Assembly: GCF_014931715.1 (NCBI RefSeq)
Contig: NZ_CP063164.1
Location: 930,001-994,000, forward strand
Length of the DNA stretch: 64,000 nt
Direction of reading: 5' to 3'
Source of the DNA: Sulfurovum indicum
GTDB taxonomy: Bacteria; Campylobacterota; Campylobacteria; Campylobacterales; Sulfurovaceae
Positions 1 through 64,000 of this stretch are shown one piece after another. The notes beneath the pieces are model-generated. The model did no database searches and had not been told where the DNA came from. It saw nothing but the letters and a program-made list of their open reading frames with translations. Both the position numbers and the translations under genes were made by a program. The stretch's first letter is position 1; each line of letters starts with the position of its first letter.

Positions 1-2
1 AC

Positions 3-269
3 CCGGCAGCCTATACACATACTTCTATTGCGATCCGTGATGCACTGGCAGCAGTGAAGATCCCTACGATCGAAGTGCACTTGAGTAATATCCATGCGAG
101 AGAAGAGTTCCGCCACAACTCTCTCACTGCACCTGTATGTGCAGGGCAGATAGTAGGTATGGGACCATTTGGATACCATTTGGCGATGGTAGGTATGACA
201 CAGATCCTGAATGAAGTCGCTGCGATGAAACAGGCACAGCAGCAGGCACAGAAAGCACAACAAAAATAG
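3..269 (+). CDS. aroQ: 3-dehydroquinate dehydratase type II, C-terminal part
   Basis: Converts 3-dehydroquinate to 3-dehydroshikimate in the cytoplasmic shikimate pathway. Only the last 88 codons are present; the frame is open to the left edge, so the true start lies outside. The visible part has the type II signature: [15 protein letters not shown], then a Glu/His pair in [17 protein letters not shown], and the GPFGYHLAM segment. The tail is rich in Gln, Ala and Lys, which is longer than usual but harmless-looking. The family is a small dodecameric enzyme of about 145-160 residues. It is followed by a strong hairpin. Confidence 0.9.
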
Positions 270-293
270 GTTTCATTCTATCTCGTTAATCCT

Positions 294-318
294 GTTCCCG
301 CATTAGAAAAGCGGGAAC
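294..318 (+). terminator. hairpin after aroQ
   Basis: Perfect 8-bp stem GTTCCCGC / GCGGGAAC with a 9-nt A-rich loop, 24 bases after the aroQ stop. No T-run follows, so it may be a Rho-independent terminator without a good U tract or an mRNA-stabilising hairpin. Confidence 0.5.
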
Positions 319-449
319 ACACCTGAACTACCCAATACCTCCAATCTGTAAAATGGCTACTATGCATTCCAAGAAGGATCATGGCACCGGGTTTAGTGAG
401 GTCAATCAAACTTTACTTTCAGATAGACAACTCTTATAAAGGCTTAATT

Positions 450-1469
450 ATGAACTATATGCTCAAAGACGAAAATGCCATTTACTACGAATGTGGTTAC
501 AGTTGTGACAATGCACTCTACCTGCGTTTGGGGAAGGAGGCATTTTTCATTACGGACAGCCGCTACACTATTGATGCGCAAGAACATGTAAAGAGTGCCA
601 AAGTGGTCATTGAGCGTGATCTGTATGCCAAAGCAGCGGAGATAATAAAAAAAGCAAAGGTCAAAAAGATCGTCTTCGACCCCAAAGAGTGGAGTGTTCA
701 CGGATTTGAACTTCTGCGTTCTCAGACAAAGGCAGAGTTCAGACCGGAGATGGATTTTTCACATAAAAAACGCATCATCAAGAGTGATGAAGAGCTAAAG
801 ATCCTGGGAAAAGCAGCCAGGCTCGGCAGCAAAGCTTTTAAAGCACTGGCAAAAACATTCAGGGAAGAGGGGTTTGGGAAAGATGAGTTCGCTTTGACCC
901 ATACTGCAAAAAGTGTGCTGGGCGGTTTTGGCAAGTATGATCTCAGTTTCGATCCTATTGTCGCTATCAATGCCAATGCAGCCAAACCGCATGCCACGCC
1001 AACGAAAAGGAGACTTAAGGAAGGTGATCTGCTGCTGGTGGATGCCGGGCTGAAGTACAAGCGTTACTGTTCTGACAGAACTCGTACGGTCTTTGCCGAC
1101 AAAGGCTTTGCTTTTAAGACCAAACAGTCTTTTGGCAGGAAAAAGATTCAAAAAGTGTACGATACTGTACTGCGTGCCCATGACAATGCCATTGCCAATG
1201 CAAGAAGTGGTATGAAAGCCAAAGAGATCGATGCCCTGACACGTGATATCATTGAGAAAGCAGGCTTTGGCAAGTATTATGTACACTCGACCGGGCACGG
1301 AGTGGGGCTGGATATTCATGAGATGCCCTATATCTCTTCTAAGTCAGAGATGGTCATTGAGGACGGAATGGTATTTACCATTGAACCGGGTATCTATATA
1401 CCGGGAGAGTTCGGTATACGTATCGAAGATATGGTAGCTATGGTGGATAGCAAAGCACAGGTGCTTTAA
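450..1469 (+). CDS. M24 family Xaa-Pro aminopeptidase
   Basis: Cytoplasmic metallopeptidase that removes N-terminal residues next to proline. The N-terminal creatinase-like domain (about residues 1-110) is followed by the pita-bread catalytic domain with the metal-binding landmarks LLVDAGLKY...CSDRTRTV (two Asp), STGHGVGLDIHE (His), FTIEPGIY (Glu) and RIEDMV (Glu). The frame is open from 381, but family members begin near MNYMLKDENAIYYECGY, so ATG 450 is preferred over ATG 381; ATG 459 is also possible. About 339 residues, normal for the short PepQ/PepP type. folK follows 128 bases later with its own promoter-like sequence. Confidence 0.85.
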   Translation: MNYMLKDENAIYYECGYSCDNALYLRLGKEAFFITDSRYTIDAQEHVKSAKVVIERDLYAKAAEIIKKAKVKKIVFDPKEWSVHGFELLRSQTKAEFRPEMDFSHKKRIIKSDEELKILGKAARLGSKAFKALAKTFREEGFGKDEFALTHTAKSVLGGFGKYDLSFDPIVAINANAAKPHATPTKRRLKEGDLLLVDAGLKYKRYCSDRTRTVFADKGFAFKTKQSFGRKKIQKVYDTVLRAHDNAIANARSGMKAKEIDALTRDIIEKAGFGKYYVHSTGHGVGLDIHEMPYISSKSEMVIEDGMVFTIEPGIYIPGEFGIRIEDMVAMVDSKAQVL

Positions 1470-1549
1470 ACCAGTGATAGTCGATAGAGAAGTAAAGTAG
1501 AGAAGGAAACTGTGTGGTAAAAAGAAAAAAACTGAATGATACGCTGACA

Positions 1550-1579
1550 TTGATTTTTACCCCACATTTTCCCTATAAT
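1550..1579 (+). promoter_or_regulatory. sigma70-like promoter of the folK-flhF-mnmA operon
   Basis: TTGATT at 1550-1555 and a perfect TATAAT at 1574-1579 with an 18-bp spacer, 18 bases before the preferred folK start. It is the best promoter-like sequence upstream of the four overlapping genes. Confidence 0.6.
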
Positions 1580-1597
1580 GCAAAAAGAAATTCACGA

Positions 1598-2008
1598 ATG
1601 CGTTACAGAGCACTATTAGGCATCGGTGGGAATATCGGTGATGTTGTTCGCCGTTTTGAGCATCTGTTCGTCTATTTGCAGCACAGCAGGTCTGTGCATC
1701 TGTTGGAGACGGCACCAATTTTGAAGAATCCTCCGTTCGGTTTTACGGAACAGGAAGACTTTATGAACTCACTGCTTCTGATAGAGACCGATATGACACC
1801 AAGAGAGTTGTTGCATTATGTACTGCATGCGGAAAAAAGGTTTGGCAGAAAGCGTCTTTTTAAAGATGGCCCGCGAACATTGGATATCGATTTGATATTT
1901 TATGAAGATATAACGATGGAGAGCAGGGAACTGACACTCCCTCATCCGGGATGGATGAAACGGACCTCGGTTCTGGTCCCGCTTTCGATGATGAAAAAGG
2001 TAATATGA
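1598..2008 (+). CDS. folK: 2-amino-4-hydroxy-6-hydroxymethyldihydropteridine pyrophosphokinase
   Basis: Transfers pyrophosphate from ATP to 6-hydroxymethyl-dihydropterin in folate synthesis. Visible landmarks: LLGIGGNIGD near the N-terminus, ETAPILKNPPFG, the EKRFGRKR Arg loop and the GPRTLDIDLIFYED catalytic/metal segment. The frame is open from 1514, but those bases contain the promoter, and ATG 1598 (MRYRALLGIGGN) matches the usual N-terminus; this gives 136 residues, somewhat short because the C-terminal tail is brief. The stop overlaps the flhF start as ATGA, so translation is coupled. folK-flhF adjacency is typical of Campylobacterota. Confidence 0.9.
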   Translation: MRYRALLGIGGNIGDVVRRFEHLFVYLQHSRSVHLLETAPILKNPPFGFTEQEDFMNSLLLIETDMTPRELLHYVLHAEKRFGRKRLFKDGPRTLDIDLIFYEDITMESRELTLPHPGWMKRTSVLVPLSMMKKVI

Positions 2009-3096
2009 TGATCAATGAAACATTTGTAGCCTCAACCCCCAAAGGAGCTTATGAGCAGGCAGTAGAGAAATACGGAAACATTGATCTTTCCATTGTTTCC
2101 GCAAGACAGCTGCGTTATGATGACGGTCATCTGCGTGCCGAAGTAGTTATTGCTGTACCGAAAGAGCTATTTATGGAGAGATCATTTGGTGAAGCAGTGA
2201 CGAATACCAAGAGCTCTTCGGAAGAGGAGGCTTTAATGGATGAGATCGGTGAGCTCAAAGCACAGCTTGATGAGATGAAAGATGAGATCATCGGTGTTGC
2301 CCCGCATAACAGTGTGACTGAAGAGGTTAGGAAACTTTTTATCAAAAAGGGCATTGCGTCTGCATGGCTGGATAATATCCTAAGTACACTGGTCGGTACG
2401 CCGCTGATCGAAGATGCCTCGTTGCTGGTATCCTATCTGCTTGAAGAGATCGATGAGACTCTTCAGGTCAAAGAGGAAGAGCTGGATCATCCTAAAGTCA
2501 TTATGCTTGTCGGTCCGACCGGGGTCGGGAAGACTACGACCATCGCTAAACTTGCAGCACGCTACGCTTATTTGCTGGAGCGTCCCTACAAAGTGGCACT
2601 GATCAATCTTGACAGTTATAAAGTCGGTGCCGTTGAGCAGCTGGCACACTATGCCGATATTATGCAGATCGAACATTTTGCCGTCTCTACACCGGAGGCT
2701 TTTCAGGAGAGGATTGAAGCACTGGAAGGATATGATATCATTCTTGTAGATACAGCGGGTATGTCGCCCTATGATACGCACAAATTCGTTAAAACTGTAG
2801 AGTTCGTCAAGTCTGAGACAAACAGAGAGCTGGAAGTACATATGGTGCTTGCGGCAACGGTCAAATATGAGGATATGGCTGATATTTATGAGAACTTCTC
2901 CTTCCTCAATCTTGATTCTGTGATCATCAGTAAGTTCGATGAAACAAAACATTTTGGTACTTTGTTGAACTTCATGCTGCTTTATAAACTTCCAATGAGC
3001 TATTTCTCTATCGGACAGGAAGTGCCCGATGACCTTTTGGTAGCCAGTAAAGAATATCTGCTGGAGCAGTTTATCGGGGATGTGCATGAGGGGTGA
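2005..3096 (+). CDS. flhF: flagellar SRP-like GTPase FlhF
   Basis: SRP-type GTPase that places the flagellum at the pole and, in Campylobacter, controls flagellar gene expression. The N-terminal B region carries a coiled coil (about residues 55-90, Glu/Lys rich); the NG domain shows G1 GPTGVGKTTTIAKLA, G3 DTAGMSPYD and G4-like ISKFDET. ATG 2005 is chosen because it follows AAAAAGG and forms an ATGA overlap with folK; an in-frame upstream start at 1951 would lie inside folK. Normally flhG and flagellar genes follow; here a SpoA-like ORF and mnmA follow and no other flagellar gene is in the window. Confidence 0.88.
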   Translation: MMINETFVASTPKGAYEQAVEKYGNIDLSIVSARQLRYDDGHLRAEVVIAVPKELFMERSFGEAVTNTKSSSEEEALMDEIGELKAQLDEMKDEIIGVAPHNSVTEEVRKLFIKKGIASAWLDNILSTLVGTPLIEDASLLVSYLLEEIDETLQVKEEELDHPKVIMLVGPTGVGKTTTIAKLAARYAYLLERPYKVALINLDSYKVGAVEQLAHYADIMQIEHFAVSTPEAFQERIEALEGYDIILVDTAGMSPYDTHKFVKTVEFVKSETNRELEVHMVLAATVKYEDMADIYENFSFLNLDSVIISKFDETKHFGTLLNFMLLYKLPMSYFSIGQEVPDDLLVASKEYLLEQFIGDVHEG

Positions 3097-3562
3097 TACC
3101 CAGGCAACACACCTTGAAAGGATGATGTGCACTCATCCGCTTTTTCAGAGCTATGAACTGACACTTTATCCTGTTGCGGTCAAACGAAGCAGTCTGAAAA
3201 AGATAGCGGAAGGAGACATTCTGCTTCTGGGTTTGGAGAGTATGGAGTTTCTTGTATGGCAGGAGAGCAGTATTGTAGCAACCGGCCGTTTGCTACACTG
3301 TGAAAGATCGATCGATATTGACAGCAGCGCTTTGCCGGTAAATATGACTGAGCTGCATGAGGACAAAAAATATGAAATAGTAAAATGCAGTTTCGGTCAG
3401 ATCTACAGTAAGAAGCTCATCAAGCACAGGAAACTGGATGCTTCACCGTTGGACCTGACAAAGGTCACACTGAAAAGCGGCAGTAAAAATATCGCCCGTG
3501 GCAGGCTTGTCAATGTCAATGGTCGGATCTCTGTTGAAATCATAAAGGTAGAAAAAAAATGA
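3080..3562 (+). CDS. unknown protein with a possible SpoA (FliN/FliM C-terminal) domain
   Basis: Overlaps the end of flhF by 17 bases and the start of mnmA by ATGA, so it is cotranscribed and probably coupled. No signal peptide or membrane segment. The first ~95 residues resemble the beginning of a small beta protein ([16 protein letters not shown]). The last ~30 residues ([16 protein letters not shown] followed by [10 protein letters not shown]) have the pattern of a SpoA barrel strand pair as in FliN 'G..IARGE.V.IDG..GVRI'. That assignment is by eye and weak. Alternative starts are ATG 3086 and ATG 3122/3125; the C-terminus is unaffected. Position next to FlhF fits a flagellar switch or export relation. 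Confidence 0.6.
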
Positions 3563-4578
3563 AAAAGAAAGTTTTAATAGGAATGAGTGGCGGTGTAGAC
3601 TCCACTGTCACCGCGGTATTGCTCCAAAAAGAAGGGTATGAAGTGGAGGGTGTCTATATGAAACTCCATAATAAACCTGGGTACCATGAAGAGAATTGGA
3701 AAAAAGTGCAGAGAGTGGCAGACTATCTTGGTATTAAAGTACATTTTTATGATCTTAGCAAAGAGTTCAACAATGAAGTATATACCTACTTTATCGAGAG
3801 CTACAAGGAGGGGTTGACACCAAACCCCTGTGTGATGTGCAACCGCACGATCAAGTTCGGTAAAATGGTAGAGTTCGCAGACAGTATAGGAGCCGAGCAT
3901 ATTGCTACAGGACACTATATTCAGTGTGACGGGGAGTTCATCTATGCAGCTGATGACCCGAACAAGGATCAGAGTTACTTCTTGTGTGAGGTACGAAAAG
4001 AGGTGCTTCCCCGCCTCATTTTCCCATTGGGAACCTGGGTGAAAGAGGATGTCAAAGCCTATGCTGCCAGGATAGAAGTACTTAAAGACTTTGCAACTCA
4101 GAAAGAGAGTTCAGAGATCTGTTTTGTAGAGAATACTTATGACGAAGTACTGGCAAGACATATGAACATTGATATTCCCGGTGAGACCGTTGATACAGAG
4201 GGCAATGTTGTTGGAACACACAAAGGCTATATGCATTACACCATCGGAAAGCGCAGAGGATTCTTCGTCAACGGTGCGCATGAGCCGCATTTTGTATTGG
4301 ATATCAGACCGGAAACCAACCAGATCATCGTAGGAACACGTGAAAAGCTGGAAGTCAATGCCTTTAAAGTCAAGCAGATCAACCTCTTTGAAGATCTTAC
4401 AGAGTTTGACTGCCAGGTGAAAGTACGCTATCGGACTCGGGCTGTTCCCTGTCATGTGAAGATCGAAGAGGGGAAAGCCTCTGTAGTATTGAGTGAACCG
4501 GTATTTGGACTGGCAAAAGGACAGGCGGCTGCTTTTTATGATGGGAAAAGACTGCTTGGAGGCGGATTGATCTGCTGA
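3559..4578 (+). CDS. mnmA: tRNA-specific 2-thiouridylase MnmA
   Basis: Thiolates U34 of tRNA Lys, Glu and Gln using ATP and persulfide sulfur. Seen: the PP-loop GMSGGVDS near the N-terminus, the first catalytic Cys in [13 protein letters not shown], the second in SSEICFV, the HYTIGKRRG motif, and the C-terminal beta-barrel with [14 protein letters not shown]. 339 residues, a little shorter than E. coli MnmA (368) as is usual in this phylum. Starts in an ATGA overlap with the preceding gene, downstream of AAAAAAA without a strong SD, which suggests dependence on upstream translation. Confidence 0.95.
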
Positions 4579-4600
4579 GAAAATCCCTACCGTTTTCTCT

Positions 4601-4620
4601 GAGCCTTATGGAAGAGGCTC
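4601..4620 (+). terminator. weak hairpin after mnmA
   Basis: GAGCC / GGCTC stem with a 10-nt loop, 22 bases after the mnmA stop, followed by TTATAAT. Possible terminator of the folK-flhF-mnmA operon. Confidence 0.35.
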
Positions 4621-4673
4621 TTATAATAGATGCCCCCCTGATTTTCTACATAACTCAAGAGAATAAAATATGA

Positions 4674-4679
4674 TATAAT
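4674..4679 (+). promoter_or_regulatory. -10 box of the thioredoxin-like gene
   Basis: TATAAT preceded by an AT-rich stretch; no clear -35, as is usual for sigma70 promoters in Campylobacterota. The start codon lies 57 bases downstream. Confidence 0.45.
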
Positions 4680-4736
4680 ATTTTTATGAAGATATTCTGA
4701 CAGAGAGACTTTTTGTCCAAGAAGGAAGGGAATCCC

Positions 4737-5150
4737 ATGAAAATAATTATAATGTTTTTGATGATACTCGGAAACCTGATGGCGGTCACTGCCGAGGATG
4801 CTGCATGGCTGCTTAATGCACAGACAGATCTGGACAAAGCATTTGAAAAGGCAAAAAAAGAGAAGAAAAAGGTGGTGCTTCTGGTGGTTGTAAAGGATGG
4901 TTGCAACTGGTGTGATCTCATGGTGCATGAAACGCTGACAGATCCCGATATACAAAGCCGGCTTGGAGAGGCAGTCACTGTAGTGGTAGATATTCACCGA
5001 GAACTTCCCGAAGCATTCAGGGCCGATCTTACTCCAACCATCTTTTTTATTGATGCAGAGAGACAGAAAAGTATCCTGAAAGAGGTCGGATATGTAAAAA
5101 AAGGGAGTTTTTTGATCGATATTGTTACAGCATTTGACAATATTGACTAG
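4737..5150 (+). CDS. secreted thioredoxin-fold protein with CNWC motif
   Basis: Likely periplasmic thiol protein of the thioredoxin_7/DUF255-like group. ATG 4737 follows a good SD (AAGGAAGGG at 4722-4730). Residues 1-19 form a signal peptide (MKIIIMFLMILGNLMAVTA). Then comes an Asp/Lys helix, a beta strand KKVVLLVVV, the redox motif KDGCNWCDLM, and the cis-proline segment LTPTIFFID. 137 residues, a single thioredoxin domain. CxxC sequence NW is not the DsbA (PH) or Trx (GP) dipeptide; it is seen in SoxW/thioredoxin_7-like proteins. Substrate unknown. Confidence 0.75.
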   Translation: MKIIIMFLMILGNLMAVTAEDAAWLLNAQTDLDKAFEKAKKEKKKVVLLVVVKDGCNWCDLMVHETLTDPDIQSRLGEAVTVVVDIHRELPEAFRADLTPTIFFIDAERQKSILKEVGYVKKGSFLIDIVTAFDNID

Positions 5151-5165
5151 AGAAGATGTCCGGGT

Positions 5166-5663
5166 CTACTTATCACTCTCCTGCCTTTGTTTCCATTCCC
5201 GATGTGCGGAGCGCTTCCAGAGCCAGTTGAGAAGCAGGTAGATCAGATATGCGACCACTGTGGAGTAGAAGGCTGTTCCGACATAGAGCGGTACAACTAT
5301 ATCATCCCAATGGTCCTGGAACCACTGCATTGTCAGTTCAATACCATGCAGATTCTCTTTACCCATAAGGAAATTGCCTGTGACATACTCAAGGTACCAC
5401 AGAGGAGGATAGGTAAATGGATTGGAGAGCCATACGGTAGCAAGACCTATAGGAACATTGAAGCGCATCAGCGGTGTTGTCAGCATGACCCCTGCCATTT
5501 GCATCGGCATTGGGATAAATCCCCAGAAAAGTCCAACCAGTACACCCTTCGTTACCATTTTCCGATTGATGTTAAAATAGGCGCGAGGCAAGTTGTATTT
5601 TTCCAGAAGATGGTCAAACTTATCTTTTTTAGTGGCAAGTTTTCTAAAAAATATTCGTATCAT
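5166..5663 (-). CDS. DUF2062 membrane protein
   Basis: Inner-membrane protein of the DUF2062 family, function unknown. 165 residues with the family hallmarks: a basic N-terminus, a first hydrophobic stretch KGVLVGLFWGFIPMPMQM, the conserved LSNPFTYPPLW segment, and a C-terminal membrane segment AYLIYLLLNWLW followed by a basic tail. In other genomes DUF2062 domains are sometimes fused to glycosyltransferases; this is the stand-alone form. It is convergent with the thioredoxin-like gene and divergent from prs. Confidence 0.8.
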   Translation of the reverse strand: MIRIFFRKLATKKDKFDHLLEKYNLPRAYFNINRKMVTKGVLVGLFWGFIPMPMQMAGVMLTTPLMRFNVPIGLATVWLSNPFTYPPLWYLEYVTGNFLMGKENLHGIELTMQWFQDHWDDIVVPLYVGTAFYSTVVAYLIYLLLNWLWKRSAHREWKQRQESDK

Positions 5664-5782
5664 TTAAATCCAGCATTATCCAAATCGTTTACGGTAGTTT
5701 AGTATCAATGCCCTTTAAATCCCCTTTTTATCAACTTTTGTGTAAAATACGCGTAATAAATAACAATGAAGAAGGTAGCAAT

Positions 5783-6718
5783 ATGAGCGGATACATGATA
5801 TTTTCCGGAACCTCCAACCCAGAGCTTGCAGAAGAGATAGCAACCTATTTAGAAATGCCCCTTTCCAAGGCAAATATCAACCGTTTCAGTGACGGGGAGA
5901 TCTCTGTGCAGATCGCAGAGAGTGTACGTGGAAAAGATGTCTTTATTATTCAGCCGACCTCTGCACCGGCCAATGCGAACCTGATGGAACTTTTGATCAT
6001 GACAGATGCACTCAAGCGCTCTTCTGCCAAATCGATCACTGCCGTGGTGCCTTACTACGGATATGCCAGACAGGACAGAAAGGCGGCACCAAGGGTACCT
6101 ATCTCTGCGAAACTGGTAGCAAACCTTATGGAAACAGCAGGGATCACACGAATGGTGACTGTGGATCTCCATGCTTCACAGATCCAGGGATTTTTTGATA
6201 TTCCGGTAGACAACCTTTATGGAGCCATCCTTTTTATGGACTATATCAAAGCGAAAAATTTTGACAATCCGGTTATAGCTTCACCGGATATCGGAGGGGT
6301 GGCGCGTGCACGTTACTTTGCGAACAAGCTGGGACTTGATATGGTGATCGTCGACAAACGTCGTGAGAAAGCGAACGAGTCTGAAGTGATGAACATCATC
6401 GGCAATGTAGACGGAAAAGATGTTATTCTCATTGACGATATGGTTGATACAGCAGGCACGATGGTCAAGGCAGCTGCCGCATTGAAAAAGCTTGGAGCGA
6501 CTTCGGTCATGGCATGCTGTACCCATCCGGTCCTCTCCGGTCCTGCGTATGAGCGTATCGAAGAGGGAGAGCTTGACGAGTTGGTCGTTGCCAATACCAT
6601 CCCTATGACCAAACCTTCAAAAAAGATAAAAATGCTCTCCACCGCTTCAATGCTCGGCGAGGTAATAAGACGTGTACACAACAATGAGAGTGTGAACTCC
6701 TTGTTTGAGACAAACTAA
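5783..6718 (+). CDS. prs: ribose-phosphate pyrophosphokinase
   Basis: Makes PRPP from ribose 5-phosphate and ATP for nucleotide, His and Trp synthesis. Start ATG 5783 follows GAAGAAGGTAG; the frame runs open upstream to 5708 but without family similarity. Motifs: FSDGEISVQI, the flexible loop YYGYARQDRK, MVTVDLHASQIQGFF, and the PRPP-binding VILIDDMVDTAGTM. 311 residues, the class I length. Upstream bases contain a TAAAAT-type -10 near 5745. The gene is followed by a dispersed repeat that runs into the lepA leader. Confidence 0.95.
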   Translation: MSGYMIFSGTSNPELAEEIATYLEMPLSKANINRFSDGEISVQIAESVRGKDVFIIQPTSAPANANLMELLIMTDALKRSSAKSITAVVPYYGYARQDRKAAPRVPISAKLVANLMETAGITRMVTVDLHASQIQGFFDIPVDNLYGAILFMDYIKAKNFDNPVIASPDIGGVARARYFANKLGLDMVIVDKRREKANESEVMNIIGNVDGKDVILIDDMVDTAGTMVKAAAALKKLGATSVMACCTHPVLSGPAYERIEEGELDELVVANTIPMTKPSKKIKMLSTASMLGEVIRRVHNNESVNSLFETN

Positions 6719-6727
6719 CATTTAGAT

Positions 6728-6845
6728 GAGGGTACCCAGAAGGGATACCCCTACGAAAATATTCATCTTGTTTTAGCCAGATGACCTAAATAATGCAAGT
6801 AATTTATATATAGGGACAGTCCCTTGTGGCTGCCAAGGTTGCCCG
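6728..6845 (+). repeat. dispersed repeat, copy D1
   Basis: Shares its two ends with 61583-61663: the first block GGGTACCCAGAAGGGATACCCCTACG and the second block TAGGGACAGTCCCTTGTGGC both recur there with few changes. Each block is a small imperfect palindrome. The element lies between prs and lepA, and its last bases overlap the upstream extension of the lepA frame. Confidence 0.6.
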
Positions 6846-6861
6846 TATCAAAAGGAAAAAC

Positions 6862-8673
6862 GTGTCAAAAAAAGTACCACAGAAGAATATTCGTAACTTC
6901 TCCATCATTGCCCACATAGATCATGGAAAGTCGACATTGGCAGACCGTATTATTCAGGAGTGTGGGGCGGTAAGTGATCGTCAGATGTCTTCGCAGGTTA
7001 TGGATACGATGGATATTGAAAAGGAACGTGGTATCACCATAAAGGCGCAGTCTGTACGTCTGGACTATATCAAAGACGGAGAACACTACATTCTTAACCT
7101 TATTGATACTCCGGGTCATGTTGATTTTTCTTATGAGGTAAGCCGTTCTCTTGCTTCGTGTGAAGGTGCACTGCTCATTGTTGATGCTGCACAGGGAGTA
7201 GAGGCGCAGACTATTGCCAATGTCTATATTGCCATAGAGAATGACCTGGAACTTATCCCGGTGGTCAACAAGATAGATCTGCCTGCAGCTGACCCTGACA
7301 GAGTACTCTCGGAACTGGAGGAGGCTATTGGTATCGATGCGACCGAACACGCTTTGGTCTCGGCCAAAACAGGACAGGGGGTCAAAGAGCTTATTGATAT
7401 GATCGTTGAGAAGATTCCTGCGCCTGAAGGTGATGAAAGTGCACCTACCAAAGCACTCATTTATGATTCATGGTTTGACAACTACCTTGGCGCTTTGGCA
7501 CTCGTACGTGTCTTTGAAGGAAAGATAGAGAAGGGCCAGAAGATCAAGATCATGGGAACAAAAGAGGAGCATCAGGTACTTGATATGATGTATCCAAATC
7601 CCATCAAACCTATCAAGACAAACGAGATCGCTACCGGTGAAGTAGGGATCGTAGTTACAGGGCTTAAAACGGTTGAAGCACTTCAGGTAGGTGATACGAT
7701 CACTGATGCGAAGGAATCTACTTCTGAAGCCATTGGCGGCTTTGAGCCGGCAAAACCGTTCGTTTTTGCCGGTATTTACCCCATTGAGACAGACAAGTTC
7801 GAAGATCTCCGCGATGCACTGAATAAACTCAAGCTCAATGACTCTTCACTCAGTTTTGAGCCGGAGAGTTCTGCTGCACTCGGAAGCGGATTCAGGACCG
7901 GTTTTCTCGGTATGCTGCATATGGAAGTGGTCAAAGAACGTCTGGAGAGAGAGTTCAACCTGGAACTCATCGCAACAGCACCGACGGTTGTCTATAAAGT
8001 AAAGAAGACTGACGGTGAGGAGATTGAGATACAAAACCCCTCCGAGCTTCCTGAACCGCAAAAGATCGATACGATCTATGAACCATATGTCAAAGCAACC
8101 ATTTTGACACCGCAGGAGTATGTAGGCAACCTCATAAAACTTCTCAATGACCGCCGTGGTATCCAGGTGAAGATGGATTACCTGAACGAAACACGTGTCC
8201 TGATGGAGTATGATATTCCTATGAATGAGATCGTGATGGATTTTTACGACAAGCTCAAGTCCGTTACCAAAGGGTATGCGAGTTTTGATTATGAGCCTGT
8301 CGGTTTCAGAGCGGGTGATCTTGTCAAGCTTGATATCCGTGTGGCCGGAGAAGTAGTAGACTCACTGTCGATCATTGTACCGCAGGACAAGGCACGTACC
8401 AGAGGTCTGGCATTTGTCAATCAGCTGAAAGAGCTTATTCCCAGACAGCTTTTTGAAGTGGCGATCCAGGCAAGTATCGGTAACAATATTATTGCACGCT
8501 CCAATGTCAAATCGATGGGGAAAAATGTTACGGCCAAGTGTTACGGTGGTGATATTACCCGTAAACGGAAACTCCTTGAGAAGCAGAAGGCCGGTAAGAA
8601 ACGTATGAAAGCCATTGGTAAAGTACAGGTACCGCAGGAAGCCTTTATGGCTGTGCTTAAACTAGACAGCTAG
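6862..8673 (+). CDS. lepA: elongation factor 4 (LepA)
   Basis: Ribosome back-translocase GTPase. Domains in order: GTPase ([23 protein letters not shown]), domain II barrel, domains III and V, and the LepA-specific C-terminus ([16 protein letters not shown]). The frame is open from GTG 6826, but that part is derived from the dispersed repeat D1; GTG 6862 has AAAGGA at 6851-6856 and gives 603 residues, the normal length. So the GTG at 6862 is preferred. A small membrane-protein gene follows 22 bases later and is probably cotranscribed. Confidence 0.93.
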
Positions 8674-8695
8674 TCATAAGAAGAAGGTAAACAGA

Positions 8696-9160
8696 ATGAT
8701 GTGGGAATGGATAACCAGGTGGGCGTTTCACATTCATCTTATTATGGCGATCTCATGGATCGGCGGTTCAGTCTTTATGTTCGTACTTGGGATCACCCTG
8801 CGAGACAAAAAAGCACAAAAAGAAGTCTACCCGCATGTTGGACCGATTTTCGGATGGTTTGAAGTGGTTGCTCTGGTACTTCTTCTGGCAACCGGTTTCA
8901 TTATGGGAATCAACTATCATCTCTTTGAGATTCTCTTGAATCCAAACGGAAGTGAGATCTCCGATGCGCTCCTTAACAAAGTGGTACTTGTCTCCATCCT
9001 GACCATTGCTACAGTGGTCCACTTTGTGATTGCCTATAAAACCAACGGCAGAGAGCGTACCCCTGTTCAACAGTTCCTCTCCCGCGGTTCGAGCATGCTT
9101 ATCTTTTTTCTGAACCTCTTTGTCATGCATTATGCAATAGTCCTGAGAAATATCCTTTGA
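8696..9160 (+). CDS. four-helix inner-membrane protein (CopD/urate oxidase N-term-like)
   Basis: 154-residue integral membrane protein with four hydrophobic segments. The first, AFHIHLIMAISWIGGSVFMF, has the 'H.HL...SWIGG' pattern seen in the CopD and PuuD N-terminal membrane families, where the His may bind heme or metal; other His residues (MGINYHLF, HFVIAYK, MHYAIV) lie in or near the helices. That relation is inferred. SD AAGAAGG precedes ATG 8696 (ATG 8699 also possible). Downstream of lepA in the same direction. Confidence 0.65.
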   Translation: MMWEWITRWAFHIHLIMAISWIGGSVFMFVLGITLRDKKAQKEVYPHVGPIFGWFEVVALVLLLATGFIMGINYHLFEILLNPNGSEISDALLNKVVLVSILTIATVVHFVIAYKTNGRERTPVQQFLSRGSSMLIFFLNLFVMHYAIVLRNIL

Positions 9161-9174
9161 CTTTTCCCCAATAG

Positions 9175-9220
9175 TATCAGCAATATATAAAAAATAATAC
9201 AGAACTGCTATATGCTGATA
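9175..9220. repeat. inverted repeat upstream of the L,D-transpeptidase
   Basis: TATCAGCAATATA at 9175-9187 and TATATGCTGATA at 9209-9220 are inverted copies with one extra A. Either a terminator for the lepA unit or an operator about 55 bases upstream of the -10 (TATAAT 9275-9280). Confidence 0.45.
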
Positions 9221-9274
9221 TATCTGAAGAGAGATCTATTTTAAACAGAACGTTTTAACATAATCAGATTGTGT

Positions 9275-9280
9275 TATAAT
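9275..9280 (+). promoter_or_regulatory. -10 box of the L,D-transpeptidase gene
   Basis: Perfect TATAAT in the context GTGTTATAATTC, 44 bases before the start codon; SD GAAGAGA precedes ATG 9325. Confidence 0.5.
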
Positions 9281-9324
9281 TCTTCAATGCACCTCACTTT
9301 TAGACAAAGAAATGAAGAGATAAG

Positions 9325-10503
9325 ATGAAGAAAAAATTGATTTGGCTGTGTATCCATACGCTTCTTTTCTCAGCAGTGCCTGACAGCAGGCTTTTGGATT
9401 ATCAGCAACGATACAGTCTTTGTCACGGCAGAACGGATTATCAGATAGCCGAATGTCTGATCAACGGTGGACTTAACTTTACCAGATTCAGAGGTGACAG
9501 GAATATCTACAGACATGTCAGTAAAAAGAAGATAAAAGAGGCAGTTGAACAGGGCAATGCTTATGCATTTACGATGCTGCAGATGCCAAGGAGAGAAAGC
9601 TATACCAGACTTTTGGACTATCTTGACTATCTCTACTCCATTAAAGACCTCTATACGCCGCCGAGATTTGCAGGAGATGAGAGGGAGGATATTATAAGAA
9701 TAAAAAGAGTCTTCAATCTGCTGCAGGCTGCAAGGCTGGAAGAGACACCGGAACCTACACCGGAATTTAAAGCCGCTTTGCTGGAGTATCAGAGAAGACA
9801 CGGCTTGTCTGCAGATGGGAAGATCGGTCCACGGACAAAAAGAGCACTTCGATACTCCCTGGAGATGCTTATTGAAAAGGTCAAAAAAAACCTTACACTT
9901 GAACGTATAACCCGGGAAAAAGAAGATACCTTTATTGTGGTGAATATTCCCGAGTACAAGATGTACTATTATGAGAATGGTGTACCTGTACTTCATATGA
10001 AGACAGTGGTAGGAAAACCCAGAATGAGAACACCACTCTTTCAGAGGAATATGAAGTTCATTGTTGAGAACCCGAGATGGAATGTACCGCCGTCTATTTA
10101 TAAAAATGAGTATGCAGACAAGTCCGAAAGCGAGTTACGAAAACTGGGACTGGTTTACAACAGTGACGGAAAACTCTATCAGCCGCCCGGCAGGAAAAAT
10201 GCTCTTGGACTTGTAAAGTTCCTGTTTCCGAACAGATTTAATGTCTACATGCATGATACGCCTGCAAAATCGTTGTTTAACAAAAACAGACGTGCTTTTT
10301 CTCACGGATGTATACGGTTGGAAAAACCGTTTGCACTCCTGGATCAGTTAGGGTACGCCTACTATCCGGGGAAGACAAGGTGGATCACTCTTAAAGAAGA
10401 GATCCCTGTCTATATCGAGTATCATACGGTCTGGGTGGACGATGAGGGTATTGTTCAGTTCAGGCCCGATATCTATGGATATGAGAAAAAGTTTTTCAAA
10501 TGA
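9325..10503 (+). CDS. L,D-transpeptidase (YkuD) with peptidoglycan-binding domain
   Basis: Periplasmic enzyme that makes 3-3 peptide cross-links or attaches proteins to peptidoglycan. A signal peptide covers residues 1-18 (KKLIWLCIHTLLFSAVP). A PG_binding_1 domain lies near residues 150-180 (LLEYQRRHGLSADGKIGPRT). The YkuD domain follows (FIVVNIPEYKMYYYENG), with the catalytic motif HDTPAKSLFN...FSHGCIRLEKP around residues 310-335 including the Cys. 392 residues; the order is that of the YcbB/LdtD type, without a very large N-terminal scaffold. The next gene starts 31 bases downstream behind a hairpin. Confidence 0.88.
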   Translation: MKKKLIWLCIHTLLFSAVPDSRLLDYQQRYSLCHGRTDYQIAECLINGGLNFTRFRGDRNIYRHVSKKKIKEAVEQGNAYAFTMLQMPRRESYTRLLDYLDYLYSIKDLYTPPRFAGDEREDIIRIKRVFNLLQAARLEETPEPTPEFKAALLEYQRRHGLSADGKIGPRTKRALRYSLEMLIEKVKKNLTLERITREKEDTFIVVNIPEYKMYYYENGVPVLHMKTVVGKPRMRTPLFQRNMKFIVENPRWNVPPSIYKNEYADKSESELRKLGLVYNSDGKLYQPPGRKNALGLVKFLFPNRFNVYMHDTPAKSLFNKNRRAFSHGCIRLEKPFALLDQLGYAYYPGKTRWITLKEEIPVYIEYHTVWVDDEGIVQFRPDIYGYEKKFFK

Positions 10504-10506
10504 GTT

Positions 10507-10528
10507 TTACTACTCATTGGAGGAGTAA
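10507..10528 (+). promoter_or_regulatory. hairpin covering the sirtuin ribosome-binding site
   Basis: TTACTACTC (10507-10515) and GAGGAGTAA (10520-10528) pair 8 of 9 bases with a 4-nt loop. The right arm contains the SD GGAGGAG for the ATG at 10535, so the RBS would be hidden unless a ribosome finishing the upstream gene opens it. Confidence 0.4.
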
Positions 10529-10534
10529 TAACGC

Positions 10535-11359
10535 ATGAACCTTTCAGAACACCTATCTAAAGCCAAACAGATTTTAGCAGAGGCAGACGCTCTTTTTATC
10601 ACAGCGGGAGCAGGAATGGGGGTAGACAGCGGTTTGCCGGATTTTCGTGGAGCAGAAGGCTTTTGGAGAGCCTATCCGAAAGTGAGAGAGTTGGGATTGC
10701 GGTTTGAAGAGATGGCAAATCCGGAGTGGTTTGAAAAAGATCCACGGCTGGCATGGGCATTTTATGGACATAGACTTCATCTGTATCGTGATACTGAACC
10801 TCATGAAGGCTTTAAGAAGCTTTTAGATTTATCTGGTGCTAAAAAATACGGAGCATTTATATTCACATCAAATGTCGATGGTCAGTTCCAAAAAGCAGGC
10901 TTTAGAGAGGATCAGGTGATGGAGTGTCATGGTTCTATACATCATCTGCAATGTACCGATAACTGTCAGGGAAAGCTATGGAGCAGTGAAGATACTTCCA
11001 TAGAGATAAGTGAGGATTTTCAGGCCAAAGAACCGCTGCCTGTCTCTCCTTGCTGTGGTGCAATAGCACGGCCGAATATATTGATGTTCGGTGATTTTTC
11101 ATGGGAATACTCGCGAACTGATGCACAAAGAAACAGACTAAGTGCCTGGATAGAGAAACTAGAATCTGAAAATGTGAAACCGGCAATAGTTGAGATAGGG
11201 GCTGGTACTGCTGTACCGACTGTACGTAACAGCTCTGAACAGATCGCCAAACGTTTCGGTGTTCCGCTCATACGCATTAATCCCCGTGAGAGTTTCGGGG
11301 CAGAAGTACAGCTTCCCCTGGGCGCGCTTGAGGCACTACAGCAGATTACTGCAGAGTGA
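10535..11359 (+). CDS. Sir2-family NAD-dependent protein deacylase
   Basis: Sirtuin that removes acyl groups from lysine using NAD. Rossmann motifs: TAGAGMGVDSGLPDFRG near residues 23-38 and TSNVDGQF. The catalytic His is in ECHGSIHH. Zinc-ligand candidates are CTDNC (about residue 145) and the SPCC pair about 40 residues later, so the zinc ribbon is atypically spaced. The end has the NPRES segment that contacts NAD. 274 residues, normal for class III/U bacterial forms. Behind the L,D-transpeptidase, with a hairpin over its SD; convergent with eptA. Confidence 0.88.
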   Translation: MNLSEHLSKAKQILAEADALFITAGAGMGVDSGLPDFRGAEGFWRAYPKVRELGLRFEEMANPEWFEKDPRLAWAFYGHRLHLYRDTEPHEGFKKLLDLSGAKKYGAFIFTSNVDGQFQKAGFREDQVMECHGSIHHLQCTDNCQGKLWSSEDTSIEISEDFQAKEPLPVSPCCGAIARPNILMFGDFSWEYSRTDAQRNRLSAWIEKLESENVKPAIVEIGAGTAVPTVRNSSEQIAKRFGVPLIRINPRESFGAEVQLPLGALEALQQITAE

Positions 11360-11367
11360 TCGTTGTC

Positions 11368-13035
11368 CTATTCTTTTTTCAACGATACCCAGTGATGATT
11401 GAAGATATCCCTTTTTTGGTTATAGACCTCTGTTTTGACATTGAAGAGTCCCAGGAGTGAATCAAAAAGATAGTCCTGGGAATATTTTTTCTCTTTGTTC
11501 TGTTCTATTGTTTTAACATCGATCTCTTTTTTTATTTTTTCTCCGAACCACATGAGCGAACCGATATGTATTTGGGCATCAGGAGCCATAAAGTAAGGCA
11601 GACCGTGAAGATAGATACCGTTTTCACCCAGGCTTTCACCATGGTCGCTCATGTAGATCATTGCTGTTTTTCGTGATCTATCATACTTCTTTAAAAAATC
11701 AATGACCTGTGATAAAAAATAATCGGTGTATAAAATAGCATTGTCATAGGCATTGGATATCTCTTCTTTGGTGCACTCCTCCAACTGGTTCGTTTTACAG
11801 ACCGGAGTAAACTTCTCAAACTCTTTGGGGTACCTTTTATAATAGGCCGGACCGTGATTTCCCATTTGGTGCAGTATAATGAGGATATCTTTGTCTTTGT
11901 TCTCTTCTATATATTTGTCAAGCCCTACAAGCATTCCGATATCCCGGCATTCTCCATCGCTGCAAACAGTATTTTTCTCCGGAGTTCTGTAGTTCTCGTA
12001 AGGTACTCTCAAAGCAACACCTTTGGAGTCAGAATTGTTGTCTCTCCATAGAATTGAGACAGCCTTTGTATGATTCAGTACATCCAGGACATTTTCATTG
12101 CAGATACCTTTTTTATAGTTATAACTGCTTCTGTCAAAAATAGAGAACATACAGGGTACGGCTTCGGCAGTGGAAGTACCGGATGAGTACATATTTGAAA
12201 AGTTTATGATATCTTCTTTTTCAAGAAGCGGATTTGTTTTTTTCTCATAACCGTTCAATGAAAAGTGGTCGGCTCTTGCCGCTTCACCTACGACCATGAT
12301 CACCAGTTTTTTATGTCTCTTATCGGTGTCTGCTACTTTTGCATCTGTTCCCAAAGCTTTGACAACGATCGGCCCGTTATTAACGGTTTTGTTGATATAG
12401 TTGCCTATGGAGTATATCCAGTATGTAGGATTGGTAGAGAATCTTAGGGGTTTGTGTTCTCTGAAAAATGAAGTATAGTGTTTGCTGAATATAAGTATAC
12501 AGCCTATTATGACAACAAGAGAAATGAGTATTGTTTTGGTTTTTGCCAGGAGTTCCTTTTTAAGACTTCTGTATCGTACCGGTGTTTTATAGACAAGATA
12601 AGAGGGAAGTACACCAAGAAAGAAAAAATATAAAACCTGTTTAAGTGTCAGCAGGTCCATGGACTCATTAAGATCTGTCTGCAGTGTATTTCTTATCATA
12701 CTGTCATCTATGATGATGTGATAACTGTTCATAAAATAGTTGGTCAGTGATGAGACAAGAAGGATAAAGATCAGAACAGGTTTCGTTGTCCATTTTGCGC
12801 TGACAAGTGTCACCAGAAGTATGATCAGGGCTGTGAGGACAAAGACCAAAGAGATAAGAAAACTAATATTGTTAAACTGTAGAGGATAGATCTCAAGTGT
12901 ATTTTTAAAAAATGAATAATTGTCAAATAGAACCAGAAATATAGCTGTAATGACGATAAGTTGTATTTGGGTTAACGGTTTTATCTTCTCTCCTTTTTTT
13001 ATTTCAGGGCATATGTTTGGCCGGGAGTATACCAA
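11368..13035 (-). CDS. lipid A phosphoethanolamine transferase (EptA family)
   Basis: Inner-membrane enzyme with a periplasmic sulfatase-like domain that adds phosphoethanolamine to lipid A. Five N-terminal hydrophobic segments (residues ~20-180) are followed by the catalytic domain: VVGEAARADHFSLNGYEKK, the nucleophile Thr in SSGTSTAEAVPCMFS, and the metal motifs MSDHGESLGENG and HGLPYFMAP. The start is unclear. The frame is open from TTG 13035, but a TATACT -10 at 13031-13026 lies just inside it; the only good SD (AAAGGAGAG) sits before an in-frame ATA codon at 12984-12982. No ATG, GTG or TTG is nearby. Convergent with the sirtuin gene. Confidence 0.88.
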   Translation of the reverse strand: MVYSRPNICPEIKKGEKIKPLTQIQLIVITAIFLVLFDNYSFFKNTLEIYPLQFNNISFLISLVFVLTALIILLVTLVSAKWTTKPVLIFILLVSSLTNYFMNSYHIIIDDSMIRNTLQTDLNESMDLLTLKQVLYFFFLGVLPSYLVYKTPVRYRSLKKELLAKTKTILISLVVIIGCILIFSKHYTSFFREHKPLRFSTNPTYWIYSIGNYINKTVNNGPIVVKALGTDAKVADTDKRHKKLVIMVVGEAARADHFSLNGYEKKTNPLLEKEDIINFSNMYSSGTSTAEAVPCMFSIFDRSSYNYKKGICNENVLDVLNHTKAVSILWRDNNSDSKGVALRVPYENYRTPEKNTVCSDGECRDIGMLVGLDKYIEENKDKDILIILHQMGNHGPAYYKRYPKEFEKFTPVCKTNQLEECTKEEISNAYDNAILYTDYFLSQVIDFLKKYDRSRKTAMIYMSDHGESLGENGIYLHGLPYFMAPDAQIHIGSLMWFGEKIKKEIDVKTIEQNKEKKYSQDYLFDSLLGLFNVKTEVYNQKRDIFNHHWVSLKKE

Positions 13036-13067
13036 AAAATGGTTAATAAGCTTAAAGTACGTATAAT
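13026..13067. promoter_or_regulatory. divergent promoters of eptA-like and comF-like genes
   Basis: On the - strand TATACT at 13031-13026 (context TGGTATACTCC); on the + strand TATAAT at 13062-13067, with only six bases to the ATG of the comF-like gene at 13074, which makes that mRNA probably leaderless. Confidence 0.5.
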
Positions 13068-13073
13068 TGTGTT

Positions 13074-13655
13074 ATGCGATGTTTTTCCTGTTCGAAACCA
13101 AGCTTCAATGTGATTTGCAAAACCTGTAAAAGTGAGCTGTTCGTTCCTGCAGTGAGGACAAGAAAAACAGGTACGCTTGATGTTATCTCTTTTTACAGGT
13201 ATAGCAGCCTTGAGCCTCTCCTTCATACCAAGCACCGGCCTGAAGGGTATCGGGTCTATAAAGCGTTGGGGAAAATGCTCTTTCGTCCTTTTATGCAGGA
13301 GTATGTTGAACATGATGAAGGGGATGTCTACATCGTGGGTATCGATGAAAATATACAAAGTGGCTACTCCCATGTTGCACAGCTTACGCACAGTATGAAG
13401 ATGAAGTCTGTCCATGTGCAGCCGGCTTCCCTGATGGCACGTAACCGTGTGAACTATTCCGGTAGACCGCTGCAGTTCAGACTTGATAATCCAAGAGATT
13501 TTGTTTACAGAGGGAAAAAAGGAGTGGACGTTATACTTGTAGATGATATCATCACCACCGGTATTACCCTTCAGGAGGCACAAAAGGTGTTGATGGAACA
13601 CGATGTCAATGTACTCTTTGCCTTGACTTTGGCAGATGTGGAAGAGCCTTTGTAG
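13074..13655 (+). CDS. ComF-like phosphoribosyltransferase with zinc ribbon
   Basis: Family linked to DNA uptake (ComFC) and nucleotide metabolism. The N-terminus has a four-Cys ribbon: CFSC and, nine residues on, CKTC (residues 3-18); this fixes the start at ATG 13074. The rest is a PRTase type I domain with the PRPP loop VILVDDIITTGITLQEA near residue 160. 193 residues. TATAAT ends only six bases before the start, and there is no SD, so translation probably begins on a leaderless message. The gene is convergent with the M20 peptidase. Confidence 0.85.
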   Translation: MRCFSCSKPSFNVICKTCKSELFVPAVRTRKTGTLDVISFYRYSSLEPLLHTKHRPEGYRVYKALGKMLFRPFMQEYVEHDEGDVYIVGIDENIQSGYSHVAQLTHSMKMKSVHVQPASLMARNRVNYSGRPLQFRLDNPRDFVYRGKKGVDVILVDDIITTGITLQEAQKVLMEHDVNVLFALTLADVEEPL

Positions 13656-13684
13656 GGTACCTGTTCACTGATTCCGGATCCAAG

Positions 13685-14788
13685 CTAAAACCTCCCCTCC
13701 ATAAACCTTTCAAATATCTCTGTTACCAACTCAATTCTATCAGTAAAACTTTTTTTGGAAGCTCTTTCATGAATGGTGTGGTCGCCGTCTCCGTAAGGCC
13801 CCCAGCCGTCAAGTGTGGGTACGCCTTGTGAGGCGATGATATTGGCATCGCTTACACCGCCGCGTTTTTCCGTAGGGAGGGTGATGTTACAGAGTTGGTT
13901 GATCTTTTCTATGAAAGCTACCTGTTCGGGAGTAGGCTGCATGACATCTCTCTGGATGCCTCCACTGAGTTTGGATTCTGTGCCCTTCACATAGGAAGTA
14001 TTAACGATATCATCGACAGCAGCGAGTACACGGTCTCGCTCGTCGGTACTTGTGTAACGTAGTTCAAAAGTGAGTCTGGCTTTGGGAGAGATGGTGTTGG
14101 CACCGATGCCGCCTTCTATTTTTCCCACATTGACAGTAGTGCCTTTCTCAAGGTTGGTCAGGGCAACGAGTTTTTGGAGTTTATGTGCCGCTTCAAGGTT
14201 GGCATCTGCTCCTTTGTCATAATGATTTCCCGCATGGGCTGCTATGCCTTCAATATCGATGAAGAAAGTCCCCACCCCTTTACGACCGATGACCACTTCA
14301 TCATGTACTCCGGCTGCTTCAAAGACCATGCAGTAGTCGTACTCTTCTGCAAGTTTTGCCGAAAGGTGTTTGCTGTCGTCGCTGCCTGTCTCTTCGTCAC
14401 TGACGAGCAGAAAATCGATGTTGTGGATGGCTCCAAACTTTTTGTGAACATTTCGCAGTGCCTGAAGTGCAACGTAGTTGCCGCCTTTCATGTCGCAGAC
14501 TCCCGGTCCGTAGATCCACGCTTTATCCTCGCTGAAAGATTCAAAGGTATCCGGTGGGAAGACAGTGTCAAGATGTCCAAGCAGCAGAAGTTTTTTCCCC
14601 TCTTTTTCAGGAGCGGTCAGGTGCAGGTGATCGCCGATCTTCTCTCTGGGATAGCGGGTGAGAGTATAGCCGATCTCTTCAAGCCAATAGGCAAATATCT
14701 CACCGTTCCTGTCTACGCCCTCTTTGTTCTTTGTCCAGGAATTGATCTCAATGATCTGCTTCAACTCATCAAAACTCTGACTGCCCAT
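13685..14788 (-). CDS. M20 family metallopeptidase (glutamate carboxypeptidase-like)
   Basis: Zinc exopeptidase of the M20A group, whose CPG2 members cut C-terminal glutamate from folates and peptides. Di-zinc ligands can be followed: LLGHLDTVFP (His, Asp), VCDMKGG (bridging Asp), DEETGS (catalytic and ligand Glu), MVFEAAG (Glu) and DGDHTIHE (His). The dimerisation domain is between (GRKGVGTFFIDIEG). No signal peptide, so cytoplasmic. ATG 14788 has GGGAG at proper spacing; ATG 14791 and 14800 are alternatives. It lies divergent to two ATP-grasp ligases, which suggests that it removes what they add; this is inference. Confidence 0.88.
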   Translation of the reverse strand: MGSQSFDELKQIIEINSWTKNKEGVDRNGEIFAYWLEEIGYTLTRYPREKIGDHLHLTAPEKEGKKLLLLGHLDTVFPPDTFESFSEDKAWIYGPGVCDMKGGNYVALQALRNVHKKFGAIHNIDFLLVSDEETGSDDSKHLSAKLAEEYDYCMVFEAAGVHDEVVIGRKGVGTFFIDIEGIAAHAGNHYDKGADANLEAAHKLQKLVALTNLEKGTTVNVGKIEGGIGANTISPKARLTFELRYTSTDERDRVLAAVDDIVNTSYVKGTESKLSGGIQRDVMQPTPEQVAFIEKINQLCNITLPTEKRGGVSDANIIASQGVPTLDGWGPYGDGDHTIHERASKKSFTDRIELVTEIFERFMEGRF

Positions 14789-14892
14789 CATCTCTCCCAT
14801 TCTGTAATAGATTTGTTATCATTTTACTGAAGATATTTTAATAAAATATAGTAAAATAAGAGATTAAACTTTAATAATGGAGGATGGATCGA

Positions 14893-15804
14893 ATGGGTAG
14901 AACGGTCGGAATGTGGCTCTACAGTAACGGTGGCGGTGACAGAATACAGAAAAAGATGGTCAAAAGGCTGAAAGAGCGTGATATCGACGTGATAACAGAT
15001 ATCAACCTGCGTCATGCCATAGCAAAGAAAGGGCATATCTATCATGGAAAAACAAAGGTAGATCAGCTTGATCTTTTCTTTTCATACAATGCAGGAGAGC
15101 AGACACAGTACCAGGTCTTTTTATATCAGGCGCTCAACCGTGTTATTCCGATGATAAACTCCTATGATGCATTCGCTTTGACAGAGGACAAGTTCCAGAC
15201 TTCATTTCTTTTGCAGCAGCATGGTATCGCAACACCGGAGTTTCAGCTTTGCCATCGAGATGACTCCAAGCAGTTGGAACGTATCATGAAAAAATGGAGC
15301 AAAATGGTCTATAAACCTACTGACGGATGGGGTGGAGTAGGTTTGACAAAGATAGAGAACGAGGAAACACTCAATATGCTTCTTCCCTTTCTTAACCAGA
15401 TGGACCTTCGTTTCTTCTATGTAGAGAAATTTGTCAAGTATGACAATACTGATTTCCGTGTAGATATTGTAGATGGGCAGTTTGTTGGGTGTTACGGACG
15501 AAAAGCCGGTAAAAGAGACTGGCGTACCAATGTGACCAGCGGTGGTTCGGTCTTTTTGCGTGAGCCCAATGATGAAGTCGTCGAACTTGCTCTCAAGGCG
15601 GCAAAAGTGTGCGGTACGGATATTGCAGGGGTCGATATTATTTATGATCTGGAAAAAGAAGAGTATGTGGTGCTAGAGGTCAACGGAATTCCGGCATTTG
15701 CAACACCGGAGCAGGAGAAGATGGGACTTGACTTCAACAACAGAAAGATAGATCTGATCGTGGATCTTATAGACAGAAAAACAGCTAAAAAGAAAAACAA
15801 ATAA
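14893..15804 (+). CDS. RimK-like ATP-grasp ligase
   Basis: ATP-grasp enzymes of this group join an amino acid or peptide to a carboxylate through an acyl phosphate. An N-terminal pre-ATP-grasp region (residues 1-90) is followed by the ATP-binding lysines (KMVYKPTDGWGGVGLTK), the substrate-loop segment GRKAGKRDWRTNVTSGG, and the metal-binding VVLEVNGIPAF near the end. ATG 14893 is preferred over ATG 14884 because GGAGG touches the latter directly. 303 residues. Followed 11 bases later by a second, divergent ATP-grasp protein. Substrate unknown; RimK and MptN relatives add glutamate. Confidence 0.85.
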   Translation: MGRTVGMWLYSNGGGDRIQKKMVKRLKERDIDVITDINLRHAIAKKGHIYHGKTKVDQLDLFFSYNAGEQTQYQVFLYQALNRVIPMINSYDAFALTEDKFQTSFLLQQHGIATPEFQLCHRDDSKQLERIMKKWSKMVYKPTDGWGGVGLTKIENEETLNMLLPFLNQMDLRFFYVEKFVKYDNTDFRVDIVDGQFVGCYGRKAGKRDWRTNVTSGGSVFLREPNDEVVELALKAAKVCGTDIAGVDIIYDLEKEEYVVLEVNGIPAFATPEQEKMGLDFNNRKIDLIVDLIDRKTAKKKNK

Positions 15805-15815
15805 AAGGGGAACAA

Positions 15816-17246
15816 ATGGCAAAAAAGAATAAACAGCAAAAACTACCAAAACTCGGACTGCTCTATCTTGATCACGTATTGAGGTTTTTTGATAAAAGCA
15901 ACTTCAGAGGATGGCCGGACAAGATCGAGACTGTAGTCTATCACTGGAAGAATGACAAAGAGCGTTTTATCAGAGAAGTCAAAAGAAAGAAGATCGATAT
16001 TCTCATCGGAAATATTCCTGCAACGGCATATGAAACGTTCAGAGAGATTGCCAGAGAGCTTCCTCATGTGCAGTTCATCCCTTCTATGGATACACAGTTT
16101 GCCAACAAGTCCAAAGAGAACGTGACACGTTTTGCATGGAAGTACGATATTCCTGTACCAAAAACCTATATTTTCTATGACAGAAGCAAAGCGGAAAAAT
16201 TTATTGATTCTACAGAGTTTCCCAAGATCATCAAAAAGAGCTACGGTCCGTCAAATTATGGCGGATACTTTGTACATAAAGTTGACTCTGCACAGGAAGC
16301 GCATAACCTTCTGGCACAAAAAAAGTACCATCCGGTCTATATGCAGGATTTTGTACCCATGGAAGCGGATGTGCGTGTGATGCTCATCGGTCACAAGCCT
16401 GTATGTGCTTTCTGGAGACGGCCACCTGAAGGTGAATGGCTGACCAATACTTCCCAGGGAGGAAGCATAGACTATATGGATGTACCAAAAGAGCTGCTTG
16501 ATCTTGCGGTTAAAGTATCCAAGGCAGCCAATGCGGAGTATTGGGCATGTGATATTGCTGTAGGAGAGGATGGCAAGTACCGTATTCTGGAGTGCGCAAC
16601 AGCTTTTGCTGCCTTCCCGTATATCCGTGACTGGATAGGTCAGTATCTTATGTGGAAATTCTCCAACGGACGTTTCCCTCTTCCGAATATGCCTCTTTAC
16701 AACTGGGAAGAGCTAGGAAAAATGGACTCCAGCGTGCTCAGAACACTGCGTTACATTACATTTGGAAAATATACACCAAGTTATGACGGTGCCTATTTCC
16801 TTGACAAGAAGAGGAAAGAGACGGTTGAGGGTGAGATGTATCTGCATGAACTTGATGCGCTTTATCCTGTGCTTGATACCTTTACCCGAAACAAAGAGGA
16901 GTGGCCGAGTGAAAAATGGAATTTCCAGGACAACTATGGTAAAACACTGAGAAAGGTCCATGCCAGGAGCAATCCGAAATACAAAGAGGAAGATGAATCT
17001 TCAGAGAGTGCAGAGCAGAAGAATATCATTGAGCTCTCTGAGAAAAAAGTAAAGAAACTTCTAACCTCGGTTGAGGGTATCGGAAAGAAAAAAGCAGAAA
17101 AGATCATGGAAAAGTTCGATACAACAGAGCTGGTCCATGCGCTTGAAACAGCTCCGGAGAAGATAAGTGAGGAGTTCTCCTGGTTTAAAGACAAATTCCT
17201 CAAACGCCTGAAAGAGGAGTGGGCTGCTTTGAAAAATAAGCTTTAA
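15816..17246 (+). CDS. ATP-grasp protein with C-terminal helix-hairpin-helix domain
   Basis: A second ATP-grasp protein. After an N-terminal region (1-95), the fold is visible in EFPKIIKKSYGPSNYGGYFV, YMQDFVPMEADVRVMLIG, NTSQGGSIDYMD and YRILECATAFAAFP, where the usual 'LEVN' metal motif is changed to LECAT. About 90 residues of unknown type follow, then a charged linker (KEEDESSESAEQKN) and a helix-hairpin-helix (LLTSVEGIGKKKAEKIMEKF, residues ~410-435). 476 residues, longer than a RimK-type ligase. SD AAGGGGAA. HhH domains usually contact DNA or proteins. Partner of the preceding gene; the altered metal motif may mean changed or lost catalysis. Confidence 0.8.
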   Translation: MAKKNKQQKLPKLGLLYLDHVLRFFDKSNFRGWPDKIETVVYHWKNDKERFIREVKRKKIDILIGNIPATAYETFREIARELPHVQFIPSMDTQFANKSKENVTRFAWKYDIPVPKTYIFYDRSKAEKFIDSTEFPKIIKKSYGPSNYGGYFVHKVDSAQEAHNLLAQKKYHPVYMQDFVPMEADVRVMLIGHKPVCAFWRRPPEGEWLTNTSQGGSIDYMDVPKELLDLAVKVSKAANAEYWACDIAVGEDGKYRILECATAFAAFPYIRDWIGQYLMWKFSNGRFPLPNMPLYNWEELGKMDSSVLRTLRYITFGKYTPSYDGAYFLDKKRKETVEGEMYLHELDALYPVLDTFTRNKEEWPSEKWNFQDNYGKTLRKVHARSNPKYKEEDESSESAEQKNIIELSEKKVKKLLTSVEGIGKKKAEKIMEKFDTTELVHALETAPEKISEEFSWFKDKFLKRLKEEWAALKNKL

Positions 17247-17409
17247 GGGTGTAAACTTCGCCGTTTTTCCTCCTGCTGCAGGTACCTTCGCAGACACTGA
17301 TTGAGGAAAAGAACCCCTTTTACGGGGTGCATAGTTGAGCCTGTCTATGATAGGTTGAGATATGTGATTGATCAATAACAAAATCATTATATATGGAAGG
17401 CTGCAATAT

Positions 17410-19989
17410 ATGAAAAACCAATATATGTCTTATCAGGAGAGTTTAGACTTTCTTCATAAGATGGAAAAGCGATATCCTGACCTGATCGAAGTGATCAAAA
17501 TAGGTATGACCTACGAAGGTCGCGATATTGTTTTGGCGAAGATCTCCAAAAATGTTGAGCATGCCGATGAAAAACCGGCACTGCTCTATACGGGGAGTAT
17601 CCACGCGCGTGAATGGATAGGGCATGAACTGGCATTGAAGTTCATAGAACATGTTGCCAAAAACCAGGATGTAGATCCTGTACTGGAAAGAGCACTTACT
17701 GAGTCAACACTCTATATTGTTCCCTGTCTCAATCCTGACGGCTATGAATATTCGCGTAAACATTTCTCTTTCTGGCGTAAGAACAGACGCAAGAACTATG
17801 ACGGAACTTACGGGGTCGATCTGAACCGTAACTTCTCCATCGGTTTTAAAAAGATAAGCAATACAGCTTCCAATGTCTATGGTGGTGAAGAACCCTTCTC
17901 CGAAGCGGAGACAAGAGCTATCAAAGATTTTGTAGATACCCATGAGAACATCACCATTGCACTTGATTACCACTCCCAGGGGAATGTCTTCTTTCCGGCA
18001 CACAAATTTAAACATGAGGCAGAAATAGACGGGACCGATATGAATGTGATCTCTGCGAATATGAATGATGAGTTCGAGAAGATCACAGGGAGAAAATACG
18101 GCATACACCGTGGCAAACCGCCTGTGGCACTCATCAGCGGAAGCGGACGGGAGTATTACTACTCCAGAGGTATCAAAGCAATTGTTGTTGAGGTGGGGAC
18201 AAAGAACATCCCTGACTATATGAAGAGTATGAGCAGCAGCATCCATGAGAATATCCCTGCGCTCATCAGAACTTTTTCGGAAGTGGTCAACTACTCTGCA
18301 TATGCCCCAAGGCGGGTCGATGAGTTCAGGGTTGAAAAAGCCGAGCCAACCAGTGTGACACTGGTATGGAAATATGAGAAACGTGATGACATCTTTTTTG
18401 AGATCTACCGCAGTACCAAAGACAAAGATGCCTGTAACGAGCGTACGAAAGTCGGTATTTCCGGTGAGAACAGTTTTACCGATACAGATCTTGAGAGTTC
18501 GACCAATTACCACTATACCATCCGGGCTGTAAGTAAAAAAACAGGCTACAAGTCTCCTTTTGCACCGGTGGTCAAGGCACGAACGGCACTGGCGGAAGAT
18601 GAGTTCTTCCGTTTTCTCTTTGCGGTAAAAGAGGGGACAGGGTATGTCGGGCAGTACACACAGGAGCAGAACCGTGCGCACTTTGGACTCAACTCTCTTT
18701 TTGTCGGGATTAACAAATCCAAAGGGATCTGTGATGCGGTAGTGAGTTTCGATCTCAGTTCCATTCCGGAAAATGCTATCATTAAATCGGCGCGCTTTTA
18801 TCTTTATCCGATGAACCGTGTCGGCGCGAAGATAGAGAAATTCGGACAGTGGGACCTTAGCCTGCTTGAACCGGAAAGCTTTAGCGAGATCAGTGATTTT
18901 AATGAGATAGAGAAGGCAAAAGCCAAAGGGATCATCGGACAGGCGATCAAGTCACGGCAGTTGACACAGGGCATCTGGAATTTTTGGGAGTTCTCACAAC
19001 GAGAGTGCCAGCTGCTTGAAGAGGAGGTGGCAAACAAACAGGCTGTCTTCCGTATCGACGGGCCGAAGTATCTGCCAGACGGCGAAGACAGCCAGATGAT
19101 GCAGTTTGATATCGGATATGGGAAGTTCGGCGGAGGGATCCACTACCGTCCGATGCTTGACATCAAGTATACGATGAAGAATGAGAAGATCAAGCTGCCG
19201 GCACAGACACTTGCGAGCATCTCCAAAGAAGGAGTGGAAGAGGGTATACTGAAAAGCGGATTCGACGCCAACGGTGACAAAGTCTATGGCTATCTTAACT
19301 TCGATCTTGGACAGCTGCCCGAGCATGACAAAACGATGATCACACAGTGTGCTTTGAGAATACGCAACAAGAATATATTTAAGAACAGATCAGATGTACG
19401 TTTCTATATGGAGCTGGTGAAGCTTGACGAAGTGGGAACCTATGAGGATATTAAGAACCGTGAGAAGATAGAATATATCGGGTATGAAGTAGCTGAGTCC
19501 GATCTTAACAGCAAAGAGTGTCAGTACTTCAATTTCGATACACTCTCAAGGAACATCCTTGACCAGTTGCACCAGGAGGGTAAGACCCTGAAACTGGTCA
19601 TCAAGCCGACCTCTGCCTTGGGGGCAAGAAGTCGTATTACTGAGTGGCAGGAGAGTGTAGAGCTGATCGTAAAGTACATTGAAAAACGCAGACATCCGGC
19701 AGCACCGGTTGAGAACCTGAAGATCTCCAAGGAGAACGGCATGATCAAACTCAGCTGGGACAAAGTGGACGACGAAGCCATTAAGGGCTACTATGTTGTA
19801 CGTAACAGTTTCCATCCGCCAAGACACTTTATGGACGGAGTCAAACTCTATGGCGGTAAAGATACCTGGACCTATGATAATTTTGCCTCTTTTGACAAAG
19901 AAAAATATTATGCGGTATTCACTTATGATGATGTACCGAACTTCTCTGAGGCTACTGTAGTGCGGTATGATCCTTTAGAGAGGTACTAG
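17410..19989 (+). CDS. M14 zinc carboxypeptidase with FN3 and DNRLRE-like modules
   Basis: Removes C-terminal residues. The catalytic domain (about 1-300) shows SIHAREWIGHE (His and Glu ligands, Arg), VDLNRNFS, LDYHSQGNVFFP (third ligand His) and IVVEVGT (catalytic Glu). It is followed by an FN3 domain (~310-405), two similar beta-sandwich modules with 'F..V.EGTGYVGQY...VSFDLSSIPENA.I..A' and 'YLNFDLGQLPE...ALRIRN' patterns typical of DNRLRE domains, and a last FN3-like domain. No signal peptide or anchor is seen, which is odd for such modules. ATG 17410 has GGAAGG; a TTG at 17368 has none. About 859 residues. Confidence 0.83.
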   Translation: MKNQYMSYQESLDFLHKMEKRYPDLIEVIKIGMTYEGRDIVLAKISKNVEHADEKPALLYTGSIHAREWIGHELALKFIEHVAKNQDVDPVLERALTESTLYIVPCLNPDGYEYSRKHFSFWRKNRRKNYDGTYGVDLNRNFSIGFKKISNTASNVYGGEEPFSEAETRAIKDFVDTHENITIALDYHSQGNVFFPAHKFKHEAEIDGTDMNVISANMNDEFEKITGRKYGIHRGKPPVALISGSGREYYYSRGIKAIVVEVGTKNIPDYMKSMSSSIHENIPALIRTFSEVVNYSAYAPRRVDEFRVEKAEPTSVTLVWKYEKRDDIFFEIYRSTKDKDACNERTKVGISGENSFTDTDLESSTNYHYTIRAVSKKTGYKSPFAPVVKARTALAEDEFFRFLFAVKEGTGYVGQYTQEQNRAHFGLNSLFVGINKSKGICDAVVSFDLSSIPENAIIKSARFYLYPMNRVGAKIEKFGQWDLSLLEPESFSEISDFNEIEKAKAKGIIGQAIKSRQLTQGIWNFWEFSQRECQLLEEEVANKQAVFRIDGPKYLPDGEDSQMMQFDIGYGKFGGGIHYRPMLDIKYTMKNEKIKLPAQTLASISKEGVEEGILKSGFDANGDKVYGYLNFDLGQLPEHDKTMITQCALRIRNKNIFKNRSDVRFYMELVKLDEVGTYEDIKNREKIEYIGYEVAESDLNSKECQYFNFDTLSRNILDQLHQEGKTLKLVIKPTSALGARSRITEWQESVELIVKYIEKRRHPAAPVENLKISKENGMIKLSWDKVDDEAIKGYYVVRNSFHPPRHFMDGVKLYGGKDTWTYDNFASFDKEKYYAVFTYDDVPNFSEATVVRYDPLERY

Positions 19990-20084
19990 GTAGCACTTCG
20001 GACATATGCCCAGGGTATTTCCCCTCTGGCATTGGGAACTTCAACAAATAAGACCATTTAACTCCTATTTAAAACCCTCTATGC

Positions 20085-20090
20085 TATACT
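20085..20090 (+). promoter_or_regulatory. extended -10 of the repeat-protein gene
   Basis: TGCTATACT with the hexamer TATACT ending six bases before ATG 20097, giving a probable leaderless transcript. Confidence 0.5.
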
Positions 20091-20096
20091 AAATGT

Positions 20097-21503
20097 ATGA
20101 TGAATGAAAAACCGATACTCAAACAACTGCTGGAAAGCTCTGAAGGGAAAAAGCTGCTCTTTCTCGGGAAAGAGGAGATATTTACTGCCAAAGAGATCGA
20201 GCGGTTTTTAAAAAAGTACAAGATCACTATGACCAAATATCTTGAAGAGGGTGTTGTTGGTACGGTAGAACACCATCGACTCAACCCTGTTGAAGAGGAT
20301 ATCTCCAATGATGCCTATGAGCAGGGAGTTCCTGCCTATAAGCTGACCGAGTTCGAGCAGCTTCTCTCCGAAGAGATCGATGATGATGCATTGCTGATGG
20401 CGATCAAACTCGGAAATGATCAGGAGCGGGTGGTCAGGCTTCTTGGCAATGAGCACCTTACCGATACACTCTTTGTCAGACTGCTTAAACTCTATGTGTT
20501 TGATGAAGAGGAAGAGGATAACCGTCAGGATAGAGATGTCATTATGTATACACTTCGCCGATATATTGACATTAAGCCCAATGAAGAGGACCTGCTCTAC
20601 AGCTACCTGACCCTGCGCCGATTGGCGACAGAAGCAACAGACCCAGAACTTCTGACAGCATTGATGGGATTCCCGAATTTTGAGTTTCTTGTACGCGGAA
20701 AAGAGAAGATCACATTGCGCCAGACCATTGCCAGAAACCCGGTGATTAATGAATCACTCATTAGAAAACTGCTTTCATTCAGAGAGAGAGGGGTTGAAAG
20801 AGCACTGGCCGGCAACAGCAGTGTTCCGGTAGAGGTACTGAAGCATCTGCTTGCCAAAAATGACAGTGAGATCGAGAAGGCACTCGCATCCAATCCTGCA
20901 ATAGACGATATGCTTTTTGGTGCTCTGCTTGAAAAAGAGGAGGAGGTTGCAGCTCTGCTTCTGCTGCACCAGCCAATAGACAGCGGTCGTTTGGAACAGG
21001 TGCTTGGTGCCAATATTGATCAAAAGCTCTTTAGTCTGATCGGTGCGAACGAAAAGCTTTCGGATGATGTGGTGTCGGCACTTATGGAAAAAGGTGACAA
21101 AAATGTTATTGAAGCATTAAGCGGCAACAGAATGGTTCCTCCTGCTGTACTTGAAATGATCTATCAGAGTGATCACTCAGGTAGTGTCATACCTTTGCTA
21201 AAAAATCCTGCCACACCGGTTTGGATACTTGAAGCACTTTATGATGAGCATAGGAAGGATAAGAGGATATTGGCATCCCTGGCATACAATCCGTCTGCTC
21301 CTGAGAAGATACTGCGGGAGCTTTTTGAAAGAGATGATCTGGAGATCAACCGGGGTTTGGCAACCAATGCTTCACTGCCGTTGGAACTGCTAGATATCCT
21401 CAAGATCGATACACGTTTGCAGAATGAACTGGCGCAGAATGAGAATCTTGCAAAATCGTATGAGCAGGTTTTGAATCAAAATAAAGCAATGATGAACGTC
21501 TGA
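20097..21503 (+). CDS. leucine-rich-repeat-variant/HEAT-like repeat protein
   Basis: No enzyme motif. Residues ~1-60 look like a BRCT-like fold (KKLLFLGKEEIFTAKEIERF). From ~190 to the end, about nine helical repeats of 20-25 residues follow the pattern 'aLA.N..vP.eiL..L....d', e.g. RALAGNSSVPVEVLKHLL, ALASNPAIDDMLFGALL, SLAYNPSAPEKILRELF and GLATNASLPLELLDIL. This is the LRV/HEAT-like solenoid type. 468 residues, cytoplasmic, acidic. It lies 54 bases before a MoxR ATPase gene, so a role as adaptor or substrate of that ATPase is likely but inferred. Confidence 0.7.
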   Translation: MMNEKPILKQLLESSEGKKLLFLGKEEIFTAKEIERFLKKYKITMTKYLEEGVVGTVEHHRLNPVEEDISNDAYEQGVPAYKLTEFEQLLSEEIDDDALLMAIKLGNDQERVVRLLGNEHLTDTLFVRLLKLYVFDEEEEDNRQDRDVIMYTLRRYIDIKPNEEDLLYSYLTLRRLATEATDPELLTALMGFPNFEFLVRGKEKITLRQTIARNPVINESLIRKLLSFRERGVERALAGNSSVPVEVLKHLLAKNDSEIEKALASNPAIDDMLFGALLEKEEEVAALLLLHQPIDSGRLEQVLGANIDQKLFSLIGANEKLSDDVVSALMEKGDKNVIEALSGNRMVPPAVLEMIYQSDHSGSVIPLLKNPATPVWILEALYDEHRKDKRILASLAYNPSAPEKILRELFERDDLEINRGLATNASLPLELLDILKIDTRLQNELAQNENLAKSYEQVLNQNKAMMNV

Positions 21504-21556
21504 ACAATGAGTAACGGAGTAATGAGAAATAAGGAACCAAAAAGGATGTATATATC

Positions 21557-22561
21557 ATGAAAGCGAGTAATATTACAAAGGTCATTGATAAGCTCATCGA
21601 CCGTCAGCTGCCTGTGTTCGTCTGGGGTGCGCCGGGGATCGGCAAGTCCTCCATTGTCAAACAGATCGCAGAGTATAAGGAGCTGGAGTTCCTTGATCTA
21701 CGGCTCTCCCTGCTTGATCCTACCGATCTGAAGGGTATCCCGTTCTTCAATGCCAAGACCCAGGAAGGGGTCTGGGCAAAGCCAAGCTTTCTTCCTTCCG
21801 ATCCTGACTCTAAAGGGATCCTCTTTCTTGATGAGATCAATACAGCGCCCCCGGCGGTACAGGCTTCAGCCTATCAGTTGATACTGGACAGAAAAGTGGG
21901 GGAGTATGAACTTCCCAAGGGGTGGAGCATCATAGCGGCAGGGAACCGTGAGAATGACCGCGGTGTTGTCTACAGGATGCCTCCGCCGCTTGCCAACCGT
22001 TTCGTACACTTTGAGATGGAGGTGGATTTTGACGACTGGAAGGCATGGGCGTATAGTGCCGGGATAGAGAGTGCCATCATCGGCTATCTTGCCTATGACA
22101 AGTCGATGCTTTTTACTTTTGATCCGACTTCCAACGAAAAAGCTTTTGCGACACCAAGAAGCTGGGAATATGTCGACAGTATTGTCAAATCCGGTATCGA
22201 TACGGATCTAATATTAGATAGTATCAGCGGAGCTGTAGGGCGTGAGGCGGCAGTAGGCTACAGCAGTTTCAAAAAGGTTATGAAGCAGCTGCCGGATCTG
22301 AATACCATACTCGACGGTACACTGACCGAGTTGGAAGAGGAAGACCCCAAAGTACTGATGGCACTTGCCATCGGTCTGGTTAATGCCCTCAGAGAGAACC
22401 CGAGTGATGAAGCCATAGAGCATGTGCTTGATTTTTCATTGCAGCTTCCGGGTGAATTCGCCATTATGCTGGTGAAAGATATGCAGCAGAATGGCATAGA
22501 TGTAGAAGGCTCGGCTGCATGGAGTGAGTGGGTTAGAAAGTTCGCTTATCTGCTAAGTTGA
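21557..22561 (+). CDS. MoxR-family AAA+ ATPase
   Basis: Chaperone-like ATPase. Walker A GAPGIGKSS (residues ~25-33), Walker B ILFLDEIN, sensor 1 IIAAGNREND, and an arginine-finger region PPPLANRFVHFE. 334 residues. SD AAAAAGGAT. MoxR proteins normally work with a VWA-domain partner encoded next door; here the nearest VWA protein is 4.3 kb away on the same strand (26908), and the immediate upstream gene encodes a repeat protein. A cochaperone-type relation to both is plausible and unproven. Confidence 0.85.
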   Translation: MKASNITKVIDKLIDRQLPVFVWGAPGIGKSSIVKQIAEYKELEFLDLRLSLLDPTDLKGIPFFNAKTQEGVWAKPSFLPSDPDSKGILFLDEINTAPPAVQASAYQLILDRKVGEYELPKGWSIIAAGNRENDRGVVYRMPPPLANRFVHFEMEVDFDDWKAWAYSAGIESAIIGYLAYDKSMLFTFDPTSNEKAFATPRSWEYVDSIVKSGIDTDLILDSISGAVGREAAVGYSSFKKVMKQLPDLNTILDGTLTELEEEDPKVLMALAIGLVNALRENPSDEAIEHVLDFSLQLPGEFAIMLVKDMQQNGIDVEGSAAWSEWVRKFAYLLS

Positions 22562-22583
22562 TTCTATTTAATAAAAAGGAAAA

Positions 22584-22907
22584 ATGATGTCAAGTATACT
22601 CTACTGCATTGCCCAGTTTACACCTAAAGAGGGGAAGTTCGATGCTTTGTTTGAACGTCTAAAAGCGTTGGAGCCGGATACACTGAGAGAAGAGGGGTGT
22701 CTGCGTTACCGTGTGACGAAACATATAGAGAATCCGTTTGCTCCGGGTGAGAGTATGCCTATTGTTTTCAATGAAGCATGGGCGAGTGTTGAATACTTTG
22801 AACGGCACTGCCAACGTAAGGAGATAGTCGAGTTCTTTGAGCAGGAGTGTCTCAGTCCAGACGGTATGGTTGCTGCATACAATGTAACCGCTTACCGTGA
22901 CGAGTAG
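22584..22907 (+). CDS. ABM-domain (antibiotic biosynthesis monooxygenase-like) protein
   Basis: 107 residues with the dimeric ferredoxin-like ABM pattern: an initial strand ILYCIAQFTPKEGK, the motif EEGCLRYRVTKH, then NEAWASVEYFERHCQRKEI, typical of the YgiN/quinone monooxygenase group. Function in this family ranges from quinol oxidation to heme degradation, and no further choice can be made. Directly after the MoxR gene (22 bases) with SD AAAGGA; two ATG codons in a row at 22584/22587. Confidence 0.8.
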   Translation: MMSSILYCIAQFTPKEGKFDALFERLKALEPDTLREEGCLRYRVTKHIENPFAPGESMPIVFNEAWASVEYFERHCQRKEIVEFFEQECLSPDGMVAAYNVTAYRDE

Positions 22908-23195
22908 AGAGTACTGTCTGTCTGCTGAAGGGCTGTATTGGAATTTCACAGGGTTCTGTAAGGGTACAGCTTAAAATATGAATCTCTTTCCCCCTCCTTT
23001 TTATCTTCTTTAGAAGCACCCGTCTCACCAGTCTTTTTATAGTGGAAATATCCTCCACTACAAAAATCCAATTCAAACAGGCAGAAGTGTAAAAAAGTTT
23101 GCATCATGAAGTGTAGTGCAAGAGTAGATGTATCAATATAGCGTGATGCATACGGAGTACACACTACTTTTATATGCTAAGGAAAAGGAGTTATT

Positions 23196-23573
23196 ATGGA
23201 GATTACCCTAAACCATACGATTGTTAACGCTACGGACAATGTCGCATCGGCCAGATTCTACGAAAGGATCTTCGGATTCGAATTCATCAAAGAGTGGGGG
23301 CATTTTGCCGTATTGAAGATCAACTCAACACTTACATTCGACTTTTTGACCAAAGCGAAGTTTTCCAGACAGCACTACGCTTTTAAAGTAACAGAGAAGC
23401 AGTTTGATGAGATATTTGACCGGATAAAAACAGAAGGAGTGCCATACGGGAGTGACCCGTATGAGAGGGACAATATGAAGATCAATCATCACTATGGCGG
23501 AAGAGGTGTCTATTTTCATGATCCGGATGGCCATATTTTAGAGATCCTTACAGCAGATTATGTTCTGGATTAA
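23196..23573 (+). CDS. VOC-family (glyoxalase/dioxygenase fold) protein
   Basis: 125 residues forming two beta-alpha-beta-beta-beta units: TIVNATDNVASARFYERIFGF at the start and GRGVYFHDPDGHILEILT at the end. The His in LNHTIV, the His in RQHYAF and the Glu in ILEIL are candidate metal ligands. VOC proteins include glyoxalases, extradiol dioxygenases and resistance proteins, and sequence alone does not decide. SD AAAGGAG precedes ATG 23196. A Rho-independent terminator follows. Confidence 0.82.
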   Translation: MEITLNHTIVNATDNVASARFYERIFGFEFIKEWGHFAVLKINSTLTFDFLTKAKFSRQHYAFKVTEKQFDEIFDRIKTEGVPYGSDPYERDNMKINHHYGGRGVYFHDPDGHILEILTADYVLD

Positions 23574-23631
23574 TGTGTGATCCTGGAGCAAGAGAGGAAG
23601 CGGAATGAGGAGTTCTCCTCCGAAGTTTGCC

Positions 23632-23666
23632 AAGAGGTTCTGCCAATAAGCAATCCTCTTTTTTAT
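23632..23666 (+). terminator. Rho-independent terminator after the VOC gene
   Basis: AAGAGG / CCTCTT stem followed by TTTTTTA. Just upstream at about 23608-23621 a second small palindrome GAGGAGTTCTCCTC is present. Confidence 0.65.
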
Positions 23667-23671
23667 ATTTT

Positions 23672-24043
23672 TTAGGCTGAAGTTGTTTTATTTCTGTATT
23701 TGACCTGGTTCTTTTCAGTATCTATTTTGAAAAGATAGTCTCCCCATTCATAGGTCTGGTTCATATCCCGAACCGGTGTGAGCTTCTGCAAGACCTTTTC
23801 TTCATCCTGTTCTTTGTAGTAAAATCTTCCAAAAAGGGTATTGGTATCCGGATCGTGTGTCTCTTCAATGTCATAGGCAGACTCCGGGAGAATGGCTGGA
23901 ACCCAGCCTTTCTCAATGGCCTGTTCCTGCAATACGGTCTGTTTGTCCAGATATTTGTTAATAGTCACATCTGAAAAATAGCGTGTGAGCATAAAGTAGA
24001 CGACAATAAAGAAGAGCAGTATGGCAAAAATGATTTTTTTCAT
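23672..24043 (-). CDS. small single-pass membrane protein, unknown
   Basis: 123 residues. One N-terminal hydrophobic helix (IIFAILLFFIVVYFMLT, residues 4-20) is a signal anchor, then a soluble acidic domain with DPDTNTLFGRFYYKEQDEEKV and a C-terminal Lys-rich end. I do not recognise a family. The upstream sequence has GAAAGAAATAT instead of a strong SD. It lies between the terminator of the VOC gene and tRNA-Arg, on the opposite strand to the former. Confidence 0.6.
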   Translation of the reverse strand: MKKIIFAILLFFIVVYFMLTRYFSDVTINKYLDKQTVLQEQAIEKGWVPAILPESAYDIEETHDPDTNTLFGRFYYKEQDEEKVLQKLTPVRDMNQTYEWGDYLFKIDTEKNQVKYRNKTTSA

Positions 24044-24097
24044 ATATTTCTTTCAGTTTAATATTTTTTGTATTGTATCATATTTTAGTCGTGAAAC

Positions 24098-24174
24098 TGG
24101 TGTCCCCAGGAGGACTCGAACCCCCAGCTAGGCCTTAGGAGGGCCCTGCTTTATCCAGTTAAGCGATGAGGACA
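24098..24174 (-). tRNA. tRNA-Arg(CCT)
   Basis: On the minus strand the acceptor TGTCCTC pairs with GGGGACA (one G-U) and CCA is encoded at 24100-24098. The anticodon stem GGGCC/GGCCT encloses the loop CTCCTAA with anticodon CCT; the T arm is GGGGG TTCGAGT CCTCC; the D loop contains AACTGGATAA. All four arms can be drawn. Confidence 0.95.
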
Positions 24175-24234
24175 TCTATGCAGTGAAGGCTTGATATGTG
24201 AAATTTTACCAGGGAGTAGATTATAAAAAGGCAC

Positions 24235-24408
24235 TCAATGGACAATATCTGCACCGGCAGCAACACTTCCGTGTATACCATCCTGGGTGATGATCACTTC
24301 AGTCCCGATGTTATCTCCTCCGGCAACACCGCCAATACCAAATCCGACACCCGATGCACACCCACTAAGAAGAAGCAGTACAGGAAGAGCGAAGTAGATA
24401 TATTTCAT
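24235..24408 (-). CDS. 57-residue lipoprotein at the end of the zinc uptake operon
   Basis: Starts with ATG 24408 inside the znuB stop (ATGA overlap) behind AAGGAGAACC. The lipobox LLLLSGCAS places the lipid Cys at residue 17; the mature part is only 41 residues and is rich in Gly and Ala (GVGFGIGGVAGGDNIG), ending with GADIVH. No family recognised. Its coupling to znuB suggests a role in metal uptake or in the envelope, but the mature chain has one His and no Cys beyond the lipidated one, so strong zinc binding is not obvious. Confidence 0.75.
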   Translation of the reverse strand: MKYIYFALPVLLLLSGCASGVGFGIGGVAGGDNIGTEVIITQDGIHGSVAAGADIVH

Positions 24409-25211
24409 GAGGTTCTCCTTTTGGAAAAGAGTAAAAAGAGTCCCAGCGATACAGCAGAGACCAGAATAATAGAGGCACCGGAGGTGAGATTGTAGCTGTA
24501 GGAGAACCAGAGTCCTGCAAGGGTAAAGAGTGTGGCGATAAGGCCCGAGAGGATCATCATTTTCCATAAAGAGTTTGAGAGCTTTTCGGCAATGTAAACC
24601 GGTATGGTCAGCATGGCAATAACCAGAATGAGTCCTACAACCTTAATAGCGATAACCACGGTCAGTGCAGAGAGAATGAGAATGAGCGTATAGAAAAAAC
24701 GGACAGGAATACCTCTCAGTCTGGCATATTCACTGTCGTATGAGACGGCCAGGATATCTCTGTACCAAAAGGTTATGATAAACACGATAAGTGTCAACAG
24801 CCCAGTCATAAAGTAGATATCTTGTGTGCTTACAGCCAAAATAGAGCCGAAAAGGTAGCTCATAAGGTCCACATTGTAGCCGGGAGTCAGATCGGTAAAG
24901 ATAACTCCTATGGCCATTCCGACAGCCCATATCAGGCCGATAAAAGTATCGATACGGTGGCGTTTATGTAGTGTCAGGTTGGCAACAAGCAGTGCGGCAA
25001 GCACAGCAAAAGTCGATGCACCCAGAAAAATGGGCAGTCCAAAGAAAACGGCCATACCGATACCGCCGTAAGAGGCGTGGGCGATCCCGCCTGCCAGAAA
25101 GACCATACGGTTGACGACAATGAGTGAACCGATGATACCTGCTGCCAGTGAGACCAGGATACCTGCTATGAGTGCATGCTGAATGAAGGTGAAATGCAAA
25201 GCTTCTATCAT
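24405..25211 (-). CDS. znuB: zinc ABC transporter permease
   Basis: Inner-membrane subunit of the ABC-3 type metal importer. About eight hydrophobic helices; family landmarks GGIAHASYGGIGMAVFFG, FIGLIWAVGMAIGVIF and VVGLILVIAMLTIP (the 'G.LL..A.L..P' motif before the last helices). ATG 25211 overlaps the znuC stop as ATGA. 268 residues. Order on this strand is znuA-znuC-znuB-lipoprotein. Metal specificity (Zn or Mn) cannot be told from the permease; the His-rich binding protein favours zinc. Confidence 0.9.
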   Translation of the reverse strand: MIEALHFTFIQHALIAGILVSLAAGIIGSLIVVNRMVFLAGGIAHASYGGIGMAVFFGLPIFLGASTFAVLAALLVANLTLHKRHRIDTFIGLIWAVGMAIGVIFTDLTPGYNVDLMSYLFGSILAVSTQDIYFMTGLLTLIVFIITFWYRDILAVSYDSEYARLRGIPVRFFYTLILILSALTVVIAIKVVGLILVIAMLTIPVYIAEKLSNSLWKMMILSGLIATLFTLAGLWFSYSYNLTSGASIILVSAVSLGLFLLFSKRRTS

Positions 25212-25996
25212 TTTTTCTCCCTCCATACAGTACTCGATTCATGCCCGCAGGTATCACAACTCTCTGCACCAAGCAGCTGCAAGAGCTCAATCTCACAGAA
25301 GTGATCTTCCTGACCATGGGTGTGGAAGGTCTCCTTTTTGTTACTGATATCGTGGTAGGCAAGACGTTTGTTGATATGTGCAGCTTTGTTGGCATATTCC
25401 AGGATGACGGAGATATCATGGCTTACGACAATAACGGTAATGCTTTTGTTGAGTTCTCTGAGCAGTTCATAGATCTCTTTCTGCCCTTTGATGTCAATAC
25501 TTGAAGTGGGCTCATCAAGCATGAGTATTTTTGGATGGGCACATAAAGCACGGGCGATCATTACCCGCTGTCTCTGCCCGCCGGAGAGATCACCTATTTT
25601 ACTCTGTGCAAAGTCCTGCATGCCAACCTGTGACAAAGCACCCATGGCACAGGCAGTTTCATCTTTTCCGTAACCAAAAAGGGGACGTTTCTCTCCAACA
25701 TGCCCCATAAGCACCACCTCAATGACCTTGATGGGAAAATCAGTATTGACATTGGTATTCTGAGGGACGTACCCGATGCGTGAAAGCTGCTTGGAAGGTG
25801 CATCTCCAAAAACGCAGATACTGCCGCTTTTGGGTTTGAGCAGTCCCAGCATCAATTTAAGGAGGGTAGATTTACCGCCTCCGTTGGGACCAATGATAGC
25901 AAGGAAATCCAGCGGTTCCACCGTAAGATTTATATTTTCTAATATTATATCTTTTTCATAAGCGAATGTAAGATCTTTAATCTCTACGGCCGTCAT
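25208..25996 (-). CDS. znuC: zinc ABC transporter ATP-binding protein
   Basis: ATPase of the importer. Walker A GPNGGGKST, Q-loop YVPQNTN, signature LSGGQRQR, Walker B ILMLDEPTSSID and switch His in VVSHD. ATG 25996 (MTAVEIKDLTFAYEK) is chosen; it overlaps the znuA stop region, and upstream in-frame codons lie in znuA. 262 residues. The C-terminal extension after the core is unusual: it carries several His and Cys (KKETFHTHGQEDHF, then CDTCGHES), which might sense or bind zinc. That is inference. Confidence 0.92.
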   Translation of the reverse strand: MTAVEIKDLTFAYEKDIILENINLTVEPLDFLAIIGPNGGGKSTLLKLMLGLLKPKSGSICVFGDAPSKQLSRIGYVPQNTNVNTDFPIKVIEVVLMGHVGEKRPLFGYGKDETACAMGALSQVGMQDFAQSKIGDLSGGQRQRVMIARALCAHPKILMLDEPTSSIDIKGQKEIYELLRELNKSITVIVVSHDISVILEYANKAAHINKRLAYHDISNKKETFHTHGQEDHFCEIELLQLLGAESCDTCGHESSTVWREKK

Positions 25997-25997
25997 A

Positions 25998-26849
25998 CTA
26001 TCGGACTCCGGCGATCGCTTTGGCGATTCTGAGGAGATTTGCCGACCAGTCTGCAGCAAGAGGAGAGACCTTGATAACAGGGATTTCGAGTTCATCGGCA
26101 ATGACCCTGGCACTGCTGTCAGAGAACTCCGGCTGGGTGAAAATTGCAGTGATATTCTCTTCTCTGGCTTCTTTGAGAATCGTGATCAGTTCTTTGGGTT
26201 TGGGGTTCTTCCCTTCAAGCTCTACCGGCATCTGCACCAGACCGTAGGCCTTGGCAAAATAGCCCCATGAGGGATGAAAGACCATGAATCTGGTACCTTT
26301 GGGAAGAGGTGAGAGTATATTTCTGATCTCTTTGTCCGTTCTCCTTATACTATTGAGGAAAGCATTGAGATTTGTTTTGTAGTAGGCCTTATTGAGAGGG
26401 TCTTTCCTGGCAAGTGTATCACAGATCTTCTGTGCGATCTGTACGACATGTTCGGGTGCTGTCCAGATGTGTGGATCCAGCTCCTTCTCATGCTCATGAT
26501 GATCGTTATCATGGTGATGCGCTGAGACCATCGGAAGCTTCTTTATGCCTTCTGACAGATCAATGACCTCCATCTTCGGGTTAAGGCTCTGAAATTTGGA
26601 AAGCCATACCTTTTCGAACTCCACACCGATGGCAAAATAGAGATCGGCCCTGGATATCTTCTGCATCTGTGCCGGTTTTGGTTCGTAGGTATGAGGAGAG
26701 TTCCCCGGAAGGACCATTACGGTGACAGTCACCTTCTCCCCACCTATGGCTTTGACGAATGTTTTTTCAGGGAGGATACTGACAATAGCATTTATATTTG
26801 CTAATATTAATGTGTTTAGGAGTGTTATTGTAAATAATATTTTTTTCAT
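25998..26849 (-). CDS. znuA: zinc ABC transporter substrate-binding protein
   Basis: Periplasmic cluster A-I binding protein. Signal peptide MKKILFTITLLNTLILANINA; ligands likely His in GNSPHTYEPKP, His in KELDPHIWT, His in FMVFHPSWGYF and Asp near the end (SPLAADW). A His/Asp/Glu loop HHHDNDHHEHEKE (about residues 110-122) is the zinc-chelating loop typical of ZnuA. ATG 26849 lies seven bases after a TATAAT (26862-26857, minus strand), so the message is probably leaderless; upstream in-frame extension has no support. No Zur box could be recognised with confidence. Confidence 0.9.
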   Translation of the reverse strand: MKKILFTITLLNTLILANINAIVSILPEKTFVKAIGGEKVTVTVMVLPGNSPHTYEPKPAQMQKISRADLYFAIGVEFEKVWLSKFQSLNPKMEVIDLSEGIKKLPMVSAHHHDNDHHEHEKELDPHIWTAPEHVVQIAQKICDTLARKDPLNKAYYKTNLNAFLNSIRRTDKEIRNILSPLPKGTRFMVFHPSWGYFAKAYGLVQMPVELEGKNPKPKELITILKEAREENITAIFTQPEFSDSSARVIADELEIPVIKVSPLAADWSANLLRIAKAIAGVR

Positions 26850-26856
26850 AAAGAGA

Positions 26857-26900
26857 ATTATAGCAAAATAGTAACATATAGCCAATAGCTGTGCTATAAT
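26857..26900. promoter_or_regulatory. divergent extended -10 promoters of znuA and the VWA gene
   Basis: Minus strand TGCTATAAT with hexamer 26862-26857, seven bases before the znuA ATG. Plus strand TGCTATAAT with hexamer 26895-26900, seven bases before ATG 26908. Both genes appear leaderless, and the two cores are only 32 bases apart, so any zinc regulator binding here could affect both. Confidence 0.55.
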
Positions 26901-26907
26901 CCGCAGT

Positions 26908-28098
26908 ATGATACACAAAGAAAAGATCGAAAAAGCCAAAGCAAAGCTGATGCTGGAACATCCCTATATCGGTTCTGTCGCGACACTCCTCAGGCTGGAT
27001 GACAACAAAGAGACATTGACTTTCAGCAGTGACGGTATCAGTTTGAAATACAATGATGAATATTTTGAAAAAGCACCTCTCGATGAGATAGAGTTTGCAC
27101 TGGCAAATGGTGCGATGCACGCGGTACTCAAACACCATGAACGGGTGAATGACAGAGTCGGGCGTATCTGGCAGGCAGCGACAGACCTGGCTGTCAACAG
27201 TATGCTGGTAAAAAATGATTTCATTCTGCCTCCCTATGTATACTATGATGAGCGTTTTGAGGGGATGTATGCCGAAGAGATATATGATGTTCTCAAAGAT
27301 GAGATGATCTACAACAATACGCTCGATGAAGCGGAAGCTCCCACCCCTGATGACGTACCTGAAAACAGCGGCAAAGAGCAGCCGAAGAATGAGAAAAAAG
27401 AACAGACAGAACAGAGTCGGCAGACACCGCCTGCAGAGCAGATCCAGCCTGATGAGATCTTACAGGCGGAACTGGAGGCCCTGCATGAAGAGCTCCAGGA
27501 GCATTTTGAACAGATCTTTCAAAAATTCAAGCGTCAGGGTGAGTTGCCCAAAGGTTTGGAGATCGTTGTACCGGAATACTTCTCGCACAAGGTGAATTGG
27601 CAGGAGCTGCTCTACCGTTACATAGCGGAGTTTGCCAAAAGTACCTACAGTTTTGTACCACCCAATATGAAATACCTCTATCGCGGTATCTATCTGCCTT
27701 CACTCAGTTCGGATCTGCTGCGTATCGCCATTGCCATTGATACTTCCGGTTCGGTAGAGGAAACACTTCTTAGTACTTTTCTGGGAGAGGTAGAGAGTAT
27801 TATGCAGAGCTACATGAATTACGAGATCGATCTCATTACCGCCGATGCAAAAGTTCAAAGCCATAAAGTCTTCCTTCCCGGAGAAGCACTGGAGTATCAG
27901 GTGAGTGGAGGAGGGGGAACGGATTTTCGTCCGACATTCGAATATATCGACAGAGAGATCAGCTACCCGACCCTGCTGCTCTATTTTACCGATGCAATGG
28001 GAACATTTCCGGAGAGTGAGCCCAACTATGATGTGATGTGGGTCCTGCCGGAGGCCAAAGAGGTACCTTTTGGTGAAGTGATAGTTTTGGGAAATTAA
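26908..28098 (+). CDS. VWA-like protein with metallopeptidase-like N-terminus (DUF2201)
   Basis: Two domains with a linker. Residues 1-130 match the DUF2201 N-terminal, putatively metal-dependent region (NGAMHAVLKHHERVNDR). Residues ~135-185 are a Pro/Glu/Gln-rich linker. The C-terminal VWA-like domain has the MIDAS motif AIDTSGSVEE and GGGGTDFRPTFEY. 396 residues, cytoplasmic. Proteins of this kind are partners of MoxR ATPases, and a MoxR gene lies 4.3 kb upstream. The start is leaderless. The stop codon TAA lies in the TTAA that begins the palindromic element 28095-28368. Confidence 0.85.
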   Translation: MIHKEKIEKAKAKLMLEHPYIGSVATLLRLDDNKETLTFSSDGISLKYNDEYFEKAPLDEIEFALANGAMHAVLKHHERVNDRVGRIWQAATDLAVNSMLVKNDFILPPYVYYDERFEGMYAEEIYDVLKDEMIYNNTLDEAEAPTPDDVPENSGKEQPKNEKKEQTEQSRQTPPAEQIQPDEILQAELEALHEELQEHFEQIFQKFKRQGELPKGLEIVVPEYFSHKVNWQELLYRYIAEFAKSTYSFVPPNMKYLYRGIYLPSLSSDLLRIAIAIDTSGSVEETLLSTFLGEVESIMQSYMNYEIDLITADAKVQSHKVFLPGEALEYQVSGGGGTDFRPTFEYIDREISYPTLLLYFTDAMGTFPESEPNYDVMWVLPEAKEVPFGEVIVLGN

Positions 28099-28368
28099 GG
28101 GTACCTCTAATAACCCCATATGCTCATAACATTGCCGGCTTTGTTCTAGGCAAGGCACACTTTACAGACCTAGCCGTAGCTAAGTCGAAAAAGTGTAACG
28201 CCGCATAGGGCAAAGCCGGCATTGCCCAAAGGGGTGGGCTTTGCAGACGCGATCTTTCACAAGATGCTTCCATCGTCTTAGCTTTGGCTAGGACTTGAAA
28301 GCCTCTTGCAAAATCTCACATCTGCAAAACCCATTATGGGCGTATGGGGTTATTAGAGGTGCCCTTAA
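28095..28368. mobile_element. 274-bp palindromic element (MITE-like)
   Basis: Ends are long inverted repeats: the left begins TTAAGGGTACCTCTAATAAC and the right is its reverse complement over about 36 bases with three or so mismatches (TATGGGGTTATTAGAGGTGC then CCTTAA). Inside, CCTAGCCGTAGCTAAG and CTTAGCTTTGGCTAGG form another inverted pair, so the whole unit can fold back. No ORF. It fills the gap between the VWA gene and the ZorA-like gene and is bounded by TTAA on both sides. Confidence 0.75.
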
Positions 28369-28426
28369 CACATTGTTTAAATTCTTTGGATATACTTTTC
28401 ATTAACTTTACCATTAGGATCTGTGT

Positions 28427-29539
28427 ATGTTCGATATAGAAAATACCAAGCAGTCATCATGTTTAACCCACGCTCTTGTCATCGCAGTATTGCCACTGCT
28501 TTTCCTTGCAGGATTGACACTCGGCTATGTAGGTATTCTGCCGCTTCAGGTGGAGCTGCATACGCTGATCATTATTGCATTTATTTTTTTGGTATTTGTT
28601 ACATTTGTCAGACACAATGCCAATTATGCCGCCTGTCATATGAAGGGCTCCTTCAACAAGATGGAAGAGAGACTCCAGCACGAACTGCGCGCCAATGCAT
28701 TGACCATTATGGGAAAGACAAAGTCCACACTGCATGTGAAAGATTTCATGGAGGAGTACTACAAAGATATCCGTAATGATAACTTTGCAAGAGTAGCACC
28801 GTCTGTCTTTCCGATGCTGGGTATTTTGGGAACATTCATTGCCATTGCCATCTCAATGCCGGACTTTACTGTCAAGGATCTTGATGCGCTTGACCATGAG
28901 ATCTCTATTTTGCTTTCAGGCATCGGTACCGCTTTTTACGCATCTATCTACGGAATAGCACTCTCTTTGCTCTGGACCTATTTTGAAAAGAGAGGGAGTT
29001 CCAAGGTAGACAAAAATCTCCATGACCTTGAAAAACTTTATGATGCACGTGTCTGGAAAAAGGCGGAGCTTATCAAGCATGAGCATATGCAGAGCGAACT
29101 TAAGGACCAGGAGATCGTACAGACACTCAAAGAGACCTTTAATATGGACTTTATCAGAGAGCTCAATGAACAGTACCTTAAAAACTTTACGACGGTTGTT
29201 GCCGATACGACCGAGGGATTTACAAAGATCACCAACAATATGCAGGCAGTCTCTCTGGAACTGCGCAAAACACTTGACAGGATACACAGCAGAGATGAGA
29301 GTGTGAATGCAGTTGATACGATCAGGGAGAATATTGAAGGTTTCAATGAAAATGCCAGAAATCTTCAACGCTCAATGCAGCGTTTCGACGGTACGGTAGA
29401 ACATACTTTTGAAAAGATAGATGCAGAGGTGGGAGAGATCGTTGAGAAGCTGGCAACGTTCGCACGTATTATCTCGGAACAGAACCAGGAGATACTTAAA
29501 ACCCTGGCCGCACTGAAACAAGAGAACGAGAAGTTCTAG
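28427..29539 (+). CDS. MotA/TolQ/ExbB-type channel protein, ZorA-like
   Basis: Inner-membrane proton-channel subunit of an ion-driven motor. Two hydrophobic helices lie near the N-terminus (LVIAVLPLLFLAGLTL; TLIIIAFIFLVFVTFV). The MotA/ExbB core is about residues 120-185: VFPMLGILGTFIAIAISM and LLSGIGTAFYASIYGIAL. From ~200 to 370 there is a long charged helical tail (KTLDRIHSRDESVNAVDTIR), the cytoplasmic tail type of ZorA rather than of MotA. SD-like AGGAT. Cotranscribed with the OmpA-domain gene 2 bases downstream. No ZorC/ZorD genes follow, so a complete Zorya system is not present. Confidence 0.82.
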   Translation: MFDIENTKQSSCLTHALVIAVLPLLFLAGLTLGYVGILPLQVELHTLIIIAFIFLVFVTFVRHNANYAACHMKGSFNKMEERLQHELRANALTIMGKTKSTLHVKDFMEEYYKDIRNDNFARVAPSVFPMLGILGTFIAIAISMPDFTVKDLDALDHEISILLSGIGTAFYASIYGIALSLLWTYFEKRGSSKVDKNLHDLEKLYDARVWKKAELIKHEHMQSELKDQEIVQTLKETFNMDFIRELNEQYLKNFTTVVADTTEGFTKITNNMQAVSLELRKTLDRIHSRDESVNAVDTIRENIEGFNENARNLQRSMQRFDGTVEHTFEKIDAEVGEIVEKLATFARIISEQNQEILKTLAALKQENEKF

Positions 29540-29541
29540 CA

Positions 29542-30654
29542 ATGTTTAGGAAAAAGAGTACGGACGAGGGGAGTAACTTTTGGATCTCCTATGCCGATCT
29601 GATGGCAGGACTGCTGTTTGTATTTATTTTGCTTATTGGTGCCATCGTCTCCAAGTCGATCATTCTCAAAAGCAACCTGGATGACAAAGAAGATCGTCTG
29701 ACAATGCTTTCAGAGACACTCAGTCATAAAGAGACCATTCTTGATGAACTCAGCAGAGACCTTGCGAAGAATAAGACCCTGCTGAGTAATACGCAGGCAA
29801 GTCTCGATGAGAAGATAAAGACACTGAAGCTTAGAGAAGATGAGATCAGAAAGCTCAACCGGATGCTGCTTGAAACCAATACACAGAAAGATCTGCTTAA
29901 CAAGAAGATCACACTGATACAAAATCTGCTGCAGGAGACGAACAGTACACTCAAGAGGCACCGAAAAGAGCTGAAAGAGTATAAAGGCAAGGTACTGGTA
30001 CTCTCCAACCAGCTAAGTGATGTCCGTAGCAGCATGAAAGAAAAAGATATTAAAATGCTTCAGCTTCTCAATGCACTTGATGAAAAAGAGACCAAATACG
30101 ATATGCTTATTGCCAAGCTTCAGAAACAGAAAGCACAGATCAAGTCACTTACAGGTATTAAGCTTAAAGTGATCGCAGCGCTCAAGGAGGAATTGGGAGA
30201 GAAGATCAATATCGACAAAAAAAGCGGATCGCTTAGACTTGCATCGAATATTCTTTTTGACAAAGGCAGTGATGTTCTCAAAGAGGAGGCAAAAGAGGAG
30301 CTCAAAAAGGCATTTGAAGAGTATATTGGTGCACTGGTGACCAATCCAAAGATCAAACCGCATCTGGATAAGATCATCATTGAGGGACACACAGACAGTG
30401 ACGGAGGATATCTGTATAACCTGGATCTTTCACAAAAACGTGCTTTTGCCGTCATGAACTATCTGTTGAGTCTTGATATTGCAAAAAAATATAATCTGAA
30501 ACCGCTCCTGGTCGCATCAGGACGTGCTTATCTTGATGCCATAAAAGTCAACGGCCTGGAAGACAAAGATGCCTCCAGACGTATCGAGATCAAGTTCAGA
30601 CTGAAGAATGAAGATGCGATGCAGGAGATAGAGAAGGTGCTTGATGCAGAGTGA
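29542..30654 (+). CDS. MotB/OmpA-type stator protein, ZorB-like
   Basis: Partner of the preceding channel protein. A short cytoplasmic N-terminus is followed by one helix WISYADLMAGLLFVFILLIG (residues 13-32) whose Asp is the proton-carrying residue of MotB/ZorB. A long coiled coil (~45-220) leads to an OmpA peptidoglycan-binding domain: ILFDKGSDVLKEEAKEEL, IIEGHTDSDGGYLYNLDLS and SRRIEIKFRL. 370 residues; the coiled coil is longer than in MotB. The last 11 bases overlap a small ORF. Confidence 0.85.
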   Translation: MFRKKSTDEGSNFWISYADLMAGLLFVFILLIGAIVSKSIILKSNLDDKEDRLTMLSETLSHKETILDELSRDLAKNKTLLSNTQASLDEKIKTLKLREDEIRKLNRMLLETNTQKDLLNKKITLIQNLLQETNSTLKRHRKELKEYKGKVLVLSNQLSDVRSSMKEKDIKMLQLLNALDEKETKYDMLIAKLQKQKAQIKSLTGIKLKVIAALKEELGEKINIDKKSGSLRLASNILFDKGSDVLKEEAKEELKKAFEEYIGALVTNPKIKPHLDKIIIEGHTDSDGGYLYNLDLSQKRAFAVMNYLLSLDIAKKYNLKPLLVASGRAYLDAIKVNGLEDKDASRRIEIKFRLKNEDAMQEIEKVLDAE

Positions 30655-30817
30655 TTTCAAGCCTGAACATATACAACGTGCCAAAGAGACCCTGCACAGA
30701 CAGCTTGAGGTTGTCAAGCAGGAGATCTCTATGAAGAAAGAACGGGAGGCAGAGGAGAAGAAAGCAGCAGCTTCTTTTTTGAAACGTATTTCAAGTTTTC
30801 TCAAAGATCTGTTTTGA
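30644..30817 (+). CDS. 57-residue helical protein coupled to the ZorB-like gene
   Basis: ATG 30644 lies inside the end of the ZorB-like gene in another frame (11-base overlap), so translation would be coupled. The product is nearly all helix: a charged segment HIQRAKETLHRQLEVVKQE, a Lys/Glu run, and an amphipathic end AAASFLKRISSFLKDLF that could sit on a membrane. The last 27 bases overlap convergently with mltG. No family recognised. It may be a third part of the motor, but it could also be non-coding. Confidence 0.55.
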   Translation: MQSDFKPEHIQRAKETLHRQLEVVKQEISMKKEREAEEKKAAASFLKRISSFLKDLF

Positions 30818-31852
30818 TTTTTTCATTCTGAACTTGTTTGACTCTTCTATTTTCTGCTTTGTCTGCAACTTTTTCTTTCTCTCTTTCTGATATCTTCTGA
30901 ATGCCTTGAGGTTCGCAAGATGTTCTTTATATGTTTTGGCAAATTTGTGCCCGCCGTCTTTGTGGAGCATAAAAAAGAGATAGTCACTCTCGGCAGGGAA
31001 CATGGCCGCTTCGAGTGCTTCGAGTGAAACAGTCGAAAGCGGTGCAGGAGGCAGACCTTTGTATTTGTATGTATTGTAAAAAGAGGTATCGGTTTTGATA
31101 CGTTTGGGTGTGACAACCTTGTGGGAGTACTCCCCGTAGTTGAGGGTTCCGTCCATCTGAAGCTTCATTCCTCTCTTCAAACGGTTGTAGATGACCGAAG
31201 AGATAAGAGGCATCTCTTTGGGATCGTTGCTCTCTTTCTGGATGATCGATGCGATGGTCAGTAGGAGTTGGATCGTATAGTTATCGATTTTGGAGGTGAA
31301 GTTCTCTTTCTTGAAAGTCTCAAGTATTTTATGTGAACGGCTGAAAAGATATTGCATGGTTGTATTCTCATCCGCTTTTCTGGCAACAGTATAATGTCCG
31401 GCAAAAATGTCCGCTTCATTAAAGTGCATCATTTTTTCATAGACTGCATGCAGGAGTGTTTCATTGAGTTTCATGTCGTTTGCAAGACGTTTCAGCAGTT
31501 CCAGGTGAGTCTCTCCCGAGTATATCCTTATCTGCATTGTTTCTGCGGGGTGGCTGTCAAGATGTGTGAAAAAGTGGTATCTTCCATTATCTGTGTGCCT
31601 GATATGGTACCAGCCCTGTTTTGGAAGAGATGATTCAGAGAGCAGGTATCGGTCCCATTCGGTAATATTGTAGCCATTTCTTTTAAGGGTCTTCAATACA
31701 GCAGAGAGATTGTTATCAATAAAATAGACGAGAGGTTTCCCTTTGCCAAGAGGAAGAAAGAAGTTGTAGGCAAGCAGGAAGAGCAGCAGAACAAGAAGGA
31801 TCTCCAACAGTACAATGAAAGAGTTGAACTGTTTGGAGAGTTTTCCGCTCAT
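30791..31852 (-). CDS. mltG: endolytic murein transglycosylase MltG
   Basis: Inner-membrane enzyme that cuts nascent glycan strands. One N-terminal helix (FIVLLEILLVLLLFLLAYNF) is followed by a LysM-like region and the YceG catalytic domain: SIIQKESNDPKEMPLI (catalytic Glu), VIYNRLKRGMKLQMDGTLNYG and YKGLPPAPLSTVSLEAL. 353 residues, with a basic tail. ATG 31852 directly follows the TAG of the phosphoribosyltransferase gene. Last gene of a five-gene minus-strand run starting at the DUF302 gene. Confidence 0.92.
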   Translation of the reverse strand: MSGKLSKQFNSFIVLLEILLVLLLFLLAYNFFLPLGKGKPLVYFIDNNLSAVLKTLKRNGYNITEWDRYLLSESSLPKQGWYHIRHTDNGRYHFFTHLDSHPAETMQIRIYSGETHLELLKRLANDMKLNETLLHAVYEKMMHFNEADIFAGHYTVARKADENTTMQYLFSRSHKILETFKKENFTSKIDNYTIQLLLTIASIIQKESNDPKEMPLISSVIYNRLKRGMKLQMDGTLNYGEYSHKVVTPKRIKTDTSFYNTYKYKGLPPAPLSTVSLEALEAAMFPAESDYLFFMLHKDGGHKFAKTYKEHLANLKAFRRYQKERKKKLQTKQKIEESNKFRMKKSKQIFEKT

Positions 31853-32299
31853 CTACTCGTCCAGAAAATCTTTTTCCCAGAAGAAGTCTATCCATTCTGT
31901 TGCTTCATGCAGCCAATAGTCAGGCTGGATAAAAGAGCTTTTTTTATAGTATAGTGTAGCACTCTTGAAGGTAATGTCAGGATAGCGCTCATGCAGTACT
32001 GTAAGGACAGCTTTGAGTGTCTGTCCCGAATCAACGATATCGTCAAGGATCAGTACCTGCTTTGCACCGTTAAGTTCCGGCAGATTCATGAGTTTCGGAT
32101 GGGAACGTTTGACATCGCCATCGTAGAGTATGGAGTTGATAGTGAAGAGGTTTCGGTTGTCTGTTGCCTGTGCATAAGCATGTGCAAGTGTCAATCCTCC
32201 GCGTGCTATGGCAAGCAGGGCATCAGGCTTGAAGTCCTCAGTCTTTTTGACCAGTGTTTTAATATCATCAACAAATGTTTTGTAGCTGTAGTAGTGCAT
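31853..32299 (-). CDS. purine-type phosphoribosyltransferase
   Basis: 148-residue type I PRTase. PRPP loop VLILDDIVDSGQTLKAVL near residue 85; LLAIARGGLTLAHAYA is the PPi loop; the C-terminal YWLHEATEWIDFFWEKD resembles the Gpt/xanthine-guanine PRTase hood. Substrate base is not decided. ATG 32299 (MHYYSYKTF) follows GGAGAAGA; upstream in-frame codons lie before this SD. Between a DUF1456 gene and mltG. Confidence 0.85.
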   Translation of the reverse strand: MHYYSYKTFVDDIKTLVKKTEDFKPDALLAIARGGLTLAHAYAQATDNRNLFTINSILYDGDVKRSHPKLMNLPELNGAKQVLILDDIVDSGQTLKAVLTVLHERYPDITFKSATLYYKKSSFIQPDYWLHEATEWIDFFWEKDFLDE

Positions 32300-32312
32300 T
32301 TTCTCTTCTCCT

Positions 32313-32795
32313 TTAAGCTTCATCTTCACCCACATAACAGAATTCATCCAGGCCTTCCAAAAATGCTGTCAGCAGTTCATCCGAACAGGCTTTGAAGTTC
32401 TTGTGTCCCTCTTTGCGAAAGAGTGACTTGAGCTCCTGTTTGCTCAGCATTACATCTGCAAGATTGAATATGATCTCTGTCTCAGCTTCTTTGAGCTCCA
32501 GTGCAATGCGGAGTTTTTTGAGAATGAGATTATTGGTAAGCTCGACAGCTTCCTCCTCCGTTGCTTTTTTGGGACTTGGACCGCGTTTTAACACGATCAG
32601 CCCGTCAAGAAATACGCCCAGTTCTTCATAACTGCACAGTTCAAACCCCTTGTCATAACGGCGTTTAAGGAGGGCTTCGAGATGCTCTCTCTCCATAGGG
32701 TACTCTGCCAGTGTATAGGCTTTGAGCATCTCATCAATGGAGAGACCCAGTGCTTTATGGATACGGTAAAGTGTTTCATTTGTATTGATAAGCAT
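32313..32795 (-). CDS. DUF1456 (YehS-like) protein
   Basis: Cytoplasmic protein with two DUF1456 repeats of about 65 residues: NETLYRIHKALGLSIDEML...LEALLKRRYDKGFELCSYEEL and NLILKKLRIALELKEAETE...LKSLFRKEGHKNFKACSDEL. Each ends with a Cys before a Leu-rich helix. 160 residues, the normal family size. Biochemical function unknown. Two bases separate it from the YceI gene and 13 from the next, so it is in the same transcript. Confidence 0.85.
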   Translation of the reverse strand: MLINTNETLYRIHKALGLSIDEMLKAYTLAEYPMEREHLEALLKRRYDKGFELCSYEELGVFLDGLIVLKRGPSPKKATEEEAVELTNNLILKKLRIALELKEAETEIIFNLADVMLSKQELKSLFRKEGHKNFKACSDELLTAFLEGLDEFCYVGEDEA

Positions 32796-32797
32796 GG

Positions 32798-33415
32798 CTA
32801 CTTCTTTATCTCTACTTTACAGAGTGTTGCTTTTATGGTTGTACTGAAGCCGATGGTAACATCGTTCCAGGTCTTTCCTTTATGCAGATCATAACAGCTT
32901 TGATTGATGGATGCAAGGGCTTTGCTTCCGTCAAAATCAAAGAGATCAATCGTACCGAAGGCTTGAAAGTGCCCTTTGTCGTAACGGTATTGCATAGGGA
33001 TGAGCAATGTTTTCCGGTTCATGGTAACTGATACTTTCAGCATACCTGTACGCGGTTTTCCTTTAATATGTCTGTCCGTTTTTTGAATATCGATGATCTC
33101 TGCTTCAATGGTTGTGCTTTTTAGCTTTTTGAAGAACATCTTTACCAGGGTGTTGTCTCTGGAAGGATTGCCCGTATCTATCTTTGTGGTATCGATAGTC
33201 ACTTTGGATCCGACAAAGAGTTCTCTGAAGTTTTTCCCTTCTTTATGGGCAGGGGTGTAGGCGACACCGCTAAAGTGACCTTCTACACCAAGTTTTGCCA
33301 AGGTCTTATAAGCTTTCCATGAAATATTCACATCATTGGACTGTACCAATACACAGCCACTCTTCGCATAAACAATGGTACTGAATAAAAGCAGGGTGTA
33401 GAAAAGTTTTTTCAT
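32798..33415 (-). CDS. YceI-family periplasmic protein
   Basis: Lipocalin-like beta-barrel that binds isoprenoid-type ligands in known members. ATG 33415 begins a signal peptide (KKLFYTLLLFSTIVYA); the barrel follows with ISWKAYKTLAKLGVEGHFSG, KVTIDTTKIDTGNPSRDNTL and VSVTMNRKTLLIPMQY. 205 residues. Ligand unknown. Two Cys (GCVLVQ and NQSCYDL) may form a disulfide. The frame is open upstream to 33625 inside the DUF302 gene, without support. Confidence 0.85.
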   Translation of the reverse strand: MKKLFYTLLLFSTIVYAKSGCVLVQSNDVNISWKAYKTLAKLGVEGHFSGVAYTPAHKEGKNFRELFVGSKVTIDTTKIDTGNPSRDNTLVKMFFKKLKSTTIEAEIIDIQKTDRHIKGKPRTGMLKVSVTMNRKTLLIPMQYRYDKGHFQAFGTIDLFDFDGSKALASINQSCYDLHKGKTWNDVTIGFSTTIKATLCKVEIKK

Positions 33416-33446
33416 TATCGGCCTTTGTATTTGGAAATAGAATGTT

Positions 33447-33908
33447 CTATTTCTTTGCTGCTTCCTCTGCCAGAGTCTGTAGCGTAATATGTATTTTTTT
33501 AATGATACCCAAACATTTCTTATCTTTAATATTGTGCTTAAGGGTCCAGTATTCCGGATTGGTATAGGTAATAGTGGTTTTTCCTTCATAATCGGTTGTA
33601 AAGAGCATACGAAGCGGCAGGTCAAGTCCTATAGAGGGGTTGCACTCCATCAGTTGTGTACCTGCTTTGGGGTTTCCGAAAACGACAACCGTTTCAGGTT
33701 TAAGCCTCATACCTGCTTCTTTTGCATTTTTGGCATGATCGATCGTTGCAAAGTGTATGAGTTTTTTCTGCTCAAGAACTCCCAAAAGTTTATTGACTGA
33801 TGCAGGGACATCGTTCTGTGACTCCACTGTTTCGAGGAAAGCCCCTTTTTTATTTTCACAACCGGTAAATATCAGGGCAAGCAGCCCAAGAATCAGCCAT
33901 TTTTTCAT
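33447..33908 (-). CDS. DUF302 lipoprotein
   Basis: 153 residues. Lipobox LALIFTGCENK, lipid Cys near residue 17. The DUF302 pattern is clear: KKLIHFATIDHAKNAKEAG, VVVFGNPKAGTQLMECNPSI, LPLRMLF and TITYTNPEYW. Function of the family is not known; members occur in the envelope of many sulfur- and metal-using bacteria. ATG 33908 follows AGGAGG. A second DUF302 protein with a membrane anchor is at 58889-59473. Confidence 0.87.
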   Translation of the reverse strand: MKKWLILGLLALIFTGCENKKGAFLETVESQNDVPASVNKLLGVLEQKKLIHFATIDHAKNAKEAGMRLKPETVVVFGNPKAGTQLMECNPSIGLDLPLRMLFTTDYEGKTTITYTNPEYWTLKHNIKDKKCLGIIKKIHITLQTLAEEAAKK

Positions 33909-33925
33909 CACACACCTCCTCGTAG

Positions 33926-33943
33926 GATGCGTACCGACGCATC
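33926..33943. repeat. short palindrome GATGCGT/ACGCATC
   Basis: Perfect 7-bp stem with loop ACCG in the gap between ychF and the DUF302 gene, with TAGGATGCGTACCG context like many small REP-type repeats. Confidence 0.4.
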
Positions 33944-33973
33944 AGAAATTCGTAACACTCAGTACTCAGGACT

Positions 33974-33990
33974 GTTCGGTTTGACCGAAC
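33974..33990 (-). terminator. hairpin 3' of ychF
   Basis: GTTCGGT TTG ACCGAAC, perfect 7-bp stem starting four bases after the ychF stop; no T-run. Likely terminator or 3' protector. Confidence 0.5.
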
Positions 33991-33993
33991 TTG

Positions 33994-35097
33994 CTATACA
34001 TTAAACCTGAAATGCATTACATCGCCATCCTGAACGATGTACTCTTTGCCTTCGAGTCTGTTCTTTCCTGCTTCTTTGGCTCCCTGTTCACCGTTATACT
34101 TGATAAAGTCTTCATATGAGATGACTTCTGCACGGATAAACCCTTTTTCAAAGTCGTTATGAATGACCGCTGCTGCTTTCGGCGCAGTTGTGCCTTTGCG
34201 AATGGTCCATGCCCGTACCTCTTTAACCCCGGCAGTAAAGTAGCTCATCAACCCCAGTTTGTCAAATCCCTTATGGATGATCTGCTCAAGGCCGGACTCT
34301 TCTACACCCAGATCAGCGAGCATTTCTGCTTTCTCATCTTCTTCGAAGTCGACCATCTCCTCTTCGATCTTTGCACAGAGTTTGATAACCTCTCTGTTAC
34401 GTTCCTGAGCATAAGCTTTAAGCTGCTGAACATATTCGTTGTCTTCGGTCAATCCCTCTTCATCGACATTGGCACCATAGATGATCTCTTTGCTTGTAAG
34501 CAGTCTGAGGTCTTTATTGATCGATTTGAAGGCATCGGAGTCGATGTCAGAGAAGGTAGAGACAGGATTCCCTTCCTCAATGTGTGCCAAAAGTGCTTCA
34601 GCTGTTTCCAGTTGAGCTTTTGCCTCTTTGTCATTTCCTTTGGCTTTACGCTTAAGCAGGTCGATACGTTTCAAAACAGCATCTATATCTGCAAACAGCA
34701 GTTCCTGCTCGATGATCTCCACATCACGTATCGGATCGATGGAGCCTTCTGTGTGGACGATATTGGGGTCTTCAAAACATCTGACGATGTGCAGAATCAC
34801 CTCTGTTTCACGGATGTTGCCCAGGAATTTGTTCCCAAGTCCTTCACCTTTGCTTGCTCCCTTGACCAGTCCGGCAATATCCACAAAATCAAGTGTGGAG
34901 TGCTGTATCCTTTCGGGGTTGACGATCTTTGCAAGTTCATCCAGACGTTTGTCCGGAACCGGTACAACTGCTTTGTTCGGTTCAATGGTACAGAAAGGGT
35001 AGTTGGCGCTCTCTGCGTTCTGTGCTTTGGTAAGTGCGTTAAAAGTGGTAGATTTTCCTACATTCGGTAGTCCGACAAGTCCTATGCCTAGTCCCAT
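33994..35097 (-). CDS. ychF: redox-responsive ATPase YchF
   Basis: Obg-family P-loop protein (OLA1 type) that prefers ATP and contacts the ribosome. G1 GLPNVGKSTTFNAL, G3 DIAGLVKGASKGEGLGN, a central coiled coil with KRKAKGNDKEAKAQLETAE, and a C-terminal TGS domain (AWTIRKGTTAPKAAAVIHND). 367 residues, exact family length. SD AGAAGGA before ATG 35097. Confidence 0.95.
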   Translation of the reverse strand: MGLGIGLVGLPNVGKSTTFNALTKAQNAESANYPFCTIEPNKAVVPVPDKRLDELAKIVNPERIQHSTLDFVDIAGLVKGASKGEGLGNKFLGNIRETEVILHIVRCFEDPNIVHTEGSIDPIRDVEIIEQELLFADIDAVLKRIDLLKRKAKGNDKEAKAQLETAEALLAHIEEGNPVSTFSDIDSDAFKSINKDLRLLTSKEIIYGANVDEEGLTEDNEYVQQLKAYAQERNREVIKLCAKIEEEMVDFEEDEKAEMLADLGVEESGLEQIIHKGFDKLGLMSYFTAGVKEVRAWTIRKGTTAPKAAAVIHNDFEKGFIRAEVISYEDFIKYNGEQGAKEAGKNRLEGKEYIVQDGDVMHFRFNV

Positions 35098-35152
35098 GAT
35101 ATTCCTTCTATAATTATTCCGTGATTTTATCTAAAAGTTCGTGAAGTTGGGG

Positions 35153-35179
35153 TTAGTGCGCTAATATATAATGTATAAT
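35153..35179 (+). promoter_or_regulatory. promoter with near-palindrome upstream of the Kef-type gene
   Basis: TATAAT at 35174-35179. TTAGTGCGCTAA at 35153-35164 is an almost perfect palindrome at the place of the -35, so it could be an operator. Confidence 0.45.
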
Positions 35180-35202
35180 ACGTAAAGATAAAAGGAGCAG
35201 TG

Positions 35203-36819
35203 ATGGATCATGCCATGTACATACTTATTATAACTATAGCGATCTCTACGGTCCTAAATGTCATACTCAAACGATTTGAGATCCCAACGATCATCGGATA
35301 TGTACTGGCAGGTTTTACTATCTCATCCATTTTTCATTTTGCGGAGGAGTCCAAAGAGTTCCTGATGCATCTTGCGGAATTTGGTATTGTTTTTCTGATG
35401 TTTACCATCGGCCTGGAGTTTTCTGTCAAGCACCTCAAGAGCATGAAAAAAGAGGTTTTCCTCTTTGGCAGTCTGCAGGTTATACTAACGGGACTGCTCT
35501 TTACAGCACTGGGCTATTACCTTTTTGGTCTTGATGCCAGAGGAGCGATCGTGATCGGGTTTGCCCTGTCGCTCTCTTCAACAGCGATCGTCCTGAAAAT
35601 ACTTAATGAGAACAATGAGATTCACTCCGGGTACGGCAGACTTTCATTAGGGATCCTTCTTTTCCAGGATCTTGCAGTCATTCCCATTTTGCTGATGGTC
35701 TCGTTCTTTACCTCCAAGACCCACTCGATGAGCAGGATGCTGCTTGAAACGGCAGGAGGTGCAGTGATCATTTATGTGGTTCTCTTCATCCTGGGAAAAT
35801 ACTTCATTGAACGCTTTTTCGACTGGATCACGTCTACGAATTCTGAAGAGATATTTCTTGTAGCGGTACTTTTAGGTGTCATCAGTGCTTCCGCTTTTGC
35901 CCAGGCAGTGGGATTTACCTACTCACTGGGAGCTTTTTTGGCAGGGATGATGCTGGCAGAGACAAAATACCGTTACAGGATAGAAGCTGACCTTATACCG
36001 TTCAGGGATATCCTTCTGGGAGTATTCTTTGTAACGATCGGAATGCTGGTAGACTGGCACTCCATTGTTGATTATATCCATTATATTCTCGCTCTTTTGG
36101 TGGTGGTGATGCTGATAAAAGCAGTAGTGATCTTCACTGTTTTGTATTCGTTTGTACAGAGAAGGACTGCACTTAAGACTTCTATGGCACTCTTTCAGAT
36201 CGGTGAGTTTGCTTTGGCAGTATTTGCACTGGCACGTTCGAACGATCTCATCTCTTCTGAGGTCAACCAGATACTCATCGTTACGGTCATTCTGTCGATG
36301 ATCCTGACACCGTTCGTACTTCACAACATCAAAAGGCTGGCTGACCGTTTTATCAGTGAACCTGAAACACTGAGAGAACGCGCTATCGTCGGCAGAGAGT
36401 ATGAAGATCATGTGATCGTCTGCGGATACGGTCCCATAGGACAAAAGGTGGTCAGCTCTTTGAAAGAGAGGAATATACTCTATCTGATCCTAGAACATGA
36501 TGTAAAGGTGGTCGATGCTGTCATTTCAAACGGGGAAGAGGCGATCTTTCTTGCCAATGCTGCACAGAAGAGAGTGCTTTCCCACTTTAATGTAGAAAAA
36601 TCAGCTGCGATCGTTGTAACTATAGAGAATGAGCTGCAAAGAAGACTCATTTGTGAAAATATCGCCTCTTTCAGCCATCATGTCAAAAGTATTGTAAAGG
36701 TGAACAATGAAGAGGAGGAGAAGGTCTATAATGAGATGGGGATCACAACTGTGATCAACGCCAGAGATACCATAGCCAATCTGCTTTCGCAGGAGGTGAT
36801 CGTCTGTCATCTGACCTAG
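35203..36819 (+). CDS. Kef-type K+/H+ antiporter with TrkA-N domain
   Basis: Monovalent cation:proton antiporter-2 family. About 12 membrane helices (residues 1-385), with EIPTIIGYVLAGF, GIVFLMFTIGLEFSVKHLK and GILLFQDLAVIPILLM as family landmarks. Then a cytoplasmic RCK/TrkA-N domain with the NAD motif VIVCGYGPIGQKVV (~residue 405). The TrkA-C domain is absent. 538 residues. ATG 35203 has AAAGGAG; a GTG at 35200 is less likely. Role in pH or electrophile stress is inferred from the family. Confidence 0.9.
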   Translation: MDHAMYILIITIAISTVLNVILKRFEIPTIIGYVLAGFTISSIFHFAEESKEFLMHLAEFGIVFLMFTIGLEFSVKHLKSMKKEVFLFGSLQVILTGLLFTALGYYLFGLDARGAIVIGFALSLSSTAIVLKILNENNEIHSGYGRLSLGILLFQDLAVIPILLMVSFFTSKTHSMSRMLLETAGGAVIIYVVLFILGKYFIERFFDWITSTNSEEIFLVAVLLGVISASAFAQAVGFTYSLGAFLAGMMLAETKYRYRIEADLIPFRDILLGVFFVTIGMLVDWHSIVDYIHYILALLVVVMLIKAVVIFTVLYSFVQRRTALKTSMALFQIGEFALAVFALARSNDLISSEVNQILIVTVILSMILTPFVLHNIKRLADRFISEPETLRERAIVGREYEDHVIVCGYGPIGQKVVSSLKERNILYLILEHDVKVVDAVISNGEEAIFLANAAQKRVLSHFNVEKSAAIVVTIENELQRRLICENIASFSHHVKSIVKVNNEEEEKVYNEMGITTVINARDTIANLLSQEVIVCHLT

Positions 36820-36850
36820 TGGCAGATGATAGCAAAAGAGCAGTTCTGAA

Positions 36851-36872
36851 TCTCCGCGCACAGCGCGGGAGA
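36851..36872. terminator. bidirectional hairpin between the Kef-type gene and pepA
   Basis: TCTCCGCGC ACA GCGCGGGAGA, stem with one bulged G, located between the two convergent stops. Confidence 0.5.
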
Positions 36873-36878
36873 AGAAGC

Positions 36879-38351
36879 TTAGTGTGCACTATCTTCCTGT
36901 GCAAGTTTCTCTATGAGTCTGAGCATCATACGAACACCGGCTCCTGAGGCACCATGTGGATTTTCTCCCCATACATGTTCGACAAAGGCAGGTCCTGCAA
37001 TGTCAATATGTGCCCACTTCTCTTTATGCTCTTCATCGATGAACTCCGAGAGAAAGTGACCTGCCGTGATCGCACCGCCGTAACGGGTATTGGAGATATT
37101 GCAAATATCGGCAATGTCACTCTTGATGGTCTTTTTGAGATAGTCGTTGAAATCAAGCGGCGTTACCAGTTCACCGGCGATCTTTGCCTGCTTTTTGACC
37201 ATTTCCTTGAGATCATCGTTAAAACCCATGACCCCTGAAGTGTAGTGGCCCACACCGACAACACAGGCACCGGTAAGTGTAGCAAAATCGAAGAGGTAGT
37301 CCGCCTTGACCTCCTGCTGTGCATAGCAGAGCACATCGGCAAGTACCAGACGTCCCTCTGCATCAGTATTGCGTACCTCGATAGTCTTTCCGTTCTTGGC
37401 TTTGAGCACATCATCAGGCTTGTAGGCATCTCCGCCGATCATGTTCTCCACCATACCGAGGAAACCGTGTACTTCGATAGGCAGACCAAGCTCTGCAACG
37501 GCTTTCATGATCCCTATCACTGCAGATGCACCGCTTTTGTCTGCTTTCATTGTTACCATATAGTCACCCGGCTTCAAGCTGAGTCCGCCTGAATCATAAG
37601 TAAGCCCTTTTCCTACAAGCGTGATGACTTTTTTAGGGTTTTTAGGTTTATGGCTTAAGTGGATGACCCTTGGTTCATGTCTTGAAGCACGTGCAACAGC
37701 AAGGAGGGTTTCCATCTTCTCTTTTTTGAGTTCTTTTGGTTTGAGTACTGTACATTCAAGTCCAAGTTTTTTGGCAAGTTTCTTTGCTTTTTGGGCCATG
37801 CTTTCAGGGTAGAAGTCATCCGGCGGTGTATTGACAATATTACGTGTATAGTTGGTAGCAGTTGCCGCGATCTCACCGTTGTGTACGGCACGCGCAGCTG
37901 TCTCCATTGTGATCTCATGCGGTTCGTAGCCCTCAAGAGAGATCTCTACTGTTTTTACAGGAGACTTGCTTTTCTTGCTTTTATACTTTGAAAACGTATA
38001 GCTTCCAAGTACCAGTCCCTCAACCATTGCTCTAATGGAAGCGGAACATCTCGGATGGCTGACATAGGTGGAGATCTTTACGGTTTTATAGGCTTTTTTC
38101 CCTATAAGTGACCGTATTGCTGTAGCGGCCGCAGGACGGATCGCAGCACCTCTGAGATGCTTTGCCCCGACATAGAGCCGTTTCTTCTCTACAAGGTGGC
38201 ATACTTCATCCTGAGAGCCAGAAAAACCGGCTTTTTTAAGCAGTTTTCTGTCTTTGACAGAATGATGCTTGAGATTACCGTCAATAACGATGATGATCTC
38301 AAGATCAGCTTTGATCTCTTTAATCGGAGTAACAGTTATATTGAAATTCAT
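36879..38351 (-). CDS. pepA: leucyl aminopeptidase (M17)
   Basis: Cytosolic hexameric di-zinc aminopeptidase. Metal and active-site motifs: VGKGLTYDSGGLSLKPG, MKADKSGASAVIG and the signature NTDAEGRLVLADVL. The N-terminal alpha/beta domain is about residues 1-170. 490 residues, normal. SD AAAGGAAA before ATG 38351. The stop is followed by a hairpin. Confidence 0.94.
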   Translation of the reverse strand: MNFNITVTPIKEIKADLEIIIVIDGNLKHHSVKDRKLLKKAGFSGSQDEVCHLVEKKRLYVGAKHLRGAAIRPAAATAIRSLIGKKAYKTVKISTYVSHPRCSASIRAMVEGLVLGSYTFSKYKSKKSKSPVKTVEISLEGYEPHEITMETAARAVHNGEIAATATNYTRNIVNTPPDDFYPESMAQKAKKLAKKLGLECTVLKPKELKKEKMETLLAVARASRHEPRVIHLSHKPKNPKKVITLVGKGLTYDSGGLSLKPGDYMVTMKADKSGASAVIGIMKAVAELGLPIEVHGFLGMVENMIGGDAYKPDDVLKAKNGKTIEVRNTDAEGRLVLADVLCYAQQEVKADYLFDFATLTGACVVGVGHYTSGVMGFNDDLKEMVKKQAKIAGELVTPLDFNDYLKKTIKSDIADICNISNTRYGGAITAGHFLSEFIDEEHKEKWAHIDIAGPAFVEHVWGENPHGASGAGVRMMLRLIEKLAQEDSAH

Positions 38352-38522
38352 TTTTTTCCTTTATTCTTTTATATCAGTCTGTGTAGTAACTGTGATAGTA
38401 TCAATAATAGCTAAAACTTTGTTTATTTGGCTTGACCCCATTGTGATAAATTGATAAAATATTTTTTATTTATAGTTTTATATATGTTTTGGATATACTT
38501 TATAAAGTAAAAAAGTACTTTG

Positions 38523-38608
38523 AACCCGGAGTATGCATGAGAGATCACTGACCTCTCACAGATCATTGCCTTATGAATACCTGGTGATGCCAGTGCGTAA
38601 ACCGGGTT
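38523..38608 (+). promoter_or_regulatory. structured leader upstream of the BASS-type transporter
   Basis: AACCCGG (38523-38529) and CCGGGTT (38602-38608) close a multi-branched fold that contains TGAGAG/CTCTCA (38538-38543 with 38553-38558) and CTGG/CCAG (38581-38584 with 38590-38593). The SD AAAGGAG is about 18 bases further on. This looks like a riboswitch-sized aptamer; I could not assign it to a known class. Confidence 0.4.
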
Positions 38609-38636
38609 GGGCAATATTGTTACCAAAAGGAGTGTT

Positions 38637-39575
38637 ATGCAATTGATCATCATCGTAATAGTCGGGTCAGTGCTTGGGTTTATCTACGGCAGCTATACCG
38701 ACGGTTTTATCTTCAGTTCGGATATATGTCTTTTTGCGGGTCTGACGCTCATTATGCCTTCACTGTTCAATTTTAGACTCAGGGACGTACGTCTGGTATG
38801 GGAGTACAGATCTATACTCTTTAAAGGGATGCTTGTCAACTATCTGCTGTTGCCGCTTTTTGCCATGGGTATCGGTCTGGCGACACAGGATTTCGGTATC
38901 GCGGCGGGGCTCTTTCTGGTGTCGGTACTCAGTGGCGGGGGTATGGTGATGCACTGGATAAAAAAATCAGGTGCAGATACCTCTTTTGGGTTCCTGCTGC
39001 TCTTTGCCAATCTTGTCTTTGTATCGCTCTCCATGCTGATGCTGCATACGTTTGCAACCTATTCTGCAGGTTACTTCAATGTCACGTATGATGAAGAGAT
39101 CAGTATCGAGCGCTTCGCAGAGGAGGTGATCATCCTGCTTATTATCATACCGTTTTTTGCAAGCAGGGCAGTGCTTCTTGTCAAACCTCTTGAAGAGAAG
39201 ATACGGAAATATAAAAAACTTATTTCCCAAAGCAGTATTTTCATCATACTGTTCTACCTTTTCGGACTTCAGAATACCCAGCTTCTTGTAGATATTTATG
39301 ATTTCGAGCCGGAACTCTTTTTGGTGGCTTTTGGTGCCGTTTTGCTCTTCTATCTGCTAACCTATCTGGCTTCCAGGTGGATATATGATCTTGACTCACC
39401 ACAGGAGAGGGCAGCCTTTTGGCACAGTATTACGCGCTACCTGACACTTGCACTGGTCCTCTCTACCTTCTCTCTCAATGCGTTCGGTGTATCGATGCTG
39501 CTTCCGATCATGTACTCATATATCGTACAGATACCTCTGGCTGTTTATGTAAATAAAGTATATTCGGGTTCATGA
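38637..39575 (+). CDS. BASS/arsenite-type ten-helix transporter
   Basis: Integral membrane protein of the bile acid:Na+ symporter/ACR3-like superfamily, about nine to ten helices. Landmarks: ICLFAGLTLIMPSLFNFRL at the first unit, LPLFAMGIGL, and LVSVLSGGGMVMHWIKKSG, which corresponds to the discontinuous helix. Substrate unknown; ACR3 needs a Cys in helix 4 and none is seen there, so arsenite export is unlikely. ATG 38637 follows AAAGGAG. 312 residues. A structured leader precedes it. Confidence 0.75.
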   Translation: MQLIIIVIVGSVLGFIYGSYTDGFIFSSDICLFAGLTLIMPSLFNFRLRDVRLVWEYRSILFKGMLVNYLLLPLFAMGIGLATQDFGIAAGLFLVSVLSGGGMVMHWIKKSGADTSFGFLLLFANLVFVSLSMLMLHTFATYSAGYFNVTYDEEISIERFAEEVIILLIIIPFFASRAVLLVKPLEEKIRKYKKLISQSSIFIILFYLFGLQNTQLLVDIYDFEPELFLVAFGAVLLFYLLTYLASRWIYDLDSPQERAAFWHSITRYLTLALVLSTFSLNAFGVSMLLPIMYSYIVQIPLAVYVNKVYSGS

Positions 39576-39596
39576 GAGAAAAAGAGATGATCTGGC

Positions 39597-39681
39597 AATC
39601 CTCCCGAATCATTCCCAAACAAAAGTTGGCTCTTGTAGCTTAAACTCTACTTTTAAAAAAGGGTTGAAAAATGGGAGGATT
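39597..39681. repeat. 85-bp element with 9-bp terminal inverted repeats
   Basis: AATCCTCCC at 39597-39605 and GGGAGGATT at 39673-39681 are perfect inverted copies around AT-rich sequence, at the left border of the accessory island. Confidence 0.4.
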
Positions 39682-39687
39682 ACCCCC

Positions 39688-39723
39688 GGATTTACGGATT
39701 TGGATTTACGGATTTGGATTTAC
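39688..39723. repeat. 14-bp tandem repeat
   Basis: GGATTTACGGATTT repeated 2.6 times without mismatch. Confidence 0.7.
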
Positions 39724-39822
39724 AAAATAAAGGAACAAACATAAAAGAAAATGGGGTCAGACACTTAAAGTTAAAAGTGGGGATTCAACCCTTGGGGTGT
39801 ATATGGATGTATATGAAAAAGA

Positions 39823-39987
39823 TGGATGCAACGCTTTCATGTAGTGGCTACAAAGTATTTGGCTAGCTATCTTGGTTGGATGAGCCTGCTTGATAAGAAT
39901 AAGGAGCTAACTGCTAGAAACTTTTTAGGCTTAATGGCTGTTCGCATAAGACAGAAAAGAATATTTCCACCATTAACGCGAACATAG
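39823..39987 (+). pseudogene. C-terminal remnant of an IS1595-type (ISXO2-like) transposase
   Basis: Reading from 39823, 54 codons encode WMQRFHVVATKYLASYLGWM followed by a helical end and a stop. 'F..VATKYL..YLGW' is the C-terminal pattern of ISXO2-like DDE transposases. No N-terminal part or start is left. A GGGGTCAGACACTTAAAG stretch about 55 bases upstream is another mobile-element scar. From 39576 to here there is no other gene. Confidence 0.6.
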
Positions 39988-40012
39988 CCTTTGGGATTAA
40001 TGCTTTTATGAA

Positions 40013-40288
40013 TTAATTACGGGCTCTAGCTATTGCTTCAGCAGCTTCAGCATCTTCTAATACTGGTGTAATATCAAATTTAACTAAAGGGGACCATTCC
40101 GCTATGTGCTGGGCAAGATAAAGTGGATTCTCAGTTTCGCATAACGCCCAACCCTTAGACGATCCGGGAGCATGATAACGACCTAGTAAAGTAAGCCCTT
40201 TGGGCATCGGTGCTCCGCTTTTTAGAAAATTATCCATTACAACTGTGTAGTTTTCTGGTTGGATTGACCAACAAATCATGTATTTCAT
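40013..40288 (-). CDS. DUF3303 small protein
   Basis: 91 residues, MKYMICWSIQPENY at the start, then MPKGLTLLGRYHAPGSSKG and LAQHIAEWSPLVKFDITPVL: the ferredoxin-like alpha/beta pattern of DUF3303. Function unknown. ATG 40288 follows GGAGAGAG; an upstream in-frame start at 40300 is inside that SD. It is the first gene of the accessory island on its left side. Confidence 0.75.
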   Translation of the reverse strand: MKYMICWSIQPENYTVVMDNFLKSGAPMPKGLTLLGRYHAPGSSKGWALCETENPLYLAQHIAEWSPLVKFDITPVLEDAEAAEAIARARN

Positions 40289-40380
40289 ATCTCTCTCCAT
40301 ATTACTTAGTTATATGTTGAATAGCTATATTTTTTATGCTAGCTAAATGTAGCCGACTATTTAGTACGTACATAGTGTAT

Positions 40381-40650
40381 CATAAAGAGACAGCTTTGTA
40401 AGTTTTTTAACATCAGGCTTTTTCTCCACATTGGGGCTTCCACCAAAGAAGATGCCTTTTTCATCTCTTGTAGCAGGAGTGGGAAGTATCTGCGTCACTA
40501 TTTAAAAATGCTTTAATGGCTTCTGTGTCATTCGTATATGATGTGGTAGTAGCCTGGTAGTTCTATGTGTGGTTTTCTTGTCATCTTGGCTTCTTAGAAA
40601 GAGTATAGTAGAAAGTTTATTGAGTTATCATTATCCCTTGACCCCCTTTA
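40381..40650 (-). pseudogene. remnant R1 of a RAYT (IS200-like) transposase gene
   Basis: On the minus strand, ATG 40584 begins MTRKPHIELPGYYHIIYE and stops at 40528. 'RKPRIELPGYYHIINRG' is the N-terminus of REP-associated tyrosine transposases. The leader GGGGTCAAGGGATAATGATAACTC (40647-40624) is uninterrupted here, unlike in R2 and R3. Downstream minus-strand sequence 40500-40381 has a short open stretch (GTG near 40500, GIFFGGSPNVEKKPDVKKL) of unknown origin. The remaining gap 40651-40799 is AT-rich with nothing recognised. Confidence 0.6.
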
Positions 40651-40799
40651 ACTCCAAGTTTTCCTCTTTTAAATAATAAATAATTTTCTTTATTTTTCTT
40701 ATTTTTAAGAAGATAATCTTTAGTAATTGAAATTATAAATCCAATTAAAGCACCTATTATCATTTATATTATTTGTGATGTTTCCATTTTTATATTCTC

Positions 40800-41147
40800 T
40801 TATCTAACACAATTTCCACCACTGGTACATCTCCAGCCTGCACCACATTGGTAATCATATCTACATTGCCTTTTCATATTTACACCTGAATTACTTTTAT
40901 TTGAATTGAATTTTTGTACTCCATATCTGGTTGTGACTTTCATACATCTACCACTAGAACTAAATTGTGCTTTAACACATTGTCTACCTGGTCCACAACT
41001 ATAATCTGAAGTACATCCTCCACTTGAAGAATTGTTAATACCCATTCCAGAACTACCACTTGAATTAAAACTCATTCCTGAATTCCATTGAGCATTAAGT
41101 GCTGATGTACAAAATATACTTAAACATATTACTGCTATCTTTTTCAT
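40800..41147 (-). CDS. secreted cysteine-rich protein with two Cys repeats
   Basis: 115 residues. Signal peptide KKIAVICLSIFCTSALNA, then a Ser/Gly/Asn-rich stretch and two similar Cys modules: CTSDYSCGPGRQCV...GRC and CRYDYQCGAGWRCTSGGNC, each with four Cys. SD GGAGAT. No known function. The modules resemble small disulfide knots found in secreted binding or toxin-like proteins. Its promoter-like TATACT is supplied by the end of repeat A (41201). Confidence 0.7.
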   Translation of the reverse strand: MKKIAVICLSIFCTSALNAQWNSGMSFNSSGSSGMGINNSSSGGCTSDYSCGPGRQCVKAQFSSSGRCMKVTTRYGVQKFNSNKSNSGVNMKRQCRYDYQCGAGWRCTSGGNCVR

Positions 41148-41200
41148 ATTATCTCCAATTATGAATATATTAATAATTACCTAAAAACCGGATATCTTTA

Positions 41201-41302
41201 GTATAATGGGGGCACGGGTGAGCGACGCCCTTTGGGAAATTTTAATTTCACAACGGGTGTTCAGCCCGCGTCTCCTGTCTCGCTAAGCAAAGCGTCCGCA
41301 AC
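41201..41302 (-). repeat. dispersed repeat A
   Basis: Shares the block GGGTGAGCGACGCCCTTTGG + GAAATTTTAATTTCAC with copy B (47908) and, more weakly, with copy C (51992). On the minus strand it ends ...CCCCCATTATACT, a -10-like sequence pointing into the Cys-rich gene. Contains the small hairpin GGGTG/CGCCC. Confidence 0.65.
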
Positions 41303-41478
41303 AACTATTTATTCAAGGAACATTATAACTACTTTAGCTTCCTTTTCGATGTTTACGGAATACTGTTCTGGAGTAATGCATTATACAAATGAGGAAAAGG
41401 TAGTTCTATGCGTGGTTTTCTTGCCATCTTGGCTTCTTAGAAAGAGTAAAGCAGAAAGTTTATTGAGTTATCATTATC
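41303..41478 (-). pseudogene. RAYT remnant R2
   Basis: Minus strand ATG 41427 starts MARKPRIELPFPHLYNALLQ and stops at 41353, the N-terminus of a RAYT followed by a deletion. R3 (44933-45108) is about 90% alike. The right end is interrupted by the IS110 copy at 41479. Confidence 0.6.
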
Positions 41479-41492
41479 ACCTCGTATAATAA

Positions 41493-41720
41493 AAATGTAG
41501 CATTTTAGCTACCATACAAATGAGAGTTTGTTGGGTGTAATACATCGGATGTCACCGAAGCGGTTATGCGTATAAATCATAACTAGCTTGAGGGTCAGTT
41601 AGATAGTTGCACTATAAGCTTGAGTGGTAACAAAATCAGTAAATGCAGTTTTATAAAGTTAAACATTTCTTTAGAAAATTGGCAAATGCTAGATTGTATT
41701 TTACGAGGTCAAGTTATGTG
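41493..41720 (+). ncRNA. candidate IS110 bridge RNA, copy 1
   Basis: Non-coding 5' part of the IS, identical in both copies, with a chain of stem-loops: GTAGC/GCTAC, ACAT/ATGT inside GGTG/CACC, GTTATG/CATAAC, ATAGT/ACTAT. A GAGGGTCAG stretch (about 41591-41599) can pair with the TGACCC present at the target's right side and at the IS right end. Bridge RNAs of the IS110 group lie in this place. Confidence 0.5.
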
Positions 41721-41797
41721 TGGCTGATGCTACAGTTTTCACACAGAGGTTGTCCTCTGTGCTAACGAGCTCTCTAAATTACTTTAAAGGCTCTCAA

Positions 41798-42799
41798 ATG
41801 TATTCTATCGGATTAGATATCTCCAAGTCAAGCGTCAATGTGTATGTACCGCTGGGAAAGTTGGATTTAGAAATAGCAAATACAGACAAAGCATTCAAAT
41901 CACTCTACTCCAAACTTAAAAAACTTTATAAAAAAGAGATAGAGAAGGTGGTGTTTGTCTTCGAATCCACTGGAAGCTACTCTGCTTTACTGTACCGTTT
42001 CTGTGCCCAAAAAGGCATTATGGCTTATATGCCAAACCCAAAACAAGCCAGAAACTTTGCCAAAGCTATTGCACAGAGAAACAAAAGTGACAAGATAGAT
42101 GCAAGGGTGCTTTCAGAAGCCATTGTAGTTGCAAAAGAAAATGAGATAAAAGTACCGACCATAGATCCCTTGGTTGAAGAGATAAAAGAGTTTATGGTTT
42201 ATTACAGACTTAAGGTCAAACAGCGCACACAGCTTTCAAATCATTTGGAATCGCTTAGTACCAAAGAAGGAAGTAAGACACTCTGTCGTACTATCAAAGC
42301 AGAGATAAAAGCACTAAAGAAAAGTGAAGACAAAATAATAGAACAAGTCTATGCCATCATAGAAAAAAGCAAAAACCTCAAAGAAAAATATAATGCCATT
42401 ACCTCCATAGACGGTATAGGTAAAATAGGAGGTATTGTGATGCTTCATCTGTTTATCAAATATCCTCATGCCAACCAAAGACAAATTGTCTCCCTTGCAG
42501 GACTTGACCCAGTGATGAGAGAATCAGGTACTTCAATCAAAGGACAAACGCGTATCTCAAAAGCAGGCAACAGGCTCTATCGTGGGACACTCTTTATGGC
42601 TGCGATGGCTTCAACCAAGCACAATGAAAAAATGAAAGCATTTTATGAGCGACTTAAAGCCAATGGTAAACACACAACACAAGCACAAATTGCAGTGATA
42701 AGAAAACTTATTGTCGTGGCACACTCTTTATATAAAAGTGGCGAAGTGTATAATAAAAACCGCTACAAAATAAGCACAGGAGTACAGCTAAAAGCATAG
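41798..42799 (+). CDS. IS110-family transposase, copy 1
   Basis: Recombinase with an N-terminal RuvC-like DEDD domain and a C-terminal Tnp_20 domain. Acidic residues: GLDISKSSVN (Asp), VFVFESTGSY (Glu), and RNKSDKIDARVL (two Asp). Tnp_20: AITSIDGIGKIGGIVMLHLF, SLAGLDPVMRESGTSIKG and RISKAGNRLYRG, which contains the conserved Ser. 333 residues from ATG 41798, which follows AAAGG; the frame is open from GTG 41720 in the putative bridge RNA. Identical to the copy at 45428. Confidence 0.93.
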   Translation: MYSIGLDISKSSVNVYVPLGKLDLEIANTDKAFKSLYSKLKKLYKKEIEKVVFVFESTGSYSALLYRFCAQKGIMAYMPNPKQARNFAKAIAQRNKSDKIDARVLSEAIVVAKENEIKVPTIDPLVEEIKEFMVYYRLKVKQRTQLSNHLESLSTKEGSKTLCRTIKAEIKALKKSEDKIIEQVYAIIEKSKNLKEKYNAITSIDGIGKIGGIVMLHLFIKYPHANQRQIVSLAGLDPVMRESGTSIKGQTRISKAGNRLYRGTLFMAAMASTKHNEKMKAFYERLKANGKHTTQAQIAVIRKLIVVAHSLYKSGEVYNKNRYKISTGVQLKA

Positions 42800-42899
42800 A
42801 ATACATTCTTTTGGTAAAAACTGGTAGAATTGTTATGTTTTTTTAGGGATTTTTAAGGTGGTAACTGACCCCGTTGTCTTGACCCCGTTGTCTGTCTTT

Positions 42900-42928
42900 G
42901 TTATGTTTTTAGGGTAGCGACTGACCCC
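42900..42928 (+). repeat. partial copy of the IS110 right end
   Basis: GTTATGTTTTTAGGGTAGCGACTGACCCC resembles the IS right end (GTTATGTTTTTTTAGGGATT...AACTGACCCC) that finishes only 22 bases before. It may be a scar of an older insertion or a tandem-target trace. Confidence 0.4.
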
Positions 42929-42939
42929 TGTGACTCGAC

Positions 42940-44262
42940 TTATTCTAAAAACAGTAGATTCATGTAGTACGGCTCTATCTGCATTTCTTTGCACCAAAGA
43001 TCAAATCTATCTTTTTCGTTCGCAACAAAACCGTTGCCATCATCGGTTGTAATAATATGTGTATGCATAGTAGTAGGCCTTATGTAATTCTCATCCCTCA
43101 TAAAAAAACGGGTTAGAATTAGGTTCTCAGCAACTTCATTAAGGGAAGTATCGTGCTCTTTTTTCAGAAACTCATCCATCTCCTCATCAAGAGGGAGATA
43201 GCCACCACGGATAGCCATAATGTTTATAGCTGCAATCTCAGCCTTTCCCAATGGAGCCGGTTCCCAATTATTATCATCATCTCTCCTTAGCTGTCCTTCT
43301 TTGAACTCAAGAGTATTATACATCCAACCGGCTTTGTCTCCTTCTTCAACTGCCTCGGCCATTAAGAGTGGTTGAATGCTATCCATGTGCAGTCCATCAT
43401 TCCAAGGCATTTTTGCATCGAAATATAATGAAATTTTTGACCAGATAAGCTCAAGTATTAACTTTGCTGAATTATGACGTGTCGAAAAGACAGCGATCCA
43501 TTTGTTTTTATCTTTTATGGTCAAAAATGGCACACCGTTACCTTTGACAAGGCAGAGATTGTTTGATGTTACCAAAGTTGGTATGTTTGGTACTCCTAAT
43601 CCATCTCCACCTTTCTTTCGTTTTTCCTCCAATATATCTATAAAAGCTGACCGCAAACCATTTTCTGTTTTATATCCTTCGTATCCATGAATGATGCTCA
43701 CTGGTGCTAAAGTTTCTTGCACTAATGTGTAAAATAAAATCCCATCACTTTTTGAAAGTGTATGTATACCTGAATAGCATTCTGGTGCAATCTTTCCAGT
43801 AATTTGCGAAAAATGTCTTCTGGCTGCTTTTATGTCTGGTTCATAATCTTCATTTTCTAGTCTGTATTCAAAATACTCGGCGAATTTTCTTCGTATCGCG
43901 CCTAAGTGATAGAAGGCGTCAATATAATCGTTTTTTCGCAATGTTTTTTTGACTTCAAAAAGGCAAAGAACTTTATCAATATCATAGATAAATTGTTCAG
44001 TTAGTCCGTATCGTTGTCCATCACCGTGAACTAGCATGCAGTCAACTTGTTGTGGTAGCATTTCACCACCAACTGTTATAAATCCGGAAACGACCCTTAA
44101 GTCCAAGAATTTTGGTATTGCAAAATTCTTATCAATACCTTGCTTTGTTACTTCTTCATAAGCTGAACCAAGCGTGGGCATATGAGGCATATCAAGCCCT
44201 TCTAATTTTCTCGATTCTTCTTGTATAAATAATTCTAGTAGTTCAGATGCTTTTCTAATCAA
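42940..44262 (-). CDS. DUF6602-like protein with PD-(D/E)XK-type motifs
   Basis: About 440 residues, cytoplasmic. Conserved-looking N-terminal half: GIDKNFAIPKFLDLRVVSGF, LPQQVDCMLVHGDG (Asp) and VLCLFEVKKTLRKNDY (Glu-x-Lys), which together follow the D...ExK order of PD-(D/E)XK nucleases. This and the DUF6602 label are from memory and by eye. The start is uncertain: TTG 44313 lies in the attC-like site, TTG 44262 is used here, and the first in-frame ATG is 44190. Lower GC and codon use differ from the neighbours. Likely cotranscribed with the HEPN-like gene upstream (44355-44918). Confidence 0.65.
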   Translation of the reverse strand: MIRKASELLELFIQEESRKLEGLDMPHMPTLGSAYEEVTKQGIDKNFAIPKFLDLRVVSGFITVGGEMLPQQVDCMLVHGDGQRYGLTEQFIYDIDKVLCLFEVKKTLRKNDYIDAFYHLGAIRRKFAEYFEYRLENEDYEPDIKAARRHFSQITGKIAPECYSGIHTLSKSDGILFYTLVQETLAPVSIIHGYEGYKTENGLRSAFIDILEEKRKKGGDGLGVPNIPTLVTSNNLCLVKGNGVPFLTIKDKNKWIAVFSTRHNSAKLILELIWSKISLYFDAKMPWNDGLHMDSIQPLLMAEAVEEGDKAGWMYNTLEFKEGQLRRDDDNNWEPAPLGKAEIAAINIMAIRGGYLPLDEEMDEFLKKEHDTSLNEVAENLILTRFFMRDENYIRPTTMHTHIITTDDGNGFVANEKDRFDLWCKEMQIEPYYMNLLFLE

Positions 44263-44291
44263 TTTGCATATTCCATTGTCGATGGAGAGTC

Positions 44292-44360
44292 GTATAACGT
44301 TTGTCGTGAGCAATAGCTTTATCGTAGGGGAAACTATTGAGCTCCTCGTACTTGTTAGGC
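44292..44360 (-). other. attC-like site after the HEPN-like gene
   Basis: On the minus strand, GCCTAAC (44360-44354, containing the HEPN stop TAA) and GTTATAC (44298-44292) bound a 69-nt segment with an imperfect hairpin GAGCTCAATAGTTT / AAAGCTATTGCTC. The gene's other side has GTTAGGC (44935-44929), the exact complement of GCCTAAC. This is the R''...R' arrangement of an integron cassette. Confidence 0.35.
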
Positions 44361-44918
44361 CAGTATCGCTGTCTGAAGATATTTTTTGGCATGTTCAAGT
44401 GTACTCCATATAAAACTATCATCAATATTAATCAAAGACCCTGACAACACAATTCCTGTTATAGCAGAGAATTCTCTTTCTCGGTCACCTGGCACGTGAC
44501 CACCACCATGAATGAATGTATTTCTTACCTTCCGTAGTTCATCTAAACGCTTGTAGCTATCTTGTACTGAGCTGAGATTCAAGTTTGCATACGCTGTAAG
44601 ATATTTGTGACGCGCATGAAGCTCACTCTTCCCTTTAATGTCCTTGCTTCCAAGGCTAAGATTTTTCTTTTTTCTTTGATATTCACATATTTTGTCCATC
44701 CAAAAGTCTATGAGACTATAAATATTCATGATCATGTCAGGTTTTATAAAGTGGGAAATGCTATGATAGGTTGCCTGAGAAAAATTGGCATCATAATCGT
44801 GTACTTCAATCGGAGCATCTTTATCATCTGCACGTGCCTCCTGCAGCATAATGAATAGCTTATGGAAATAACGATCCATCTGCTGACAATCCATATCAAT
44901 TTGAGCAATCAGTTTCAT
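44355..44918 (-). CDS. HEPN-like protein 1
   Basis: 187 residues, all-helical look. Near residue 133 the sequence LRKVRNTFIHGGGHV contains RNTFIH, the Rx4H motif of HEPN ribonucleases. The N-terminal half has a helix with KPDMIMNIYSLIDFWMDKI, like MAE/AbiV-type HEPN proteins. ATG 44918 stands just after GTTAGGCATGGAAACAA. Directly upstream of the DUF6602-like gene. Assignment is by motif only; it could be a HEPN-fold antitoxin or a toxin. Confidence 0.6.
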   Translation of the reverse strand: MKLIAQIDMDCQQMDRYFHKLFIMLQEARADDKDAPIEVHDYDANFSQATYHSISHFIKPDMIMNIYSLIDFWMDKICEYQRKKKNLSLGSKDIKGKSELHARHKYLTAYANLNLSSVQDSYKRLDELRKVRNTFIHGGGHVPGDREREFSAITGIVLSGSLINIDDSFIWSTLEHAKKYLQTAILA

Positions 44919-44932
44919 TTGTTTCCATGCCT

Positions 44933-45108
44933 AACTATTTATTCATGGAACATTATAACTACTTTAGCTTCCTTTTCAAAGTTTACGGAATACTGTTCTG
45001 GAGTAATGCATGATACAAATAAGGAAAAGGTAGTTCTAGGCGTGCTTTTCTTGCCATCTTGGCTTCTTAGAAAGAGTATAGTAGAAAGTTTATAAAGTTA
45101 TCATTATC
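44933..45108 (-). pseudogene. RAYT remnant R3
   Basis: Minus strand ATG 45057 starts MARKARLELPFPYLYHALLQ and stops early, as in R2. The 5' leader is interrupted by IS110 copy 2 at the same base as R2. The other end abuts GTTAGGC in front of the HEPN-like gene. Confidence 0.6.
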
Positions 45109-45122
45109 ACCTCGTATAATAC

Positions 45123-45350
45123 AAATGTAGCATTTTAGCTACCATACAAATGAGAGTTTGTTGGGTGTAATACATCGGATGTCACCGAAGCGGTTATGCG
45201 TATAAATCATAACTAGCTTGAGGGTCAGTTAGATAGTTGCACTATAAGCTTGAGTGGTAACAAAATCAGTAAATGCAGTTTTATAAAGTTAAACATTTCT
45301 TTAGAAAATTGGCAAATGCTAGATTGTATTTTACGAGGTCAAGTTATGTG
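45123..45350 (+). ncRNA. candidate IS110 bridge RNA, copy 2
   Basis: Identical to 41493-41720, with the same stem-loops and the GAGGGTCAG stretch. Confidence 0.5.
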
Positions 45351-45427
45351 TGGCTGATGCTACAGTTTTCACACAGAGGTTGTCCTCTGTGCTAACGAGC
45401 TCTCTAAATTACTTTAAAGGCTCTCAA

Positions 45428-46429
45428 ATGTATTCTATCGGATTAGATATCTCCAAGTCAAGCGTCAATGTGTATGTACCGCTGGGAAAGTTGGATTTAG
45501 AAATAGCAAATACAGACAAAGCATTCAAATCACTCTACTCCAAACTTAAAAAACTTTATAAAAAAGAGATAGAGAAGGTGGTGTTTGTCTTCGAATCCAC
45601 TGGAAGCTACTCTGCTTTACTGTACCGTTTCTGTGCCCAAAAAGGCATTATGGCTTATATGCCAAACCCAAAACAAGCCAGAAACTTTGCCAAAGCTATT
45701 GCACAGAGAAACAAAAGTGACAAGATAGATGCAAGGGTGCTTTCAGAAGCCATTGTAGTTGCAAAAGAAAATGAGATAAAAGTACCGACCATAGATCCCT
45801 TGGTTGAAGAGATAAAAGAGTTTATGGTTTATTACAGACTTAAGGTCAAACAGCGCACACAGCTTTCAAATCATTTGGAATCGCTTAGTACCAAAGAAGG
45901 AAGTAAGACACTCTGTCGTACTATCAAAGCAGAGATAAAAGCACTAAAGAAAAGTGAAGACAAAATAATAGAACAAGTCTATGCCATCATAGAAAAAAGC
46001 AAAAACCTCAAAGAAAAATATAATGCCATTACCTCCATAGACGGTATAGGTAAAATAGGAGGTATTGTGATGCTTCATCTGTTTATCAAATATCCTCATG
46101 CCAACCAAAGACAAATTGTCTCCCTTGCAGGACTTGACCCAGTGATGAGAGAATCAGGTACTTCAATCAAAGGACAAACGCGTATCTCAAAAGCAGGCAA
46201 CAGGCTCTATCGTGGGACACTCTTTATGGCTGCGATGGCTTCAACCAAGCACAATGAAAAAATGAAAGCATTTTATGAGCGACTTAAAGCCAATGGTAAA
46301 CACACAACACAAGCACAAATTGCAGTGATAAGAAAACTTATTGTCGTGGCACACTCTTTATATAAAAGTGGCGAAGTGTATAATAAAAACCGCTACAAAA
46401 TAAGCACAGGAGTACAGCTAAAAGCATAG
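45428..46429 (+). CDS. IS110-family transposase, copy 2
   Basis: Identical in protein sequence to copy 1 (41798-42799): DEDD residues in GLDIS, VFVFESTG and KSDKIDARVL, Tnp_20 domain with the RISKAGNRLYR Ser motif, 333 residues from ATG 45428. The lack of any change between copies points to recent transposition. The open frame from GTG 45350 is again only an extension into the putative bridge RNA. Confidence 0.93.
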   Translation: MYSIGLDISKSSVNVYVPLGKLDLEIANTDKAFKSLYSKLKKLYKKEIEKVVFVFESTGSYSALLYRFCAQKGIMAYMPNPKQARNFAKAIAQRNKSDKIDARVLSEAIVVAKENEIKVPTIDPLVEEIKEFMVYYRLKVKQRTQLSNHLESLSTKEGSKTLCRTIKAEIKALKKSEDKIIEQVYAIIEKSKNLKEKYNAITSIDGIGKIGGIVMLHLFIKYPHANQRQIVSLAGLDPVMRESGTSIKGQTRISKAGNRLYRGTLFMAAMASTKHNEKMKAFYERLKANGKHTTQAQIAVIRKLIVVAHSLYKSGEVYNKNRYKISTGVQLKA

Positions 46430-46545
46430 AATACATTCTTTTGGTAAAAACTGGTAGAATTGTTATGTTTTTTTAGGGATTTTTAAGGTGGTAACTGACC
46501 CGTTGTCTTTCGTTGTCTTTCACCTGTCCCCTTTGACTAAGGTAA

Positions 46546-46980
46546 CTATCTAGGAGCATATTCAGTTTTTTTTCTATACAGATCATCTAATACAAATTCG
46601 ATAATCTTTTTGATCTCAGCAGGGCTTGGAAATTTAGGTAATGCATTCTTAATCAAAAGAGGTTCATGTTTATACCCATACACAATTTTAGCATCTATTG
46701 GCCCTAGATCTGAGTGCGCTAAAACTGTATCTCTTAAAGAGATGAGTGTTTCATGAAGTTCTTGCATTTTCTGACTAAATTCTGGGAGAGGCAAACTATA
46801 AGTGTTTTTACTCTTTCCATATGATTTTTTAAATGGCTTACAATATTCGATTATCGTCATCCTGTATGCCGCCGCCCATACCTGAGATCCTGGTTCTATT
46901 TCTTCTAGCTCACAAATGGTTATCCATGCTCTATTTAGGCAATTTATAGATTCTTCATAATGTATAAACCTATCTTCCAT
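46546..46980 (-). CDS. HEPN-like protein 2 (AbiU2-type pattern)
   Basis: 144 residues, helical. The sequence LISLRDTVLAHSDLGPIDA has RDTVLAH, an Rx5H motif followed by SD, the form seen in AbiU2-like HEPN proteins ('R....AHsD'). N-terminal part NCLNRAWITICELEEIEPG is amphipathic. Starts 31 bases after the stop of the GIY-YIG gene, so likely the same transcript. IS110 copy 2 lies just downstream. Possible RNase or its partner; unproven. Confidence 0.6.
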   Translation of the reverse strand: MEDRFIHYEESINCLNRAWITICELEEIEPGSQVWAAAYRMTIIEYCKPFKKSYGKSKNTYSLPLPEFSQKMQELHETLISLRDTVLAHSDLGPIDAKIVYGYKHEPLLIKNALPKFPSPAEIKKIIEFVLDDLYRKKTEYAPR

Positions 46981-47011
46981 GAGTTATTACCTTATTGGCT
47001 ACTATGTTTTG

Positions 47012-47884
47012 TTAGCTTTTAACACTTTCCATGTCTTTTAAGCTTTTACCTTTGTTACTCTTCCATTCCATCAAACCATTTGCGCTTCTTCCCATAACAA
47101 TTGCAGCTGCAGCAGATGGACTGTTAAATAAATAATCTTTAGAAAAAATTAATTTTCCATTTTTTTCAATAATAGTTCCATTATCAATTAACTCTTGTCT
47201 CGAATTTTTCCAACCATCAGGATAAGAATCAACTGTCGATGAAGCTATCTCAGAATCTTTGAGGACAACAAATCCATCGGATGTTTGTTGCCCTTGTGCA
47301 TTTGCACCTCTCGCAGATTTAATAAAAAAGTTTGAACTAACTTTTTTATCATTGGTTTGTTCTTGAATTAATTCTTCAAAAGCTTTAAACCCTAAGACAT
47401 TTACGAGCATTTTAATATTTTCAATAAATTCTTCCATTTCTGCTTGGTCAGATTCAGAGATTGAAGGTTGAGTCGGTGTATTACTATTTTTTACTTCATA
47501 GCGATTAACCTTAACAGCTATTTGGTGTAGTCTATTTTCTAAATATTTTATGTGCGCTTTATTTAGGTTATCATCTTTACTGATAAGAACAACAGCTTCA
47601 TTCCAATAATCTTTTTCATTAAGATGTTGAGAAAGCCTTTTTATTATATTTTCTGCTTCTCCAATATATATGACATCTTTTTCAGAAGTCATATCGGATT
47701 TTCCAAACAAAAAATATACACCCGTGCTTGATAGTTCCTCTCTCCTAGAGCTATCTTTAATCATATTTCTTGGTAATTTGTATGCCTTACCTGTCCAATT
47801 TGAAAGCTCACATGTCATTCTTCCATTTGGAATTCCATCTAATAAAAATAATTTGATTGTTTTAGCGAATACTTTTCCTGTCAT
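47012..47884 (-). CDS. GIY-YIG nuclease-like protein with DUF4357 domain
   Basis: 290 residues. The GIY-YIG core is at about residues 54-118: TGVYFLFGK, DVIYIGEAENIIKRLSQHL (the YIG and Arg), and IKYLENRLHQIA (Glu). A linker with helices follows, and the C-terminal DUF4357 domain ends NSPSAAAAIVMGRSANGLME. The first Y-x-x motif is GVYFLFG rather than GIY, common in the family. Proteins of this composition occur in defence islands and near restriction genes. SD TTGGAG. Next gene: HEPN-like protein 2. Confidence 0.8.
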   Translation of the reverse strand: MTGKVFAKTIKLFLLDGIPNGRMTCELSNWTGKAYKLPRNMIKDSSRREELSSTGVYFLFGKSDMTSEKDVIYIGEAENIIKRLSQHLNEKDYWNEAVVLISKDDNLNKAHIKYLENRLHQIAVKVNRYEVKNSNTPTQPSISESDQAEMEEFIENIKMLVNVLGFKAFEELIQEQTNDKKVSSNFFIKSARGANAQGQQTSDGFVVLKDSEIASSTVDSYPDGWKNSRQELIDNGTIIEKNGKLIFSKDYLFNSPSAAAAIVMGRSANGLMEWKSNKGKSLKDMESVKS

Positions 47885-47907
47885 AATACTCCAATTTTAT
47901 GTAAGCT

Positions 47908-48058
47908 AATGGGGGCGCGGGTGAGCAACGCCCTTTGGGAAATTTTAATTTCACAGAGGGTACTTGCTTTTCCCGCTTGTTGTCTGGCGTGATGTGCCGG
48001 ACGACTAGCGGGTTTTCAACTCGTGTCTCCGCTGTCTCGTTAAGTAAAGCGTCTGAGA
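47908..48058 (-). repeat. dispersed repeat B
   Basis: Copy of repeat A with an extra ~50 bases in the middle (a GCGGGAAAAGC.../GCTAGCGGG... palindromic part). Ends on the minus strand at CCCCCATTAGCTT, 20 or so bases before the GIY-YIG start. Confidence 0.65.
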
Positions 48059-48157
48059 CAACTATCTATTCAAGGAACATTATAACTACTTTAGCTTCCT
48101 TTTCAAAGTTTATGGAATACTGTTTTGGAGTAATGCATGATACAAATGAGGAAAAGG
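48059..48157 (-). pseudogene. RAYT remnant R4
   Basis: Matches the 3' part of R2/R3 (AACTATCTATTCAAGGAACA onward) but is cut off before the RAYT start codon. It marks the right border of the island next to trpB. Confidence 0.5.
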
Positions 48158-48196
48158 AAAGATAGAGAAGGGGCAGGCCCTTTGGATATGTTTTGG

Positions 48197-49423
48197 TTAT
48201 GCAAACTGCTCTTTGAGTATGTCTTTTACCTGTATCATATCTTTGTCGCCGCGTCCTGAAAGATTGACAAGGATGGTTTTCCCTTTGATCTCTTCCGGCT
48301 TCATCTTCTTGAGGTATGCGATGGCATGGGAACTTTCAAGTGCAGGAATGATCCCCTCTTTCTGACTTAGCCATACAAATCCTTCAAGTGCTTCATCATC
48401 GGTAATGTGGCTGTAGCTGACGATCCCTGCATCTTTCAAGAATGCATGTTCAGGTCCAATACCTGGGTAGTCAAGACCTGCCGAGATGGAGTGGGCTTCG
48501 AGTATCTGTCCGTCCTCATCCTGAAGAAGGTAGCTGAGCTGTCCGTGCAGTACACCCGGGCTTCCTTTTTCCAGAGAACATCCGTGTTTGCAGTCAAGTC
48601 CCTCTCCTCCGGCTTCAATACCGATGCACTCGACCTCTTTGTCCTCAAGAAAATGGTTGAAGATGCCAAGGGCATTGGAGCCGCCGCCGATACAGGCGAT
48701 GACCTTGTCGGGCAGGCATCCGGCAGCTTCCTGTATCTGCTCTCTGGCTTCCCAGCCAATGACTGACTGAATGTCACGTACCATCATCGGGTAGGGGTGT
48801 GGTCCTGCAACAGTACCGATAAGGTAGTAGGTGTCACGTGCATGGGTCACCCAGTGGCGTATGGCATCGTTCATTGCATCTTTAAGGGTTTTTGACCCGC
48901 TTTCTACCGCATGTACTTTTGCGCCAAGGAGTTTCATCCGGAACACATTGAGCTCCTGACGTGCTACATCTTTGGCTCCCATGAAGACTTCACACTCAAG
49001 TCCGAAAAGTGCTGCTACGGTCGCTGTAGCGACTCCGTGCTGTCCTGCACCGGTCTCGGCAATGATCTTCTTTTTACCCAAACGTTTGGCAAGTACGGCC
49101 TGGGCAATACAGTGGTTGATCTTATGCGCACCTGTGTGGTTTAGATCTTCCCGCTTGAGATAGACCTTTGCATCGAGTTCCCGGGAAAGATTTTCGGCAT
49201 AGTAGAGTGCTGAGGGGCGTCCTACATAATGTTTGAAGTAGTAGTCCACCTCTGTCCAGAACGCTTTGTCAAAACGTACTGCCTCATAGTCTTTACGCAG
49301 CTGTTCCAGTGCGGGCATCAGTGTTTCCGGAACGAAACGGCCGCCAAACTTGCCGAAGTGTCCGTTCTCATCCGGATCGAACGGACTTGGTTTGGGAATG
49401 TAGATTGCTTTATGTAGATCCAT
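48197..49423 (-). CDS. trpB: tryptophan synthase beta chain
   Basis: PLP enzyme that joins indole and serine. PLP lysine in [15 protein letters not shown], the Glu in [14 protein letters not shown], the phosphate loop [14 protein letters not shown], and the C-terminal [10 protein letters not shown]. 408 residues, TrpB1 type. No trpA is next to it; trp genes are often dispersed in this phylum. SD-like AGAAGAGAAAAG before ATG 49423. The island begins directly after its stop. Confidence 0.95.
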
Positions 49424-49451
49424 ACTTTTCTCTTCTGTAAAAATGATATAG

Positions 49452-49519
49452 ATTATATCGTATAGGAGGTTATAGAGTTATGATGAATCTATCATGAAAA
49501 GGGCAACATACGCTATAAT
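49452..49519. promoter_or_regulatory. divergent -10 boxes of trpB and the GDPD gene
   Basis: Minus strand TATAAT at 49457-49452 for trpB; plus strand TATAAT at 49514-49519 for the GDPD gene. Confidence 0.5.
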
Positions 49520-49552
49520 GAAAGAGATATCCGGCAAATAGAAAGGAGAGGT

Positions 49553-50230
49553 ATGAAAGTGATCGCGCATCGGGGCTTCAGTGCACTCTATCCTGAAAAC
49601 ACGCTTTTGGCCTTTCAAAAAGCACTGGAGGCCGGAGCAGATGGCATAGAGACTGACCTGAGACTGACGCTGGACAGTCAGGTCATACTCTTTCATGATG
49701 ATGATCTTGATCGTATGACAGGCAGAAAAGGAAGACCCGAATCTTTTACCCTTGAAACATTGCAAAAATTAGAGTTGCCGGAAGGGGAACATATTCCTAC
49801 ACTTGAAGCACTTTTTGCGCTTGTGGATGGAGTGGCAACACTGGTTTTGGAGATCAAGTATATCCCATCGACATACAGGAAGCTCTGTAAGATCATTGCC
49901 CAAAAGGCAGCAGACCGGCTTGACTGGGTAGAGGTTTCCTCTTTTGAAGACAAGGTATTGGAGTATATGCACCGGCTTAATCCTTCGCTCAGGCTTCACA
50001 AGATCATCAATGAGGTTTTCACTCTGGGATCTGTAGCCGACAAGAGACTCTATGATCACATTCACTATCTGGATATAGATGTGTCACTGAGAGGGCAGGT
50101 TATGAAAATGGGGCTTCTTGAAAAGTATAAAGTGATATTCTGGACGGCGGACAAAGAGGAGTTGACAAAGGAGATCGCTGCAGGACTTTACGGTGTTATG
50201 CTGAACGATATGAGAAGTATTTCTGTATGA
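49553..50230 (+). CDS. glycerophosphodiester phosphodiesterase
   Basis: Hydrolyses glycerophosphodiesters to glycerol 3-phosphate and an alcohol. TIM-barrel motifs: [16 protein letters not shown] (His, Arg, Glu), [10 protein letters not shown] (Glu, Asp), [13 protein letters not shown] (His) and LVLEIKY (Glu). 225 residues, cytoplasmic (no signal peptide), like UgpQ. SD GAAAGGAGAGG. The 108 bases after it hold no recognised feature. Confidence 0.92.
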
Positions 50231-50338
50231 TTCAGATGATCTCAGTTTGCAGAGCCGGCCGGAGAGGAGGAGTTGAAAACCTCTTCATCTTTTGAAGGAT
50301 ATAGGGGCTGTTTGGCTGTACTTGGTTCAGATACGGTA

Positions 50339-50899
50339 TTAATCTATCTGAAGTACGGAGTATACCGGTATATCGAAACAGCCACGTCCGTTAAGGAAAG
50401 TCAACTCCATAATAAAACAGGCTTCGACACACTTGGCACCGACTTTATCGATAAGGCTGGCTGCTGCTTTTGCTGTACCTCCGGTTGCCATAAGATCATC
50501 GATAAGCAGTACTTTTGAAGGTTCTTCCCTGCTGCAGCTTCCATTCTCTCCAAAGGCATCAATATGTATCTCAACTTCATCAAAACCATACTCCAAAGAG
50601 TATTTCTCTGCTACTGTAGTATAGGGGAGTTTCCCTTTTTTACGTACGGGAACAAACCCGATGTTGAGTCTGTCTGCCAGTACGGCACCGAAGATGAAAC
50701 CTCTCGCATCGATACCGGCAATATAGTCCAGTTCATAGTTTTTGTATCGTGCTTCAAGGTGGTTCATCAATGTATCAAATGCTTTTGGGTTGGAGAGCAG
50801 GGTGGTGATGTCTTTGAAAATGATACCGGGTTGGGGAAAATCCGGTATATCACGAATACTGTTTAGAATAACGGCTTTATCTTCAGGGGTGAGTGTCAT
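50339..50899 (-). CDS. apt: adenine phosphoribosyltransferase
   Basis: Salvages adenine to AMP with PRPP. Seen: the N-terminal hood [45 protein letters not shown] and the PRPP loop [17 protein letters not shown]. 186 residues. SD AAGGAAAT before ATG 50899. A TGCTACAAT extended -10 is 42 bases upstream. Confidence 0.94.
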
Positions 50900-50940
50900 A
50901 GTATTTCCTTGCGTAGTCTTTTTCTGTTTTGGCTGAATTT

Positions 50941-50946
50941 ATTGTA
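50941..50946 (-). promoter_or_regulatory. extended -10 of apt
   Basis: TGCTACAAT on the minus strand with hexamer TACAAT at 50946-50941. Confidence 0.45.
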
Positions 50947-50997
50947 GCATAGGTTGATTGAAGGATTTGTGCTTGACTGAGAGAATTGAAGAGGGGC

Positions 50998-51025
50998 AGG
51001 TTCGCCGGTTTGGCTATTCGAACCT
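50998..51025 (-). terminator. hairpin between the outer-membrane protein gene and apt
   Basis: AGGTTCG / CGAACCT, 7-bp stem with a 14-nt loop; the T tract is poor. Confidence 0.35.
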
Positions 51026-51093
51026 TTAAATATCCATAGAATATTCCCGTTCTTCTCTCAAACTTTCGGGTTACTTGATAGGGGAGGAATAAT

Positions 51094-51975
51094 TTAGAAA
51101 GAATATCCTATCCCAAAATAGGCAATGCTTGAATTCATTTTAAAATTTGCCTGGCTGAATGTTGTATTGGTACCAGTAATATCTATATTGACATCATCAA
51201 AGTCCCATGAAGTATATCTGTACCCCAATGTTGCATAGAGTCTTGGACTGACCGTGATCCATCCGAGATCATGCTCAGAAGAAAGCAGGTGAACCCTGAT
51301 ACCTACATCATATTCCTGAAATATACCGTTTGCAGTCAGATCAGACTCGGCATAGTCATTTTTAAATGTACCTCTCTGATAGGCATAAGTTGCCGATCCG
51401 TAAACTGAGAAGAACTTATTCAGGCTCTTTCTGGCAGTGAAACTCGGACCGATCTTGTAAGTATAGATCTTTGTTTTGCTCTTTGCCATAAGATCCATAC
51501 TGTCATCACTTAAAGTATCGTTATTGTTCTCATCTTTTTTGCTCTCTATCCAGGGAATTGAGATACCCAGCATTACACCGGCTCCGAAATAGTCATTTTC
51601 ACTTTTATGTGCAAGGTCCTTGCCTAAAACGAGATTCAGGTCCATTCCCTGCAGTCTGTAGTCTATTGACGGTACAGTCAATGAGACCGGATTGTTCAAA
51701 AAAGTGTCAGGATAGCTATTGATAGTACTTTGGGCCTGTATCATCTGATCTGAATCGTACCAGGTAAAGTTATATTTGTAAAACCAGGATGATGAACCAA
51801 AGTTTTTATGTTCTTCTACCATAGAGTAAGTAGTTACATCCGTGTTTATACTCTCACTCAAGCCTATAAAGCCGCCTTTTATCTCAAATGTACCCTTGCC
51901 TGTCTGTATCTCTCCGGCATACAGTGAACCGGCAAGTAAACCAGCCAAACTGATTTTAAAAATTTTATTTTTCAT
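51094..51975 (-). CDS. outer-membrane beta-barrel protein
   Basis: 293 residues. Signal peptide MKNKIFKISLAGLLAGSLYA, then many alternating amphipathic strands (FEIKGGFIGLSES, SWFYKYNFTWYD, KIYTYKIGPSFTARKSL, VSPRLYATLGYRYTSW) and a C-terminal strand NSSIAYFGIGYSF ending in Phe, the BAM signal. The exact family is not recognised; size fits a 10-14-strand barrel. SD AAGGAAAC. Its -10-like CATTATAC lies in repeat C. Confidence 0.8.
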   Translation of the reverse strand: MKNKIFKISLAGLLAGSLYAGEIQTGKGTFEIKGGFIGLSESINTDVTTYSMVEEHKNFGSSSWFYKYNFTWYDSDQMIQAQSTINSYPDTFLNNPVSLTVPSIDYRLQGMDLNLVLGKDLAHKSENDYFGAGVMLGISIPWIESKKDENNNDTLSDDSMDLMAKSKTKIYTYKIGPSFTARKSLNKFFSVYGSATYAYQRGTFKNDYAESDLTANGIFQEYDVGIRVHLLSSEHDLGWITVSPRLYATLGYRYTSWDFDDVNIDITGTNTTFSQANFKMNSSIAYFGIGYSF

Positions 51976-51991
51976 ATGTTTCCTTGTTTTT

Positions 51992-52075
51992 GTATAATGG
52001 AGGGGGATATAGGTAAGCGGTTCCCTCTTTGAAAAATTCTGATTTCACAAAAGATGTTCGCTCTTCCCGTCGTTT
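51992..52075 (-). repeat. dispersed repeat C (diverged)
   Basis: GTATAATGGAGGGGGATATAGGTAAGCGGTTCCCTC followed by ...ATTTCACAAAAGATGTTCG aligns with repeat A over about 75 bases with many changes. Like A and B, it lies just upstream of a minus-strand gene, with CATTATAC at its end. The further gap to rpiB (52076-52169) has an imperfect hairpin around CCCGTCGTTT/AAACGGGAG. Confidence 0.45.
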
Positions 52076-52169
52076 CTGTAAGCGAAAGCAAACGGGAGAA
52101 GAACGGAAGTCAGTGGACTTGACACTCTTATGCTCGTTTATTCTTTTATTTGTAAGTTTGTTTTTAAAA

Positions 52170-52622
52170 CTATCCCAGGTCTCCGCCGAATGCACAACCT
52201 TCGATCTTCGCAACACGTTCTGCATGGCGGCCGCCCTCGAATTCTGTGTTGGCAAAAGCTTCTATCATATCTGCAATGACTCCTTTGCCTACGACACGTT
52301 CTCCAAAACAGAGAATGTTCGCATCATTGTGCAGGCGTGTGAATTTTGCAGTGTAGTGGTCATGACAGAGTGCTGCACGGATACCCGGCACTTTGTTCGC
52401 AGAGATACTTATGCCTATACCTGTGCCGCAGATGAGGATGCCGAAGCTTCCTTTGTCTTCGAGTACAGCTTGGGCACATTTTTTGGCATAGTCAGGGTAG
52501 TCGACCCTGTCAGCACTGTCGGGGCCCAGGTCAATGATCTCATGTCCAAGATCGGTGACAACCTCCTTGACATAAGCTTTAATGGCATATCCTGCATGGT
52601 CAGTAGCAATGTAGAATTTCAT
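52170..52622 (-). CDS. rpiB: ribose-5-phosphate isomerase B
   Basis: Interconverts ribose 5-phosphate and ribulose 5-phosphate. N-terminal IATDHAGYAIKAYVKE, the catalytic Cys in ILICGTGIGISISANK, and ALCHDHYTAKFTRLHNDANIL. 150 residues, full length. SD AAAGGATAT. Last gene of the folD-lepB-M50-rpiB run. Confidence 0.94.
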   Translation of the reverse strand: MKFYIATDHAGYAIKAYVKEVVTDLGHEIIDLGPDSADRVDYPDYAKKCAQAVLEDKGSFGILICGTGIGISISANKVPGIRAALCHDHYTAKFTRLHNDANILCFGERVVGKGVIADMIEAFANTEFEGGRHAERVAKIEGCAFGGDLG

Positions 52623-52635
52623 AGATATCCTTTCA

Positions 52636-53283
52636 TTAATTGAGTAAGAGTTTTGCGATCCAGCCTACCGGTGCAAACAGAAGGGCTGAGAGTGGAGTAA
52701 ATAAGACTGCGATCAGAATAAACATACCGTAAGGATATATTTTATCATAAAAAGCGACAACACCTTTCATATTCCATCCTGCTGCAAGGTAGCGAACAGC
52801 CTGCGCACCGTCAAGTGGCGGGATAGGCCAGAGGTTGAATACTCCCAGCAGAATATTGATGATGAAAGTCTGATAGACAAAGAGCGCAATGAATGCTTCA
52901 GGCAGTGACTGCGGATGCAGAAGTAAAGGCAAAACGACAGCACAGAGGGCAGCCAGGACAAAGTTATAGGTGATCCCGGCAAGAGAGACGGCTACAGCTG
53001 CATTGGTTCCTCCGTTACGGATGACTGTCCCTATATTGATCGGTACAGGTTTTGCCCATCCGAAGATAAAAGGGGCGCCGCTGAAGTAGAGTACAGCAGG
53101 AACAAGAAGCGTACCTATAGGATCGACATGGATAAGAGGGTTGATGCTCAGACGTCCCTGTGATTTTGCAGTGTTGTCACCATATTTGTAGGCAACCCAT
53201 CCGTGCATGATCTCATGTCCGACAATAGCAACGACCAGTGCAGCAATTGTTGCTGCAAGTTTGATGATATCTGCTTCACTCAT
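52636..53283 (-). CDS. M50 (site-2 protease-like) membrane metalloprotease
   Basis: Intramembrane zinc protease of the YwhC/FtsH-independent S2P group. HExxH in AIVGHEIMHGWVAYK (residues ~20-34), and NLWPIPPLDGAQA supplies the third ligand Asp. Five to six membrane helices, 215 residues, no PDZ domain, so not RseP. ATG 53283 overlaps the lepB stop as ATGA; in-frame codons further upstream are inside lepB. Confidence 0.9.
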   Translation of the reverse strand: MSEADIIKLAATIAALVVAIVGHEIMHGWVAYKYGDNTAKSQGRLSINPLIHVDPIGTLLVPAVLYFSGAPFIFGWAKPVPINIGTVIRNGGTNAAVAVSLAGITYNFVLAALCAVVLPLLLHPQSLPEAFIALFVYQTFIINILLGVFNLWPIPPLDGAQAVRYLAAGWNMKGVVAFYDKIYPYGMFILIAVLFTPLSALLFAPVGWIAKLLLN

Positions 53284-54251
53284 TGGATAGGCTGTTCTGT
53301 CTGCATGGTCTCGATACGTCTTCCTACACGTCCCCATCGGACCGTATAGCGTTGTCTGTTCCAGAGTGTTTCACACTCTTTGGAGTCGATAGGCAGATCA
53401 CCGCAGACGCGTTTGAGTCCGGCATGATCCCGTCCTCCGCCAAAACTGTCTCCCTTAAGGACTTTGTTATAGGAGCGATGTTCGATACTCATATAGATCA
53501 GCCATGGTTTTCCAACGATCAGCCTGTAGGGTACCGGTCCCCAGAAACGGCTGTCGTTAGAGTTGTCACGGTTGTCGCCGATCATGTAGAAGTTGTCCTC
53601 AGGTACCTTGGCATAGAGCGCGTTGATCATCTTGCTCCCTATTTCATAGAGCGGAGCATCAAGCTCTTCTACCATCAGAGGGATCATATCGATCTCTTTG
53701 TTGTACATATAGTAGTTGAGCAGAGCATCAAAGATGTTCATACCTTCGGGTACATACTGTATACCCGGATATTTATCCATATAAGGGTTCTCTACCCAGA
53801 GTTTTCCGCGTAATTTTCTGATCTTCTCTTTTGGATAGTGCTCTTTAATGTAGGCATCACCTTCATGAAAATGGATAAGGAGTTTTTTGTTCGCATAGAT
53901 TATCTCATCACCGCCTACAGCTACACACCGCTTGACATAATGGATCTTTTCATTTTTCGGATACCTGAAAATAACTATATCTTCTCTTTTGGGACGGGGC
54001 CCTTCAATGAGGTGTCCGTTACCGTTGAAGTCAGGCAGAATAGGGATCTCCAGCCAGGGAAGATGAGGGGTTGGAATACCGTAAGAGAACTTCTTGGCAA
54101 AAAGAAAATCTCCAATAAGCTGTGTACGCTTCATCGAACCGCTCGGAATGACAAAAGACTGTGCTACAAAGAAGATGAGGAAAAGAACGATAATGATCGT
54201 TCCTGTCCATGAGCTTGAAAACCTATAGAGTCCTGAAAAAAACTTTTTCAC
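53280..54251 (-). CDS. lepB: signal peptidase I
   Basis: Cleaves signal peptides of exported proteins. One N-terminal helix (WTGTIIIVLFLIFFVAQSF), catalytic Ser in IPSGSMKRTQ, catalytic Lys region HYVKRCVAVGGDEI, and GDNRDNSNDSRFWGPVP. 323 residues: an insertion between boxes D and E (about residues 130-220) makes it long, as in other Campylobacterota. The start is GTG 54251, immediately after the folD stop. Confidence 0.93.
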   Translation of the reverse strand: MKKFFSGLYRFSSSWTGTIIIVLFLIFFVAQSFVIPSGSMKRTQLIGDFLFAKKFSYGIPTPHLPWLEIPILPDFNGNGHLIEGPRPKREDIVIFRYPKNEKIHYVKRCVAVGGDEIIYANKKLLIHFHEGDAYIKEHYPKEKIRKLRGKLWVENPYMDKYPGIQYVPEGMNIFDALLNYYMYNKEIDMIPLMVEELDAPLYEIGSKMINALYAKVPEDNFYMIGDNRDNSNDSRFWGPVPYRLIVGKPWLIYMSIEHRSYNKVLKGDSFGGGRDHAGLKRVCGDLPIDSKECETLWNRQRYTVRWGRVGRRIETMQTEQPIQ

Positions 54252-55097
54252 TTATGCCCTTTGTTGTGCAGATTTGAGTGTATTGGCAAGAAGCATGGCA
54301 ATGGTCATAGGGCCGACACCACCGGGTACAGGTGTAATGTAGGAGCATTTTGGTGCAACATTTTCAAAGTCTACATCACCTACGAGTGATCCGTCCTCGA
54401 TACGATTGATACCGATATCGATCACGATAGCTCCCTCTTTGACCATATCTTCTTTAATAAGCCCGGGAACTCCCACACCTACTACGACAATATCTGCTTT
54501 GGAGGTATGTGCCTTGAGGTCTTTTGTGAAGATATGTGTCACGGTCACGGTCGCATTGGCATTAAGCAGCAGTGAAGCCATTGGTTTACCGACAATATTG
54601 CTTGCCCCGACAACACAGACATCTTTCCCTTCCAGGTCGATCTCATACTCTTCGAACATCTTCATCACCCCCAGCGGCGTACATGGTACGAAACTGTCAA
54701 GGTTGGTGACCAGACGGCCGACATTGTAAGCATGGAATCCGTCTACATCTTTTTTGGGGTCGATCACTTCAAGTATTTTGTCCGTATCAATGTGTGCAGG
54801 AAGAGGAAGTTGTACCAAAATACCGTCGATATGCGGGTTGCTGTTCATCATTTCGATGATCTCGATGATCTCGTCCTGGCTGATAGTATCGGGCATATTG
54901 TGTGTAATGGAGTAGAACCCCACATTCTCACAGGCTTTGGCTTTCATTTTGACATAGGCATGGCTTGCAGGATCATCTCCTACAAGAATGACTGCAAGTC
55001 CGGGGACGATGTTCTTTTCCTGTTTGAGTTTCTCAACTTCAGAAGCAACAGAGGTTTGAACTTTGTTGGCGAGTGCTTTACCATCGATCAATTGCAT
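54252..55097 (-). CDS. folD: bifunctional methylenetetrahydrofolate dehydrogenase/cyclohydrolase
   Basis: One-carbon folate enzyme. Substrate-site AYVKMKAKACENVGF (Lys), DGILVQLPLPAHID, the NADP motif VVGASNIVGKPMA and TPVPGGVGPMTIAML. 281 residues from ATG 55097 (MQLIDGKALA); an in-frame upstream start at 55121 adds eight unlikely residues. First gene of a four-gene run. Confidence 0.95.
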   Translation of the reverse strand: MQLIDGKALANKVQTSVASEVEKLKQEKNIVPGLAVILVGDDPASHAYVKMKAKACENVGFYSITHNMPDTISQDEIIEIIEMMNSNPHIDGILVQLPLPAHIDTDKILEVIDPKKDVDGFHAYNVGRLVTNLDSFVPCTPLGVMKMFEEYEIDLEGKDVCVVGASNIVGKPMASLLLNANATVTVTHIFTKDLKAHTSKADIVVVGVGVPGLIKEDMVKEGAIVIDIGINRIEDGSLVGDVDFENVAPKCSYITPVPGGVGPMTIAMLLANTLKSAQQRA

Positions 55098-55198
55098 AAG
55101 TATAGCCTTGTTAGAGGGCAACTGCAGATTTGAGATGCCCTAATGTTTTTTAGGGTAGTATTATATCCAAATTAGTTTAGCATTGAAAAGGAATCGTA

Positions 55199-55579
55199 TT
55201 GATATTAAAGCGTTTGCTTCTGACTTTACCCTTACTGTTATGTGCAGAGGAAGATTTTATCTCGCATTATGAATATGGAGAGATGCTCTACAACAATCCA
55301 AGAGGGGTGAGCTGTGCACAGTGTCACGGTGCAAAAGGAGAGGGAAAGATCATTGTAGAGTTTCGGGATATTCACGGGAAACAGACACTCAGAGGGTCGG
55401 ATATCCGCCTCAAGAGTCTGGAGCAGATGCGCAACAGTGTTAACCGATACCATCCGGTAATGCCCCGTTATTACCTGACAGATGAAGAGGTGAAAGCGAT
55501 CTATGACTATCTACAGGTAAAGAATGCTGACTATATCCAGGCACACATCGCTTTCAGAAAAGATAAGAGCCATTCATAA
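55199..55579 (+). CDS. small periplasmic cytochrome c
   Basis: Signal peptide ILKRLLLTLPLLLCAEE, one heme site CAQCHGAKGEGK (about residue 39), and the axial Met candidate in HPVMPRYYLTDEE. 126 residues, class I cytochrome c. The start is TTG 55199 with SD AAAAGGA. Redox partner not known. Divergent from folD. The 174-base gap to csp holds only AT-rich sequence and the csp terminator. Confidence 0.85.
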   Translation: MILKRLLLTLPLLLCAEEDFISHYEYGEMLYNNPRGVSCAQCHGAKGEGKIIVEFRDIHGKQTLRGSDIRLKSLEQMRNSVNRYHPVMPRYYLTDEEVKAIYDYLQVKNADYIQAHIAFRKDKSHS

Positions 55580-55730
55580 CAGTTTGCTATATATTGTATA
55601 TTATTCTTAAAGTTAAAAATGAATATGGTATTGCTTCGGAAAGAGACTTAAAAGATAAAAGTGTTTTTTAAAAGATATGATAAAGAGTTGAAGATAGTGT
55701 ATTGAAGTAATTAGGTGATAGAAGAAGATC

Positions 55731-55746
55731 CCCGACCTGAGTCGGG
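55731..55746 (-). terminator. terminator of csp
   Basis: CCCGAC CTGA GTCGGG, perfect 6-bp stem with a 4-nt loop, eight bases after the csp stop. Confidence 0.6.
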
Positions 55747-55753
55747 AATAGGA

Positions 55754-55972
55754 TTAAACTGCTGTTACGTTCTCAGCCTGTGGTCCTTTTTGGCCTTCAC
55801 CAACTTCGAATGTTACTGCTTGACCTTCTGCAAGTGTTACACGTCCGCCTTCAGGGTTGTTGACCTGACGAAAATGGACAAATACATCGCTCCCGCCGTT
55901 CTCTTGTTGGATAAAGCCGTAACCTTTTTCATCATTGAACCATTTTACTGTTCCGTTTACTAATTCTGCCAT
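55754..55972 (-). CDS. cold shock domain protein
   Basis: 72-residue CspA-type RNA chaperone with RNP1 KGYGFIQ and RNP2 DVFVHF; starts [21 protein letters not shown]. The about 200 bases between it and the NapL-like gene contain no other gene; csp messages usually have a long leader, and this space would suit one. Confidence 0.95.
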
Positions 55973-56176
55973 TGTTATACCTTTGGTAATTTAAATTTGT
56001 GAAAACATTTAAATAGAGAGTCTTTCGGGGTCTTGCAGGGTTTTTACACACACATAACACTCAAAAGATGAACTCGATCCTCATCTTTCATCATCACTAT
56101 TGTAGCTGCTTTTCTTAGGTTCTGGCTTATATTGGATCATTTTATAGAAAATTTGTCTATTTTGTATAAATTTATT

Positions 56177-57121
56177 TTATGGCAGCATCCAGAAATAGAC
56201 GGTCTCCTCATCCCCTGCGGAGATAATTGCCTTTTCAGTAATAAAGAGGATCTTGTTGGGTGTTGCCTGATGTCCTACGAGTTTGTCTCCTTTCATACCT
56301 GTTGCAGGATTGAAAAGCTGCAGATGATGTTCTGTTCCGCTGGAGTAGAGTGCTTTTTCGCCGGATGGACTGAGAGCAACGGAGTAGACAAGAAAATCAC
56401 TTTTGATGTGGTAGGCTCTCTCTTTGCCGATGTATACTCCTACACGCCGGTCCTGGCCGGCAGTAATGATGATATTGCCTCTATAAGCGACACGGTAGAT
56501 ATTGTCCACATGCTGTGAATCAAACTCCTGCACTACTTTGGAGGAGTTGATCTCAATAAGTTGTACTCTGCCGCTCTCATCGGAAATAGCCATCTTTTCT
56601 CTTTTCTTGTTCAGAGCCATTCCTCCCATGGTACTCTCTGAGATATGTCTTTCATAGAGACTGAAACTCTCTGCCGTGTCATAACGCATGATATCTGATC
56701 CGAAAGTACCCAGAACGATCTTTCCCTCTTTGTCAAAAAAAGCGCATTTGGGCATTTTATGCTTCTTTGCATCAATCACTTTGGTAAGTGTACCGTTCTG
56801 TTCCACCCAGACATGTCTGTATGCATTGGCTGCACTCGTGACCATGAGTGTCTTGCCTCCAAAGCGGTCAATGGAGTGGATACGTGTCTGGGTAATGAGA
56901 TCATCACTTCTTACTATAGGGTCAAAGTGTATCTGTTTTGTGATCTTTTGTGTGGTAAGATCGATAACATCGACCACACCGCTGTCAGTTGCAACATAAA
57001 GGTACCCCTTGTCTTCAACGATGTCACTGACAATTCCTGATGCTTTGAGAGTTGCTATGGGTGTGAGTTCCCGGGAATGAATGAGTAGCGTTGCAAGAAG
57101 AGTGATCAGAAGATATTTCAA
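56177..57121 (-). CDS. NapL-like WD40 beta-propeller, exported
   Basis: Signal peptide KYLLITLLATLLIHS, then about seven WD-like blades: GYLYVATDSGVVDVIDL, GKTLMVTSAANAYRHVW, KIVLGTFGSDIMRYD, KMAISDESGRVQLIEI, IIITAGQDRRVGVYIG, KALYSSGTEHHLQLF and AIISAGDEETVYFWML. 314 residues. The closest known type is NapL of epsilonproteobacterial nitrate reductase loci, but no nap gene is in the window. Last gene of a three-gene operon. Confidence 0.75.
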   Translation of the reverse strand: MKYLLITLLATLLIHSRELTPIATLKASGIVSDIVEDKGYLYVATDSGVVDVIDLTTQKITKQIHFDPIVRSDDLITQTRIHSIDRFGGKTLMVTSAANAYRHVWVEQNGTLTKVIDAKKHKMPKCAFFDKEGKIVLGTFGSDIMRYDTAESFSLYERHISESTMGGMALNKKREKMAISDESGRVQLIEINSSKVVQEFDSQHVDNIYRVAYRGNIIITAGQDRRVGVYIGKERAYHIKSDFLVYSVALSPSGEKALYSSGTEHHLQLFNPATGMKGDKLVGHQATPNKILFITEKAIISAGDEETVYFWMLP

Positions 57122-57733
57122 TTAATACCCCGTCATCAGTCTGGGAAGAGGTACTACCAGCGGATAGAAGTGTACCTTCATATCATCCCATTGTGTCAAG
57201 AGTGCATGATCTGCCTGATACAGTGTTAGCACATCTTGATAGTGGGCTGACGGTGCAGTATGGTCAAGCTGTTTCAAAATTCTGTTGAATTGGAGAGTGC
57301 TCATGCCGTAAAGCAGTTTGAGCTGCTGTGAGTTGTCCTGTTGGGCGATAAGGTTGAGTACTTGACCGTTAGGTAAAACAACATGATAGGCATGTATGTG
57401 AGATTTTATCAAGAGCGGTATCTTTTTACGCGTTTGAAAAATAACCTCTATGATTCGTGTCAGTGTCGGTTCGAATTCATAGGAGAGATCGGTTTTTGCA
57501 TTTTCATAAACGACCAGATTTCCCTCTTGAAGCCGTAAAATATTTTGTTGAAGGAAAAGAGAGGAGAAATTGGTTCTTTTCTGTGTAACGAATGCAGCAT
57601 CCAGTTCTACCGGTATCTTTTCTGCCTGCAGATAGAATCTCCCGTTTTGGTAACCCATATCAGAGTAGGTTCCGCATGCCGTTAAAAAAAACAGCATAGA
57701 TATCGCTATGATAGAACGGATAGATTCGGACAT
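57122..57733 (-). CDS. lipoprotein of unknown function
   Basis: 203 residues. Lipobox LFFLTACGTY, lipid Cys at about residue 20. The mature part has no recognised family; it has strands such as IPVELDAAFVTQKR and NLVVYENAKTDLSYEFEP and helices toward the end. It overlaps the upstream gene as TAATG and is followed without gap by the NapL-like gene, so all three are likely one unit acting in the envelope. Confidence 0.75.
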   Translation of the reverse strand: MSESIRSIIAISMLFFLTACGTYSDMGYQNGRFYLQAEKIPVELDAAFVTQKRTNFSSLFLQQNILRLQEGNLVVYENAKTDLSYEFEPTLTRIIEVIFQTRKKIPLLIKSHIHAYHVVLPNGQVLNLIAQQDNSQQLKLLYGMSTLQFNRILKQLDHTAPSAHYQDVLTLYQADHALLTQWDDMKVHFYPLVVPLPRLMTGY

Positions 57734-58209
57734 TAAACGATTTCCGTTAATTTTAAAAAGATCTCATTGATCTCCTTTCCTGCTTTCTGTGCCAACTTTT
57801 CTGCTTCGCTCTTTGACTTGGCATAGAGGTGGGAGAAAGCTTTTTCCTGTTCTTCCCATGCATCTTCGGCATCGAGCTTTGCCAGATGTACTTTCAGTGC
57901 GGCAATATCCAGCTTTTGTTCACTTTTATGCACAATGTTTGTAAAGAATGTATCGATATCATCTTTAAGTGCATCCATTCTGTCTCTGGCTTCCATCACA
58001 AGAAGATGTGTTTTAAGCTCTGCTTCATCTTCAGCCTTTTCATAGGCATTTTCGAGTTTAGTACCGGTCTTTTGCAGATATTTTTTGAGATCCTTCCAAT
58101 ACTCTTTTGCCTCATCGCTGAGATCCTCACCTGCATCTTCGATCTTCTCTTCCATCTTTTCAAGTGTGACTTTTGATGTTTCTATGAACTCTTTAAACTC
58201 TTTTTTCAT
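57733..58209 (-). CDS. coiled-coil acidic protein, unknown
   Basis: 158 residues, rich in Lys, Glu, Asp and Ala, almost entirely helical (KVTLEKMEEKIEDAGEDL; YLQKTGTKLENAYEKAEDEA; SKSEAEKLAQKAGKEINE). Similar to apolipophorin/LEA-like coiled-coil stress proteins in composition only. ATG 58209 has GAGGAG; an in-frame TTG at 58224 is part of that SD. First gene of a tight operon with a lipoprotein and the NapL-like protein. Confidence 0.75.
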   Translation of the reverse strand: MKKEFKEFIETSKVTLEKMEEKIEDAGEDLSDEAKEYWKDLKKYLQKTGTKLENAYEKAEDEAELKTHLLVMEARDRMDALKDDIDTFFTNIVHKSEQKLDIAALKVHLAKLDAEDAWEEQEKAFSHLYAKSKSEAEKLAQKAGKEINEIFLKLTEIV

Positions 58210-58261
58210 CTTAAAGCTCCTCAACGCTTTTTTACTATTATAGCACTTTTCTATCCCAAGT

Positions 58262-58765
58262 TTACGGGTTTTTTAGCAAGCGTTCCAGGGACTCTTTGCG
58301 CTTTTCTATGCCAAGCATAGGCCTTCGGGTGAGATCCGGGTAGGCCCCATCAATACCTTTTCCGTCTTCTCCATGGCATCCTGCACAGTTGCTTGTATAG
58401 AACATGGCAGCATTTTTAGGATAGGGAGTATCACATTTTTCGCCTGCCAAAGAGAGTACATAACAGGCGATCCCGGGTGCATCCTGTGGTGAAGCAAACC
58501 CCTTTTCCATGATCTCTTCAGGTTTGAAATGAAGTATGCTGGAGCCGTGATTTATCACATCAGTAATATACTCTCTTGTATACGCTGTGGTTGTGATACG
58601 CTGCAGTTCTTCCTTGATATGCGGAAGTTTGTACTTGAGTGTATCTTCTTTGTATATTCCTGAAGTCTGTTTGGGTTCTTTTTTATCAGGTCGATGAGAA
58701 AATGCATTGTAAAGTCCGTACAGAAGAACAGTAAGAACAGCCATATAGGGAATAATATGTTTCAT
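58262..58765 (-). CDS. membrane-anchored cytochrome c
   Basis: N-terminal hydrophobic helix IIPYMAVLTVLLYGLYNAF (uncleaved anchor), a helical region (~40-110), then one heme site NCAGCHGEDGKG (about residue 130) and axial Met candidate RRPMLGIEKR. 167 residues. Additional Cys in GIACYVLSLAGEKCDTP may form a disulfide. Likely an electron carrier at the outer face of the inner membrane. Confidence 0.82.
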   Translation of the reverse strand: MKHIIPYMAVLTVLLYGLYNAFSHRPDKKEPKQTSGIYKEDTLKYKLPHIKEELQRITTTAYTREYITDVINHGSSILHFKPEEIMEKGFASPQDAPGIACYVLSLAGEKCDTPYPKNAAMFYTSNCAGCHGEDGKGIDGAYPDLTRRPMLGIEKRKESLERLLKNP

Positions 58766-58830
58766 TTCAAAGTGATCCTGGATCTATTGATAAATAATGG
58801 AGAGTGTATCGCAGTAAAAGTAAAAAAGAG

Positions 58831-58866
58831 ATGTGAACTCCCGGAAGAAGGTTCGAGCGTTCACAT
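58831..58866 (-). terminator. Rho-independent terminator of the DUF302 gene
   Basis: ATGTGAAC / GTTCACAT perfect 8-bp stem; on the minus strand followed by CTCTTTTTTACTTTT. Confidence 0.75.
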
Positions 58867-58888
58867 TAAGAGGCAGGAAAGGGGATTA

Positions 58889-59473
58889 TTAATCACCTTC
58901 CTCTGCAGCTTTAAGCATTGCGTACATACCGCTGCGTACCTCATTGGCAAGTTGAAGCATCTCTTTTGGAAGCGTATGCCCTCCATTGATCATCAATTCA
59001 AGAGACATGGTGTAAACATATACATCGCCGGTTTTCGGATCTTCAACAATACCGATACGGCATGGCATAAAACCGATAAAGTATGGAGAGTAGGCAACAA
59101 ACTTCTCGCCGATCGTTTTGGAACAGTATGCCCGTATCTGAATGTGAGGTTTGCGGTTCATGATCTTGTTGTCCACAACTGCCAGTCCGTATTCTTCAGC
59201 TACTTCATCCATGAGTTCGATCGCATTTGCGATCGCCTCTTCTTTTGTCATTCCTTCGGGAATGTTCATTTTTGCACGTCTGATCATCCCTTTTGCAGGA
59301 TCTCCGGTCTCGAGAACCACATCGAACATTTTCATGTATTCGGGAAGTGCCTGAGAGTCAAGTTTTGCAACCTGGCCGATACGTGTACCTAGATCGAATT
59401 TAACGAAAGCAAATGCCAGCCCGAAAACAACGATCGCTCCTATGAGGGTTAAAAGTCCTTTGAAGAGTTTCAT
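58889..59473 (-). CDS. membrane-anchored DUF302 protein
   Basis: 194 residues. N-terminal helix GLLTLIGAIVVFGLAFAFV, then a DUF302-like domain: YMKMFDVVLETGDPAKGM, YSPYFIGFMPCRIGIVEDPKTGD and YTMSLELMINGG. Function unknown. A second, lipidated DUF302 protein is at 33447. The 194-base gap upstream is very AT-rich, with long A/T runs and no recognised element beyond a promoter region. Confidence 0.82.
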   Translation of the reverse strand: MKLFKGLLTLIGAIVVFGLAFAFVKFDLGTRIGQVAKLDSQALPEYMKMFDVVLETGDPAKGMIRRAKMNIPEGMTKEEAIANAIELMDEVAEEYGLAVVDNKIMNRKPHIQIRAYCSKTIGEKFVAYSPYFIGFMPCRIGIVEDPKTGDVYVYTMSLELMINGGHTLPKEMLQLANEVRSGMYAMLKAAEEGD

Positions 59474-59667
59474 AATTTATCCTTTGTTGTAGTCTATTTC
59501 AATTCTTCTTACAGCAGTAAAAACAATTGATTAAAAGAGAATAAGATTATAAGAAAATTTTTTTAAAGTGAAGATTATTTTTTATGAAAAGTAAGTTTTT
59601 TTTATAAAAATAATTTATAGTTATTTTTGTGATACGGTTGGCTAATGAAGAGCATAGAGTATTGCTT

Positions 59668-61566
59668 TTACGCCTCAAGCTCTTTTAACCAGACATTCAT
59701 CTCTGCATCACTTGGCATTTTCCAGTCTGCCCTGGGACTTAAAGAGATCGTTCCGACTTTCGGTCCGTCCGGCATACAGCTTCGCTTGAACTGTTGGGTA
59801 AAGAAACGCTTTAAAAAGAGTTTCAACCATTTGGTGACAGTCACTTTATCGTATTTGTCTCCAAATGCCAAAAGGGCAAGGTATTGTATCTTCCGGGGTT
59901 TGGCTCCATACTTGATGAAGTGGTATAAAAAGAAGTCATGCAGTTCATACGGACCGACGATCTCCTCTGTCTCCTGTGTTATCTTGTCGTGATTGTGCGG
60001 AAGCAGTTCCGGGCTGATGGGAGTAGCCAGTATATCATCGATAACAGATGCGATCTTCTCATTGCTTTTAAAGTACTCGATCACGTACTTGATAAGTGTT
60101 TTTGGGATGCCGGAATTAAGTGCATACATACTCATATGATCGCCGTTATAGGTACTCCATCCAAGTGCTATTTCGCTTAGATCACCCGTACCGATGACAA
60201 GTCCCCCCTCTTTGTTTGCCATATTCATCAATATAGATGTTCTTGCCCGTGCCTGTACATTTTCGTAAGTCACGCTGTGTTCATCTTTGTCATGTCCGAT
60301 CGCCTCAAACTCTTTCAGTGAGATATCAGTGATGTCCACCTCTTTGAGTGTCGTTCCCAGAGCCTTGCAAAGTGTTACGGCATTTTTCTTCGTTCTGCTG
60401 GTTGTACCAAAGCCGGGCATGGTGACGGCGATGATATTCCTGCTATCCCATCCCATGATCTCAAAAGCCCTCCATGTAGAGAGCAGGGCAAGAGTAGAGT
60501 CAAGACCGCCGCTGATACCGATCACTGCTTTTTGTATATTCGTATGCTGCATTCGTTTGATAAGCCCGTATGCCTGGATATGAACGATCTCATCACAACG
60601 CTGCTGTTTGTCAGTGTAGACGGAAGGGACGAAAGGTGCGGGAGTGATCTCTCTTTGTATCTCTGATATTTTCGGAAGATTTTCTATTTTGACGGTGCGT
60701 GTCTTTTTGCGCCTGCCGTCACTGTAGCTTGATTCATTTATCCGCAGCCATCTCAGTTTTTCCAGGTCAACATCAGCAGTAATAAGGTGGCTGTCCATTC
60801 TGAAACGCTGGTTTTGTACAAGGGTGGTTCCATACTCCGAGATGATGGCATGACCGCCGTAGACTGTATCGGTAGTAGATTCTCCTACGCCTGATGAAGT
60901 ATATACATAGGCAGCCATACATCGGGCACTTTGCGTACGTACCAGCTCTTCACGGTATTCATGCTTGCCTATCAGTTCATTGCTCGCACTTAGGTTGAGG
61001 AGCAGGTTTGCTCCATTACTCGCCATGTGGTTGCTTGGAGGGGTAACTGCCCAGAGATCTTCACATATCTCCACACCAAAGGTCATGTCGGCACCATCGC
61101 TAAAGAGCAGGTCTACACCAAAGGGTACCTCTTTACCCAAAAGCTCTGTTGTTGTACGAACAATATCTCTTCCTGTAACAAACTGCCGTTTTTCATAGAA
61201 CTCTTTTTTGTTTGGAAGATAGGACTTTGGGACTACACCCAGTATTTTTCCTCGCTGAAGTATAACAGCACAGTTATAAAGCCTGTCAGCTTCAAGAAGC
61301 GCAATACCAAGAACGATGATCGTATTGATCTTTTCAGTATGGTTCAATATATTTTCAAGTGCATCATTTTGTGCAGTCAAAAGTGTCTGGTTGAGGAAAA
61401 GGTCACTGGCAGTGTATCCGGTAAGTGTAAGTTCCGGAAATACAACGACACTGACCTCTTTTGTTTCGGACTCTTTGACAAGGGCAAGGATCTCTTCTGC
61501 ATTTTTTGCGGGGTTTGCTACGGTGGTGGTATTGACTGCTGCGGCAACGCGGTAGTATCCGTACAT
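59668..61566 (-). CDS. nadE: glutamine-dependent NAD+ synthetase
   Basis: Makes NAD from deamido-NAD with glutamine. The N-terminal nitrilase-type glutaminase has Glu in VVFPELTLTGYT, Lys in VPKSYLPN and Cys in GVEICEDLW; the C-terminal synthetase has the PP-loop IGISGGLDSTLAL. 632 residues, the long two-domain type. ATG 61566 follows AAAGGAAAC; the frame extends upstream to 61617 only through repeat D2. Confidence 0.94.
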   Translation of the reverse strand: MYGYYRVAAAVNTTTVANPAKNAEEILALVKESETKEVSVVVFPELTLTGYTASDLFLNQTLLTAQNDALENILNHTEKINTIIVLGIALLEADRLYNCAVILQRGKILGVVPKSYLPNKKEFYEKRQFVTGRDIVRTTTELLGKEVPFGVDLLFSDGADMTFGVEICEDLWAVTPPSNHMASNGANLLLNLSASNELIGKHEYREELVRTQSARCMAAYVYTSSGVGESTTDTVYGGHAIISEYGTTLVQNQRFRMDSHLITADVDLEKLRWLRINESSYSDGRRKKTRTVKIENLPKISEIQREITPAPFVPSVYTDKQQRCDEIVHIQAYGLIKRMQHTNIQKAVIGISGGLDSTLALLSTWRAFEIMGWDSRNIIAVTMPGFGTTSRTKKNAVTLCKALGTTLKEVDITDISLKEFEAIGHDKDEHSVTYENVQARARTSILMNMANKEGGLVIGTGDLSEIALGWSTYNGDHMSMYALNSGIPKTLIKYVIEYFKSNEKIASVIDDILATPISPELLPHNHDKITQETEEIVGPYELHDFFLYHFIKYGAKPRKIQYLALLAFGDKYDKVTVTKWLKLFLKRFFTQQFKRSCMPDGPKVGTISLSPRADWKMPSDAEMNVWLKELEA

Positions 61567-61582
61567 TAAGTTTCCTTTGTGT

Positions 61583-61663
61583 GAGGGTAGCCCAAAGAGG
61601 GGTACCCCTACGGTCATTATGTATAATATTGTAGGGGCAATCCCTTGTGGTTGCCCCTTGGGG
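61583..61663. repeat. dispersed repeat, copy D2
   Basis: Pairs with D1 (6728-6845): GGGTAGCCCAAAGAGGGG, TACCCCTACG and TGTAGGGGCAATCCCTTGTG then GTTGCCCC. Both copies lie at gene starts, here between nadE and the cyclophilin gene. Confidence 0.6.
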
Positions 61664-61667
61664 TGGA

Positions 61668-62195
61668 TTATGCCTTTTGGGCGTGGATCTCTATGCTCTC
61701 AATATCATCATTCTGTTCTATCTTGTCAAGTACCATGAAGCTTTCGGTATCATCTTCTTCAATACCGCCAAATACAGTGTGAACACCATCAAGGTGAGGA
61801 CACGGTACGAAACAGATGAAGAACTGGCTTCCTCCGGTATTTGGTCCTGCATGCGCCATAGAGAGTGAACCGCGTCTGTGAGGATGGCTGCTTGTGTCTG
61901 TTTCACAGTCTATCTGCCAGCCCGGTCCGCCTGTTCCAGCCATTGCAGGATTGCCCGTAGGTCCTGAGTGAGGGCATCCTCCCTGTGCCATAAAACCGGG
62001 GATCACTCTGTGGAATTTGAGGTTGTTGTAGAATCCCTCATTGGCAAGGTGTGCAAAGTTTGCTACAGTGTTCGGCGCATCTTCATGATAAAGCTTTACC
62101 CAGATGTCCCCTTTGTTCGTTTTGATCTTTGCGTAATTGTATGTCTCCATAATATCTTGTGAAATATCATATCTTTTTGTTTTGCTTCCAAACAT
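61668..62195 (-). CDS. cyclophilin-type peptidylprolyl isomerase
   Basis: Catalyses cis-trans proline isomerisation. [13 protein letters not shown] contains the catalytic Arg and Gln; GSQFFICF and [12 protein letters not shown] follow. No signal peptide, so cytoplasmic (PpiB type). 175 residues from ATG 62195; ATG 62150 (METYNYAKI) is an alternative giving 160, close to the usual length. Confidence 0.92.
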
Positions 62196-62263
62196 GGTTG
62201 TTTAGTCCTTCTATATTAAAATTAGGCTATTATTATACCAATATTTATTTAGGGGTTACTACT

Positions 62264-62956
62264 ATGGAACTGTGTGTCGCACTCGATCTGCCTTCAGCAG
62301 AAGAGAATCTGGCTCTGGCAGAGTCGCTGAAGGACTATAATATCTGGATGAAAGTAGGGTTTCGTGCATATATACGTGACGGAAAGCCATTTATAGAAGC
62401 ACTTAAGTCGATCGGTCCGGACTTCAGAATATTTCTTGATCTCAAACTCTATGACATTCCAAACACGATGGCAGATGCGGCAGAAGAGATAGCCAAACTG
62501 GGGGTCGATATGTTCAATATTCATGCCTCTGCAGGTGCTGTGGCAATGAGAACGGTCATGGAGAGGCTCTCTGCCTATGAGAAGCGTCCACTGGTATTGG
62601 CAGTGACTGCCTTGACCTCGTTTGACGAAGAGAATTTCCGTCTGGTTTATGAGAAAGGTATCGATGAGAAAGCAGAGCAGTTTGCGAAAATGAGTTATGC
62701 CAACGGTCTTGACGGAGTTGTCTGTTCGACATTTGAGAGCAGAGCGATCAAAAATGCAACATCAGATGATTTTCTGACTCTCTGTCCGGGTATAAGACCT
62801 TTCGGTGAGGAGGCAGGTGATCAGCAGAGGGTGGCGACACTGGATCTGGCTGCAAAAGAGAGGGTCGATTTTCCTGTAGTGGGAAGACCTGTCTATAAAG
62901 ATGAGGATCCCCGGGCAAAAGTAGAAAAAATATTGAATGTAATGGCTACTCTGTAG
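62264..62956 (+). CDS. pyrF: orotidine 5'-phosphate decarboxylase
   Basis: Last step of UMP synthesis. ATG 62264 ([10 protein letters not shown]) follows AGGGGTTAC; catalytic motif [13 protein letters not shown] (Lys-Asp-x-Lys-type tetrad), phosphate loop [12 protein letters not shown]. 230 residues. Overlaps convergently by 11 bases with a small membrane-protein gene. Confidence 0.94.
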
Positions 62957-63080
62957 CCTCTGCTTTCTTGGCACTTTGTGGGTCTGCAAGCCTGGTAGCA
63001 TTGTGCATACCTTTTAACATAAAATAGACACCGGCAGCAAATAGTGCCAAGACGATAAGTGGTGTGATTTTTTGGAACAT
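62946..63080 (-). CDS. 44-residue single-pass membrane protein
   Basis: ATG 63080 behind AGGAAGAC. One hydrophobic helix, [20 protein letters not shown], then a short polar tail [13 protein letters not shown]. Good RBS and the clear helix support a real gene; function unknown. Its 3' end overlaps the pyrF end by 11 bases, and its 5' side faces tRNA-Ser. Confidence 0.6.
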
Positions 63081-63181
63081 TTGTCTTCCTGAGATATTTT
63101 TTAAAATCATACAATAAAATAACCGTTTTTAAGCTTTTGTTTAAGGCAAGTAGTTTATAATCCCATCCACAAAACTTCATT

Positions 63182-63272
63182 GGACAGTTGGGTGAGTTGG
63201 CTGAAACCACATCCCTGCTAAGGATGCGTACTCGTAAGGGTACCGAGGGTTCGAATCCCTCACTGTCCGCCA
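63182..63272 (+). tRNA. tRNA-Ser(GCT)
   Basis: Acceptor GGACAGT pairs with ACTGTCC; anticodon stem CATCC/GGATG around CTGCTAA (anticodon GCT); a long variable arm CGTACTCGTAAGGGTACC; T arm GAGGG TTCGAAT CCCTC; CCA encoded. Class II tRNA, 91 nt with CCA. The 229 bases from here to dinB hold only AT-rich sequence and no recognised gene. Confidence 0.96.
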
Positions 63273-63501
63273 TCTATTCAAAACCCCCTTAAATACGAGC
63301 TTTGAAGCACTTTTTAAAGACACAGTTACAACACTTTTTATAATATTTGTATTCATACACTATTCCAAATTTAAAGACCCTCTGAAACTTGCGATAGACT
63401 TTTTAACCCTTTAACTACAGAACTATGACAATTTGTCATCTTTTCTCCTTGTTCCTTTAAGTCAGGGTATACTTTGTGTTATATCAAAAGAGGGTTTTTA
63501 T

Positions 63502-64000
63502 TTGTTTCTGCATATCGATATAGACAGTTTTTTTGCTTCTGCCGAGCGTGCTGTTGACCAAAGTCTGAAGGGTATTCCTATGGCGGTTGGGAGTCGAAGC
63601 AATCTGGAGATCTTCGATACCGAACGCATCAATATCAAATTGATGAACGATAACAGCGGGGCCTTTGTGGCACCGGTATTCTACAGTGACCGGCAGAAAA
63701 GTTTTGAGGAATACTTTGTTGATACGATCAATGGAGAGAGAAAGATCAGAGGTATCATTACTTCTGCAAGTTATGAAGCGCGTGAATGCGGAGTGAAGAC
63801 AGCAATGCCCATTGCCAAGGCACTGCAGCTTTGTCCAAAGATGGTCGTCATTCCATCACATTACAAACTATACCATACACTTTCAAAAAGACTCTACCGT
63901 TTTATGCTTGCAAAGATCCCCAATGTAGAGCAGTACAGCATCGATGAATTCTTTGGTGATGTCAGGGGATGGGTAGAAGATGCAGAAGTGTATGATTTTG
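63502..64000 (+). CDS. dinB: DNA polymerase IV, N-terminal part
   Basis: Y-family translesion polymerase; the gene runs off the right edge after 166 codons. Start TTG 63502 (then FLHIDIDSFFASAERAV) has AAGAGGG upstream. Active-site acids: IDIDSFFASAE and YSIDEFFGD. ITSASYEARECGVKTAM is the finger region. Between 'MAVGSRSN' and it there is an insertion of about 45 residues (LMNDNSGAFVAPVFYSDRQ...), which is a form I associate with Campylobacterota. Confidence 0.92.
   Translation, partial: MFLHIDIDSFFASAERAVDQSLKGIPMAVGSRSNLEIFDTERINIKLMNDNSGAFVAPVFYSDRQKSFEEYFVDTINGERKIRGIITSASYEARECGVKTAMPIAKALQLCPKMVVIPSHYKLYHTLSKRLYRFMLAKIPNVEQYSIDEFFGDVRGWVEDAEVYDF

Follow-up and report, generated by a model that had tools for sequence, protein, structure and literature searches.

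In eukaryotes, protein glutamylation has been studied in depth on tubulin, where dedicated enzymes write and erase it; in bacteria, the main described case that we found is RimK/RimB. In the RimABK system of Pseudomonas, the ATP-grasp glutamate ligase RimK acts on ribosomal protein S6 and a dedicated protease, the retropepsin-like aspartic endopeptidase RimB, removes the added glutamates; the system is cytoplasmic and linked to the ribosome (PMC11957791, PMC10092738). The eukaryotic TTLL polyglutamylases and CCP deglutamylases combine an ATP-grasp writer with an acid-specific eraser of the M14D type. One or two ATP-grasp glutamate ligases also act on carboxyl groups in coenzyme synthesis, as do MyfA/MyfB, MptN and CofF; we know of no dedicated carboxypeptidases that form part of these pathways. 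Finally, an ATP-grasp enzyme and an M20-type hydrolase occur together in the LysX/LysW/LysK pathway.

How does the locus described here compare? The window, which is the whole stretch of 64,000 nucleotides of Sulfurovum indicum DNA that was analysed, comes from a complete genome of 2.21 Mb and contains four adjacent genes, encoding an M20 peptidase, two ATP-grasp proteins (AG1 and AG2) and an M14 carboxypeptidase. RimK/RimB is the closest bacterial pair, although RimABK has one ligase and an aspartic endopeptidase, whereas this set has two ATP-grasp proteins and two metallo-carboxypeptidases, with no aspartic protease among the four genes. TTLL and CCP are closest in logic, but the M14 enzyme here is of the carboxypeptidase A/B type and not M14D, and the putative writer is RimK-like. 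The initial annotation knew of no described system with exactly this set, and none was found in the openly licensed literature searched. We regard it as an evenly balanced proposition that the four genes are a single cytoplasmic module that reversibly attaches acidic residues, glutamate being the most likely, to carboxyl groups at chain ends or in side chains.

Gene organization

The features of the locus are listed in Table 1. An M20 gene placed head-to-head with two ATP-grasp genes and followed by an M14 gene had been read from the sequence, and Pfam profiles bear this out for all four, with E-values of 4.7e-22 for M20, 6.1e-22 and 1.7e-16 for the two RimK-like ATP-grasp genes, and 7.9e-57 for M14. 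M20 and AG1 diverge from an 83-base gap, and 11 bases separate AG1 from AG2. A contig labelled Sulfurovum sp. matches the four-gene set at 98-100%.

Table 1. Features of the four-gene locus, in positions of the window
Feature	Position	Strand	Remarks
M20 metallopeptidase	13685..14800	-	closest solved structure is carboxypeptidase G2; metal and catalytic residues invariant
Promoter-like site TTTACT-18-TATAGT	14823..14852	+	candidate for AG1, in the 83-base M20/AG1 gap; consensus match only
AG1, RimK/MptN-like ATP-grasp ligase	14884..15804	+	canonical D, E-x-N metal site; alternative start at 14893
AG2, second RimK/LysX-like ATP-grasp protein	15816..17246	+	C-terminal helix-hairpin-helix tail
AG2 residues 259-261, Glu-Cys-Ala at the Glu-x-Asn position	16590..16598	+	invariant in 112 sequences
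AG2 C-terminal helix-hairpin-helix region	17040..17243	+	weak in the window protein
M14 zinc carboxypeptidase	17410..19989	+	lacks a pro-domain and a signal peptide; fn3 and DNRLRE-type beta domains come after the catalytic part
M14 Arg247 codon, aligned with carboxypeptidase A/B specificity position 255	18148..18150	+	Arg in 91 of 91 sequences

The longest frame for M14 would start at TTG 17368. This start was rejected, as the conserved protein begins at the equivalent of ATG 17410 in all aligned orthologues. In several genomes M14 starts inside AG2, with an overlap of 4-17 bases that leaves no room for a signal peptide. The earlier observation that none of the four proteins carries a signal peptide holds, no Sec signal being found in any of them. 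A link with phages or defence was considered and discarded: PADLOC models gave no match to any of the four proteins, and no relatives of AG2 were found on viral contigs.

Two further genes follow M14 in the window (20097-22561), encoding a leucine-rich-variant repeat protein and a MoxR-type AAA ATPase; apart from the window genome itself, only its close relatives were seen to have this pair downstream of the set. Beyond it lies a gene (22584-22907) which we take to be similar to antibiotic-biosynthesis-monooxygenase (ABM) domain genes. Elsewhere, at L218:3548-7501 and L219:5437-9349, M14 overlaps an ABM domain gene, with rpsF and ssb coming next.

Conservation and co-inheritance

The conserved neighbourhood that the initial annotation proposed to look for exists, and is stronger than expected. 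The order M20-AG1-AG2-M14 is kept throughout Sulfurovum and in several other families of Campylobacterota, in many genera, and removal of near-identical sequences leaves 55 loci that have all four genes. In some families (e.g., f4 and f16), M20 runs in the same direction as the other three genes. The set has also been found outside the phylum, on replicon pDA100 of Photobacterium sp. DA100 (Gammaproteobacteria), in the Sulfurovum layout of M20 on the minus strand with AG1, AG2 and M14 on the plus strand; the proteins are 50-57% identical to their Sulfurovum counterparts. Among the best 80 of 349 AG2 relatives in named genomes, all are Campylobacterota as far as they are labelled.

Do the four genes belong together, or do they simply lie side by side? 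In a survey of 300 Campylobacterales genomes, with the window genome counted, AG2 and AG1 are each present in 78 and M14 in 80; 76 genomes have all three. When the window genome is left out, AG2 is found in 77 and M14 in 79, with an overlap of 77, which is far beyond chance. At least 13 genomes of this survey have the genes far apart or on different contigs, and the set is nonetheless complete. A sample of 150 genomes from the phylum agrees: an identical group of 14 carries intact AG2 and intact M14, AG1 is found in this group and in one further genome, and full-strength M20 in the group and in two further genomes. Common descent raises such counts, yet an association that survives repeated separation of the genes is difficult to account for unless they share a function, and the four genes form one functional unit.

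Loss of the set has left traces. Genome G089, of the Sulfurimonas type, retains an AG2 pseudogene (L184:7068-7476), in which a large internal deletion has joined the first 90 residues to the helix-hairpin-helix tail; this remnant sits between efp and dnaE, and AG1, M14 and M20 are absent. In G029, all that is left is a 127-residue scrap of M14 with stops. G044 (L176:1567-3923) has only M20 and AG1, followed near the contig end by an open reading frame of 95 residues without a Pfam match.

The ATP-grasp proteins

The solved structure nearest to AG1 is that of the S6-glutamate ligase RimK. The ATP-binding lysines and the D and E-x-N metal ligands of AG1 are invariant in 105 sequences, as expected of an ATP-grasp ligase (this and the other alignments include sequences from the same genome present in two collections). 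Its assignment to a known subfamily is less straightforward. AG1 scores 135 bits against TIGR00768, just under the cut-off of 143.4, and 55.6 bits against PRK10446 (cut-off 331); neither model places it among the RimK or ribosomal S6-glutamate ligases. Its best curated match is MptN, a ligase acting on a small cofactor, at 146.9 bits, far below its cut-off of 350. That AG1 falls below every curated cut-off, and that MptN is the best match, both count against the reading as a reversible glutamylation module.

AG2 is more unusual. Its ATP-grasp part resembles LysX and RimK, scoring 83.2 bits against TIGR00768, with the same cut-off of 143.4. The ATP-binding lysines, Asp246 and Glu259 are invariant in 112 sequences; in every one of these, E-C-A stands in place of E-x-N, with alanine at the asparagine that usually provides the third metal ligand. 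The active sites of the set are otherwise intact, and the lack of this asparagine counts against reversible glutamylation. The structure model of AG2 is poor (pLDDT 58). The helix-hairpin-helix tail is strong and doubled in L053 (4e-27), and was not detected in L175 or Photobacterium.

It is plausible, if rather unlikely, that AG2 has no ligase activity and serves AG1 as an ATP-binding partner or as the subunit that targets it, which would leave a single writer enzyme. The invariant alanine, the presence of helix-hairpin-helix tails in several lineages, and the G044 genome, with its AG1 and M20 in the absence of AG2, all agree with this. Against it stand the invariant ATP-binding lysines, Asp246 and Glu259, the better conservation of the catalytic domain than of the tail, and the location of AG2 apart from AG1 in Sulfurimonas. 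Such a role would be compatible with reversible glutamylation of a macromolecule and equally with the modification of a cofactor.

The peptidases

Carboxypeptidase G2 cleaves glutamate from folates, and it is the nearest relative of M20 among solved structures (2.4e-41, with the metal residues aligned). These residues are invariant in 86 sequences, one gap excepted, and M20 can be classed as a glutamate carboxypeptidase of the G2 type by its closest solved relative and conserved metal site, although it lies below every NCBIfam cut-off among the matches listed. The kinship supports a predicted acid specificity on the eraser side.

The M14 protein is a carboxypeptidase A/B-type enzyme with a long C-terminal part. 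Surface proteins are the more usual carriers of DNRLRE domains, and in the window (17410-19989) an enzyme without a signal peptide has them, which counts against the glutamylation reading. In 91 aligned sequences, the zinc ligands and the equivalents of Arg127, Asn144, Arg145 and Glu270 are invariant, as is an arginine at position 255, the last being the mark of acid-specific enzymes. The equivalent of Tyr248 is variable or missing in the same alignment, which counts against the glutamylation reading. Position 255 was assigned by alignment to CPB2 and CPA4, and rests on sequence because the structure model of M14 is weak in the active-site segments.

What would an arginine at this position mean? 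In carboxypeptidase O, Arg255 confers specificity for acidic C-terminal residues, and a paralogue from Xenopus that also has this residue cleaves Glu-Glu substrates and not Phe-Phe (PMC9925722). The conserved arginine thus supports a predicted acidic specificity for M14. Like M14, the human enzyme has Arg255 and lacks a pro-domain in most orthologues; unlike M14, it is a secreted, GPI-anchored animal protein, and the two are only about a quarter identical.

Neighbouring genes and candidate targets

When members of the set have moved or become separated, some of the genes beside them are translation genes in some lineages. The efp gene lies directly upstream of AG2 in Sulfurimonas (L050, L126, L136, L206 and L208) and adjoins M14-AG1-M20 in L225. 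The genes rpsP-rimM-trmD-rplS are upstream of M20-AG1-M14 in L173 and L174, and of the full M20-AG1-AG2-M14 set in L175. Similarly, yidC-jag is upstream of AG2 in L209, and M14 lies two genes upstream of rpsF and ssb in L218 and L219. Some of these gene names were read from the sequence and not from a profile scan. The pattern hints at a connection with translation; neighbours vary between lineages, and the many that are unrelated to translation count against such a link.

Carriers of the set and genomes that lack it have similar S6 C-terminal tails, which again counts against the preferred reading. EF-P was considered as a target and set aside for want of an exclusive pattern: its PGKGAAF loop is identical in set carriers and in the L184 genome, which has lost the set, and no match to the EF-P lysine ligase EpmA exceeded the cut-off in any of the 16 genomes tested.

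Is the substrate a macromolecule or a small molecule? The main rival to the preferred reading is that AG1 and AG2 extend a cofactor or peptide metabolite with an oligoglutamyl tail, in the manner of MptN, CofF and MyfA/MyfB, and that M20 and M14 shorten or recycle it. MptN as the best curated match of AG1 and a folate-cleaving enzyme as the nearest relative of M20 fit this proposal. Two ligases acting in succession on methylofuran have been published (PMC8141765). Yet no cofactor biosynthesis gene recurs beside the set in the neighbourhoods examined, the recognizable neighbours that do recur are translation genes, and a helix-hairpin-helix tail would be odd for a cofactor ligase. We consider a small-molecule target possible but fairly unlikely.

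Peptide salvage commonly employs M14 and M20 peptidases, and fn3 and DNRLRE domains are often extracellular; from this background, it could be argued that unrelated peptidases adjoin the ligases by chance, or that M14 is secreted, perhaps by a route that needs no signal peptide. The near-perfect co-occurrence of unlinked genes contradicts this view, the overlapping genes and the absence of a signal peptide also count against it, and it is very improbable. The most improbable explanation is amino-acid biosynthesis on a carrier protein, which was rejected for LysW-dependent lysine or arginine synthesis: both ATP-grasp proteins are similar to LysX, and [LysW]-lysine hydrolase is a weak match of M20, but that pathway has no M14 enzyme and the genome has no match to the LysW carrier model PF21344, which detects the carrier in control genomes.

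A proposed model of reversible glutamylation

Under the preferred reading, the four proteins would write and erase glutamate on a macromolecule. AG1 would be the catalytic ATP-grasp ligase, activating a carboxylate as an acyl phosphate and coupling it to glutamate through the amino group of the latter. AG2, likewise ATP-binding and ligase-like, would be a second subunit that begins the chain or recruits the target; in proteins that have the helix-hairpin-helix tail, this may anchor AG2 to nucleic acid, the ribosome for instance. M14 would then trim acidic C-terminal residues one by one, and M20 would remove the last glutamate or recycle short glutamyl peptides. We infer that glutamate is the residue added, that the steps follow this order, and that the target is a macromolecule in translation.

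The proposal that the four proteins make and trim a peptide tag or small peptide in the cytoplasm had already been put forward in the initial annotation. It has gained from the conserved neighbourhood, the co-occurrence even of unlinked genes, Arg255 of M14, the kinship of M20 with carboxypeptidase G2 and the absence of signal peptides; the altered metal site of AG2 speaks against it. A more specific version is tentative, and we hold it to be unlikely: the set would be a bacterial counterpart of TTLL and CCP that dynamically tags a component of the translation machinery (S6, EF-P or some other protein associated with the ribosome) with glutamate, using a nucleic-acid-binding tail as tether, and that has passed between phyla as a unit.

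The glutamylation reading predicts that the M14 eraser, with its acid-specificity arginine, releases C-terminal Glu or Asp. If true, the set would constitute a second, enzymatically different bacterial glutamylation system, conserved in a large and ecologically important group.
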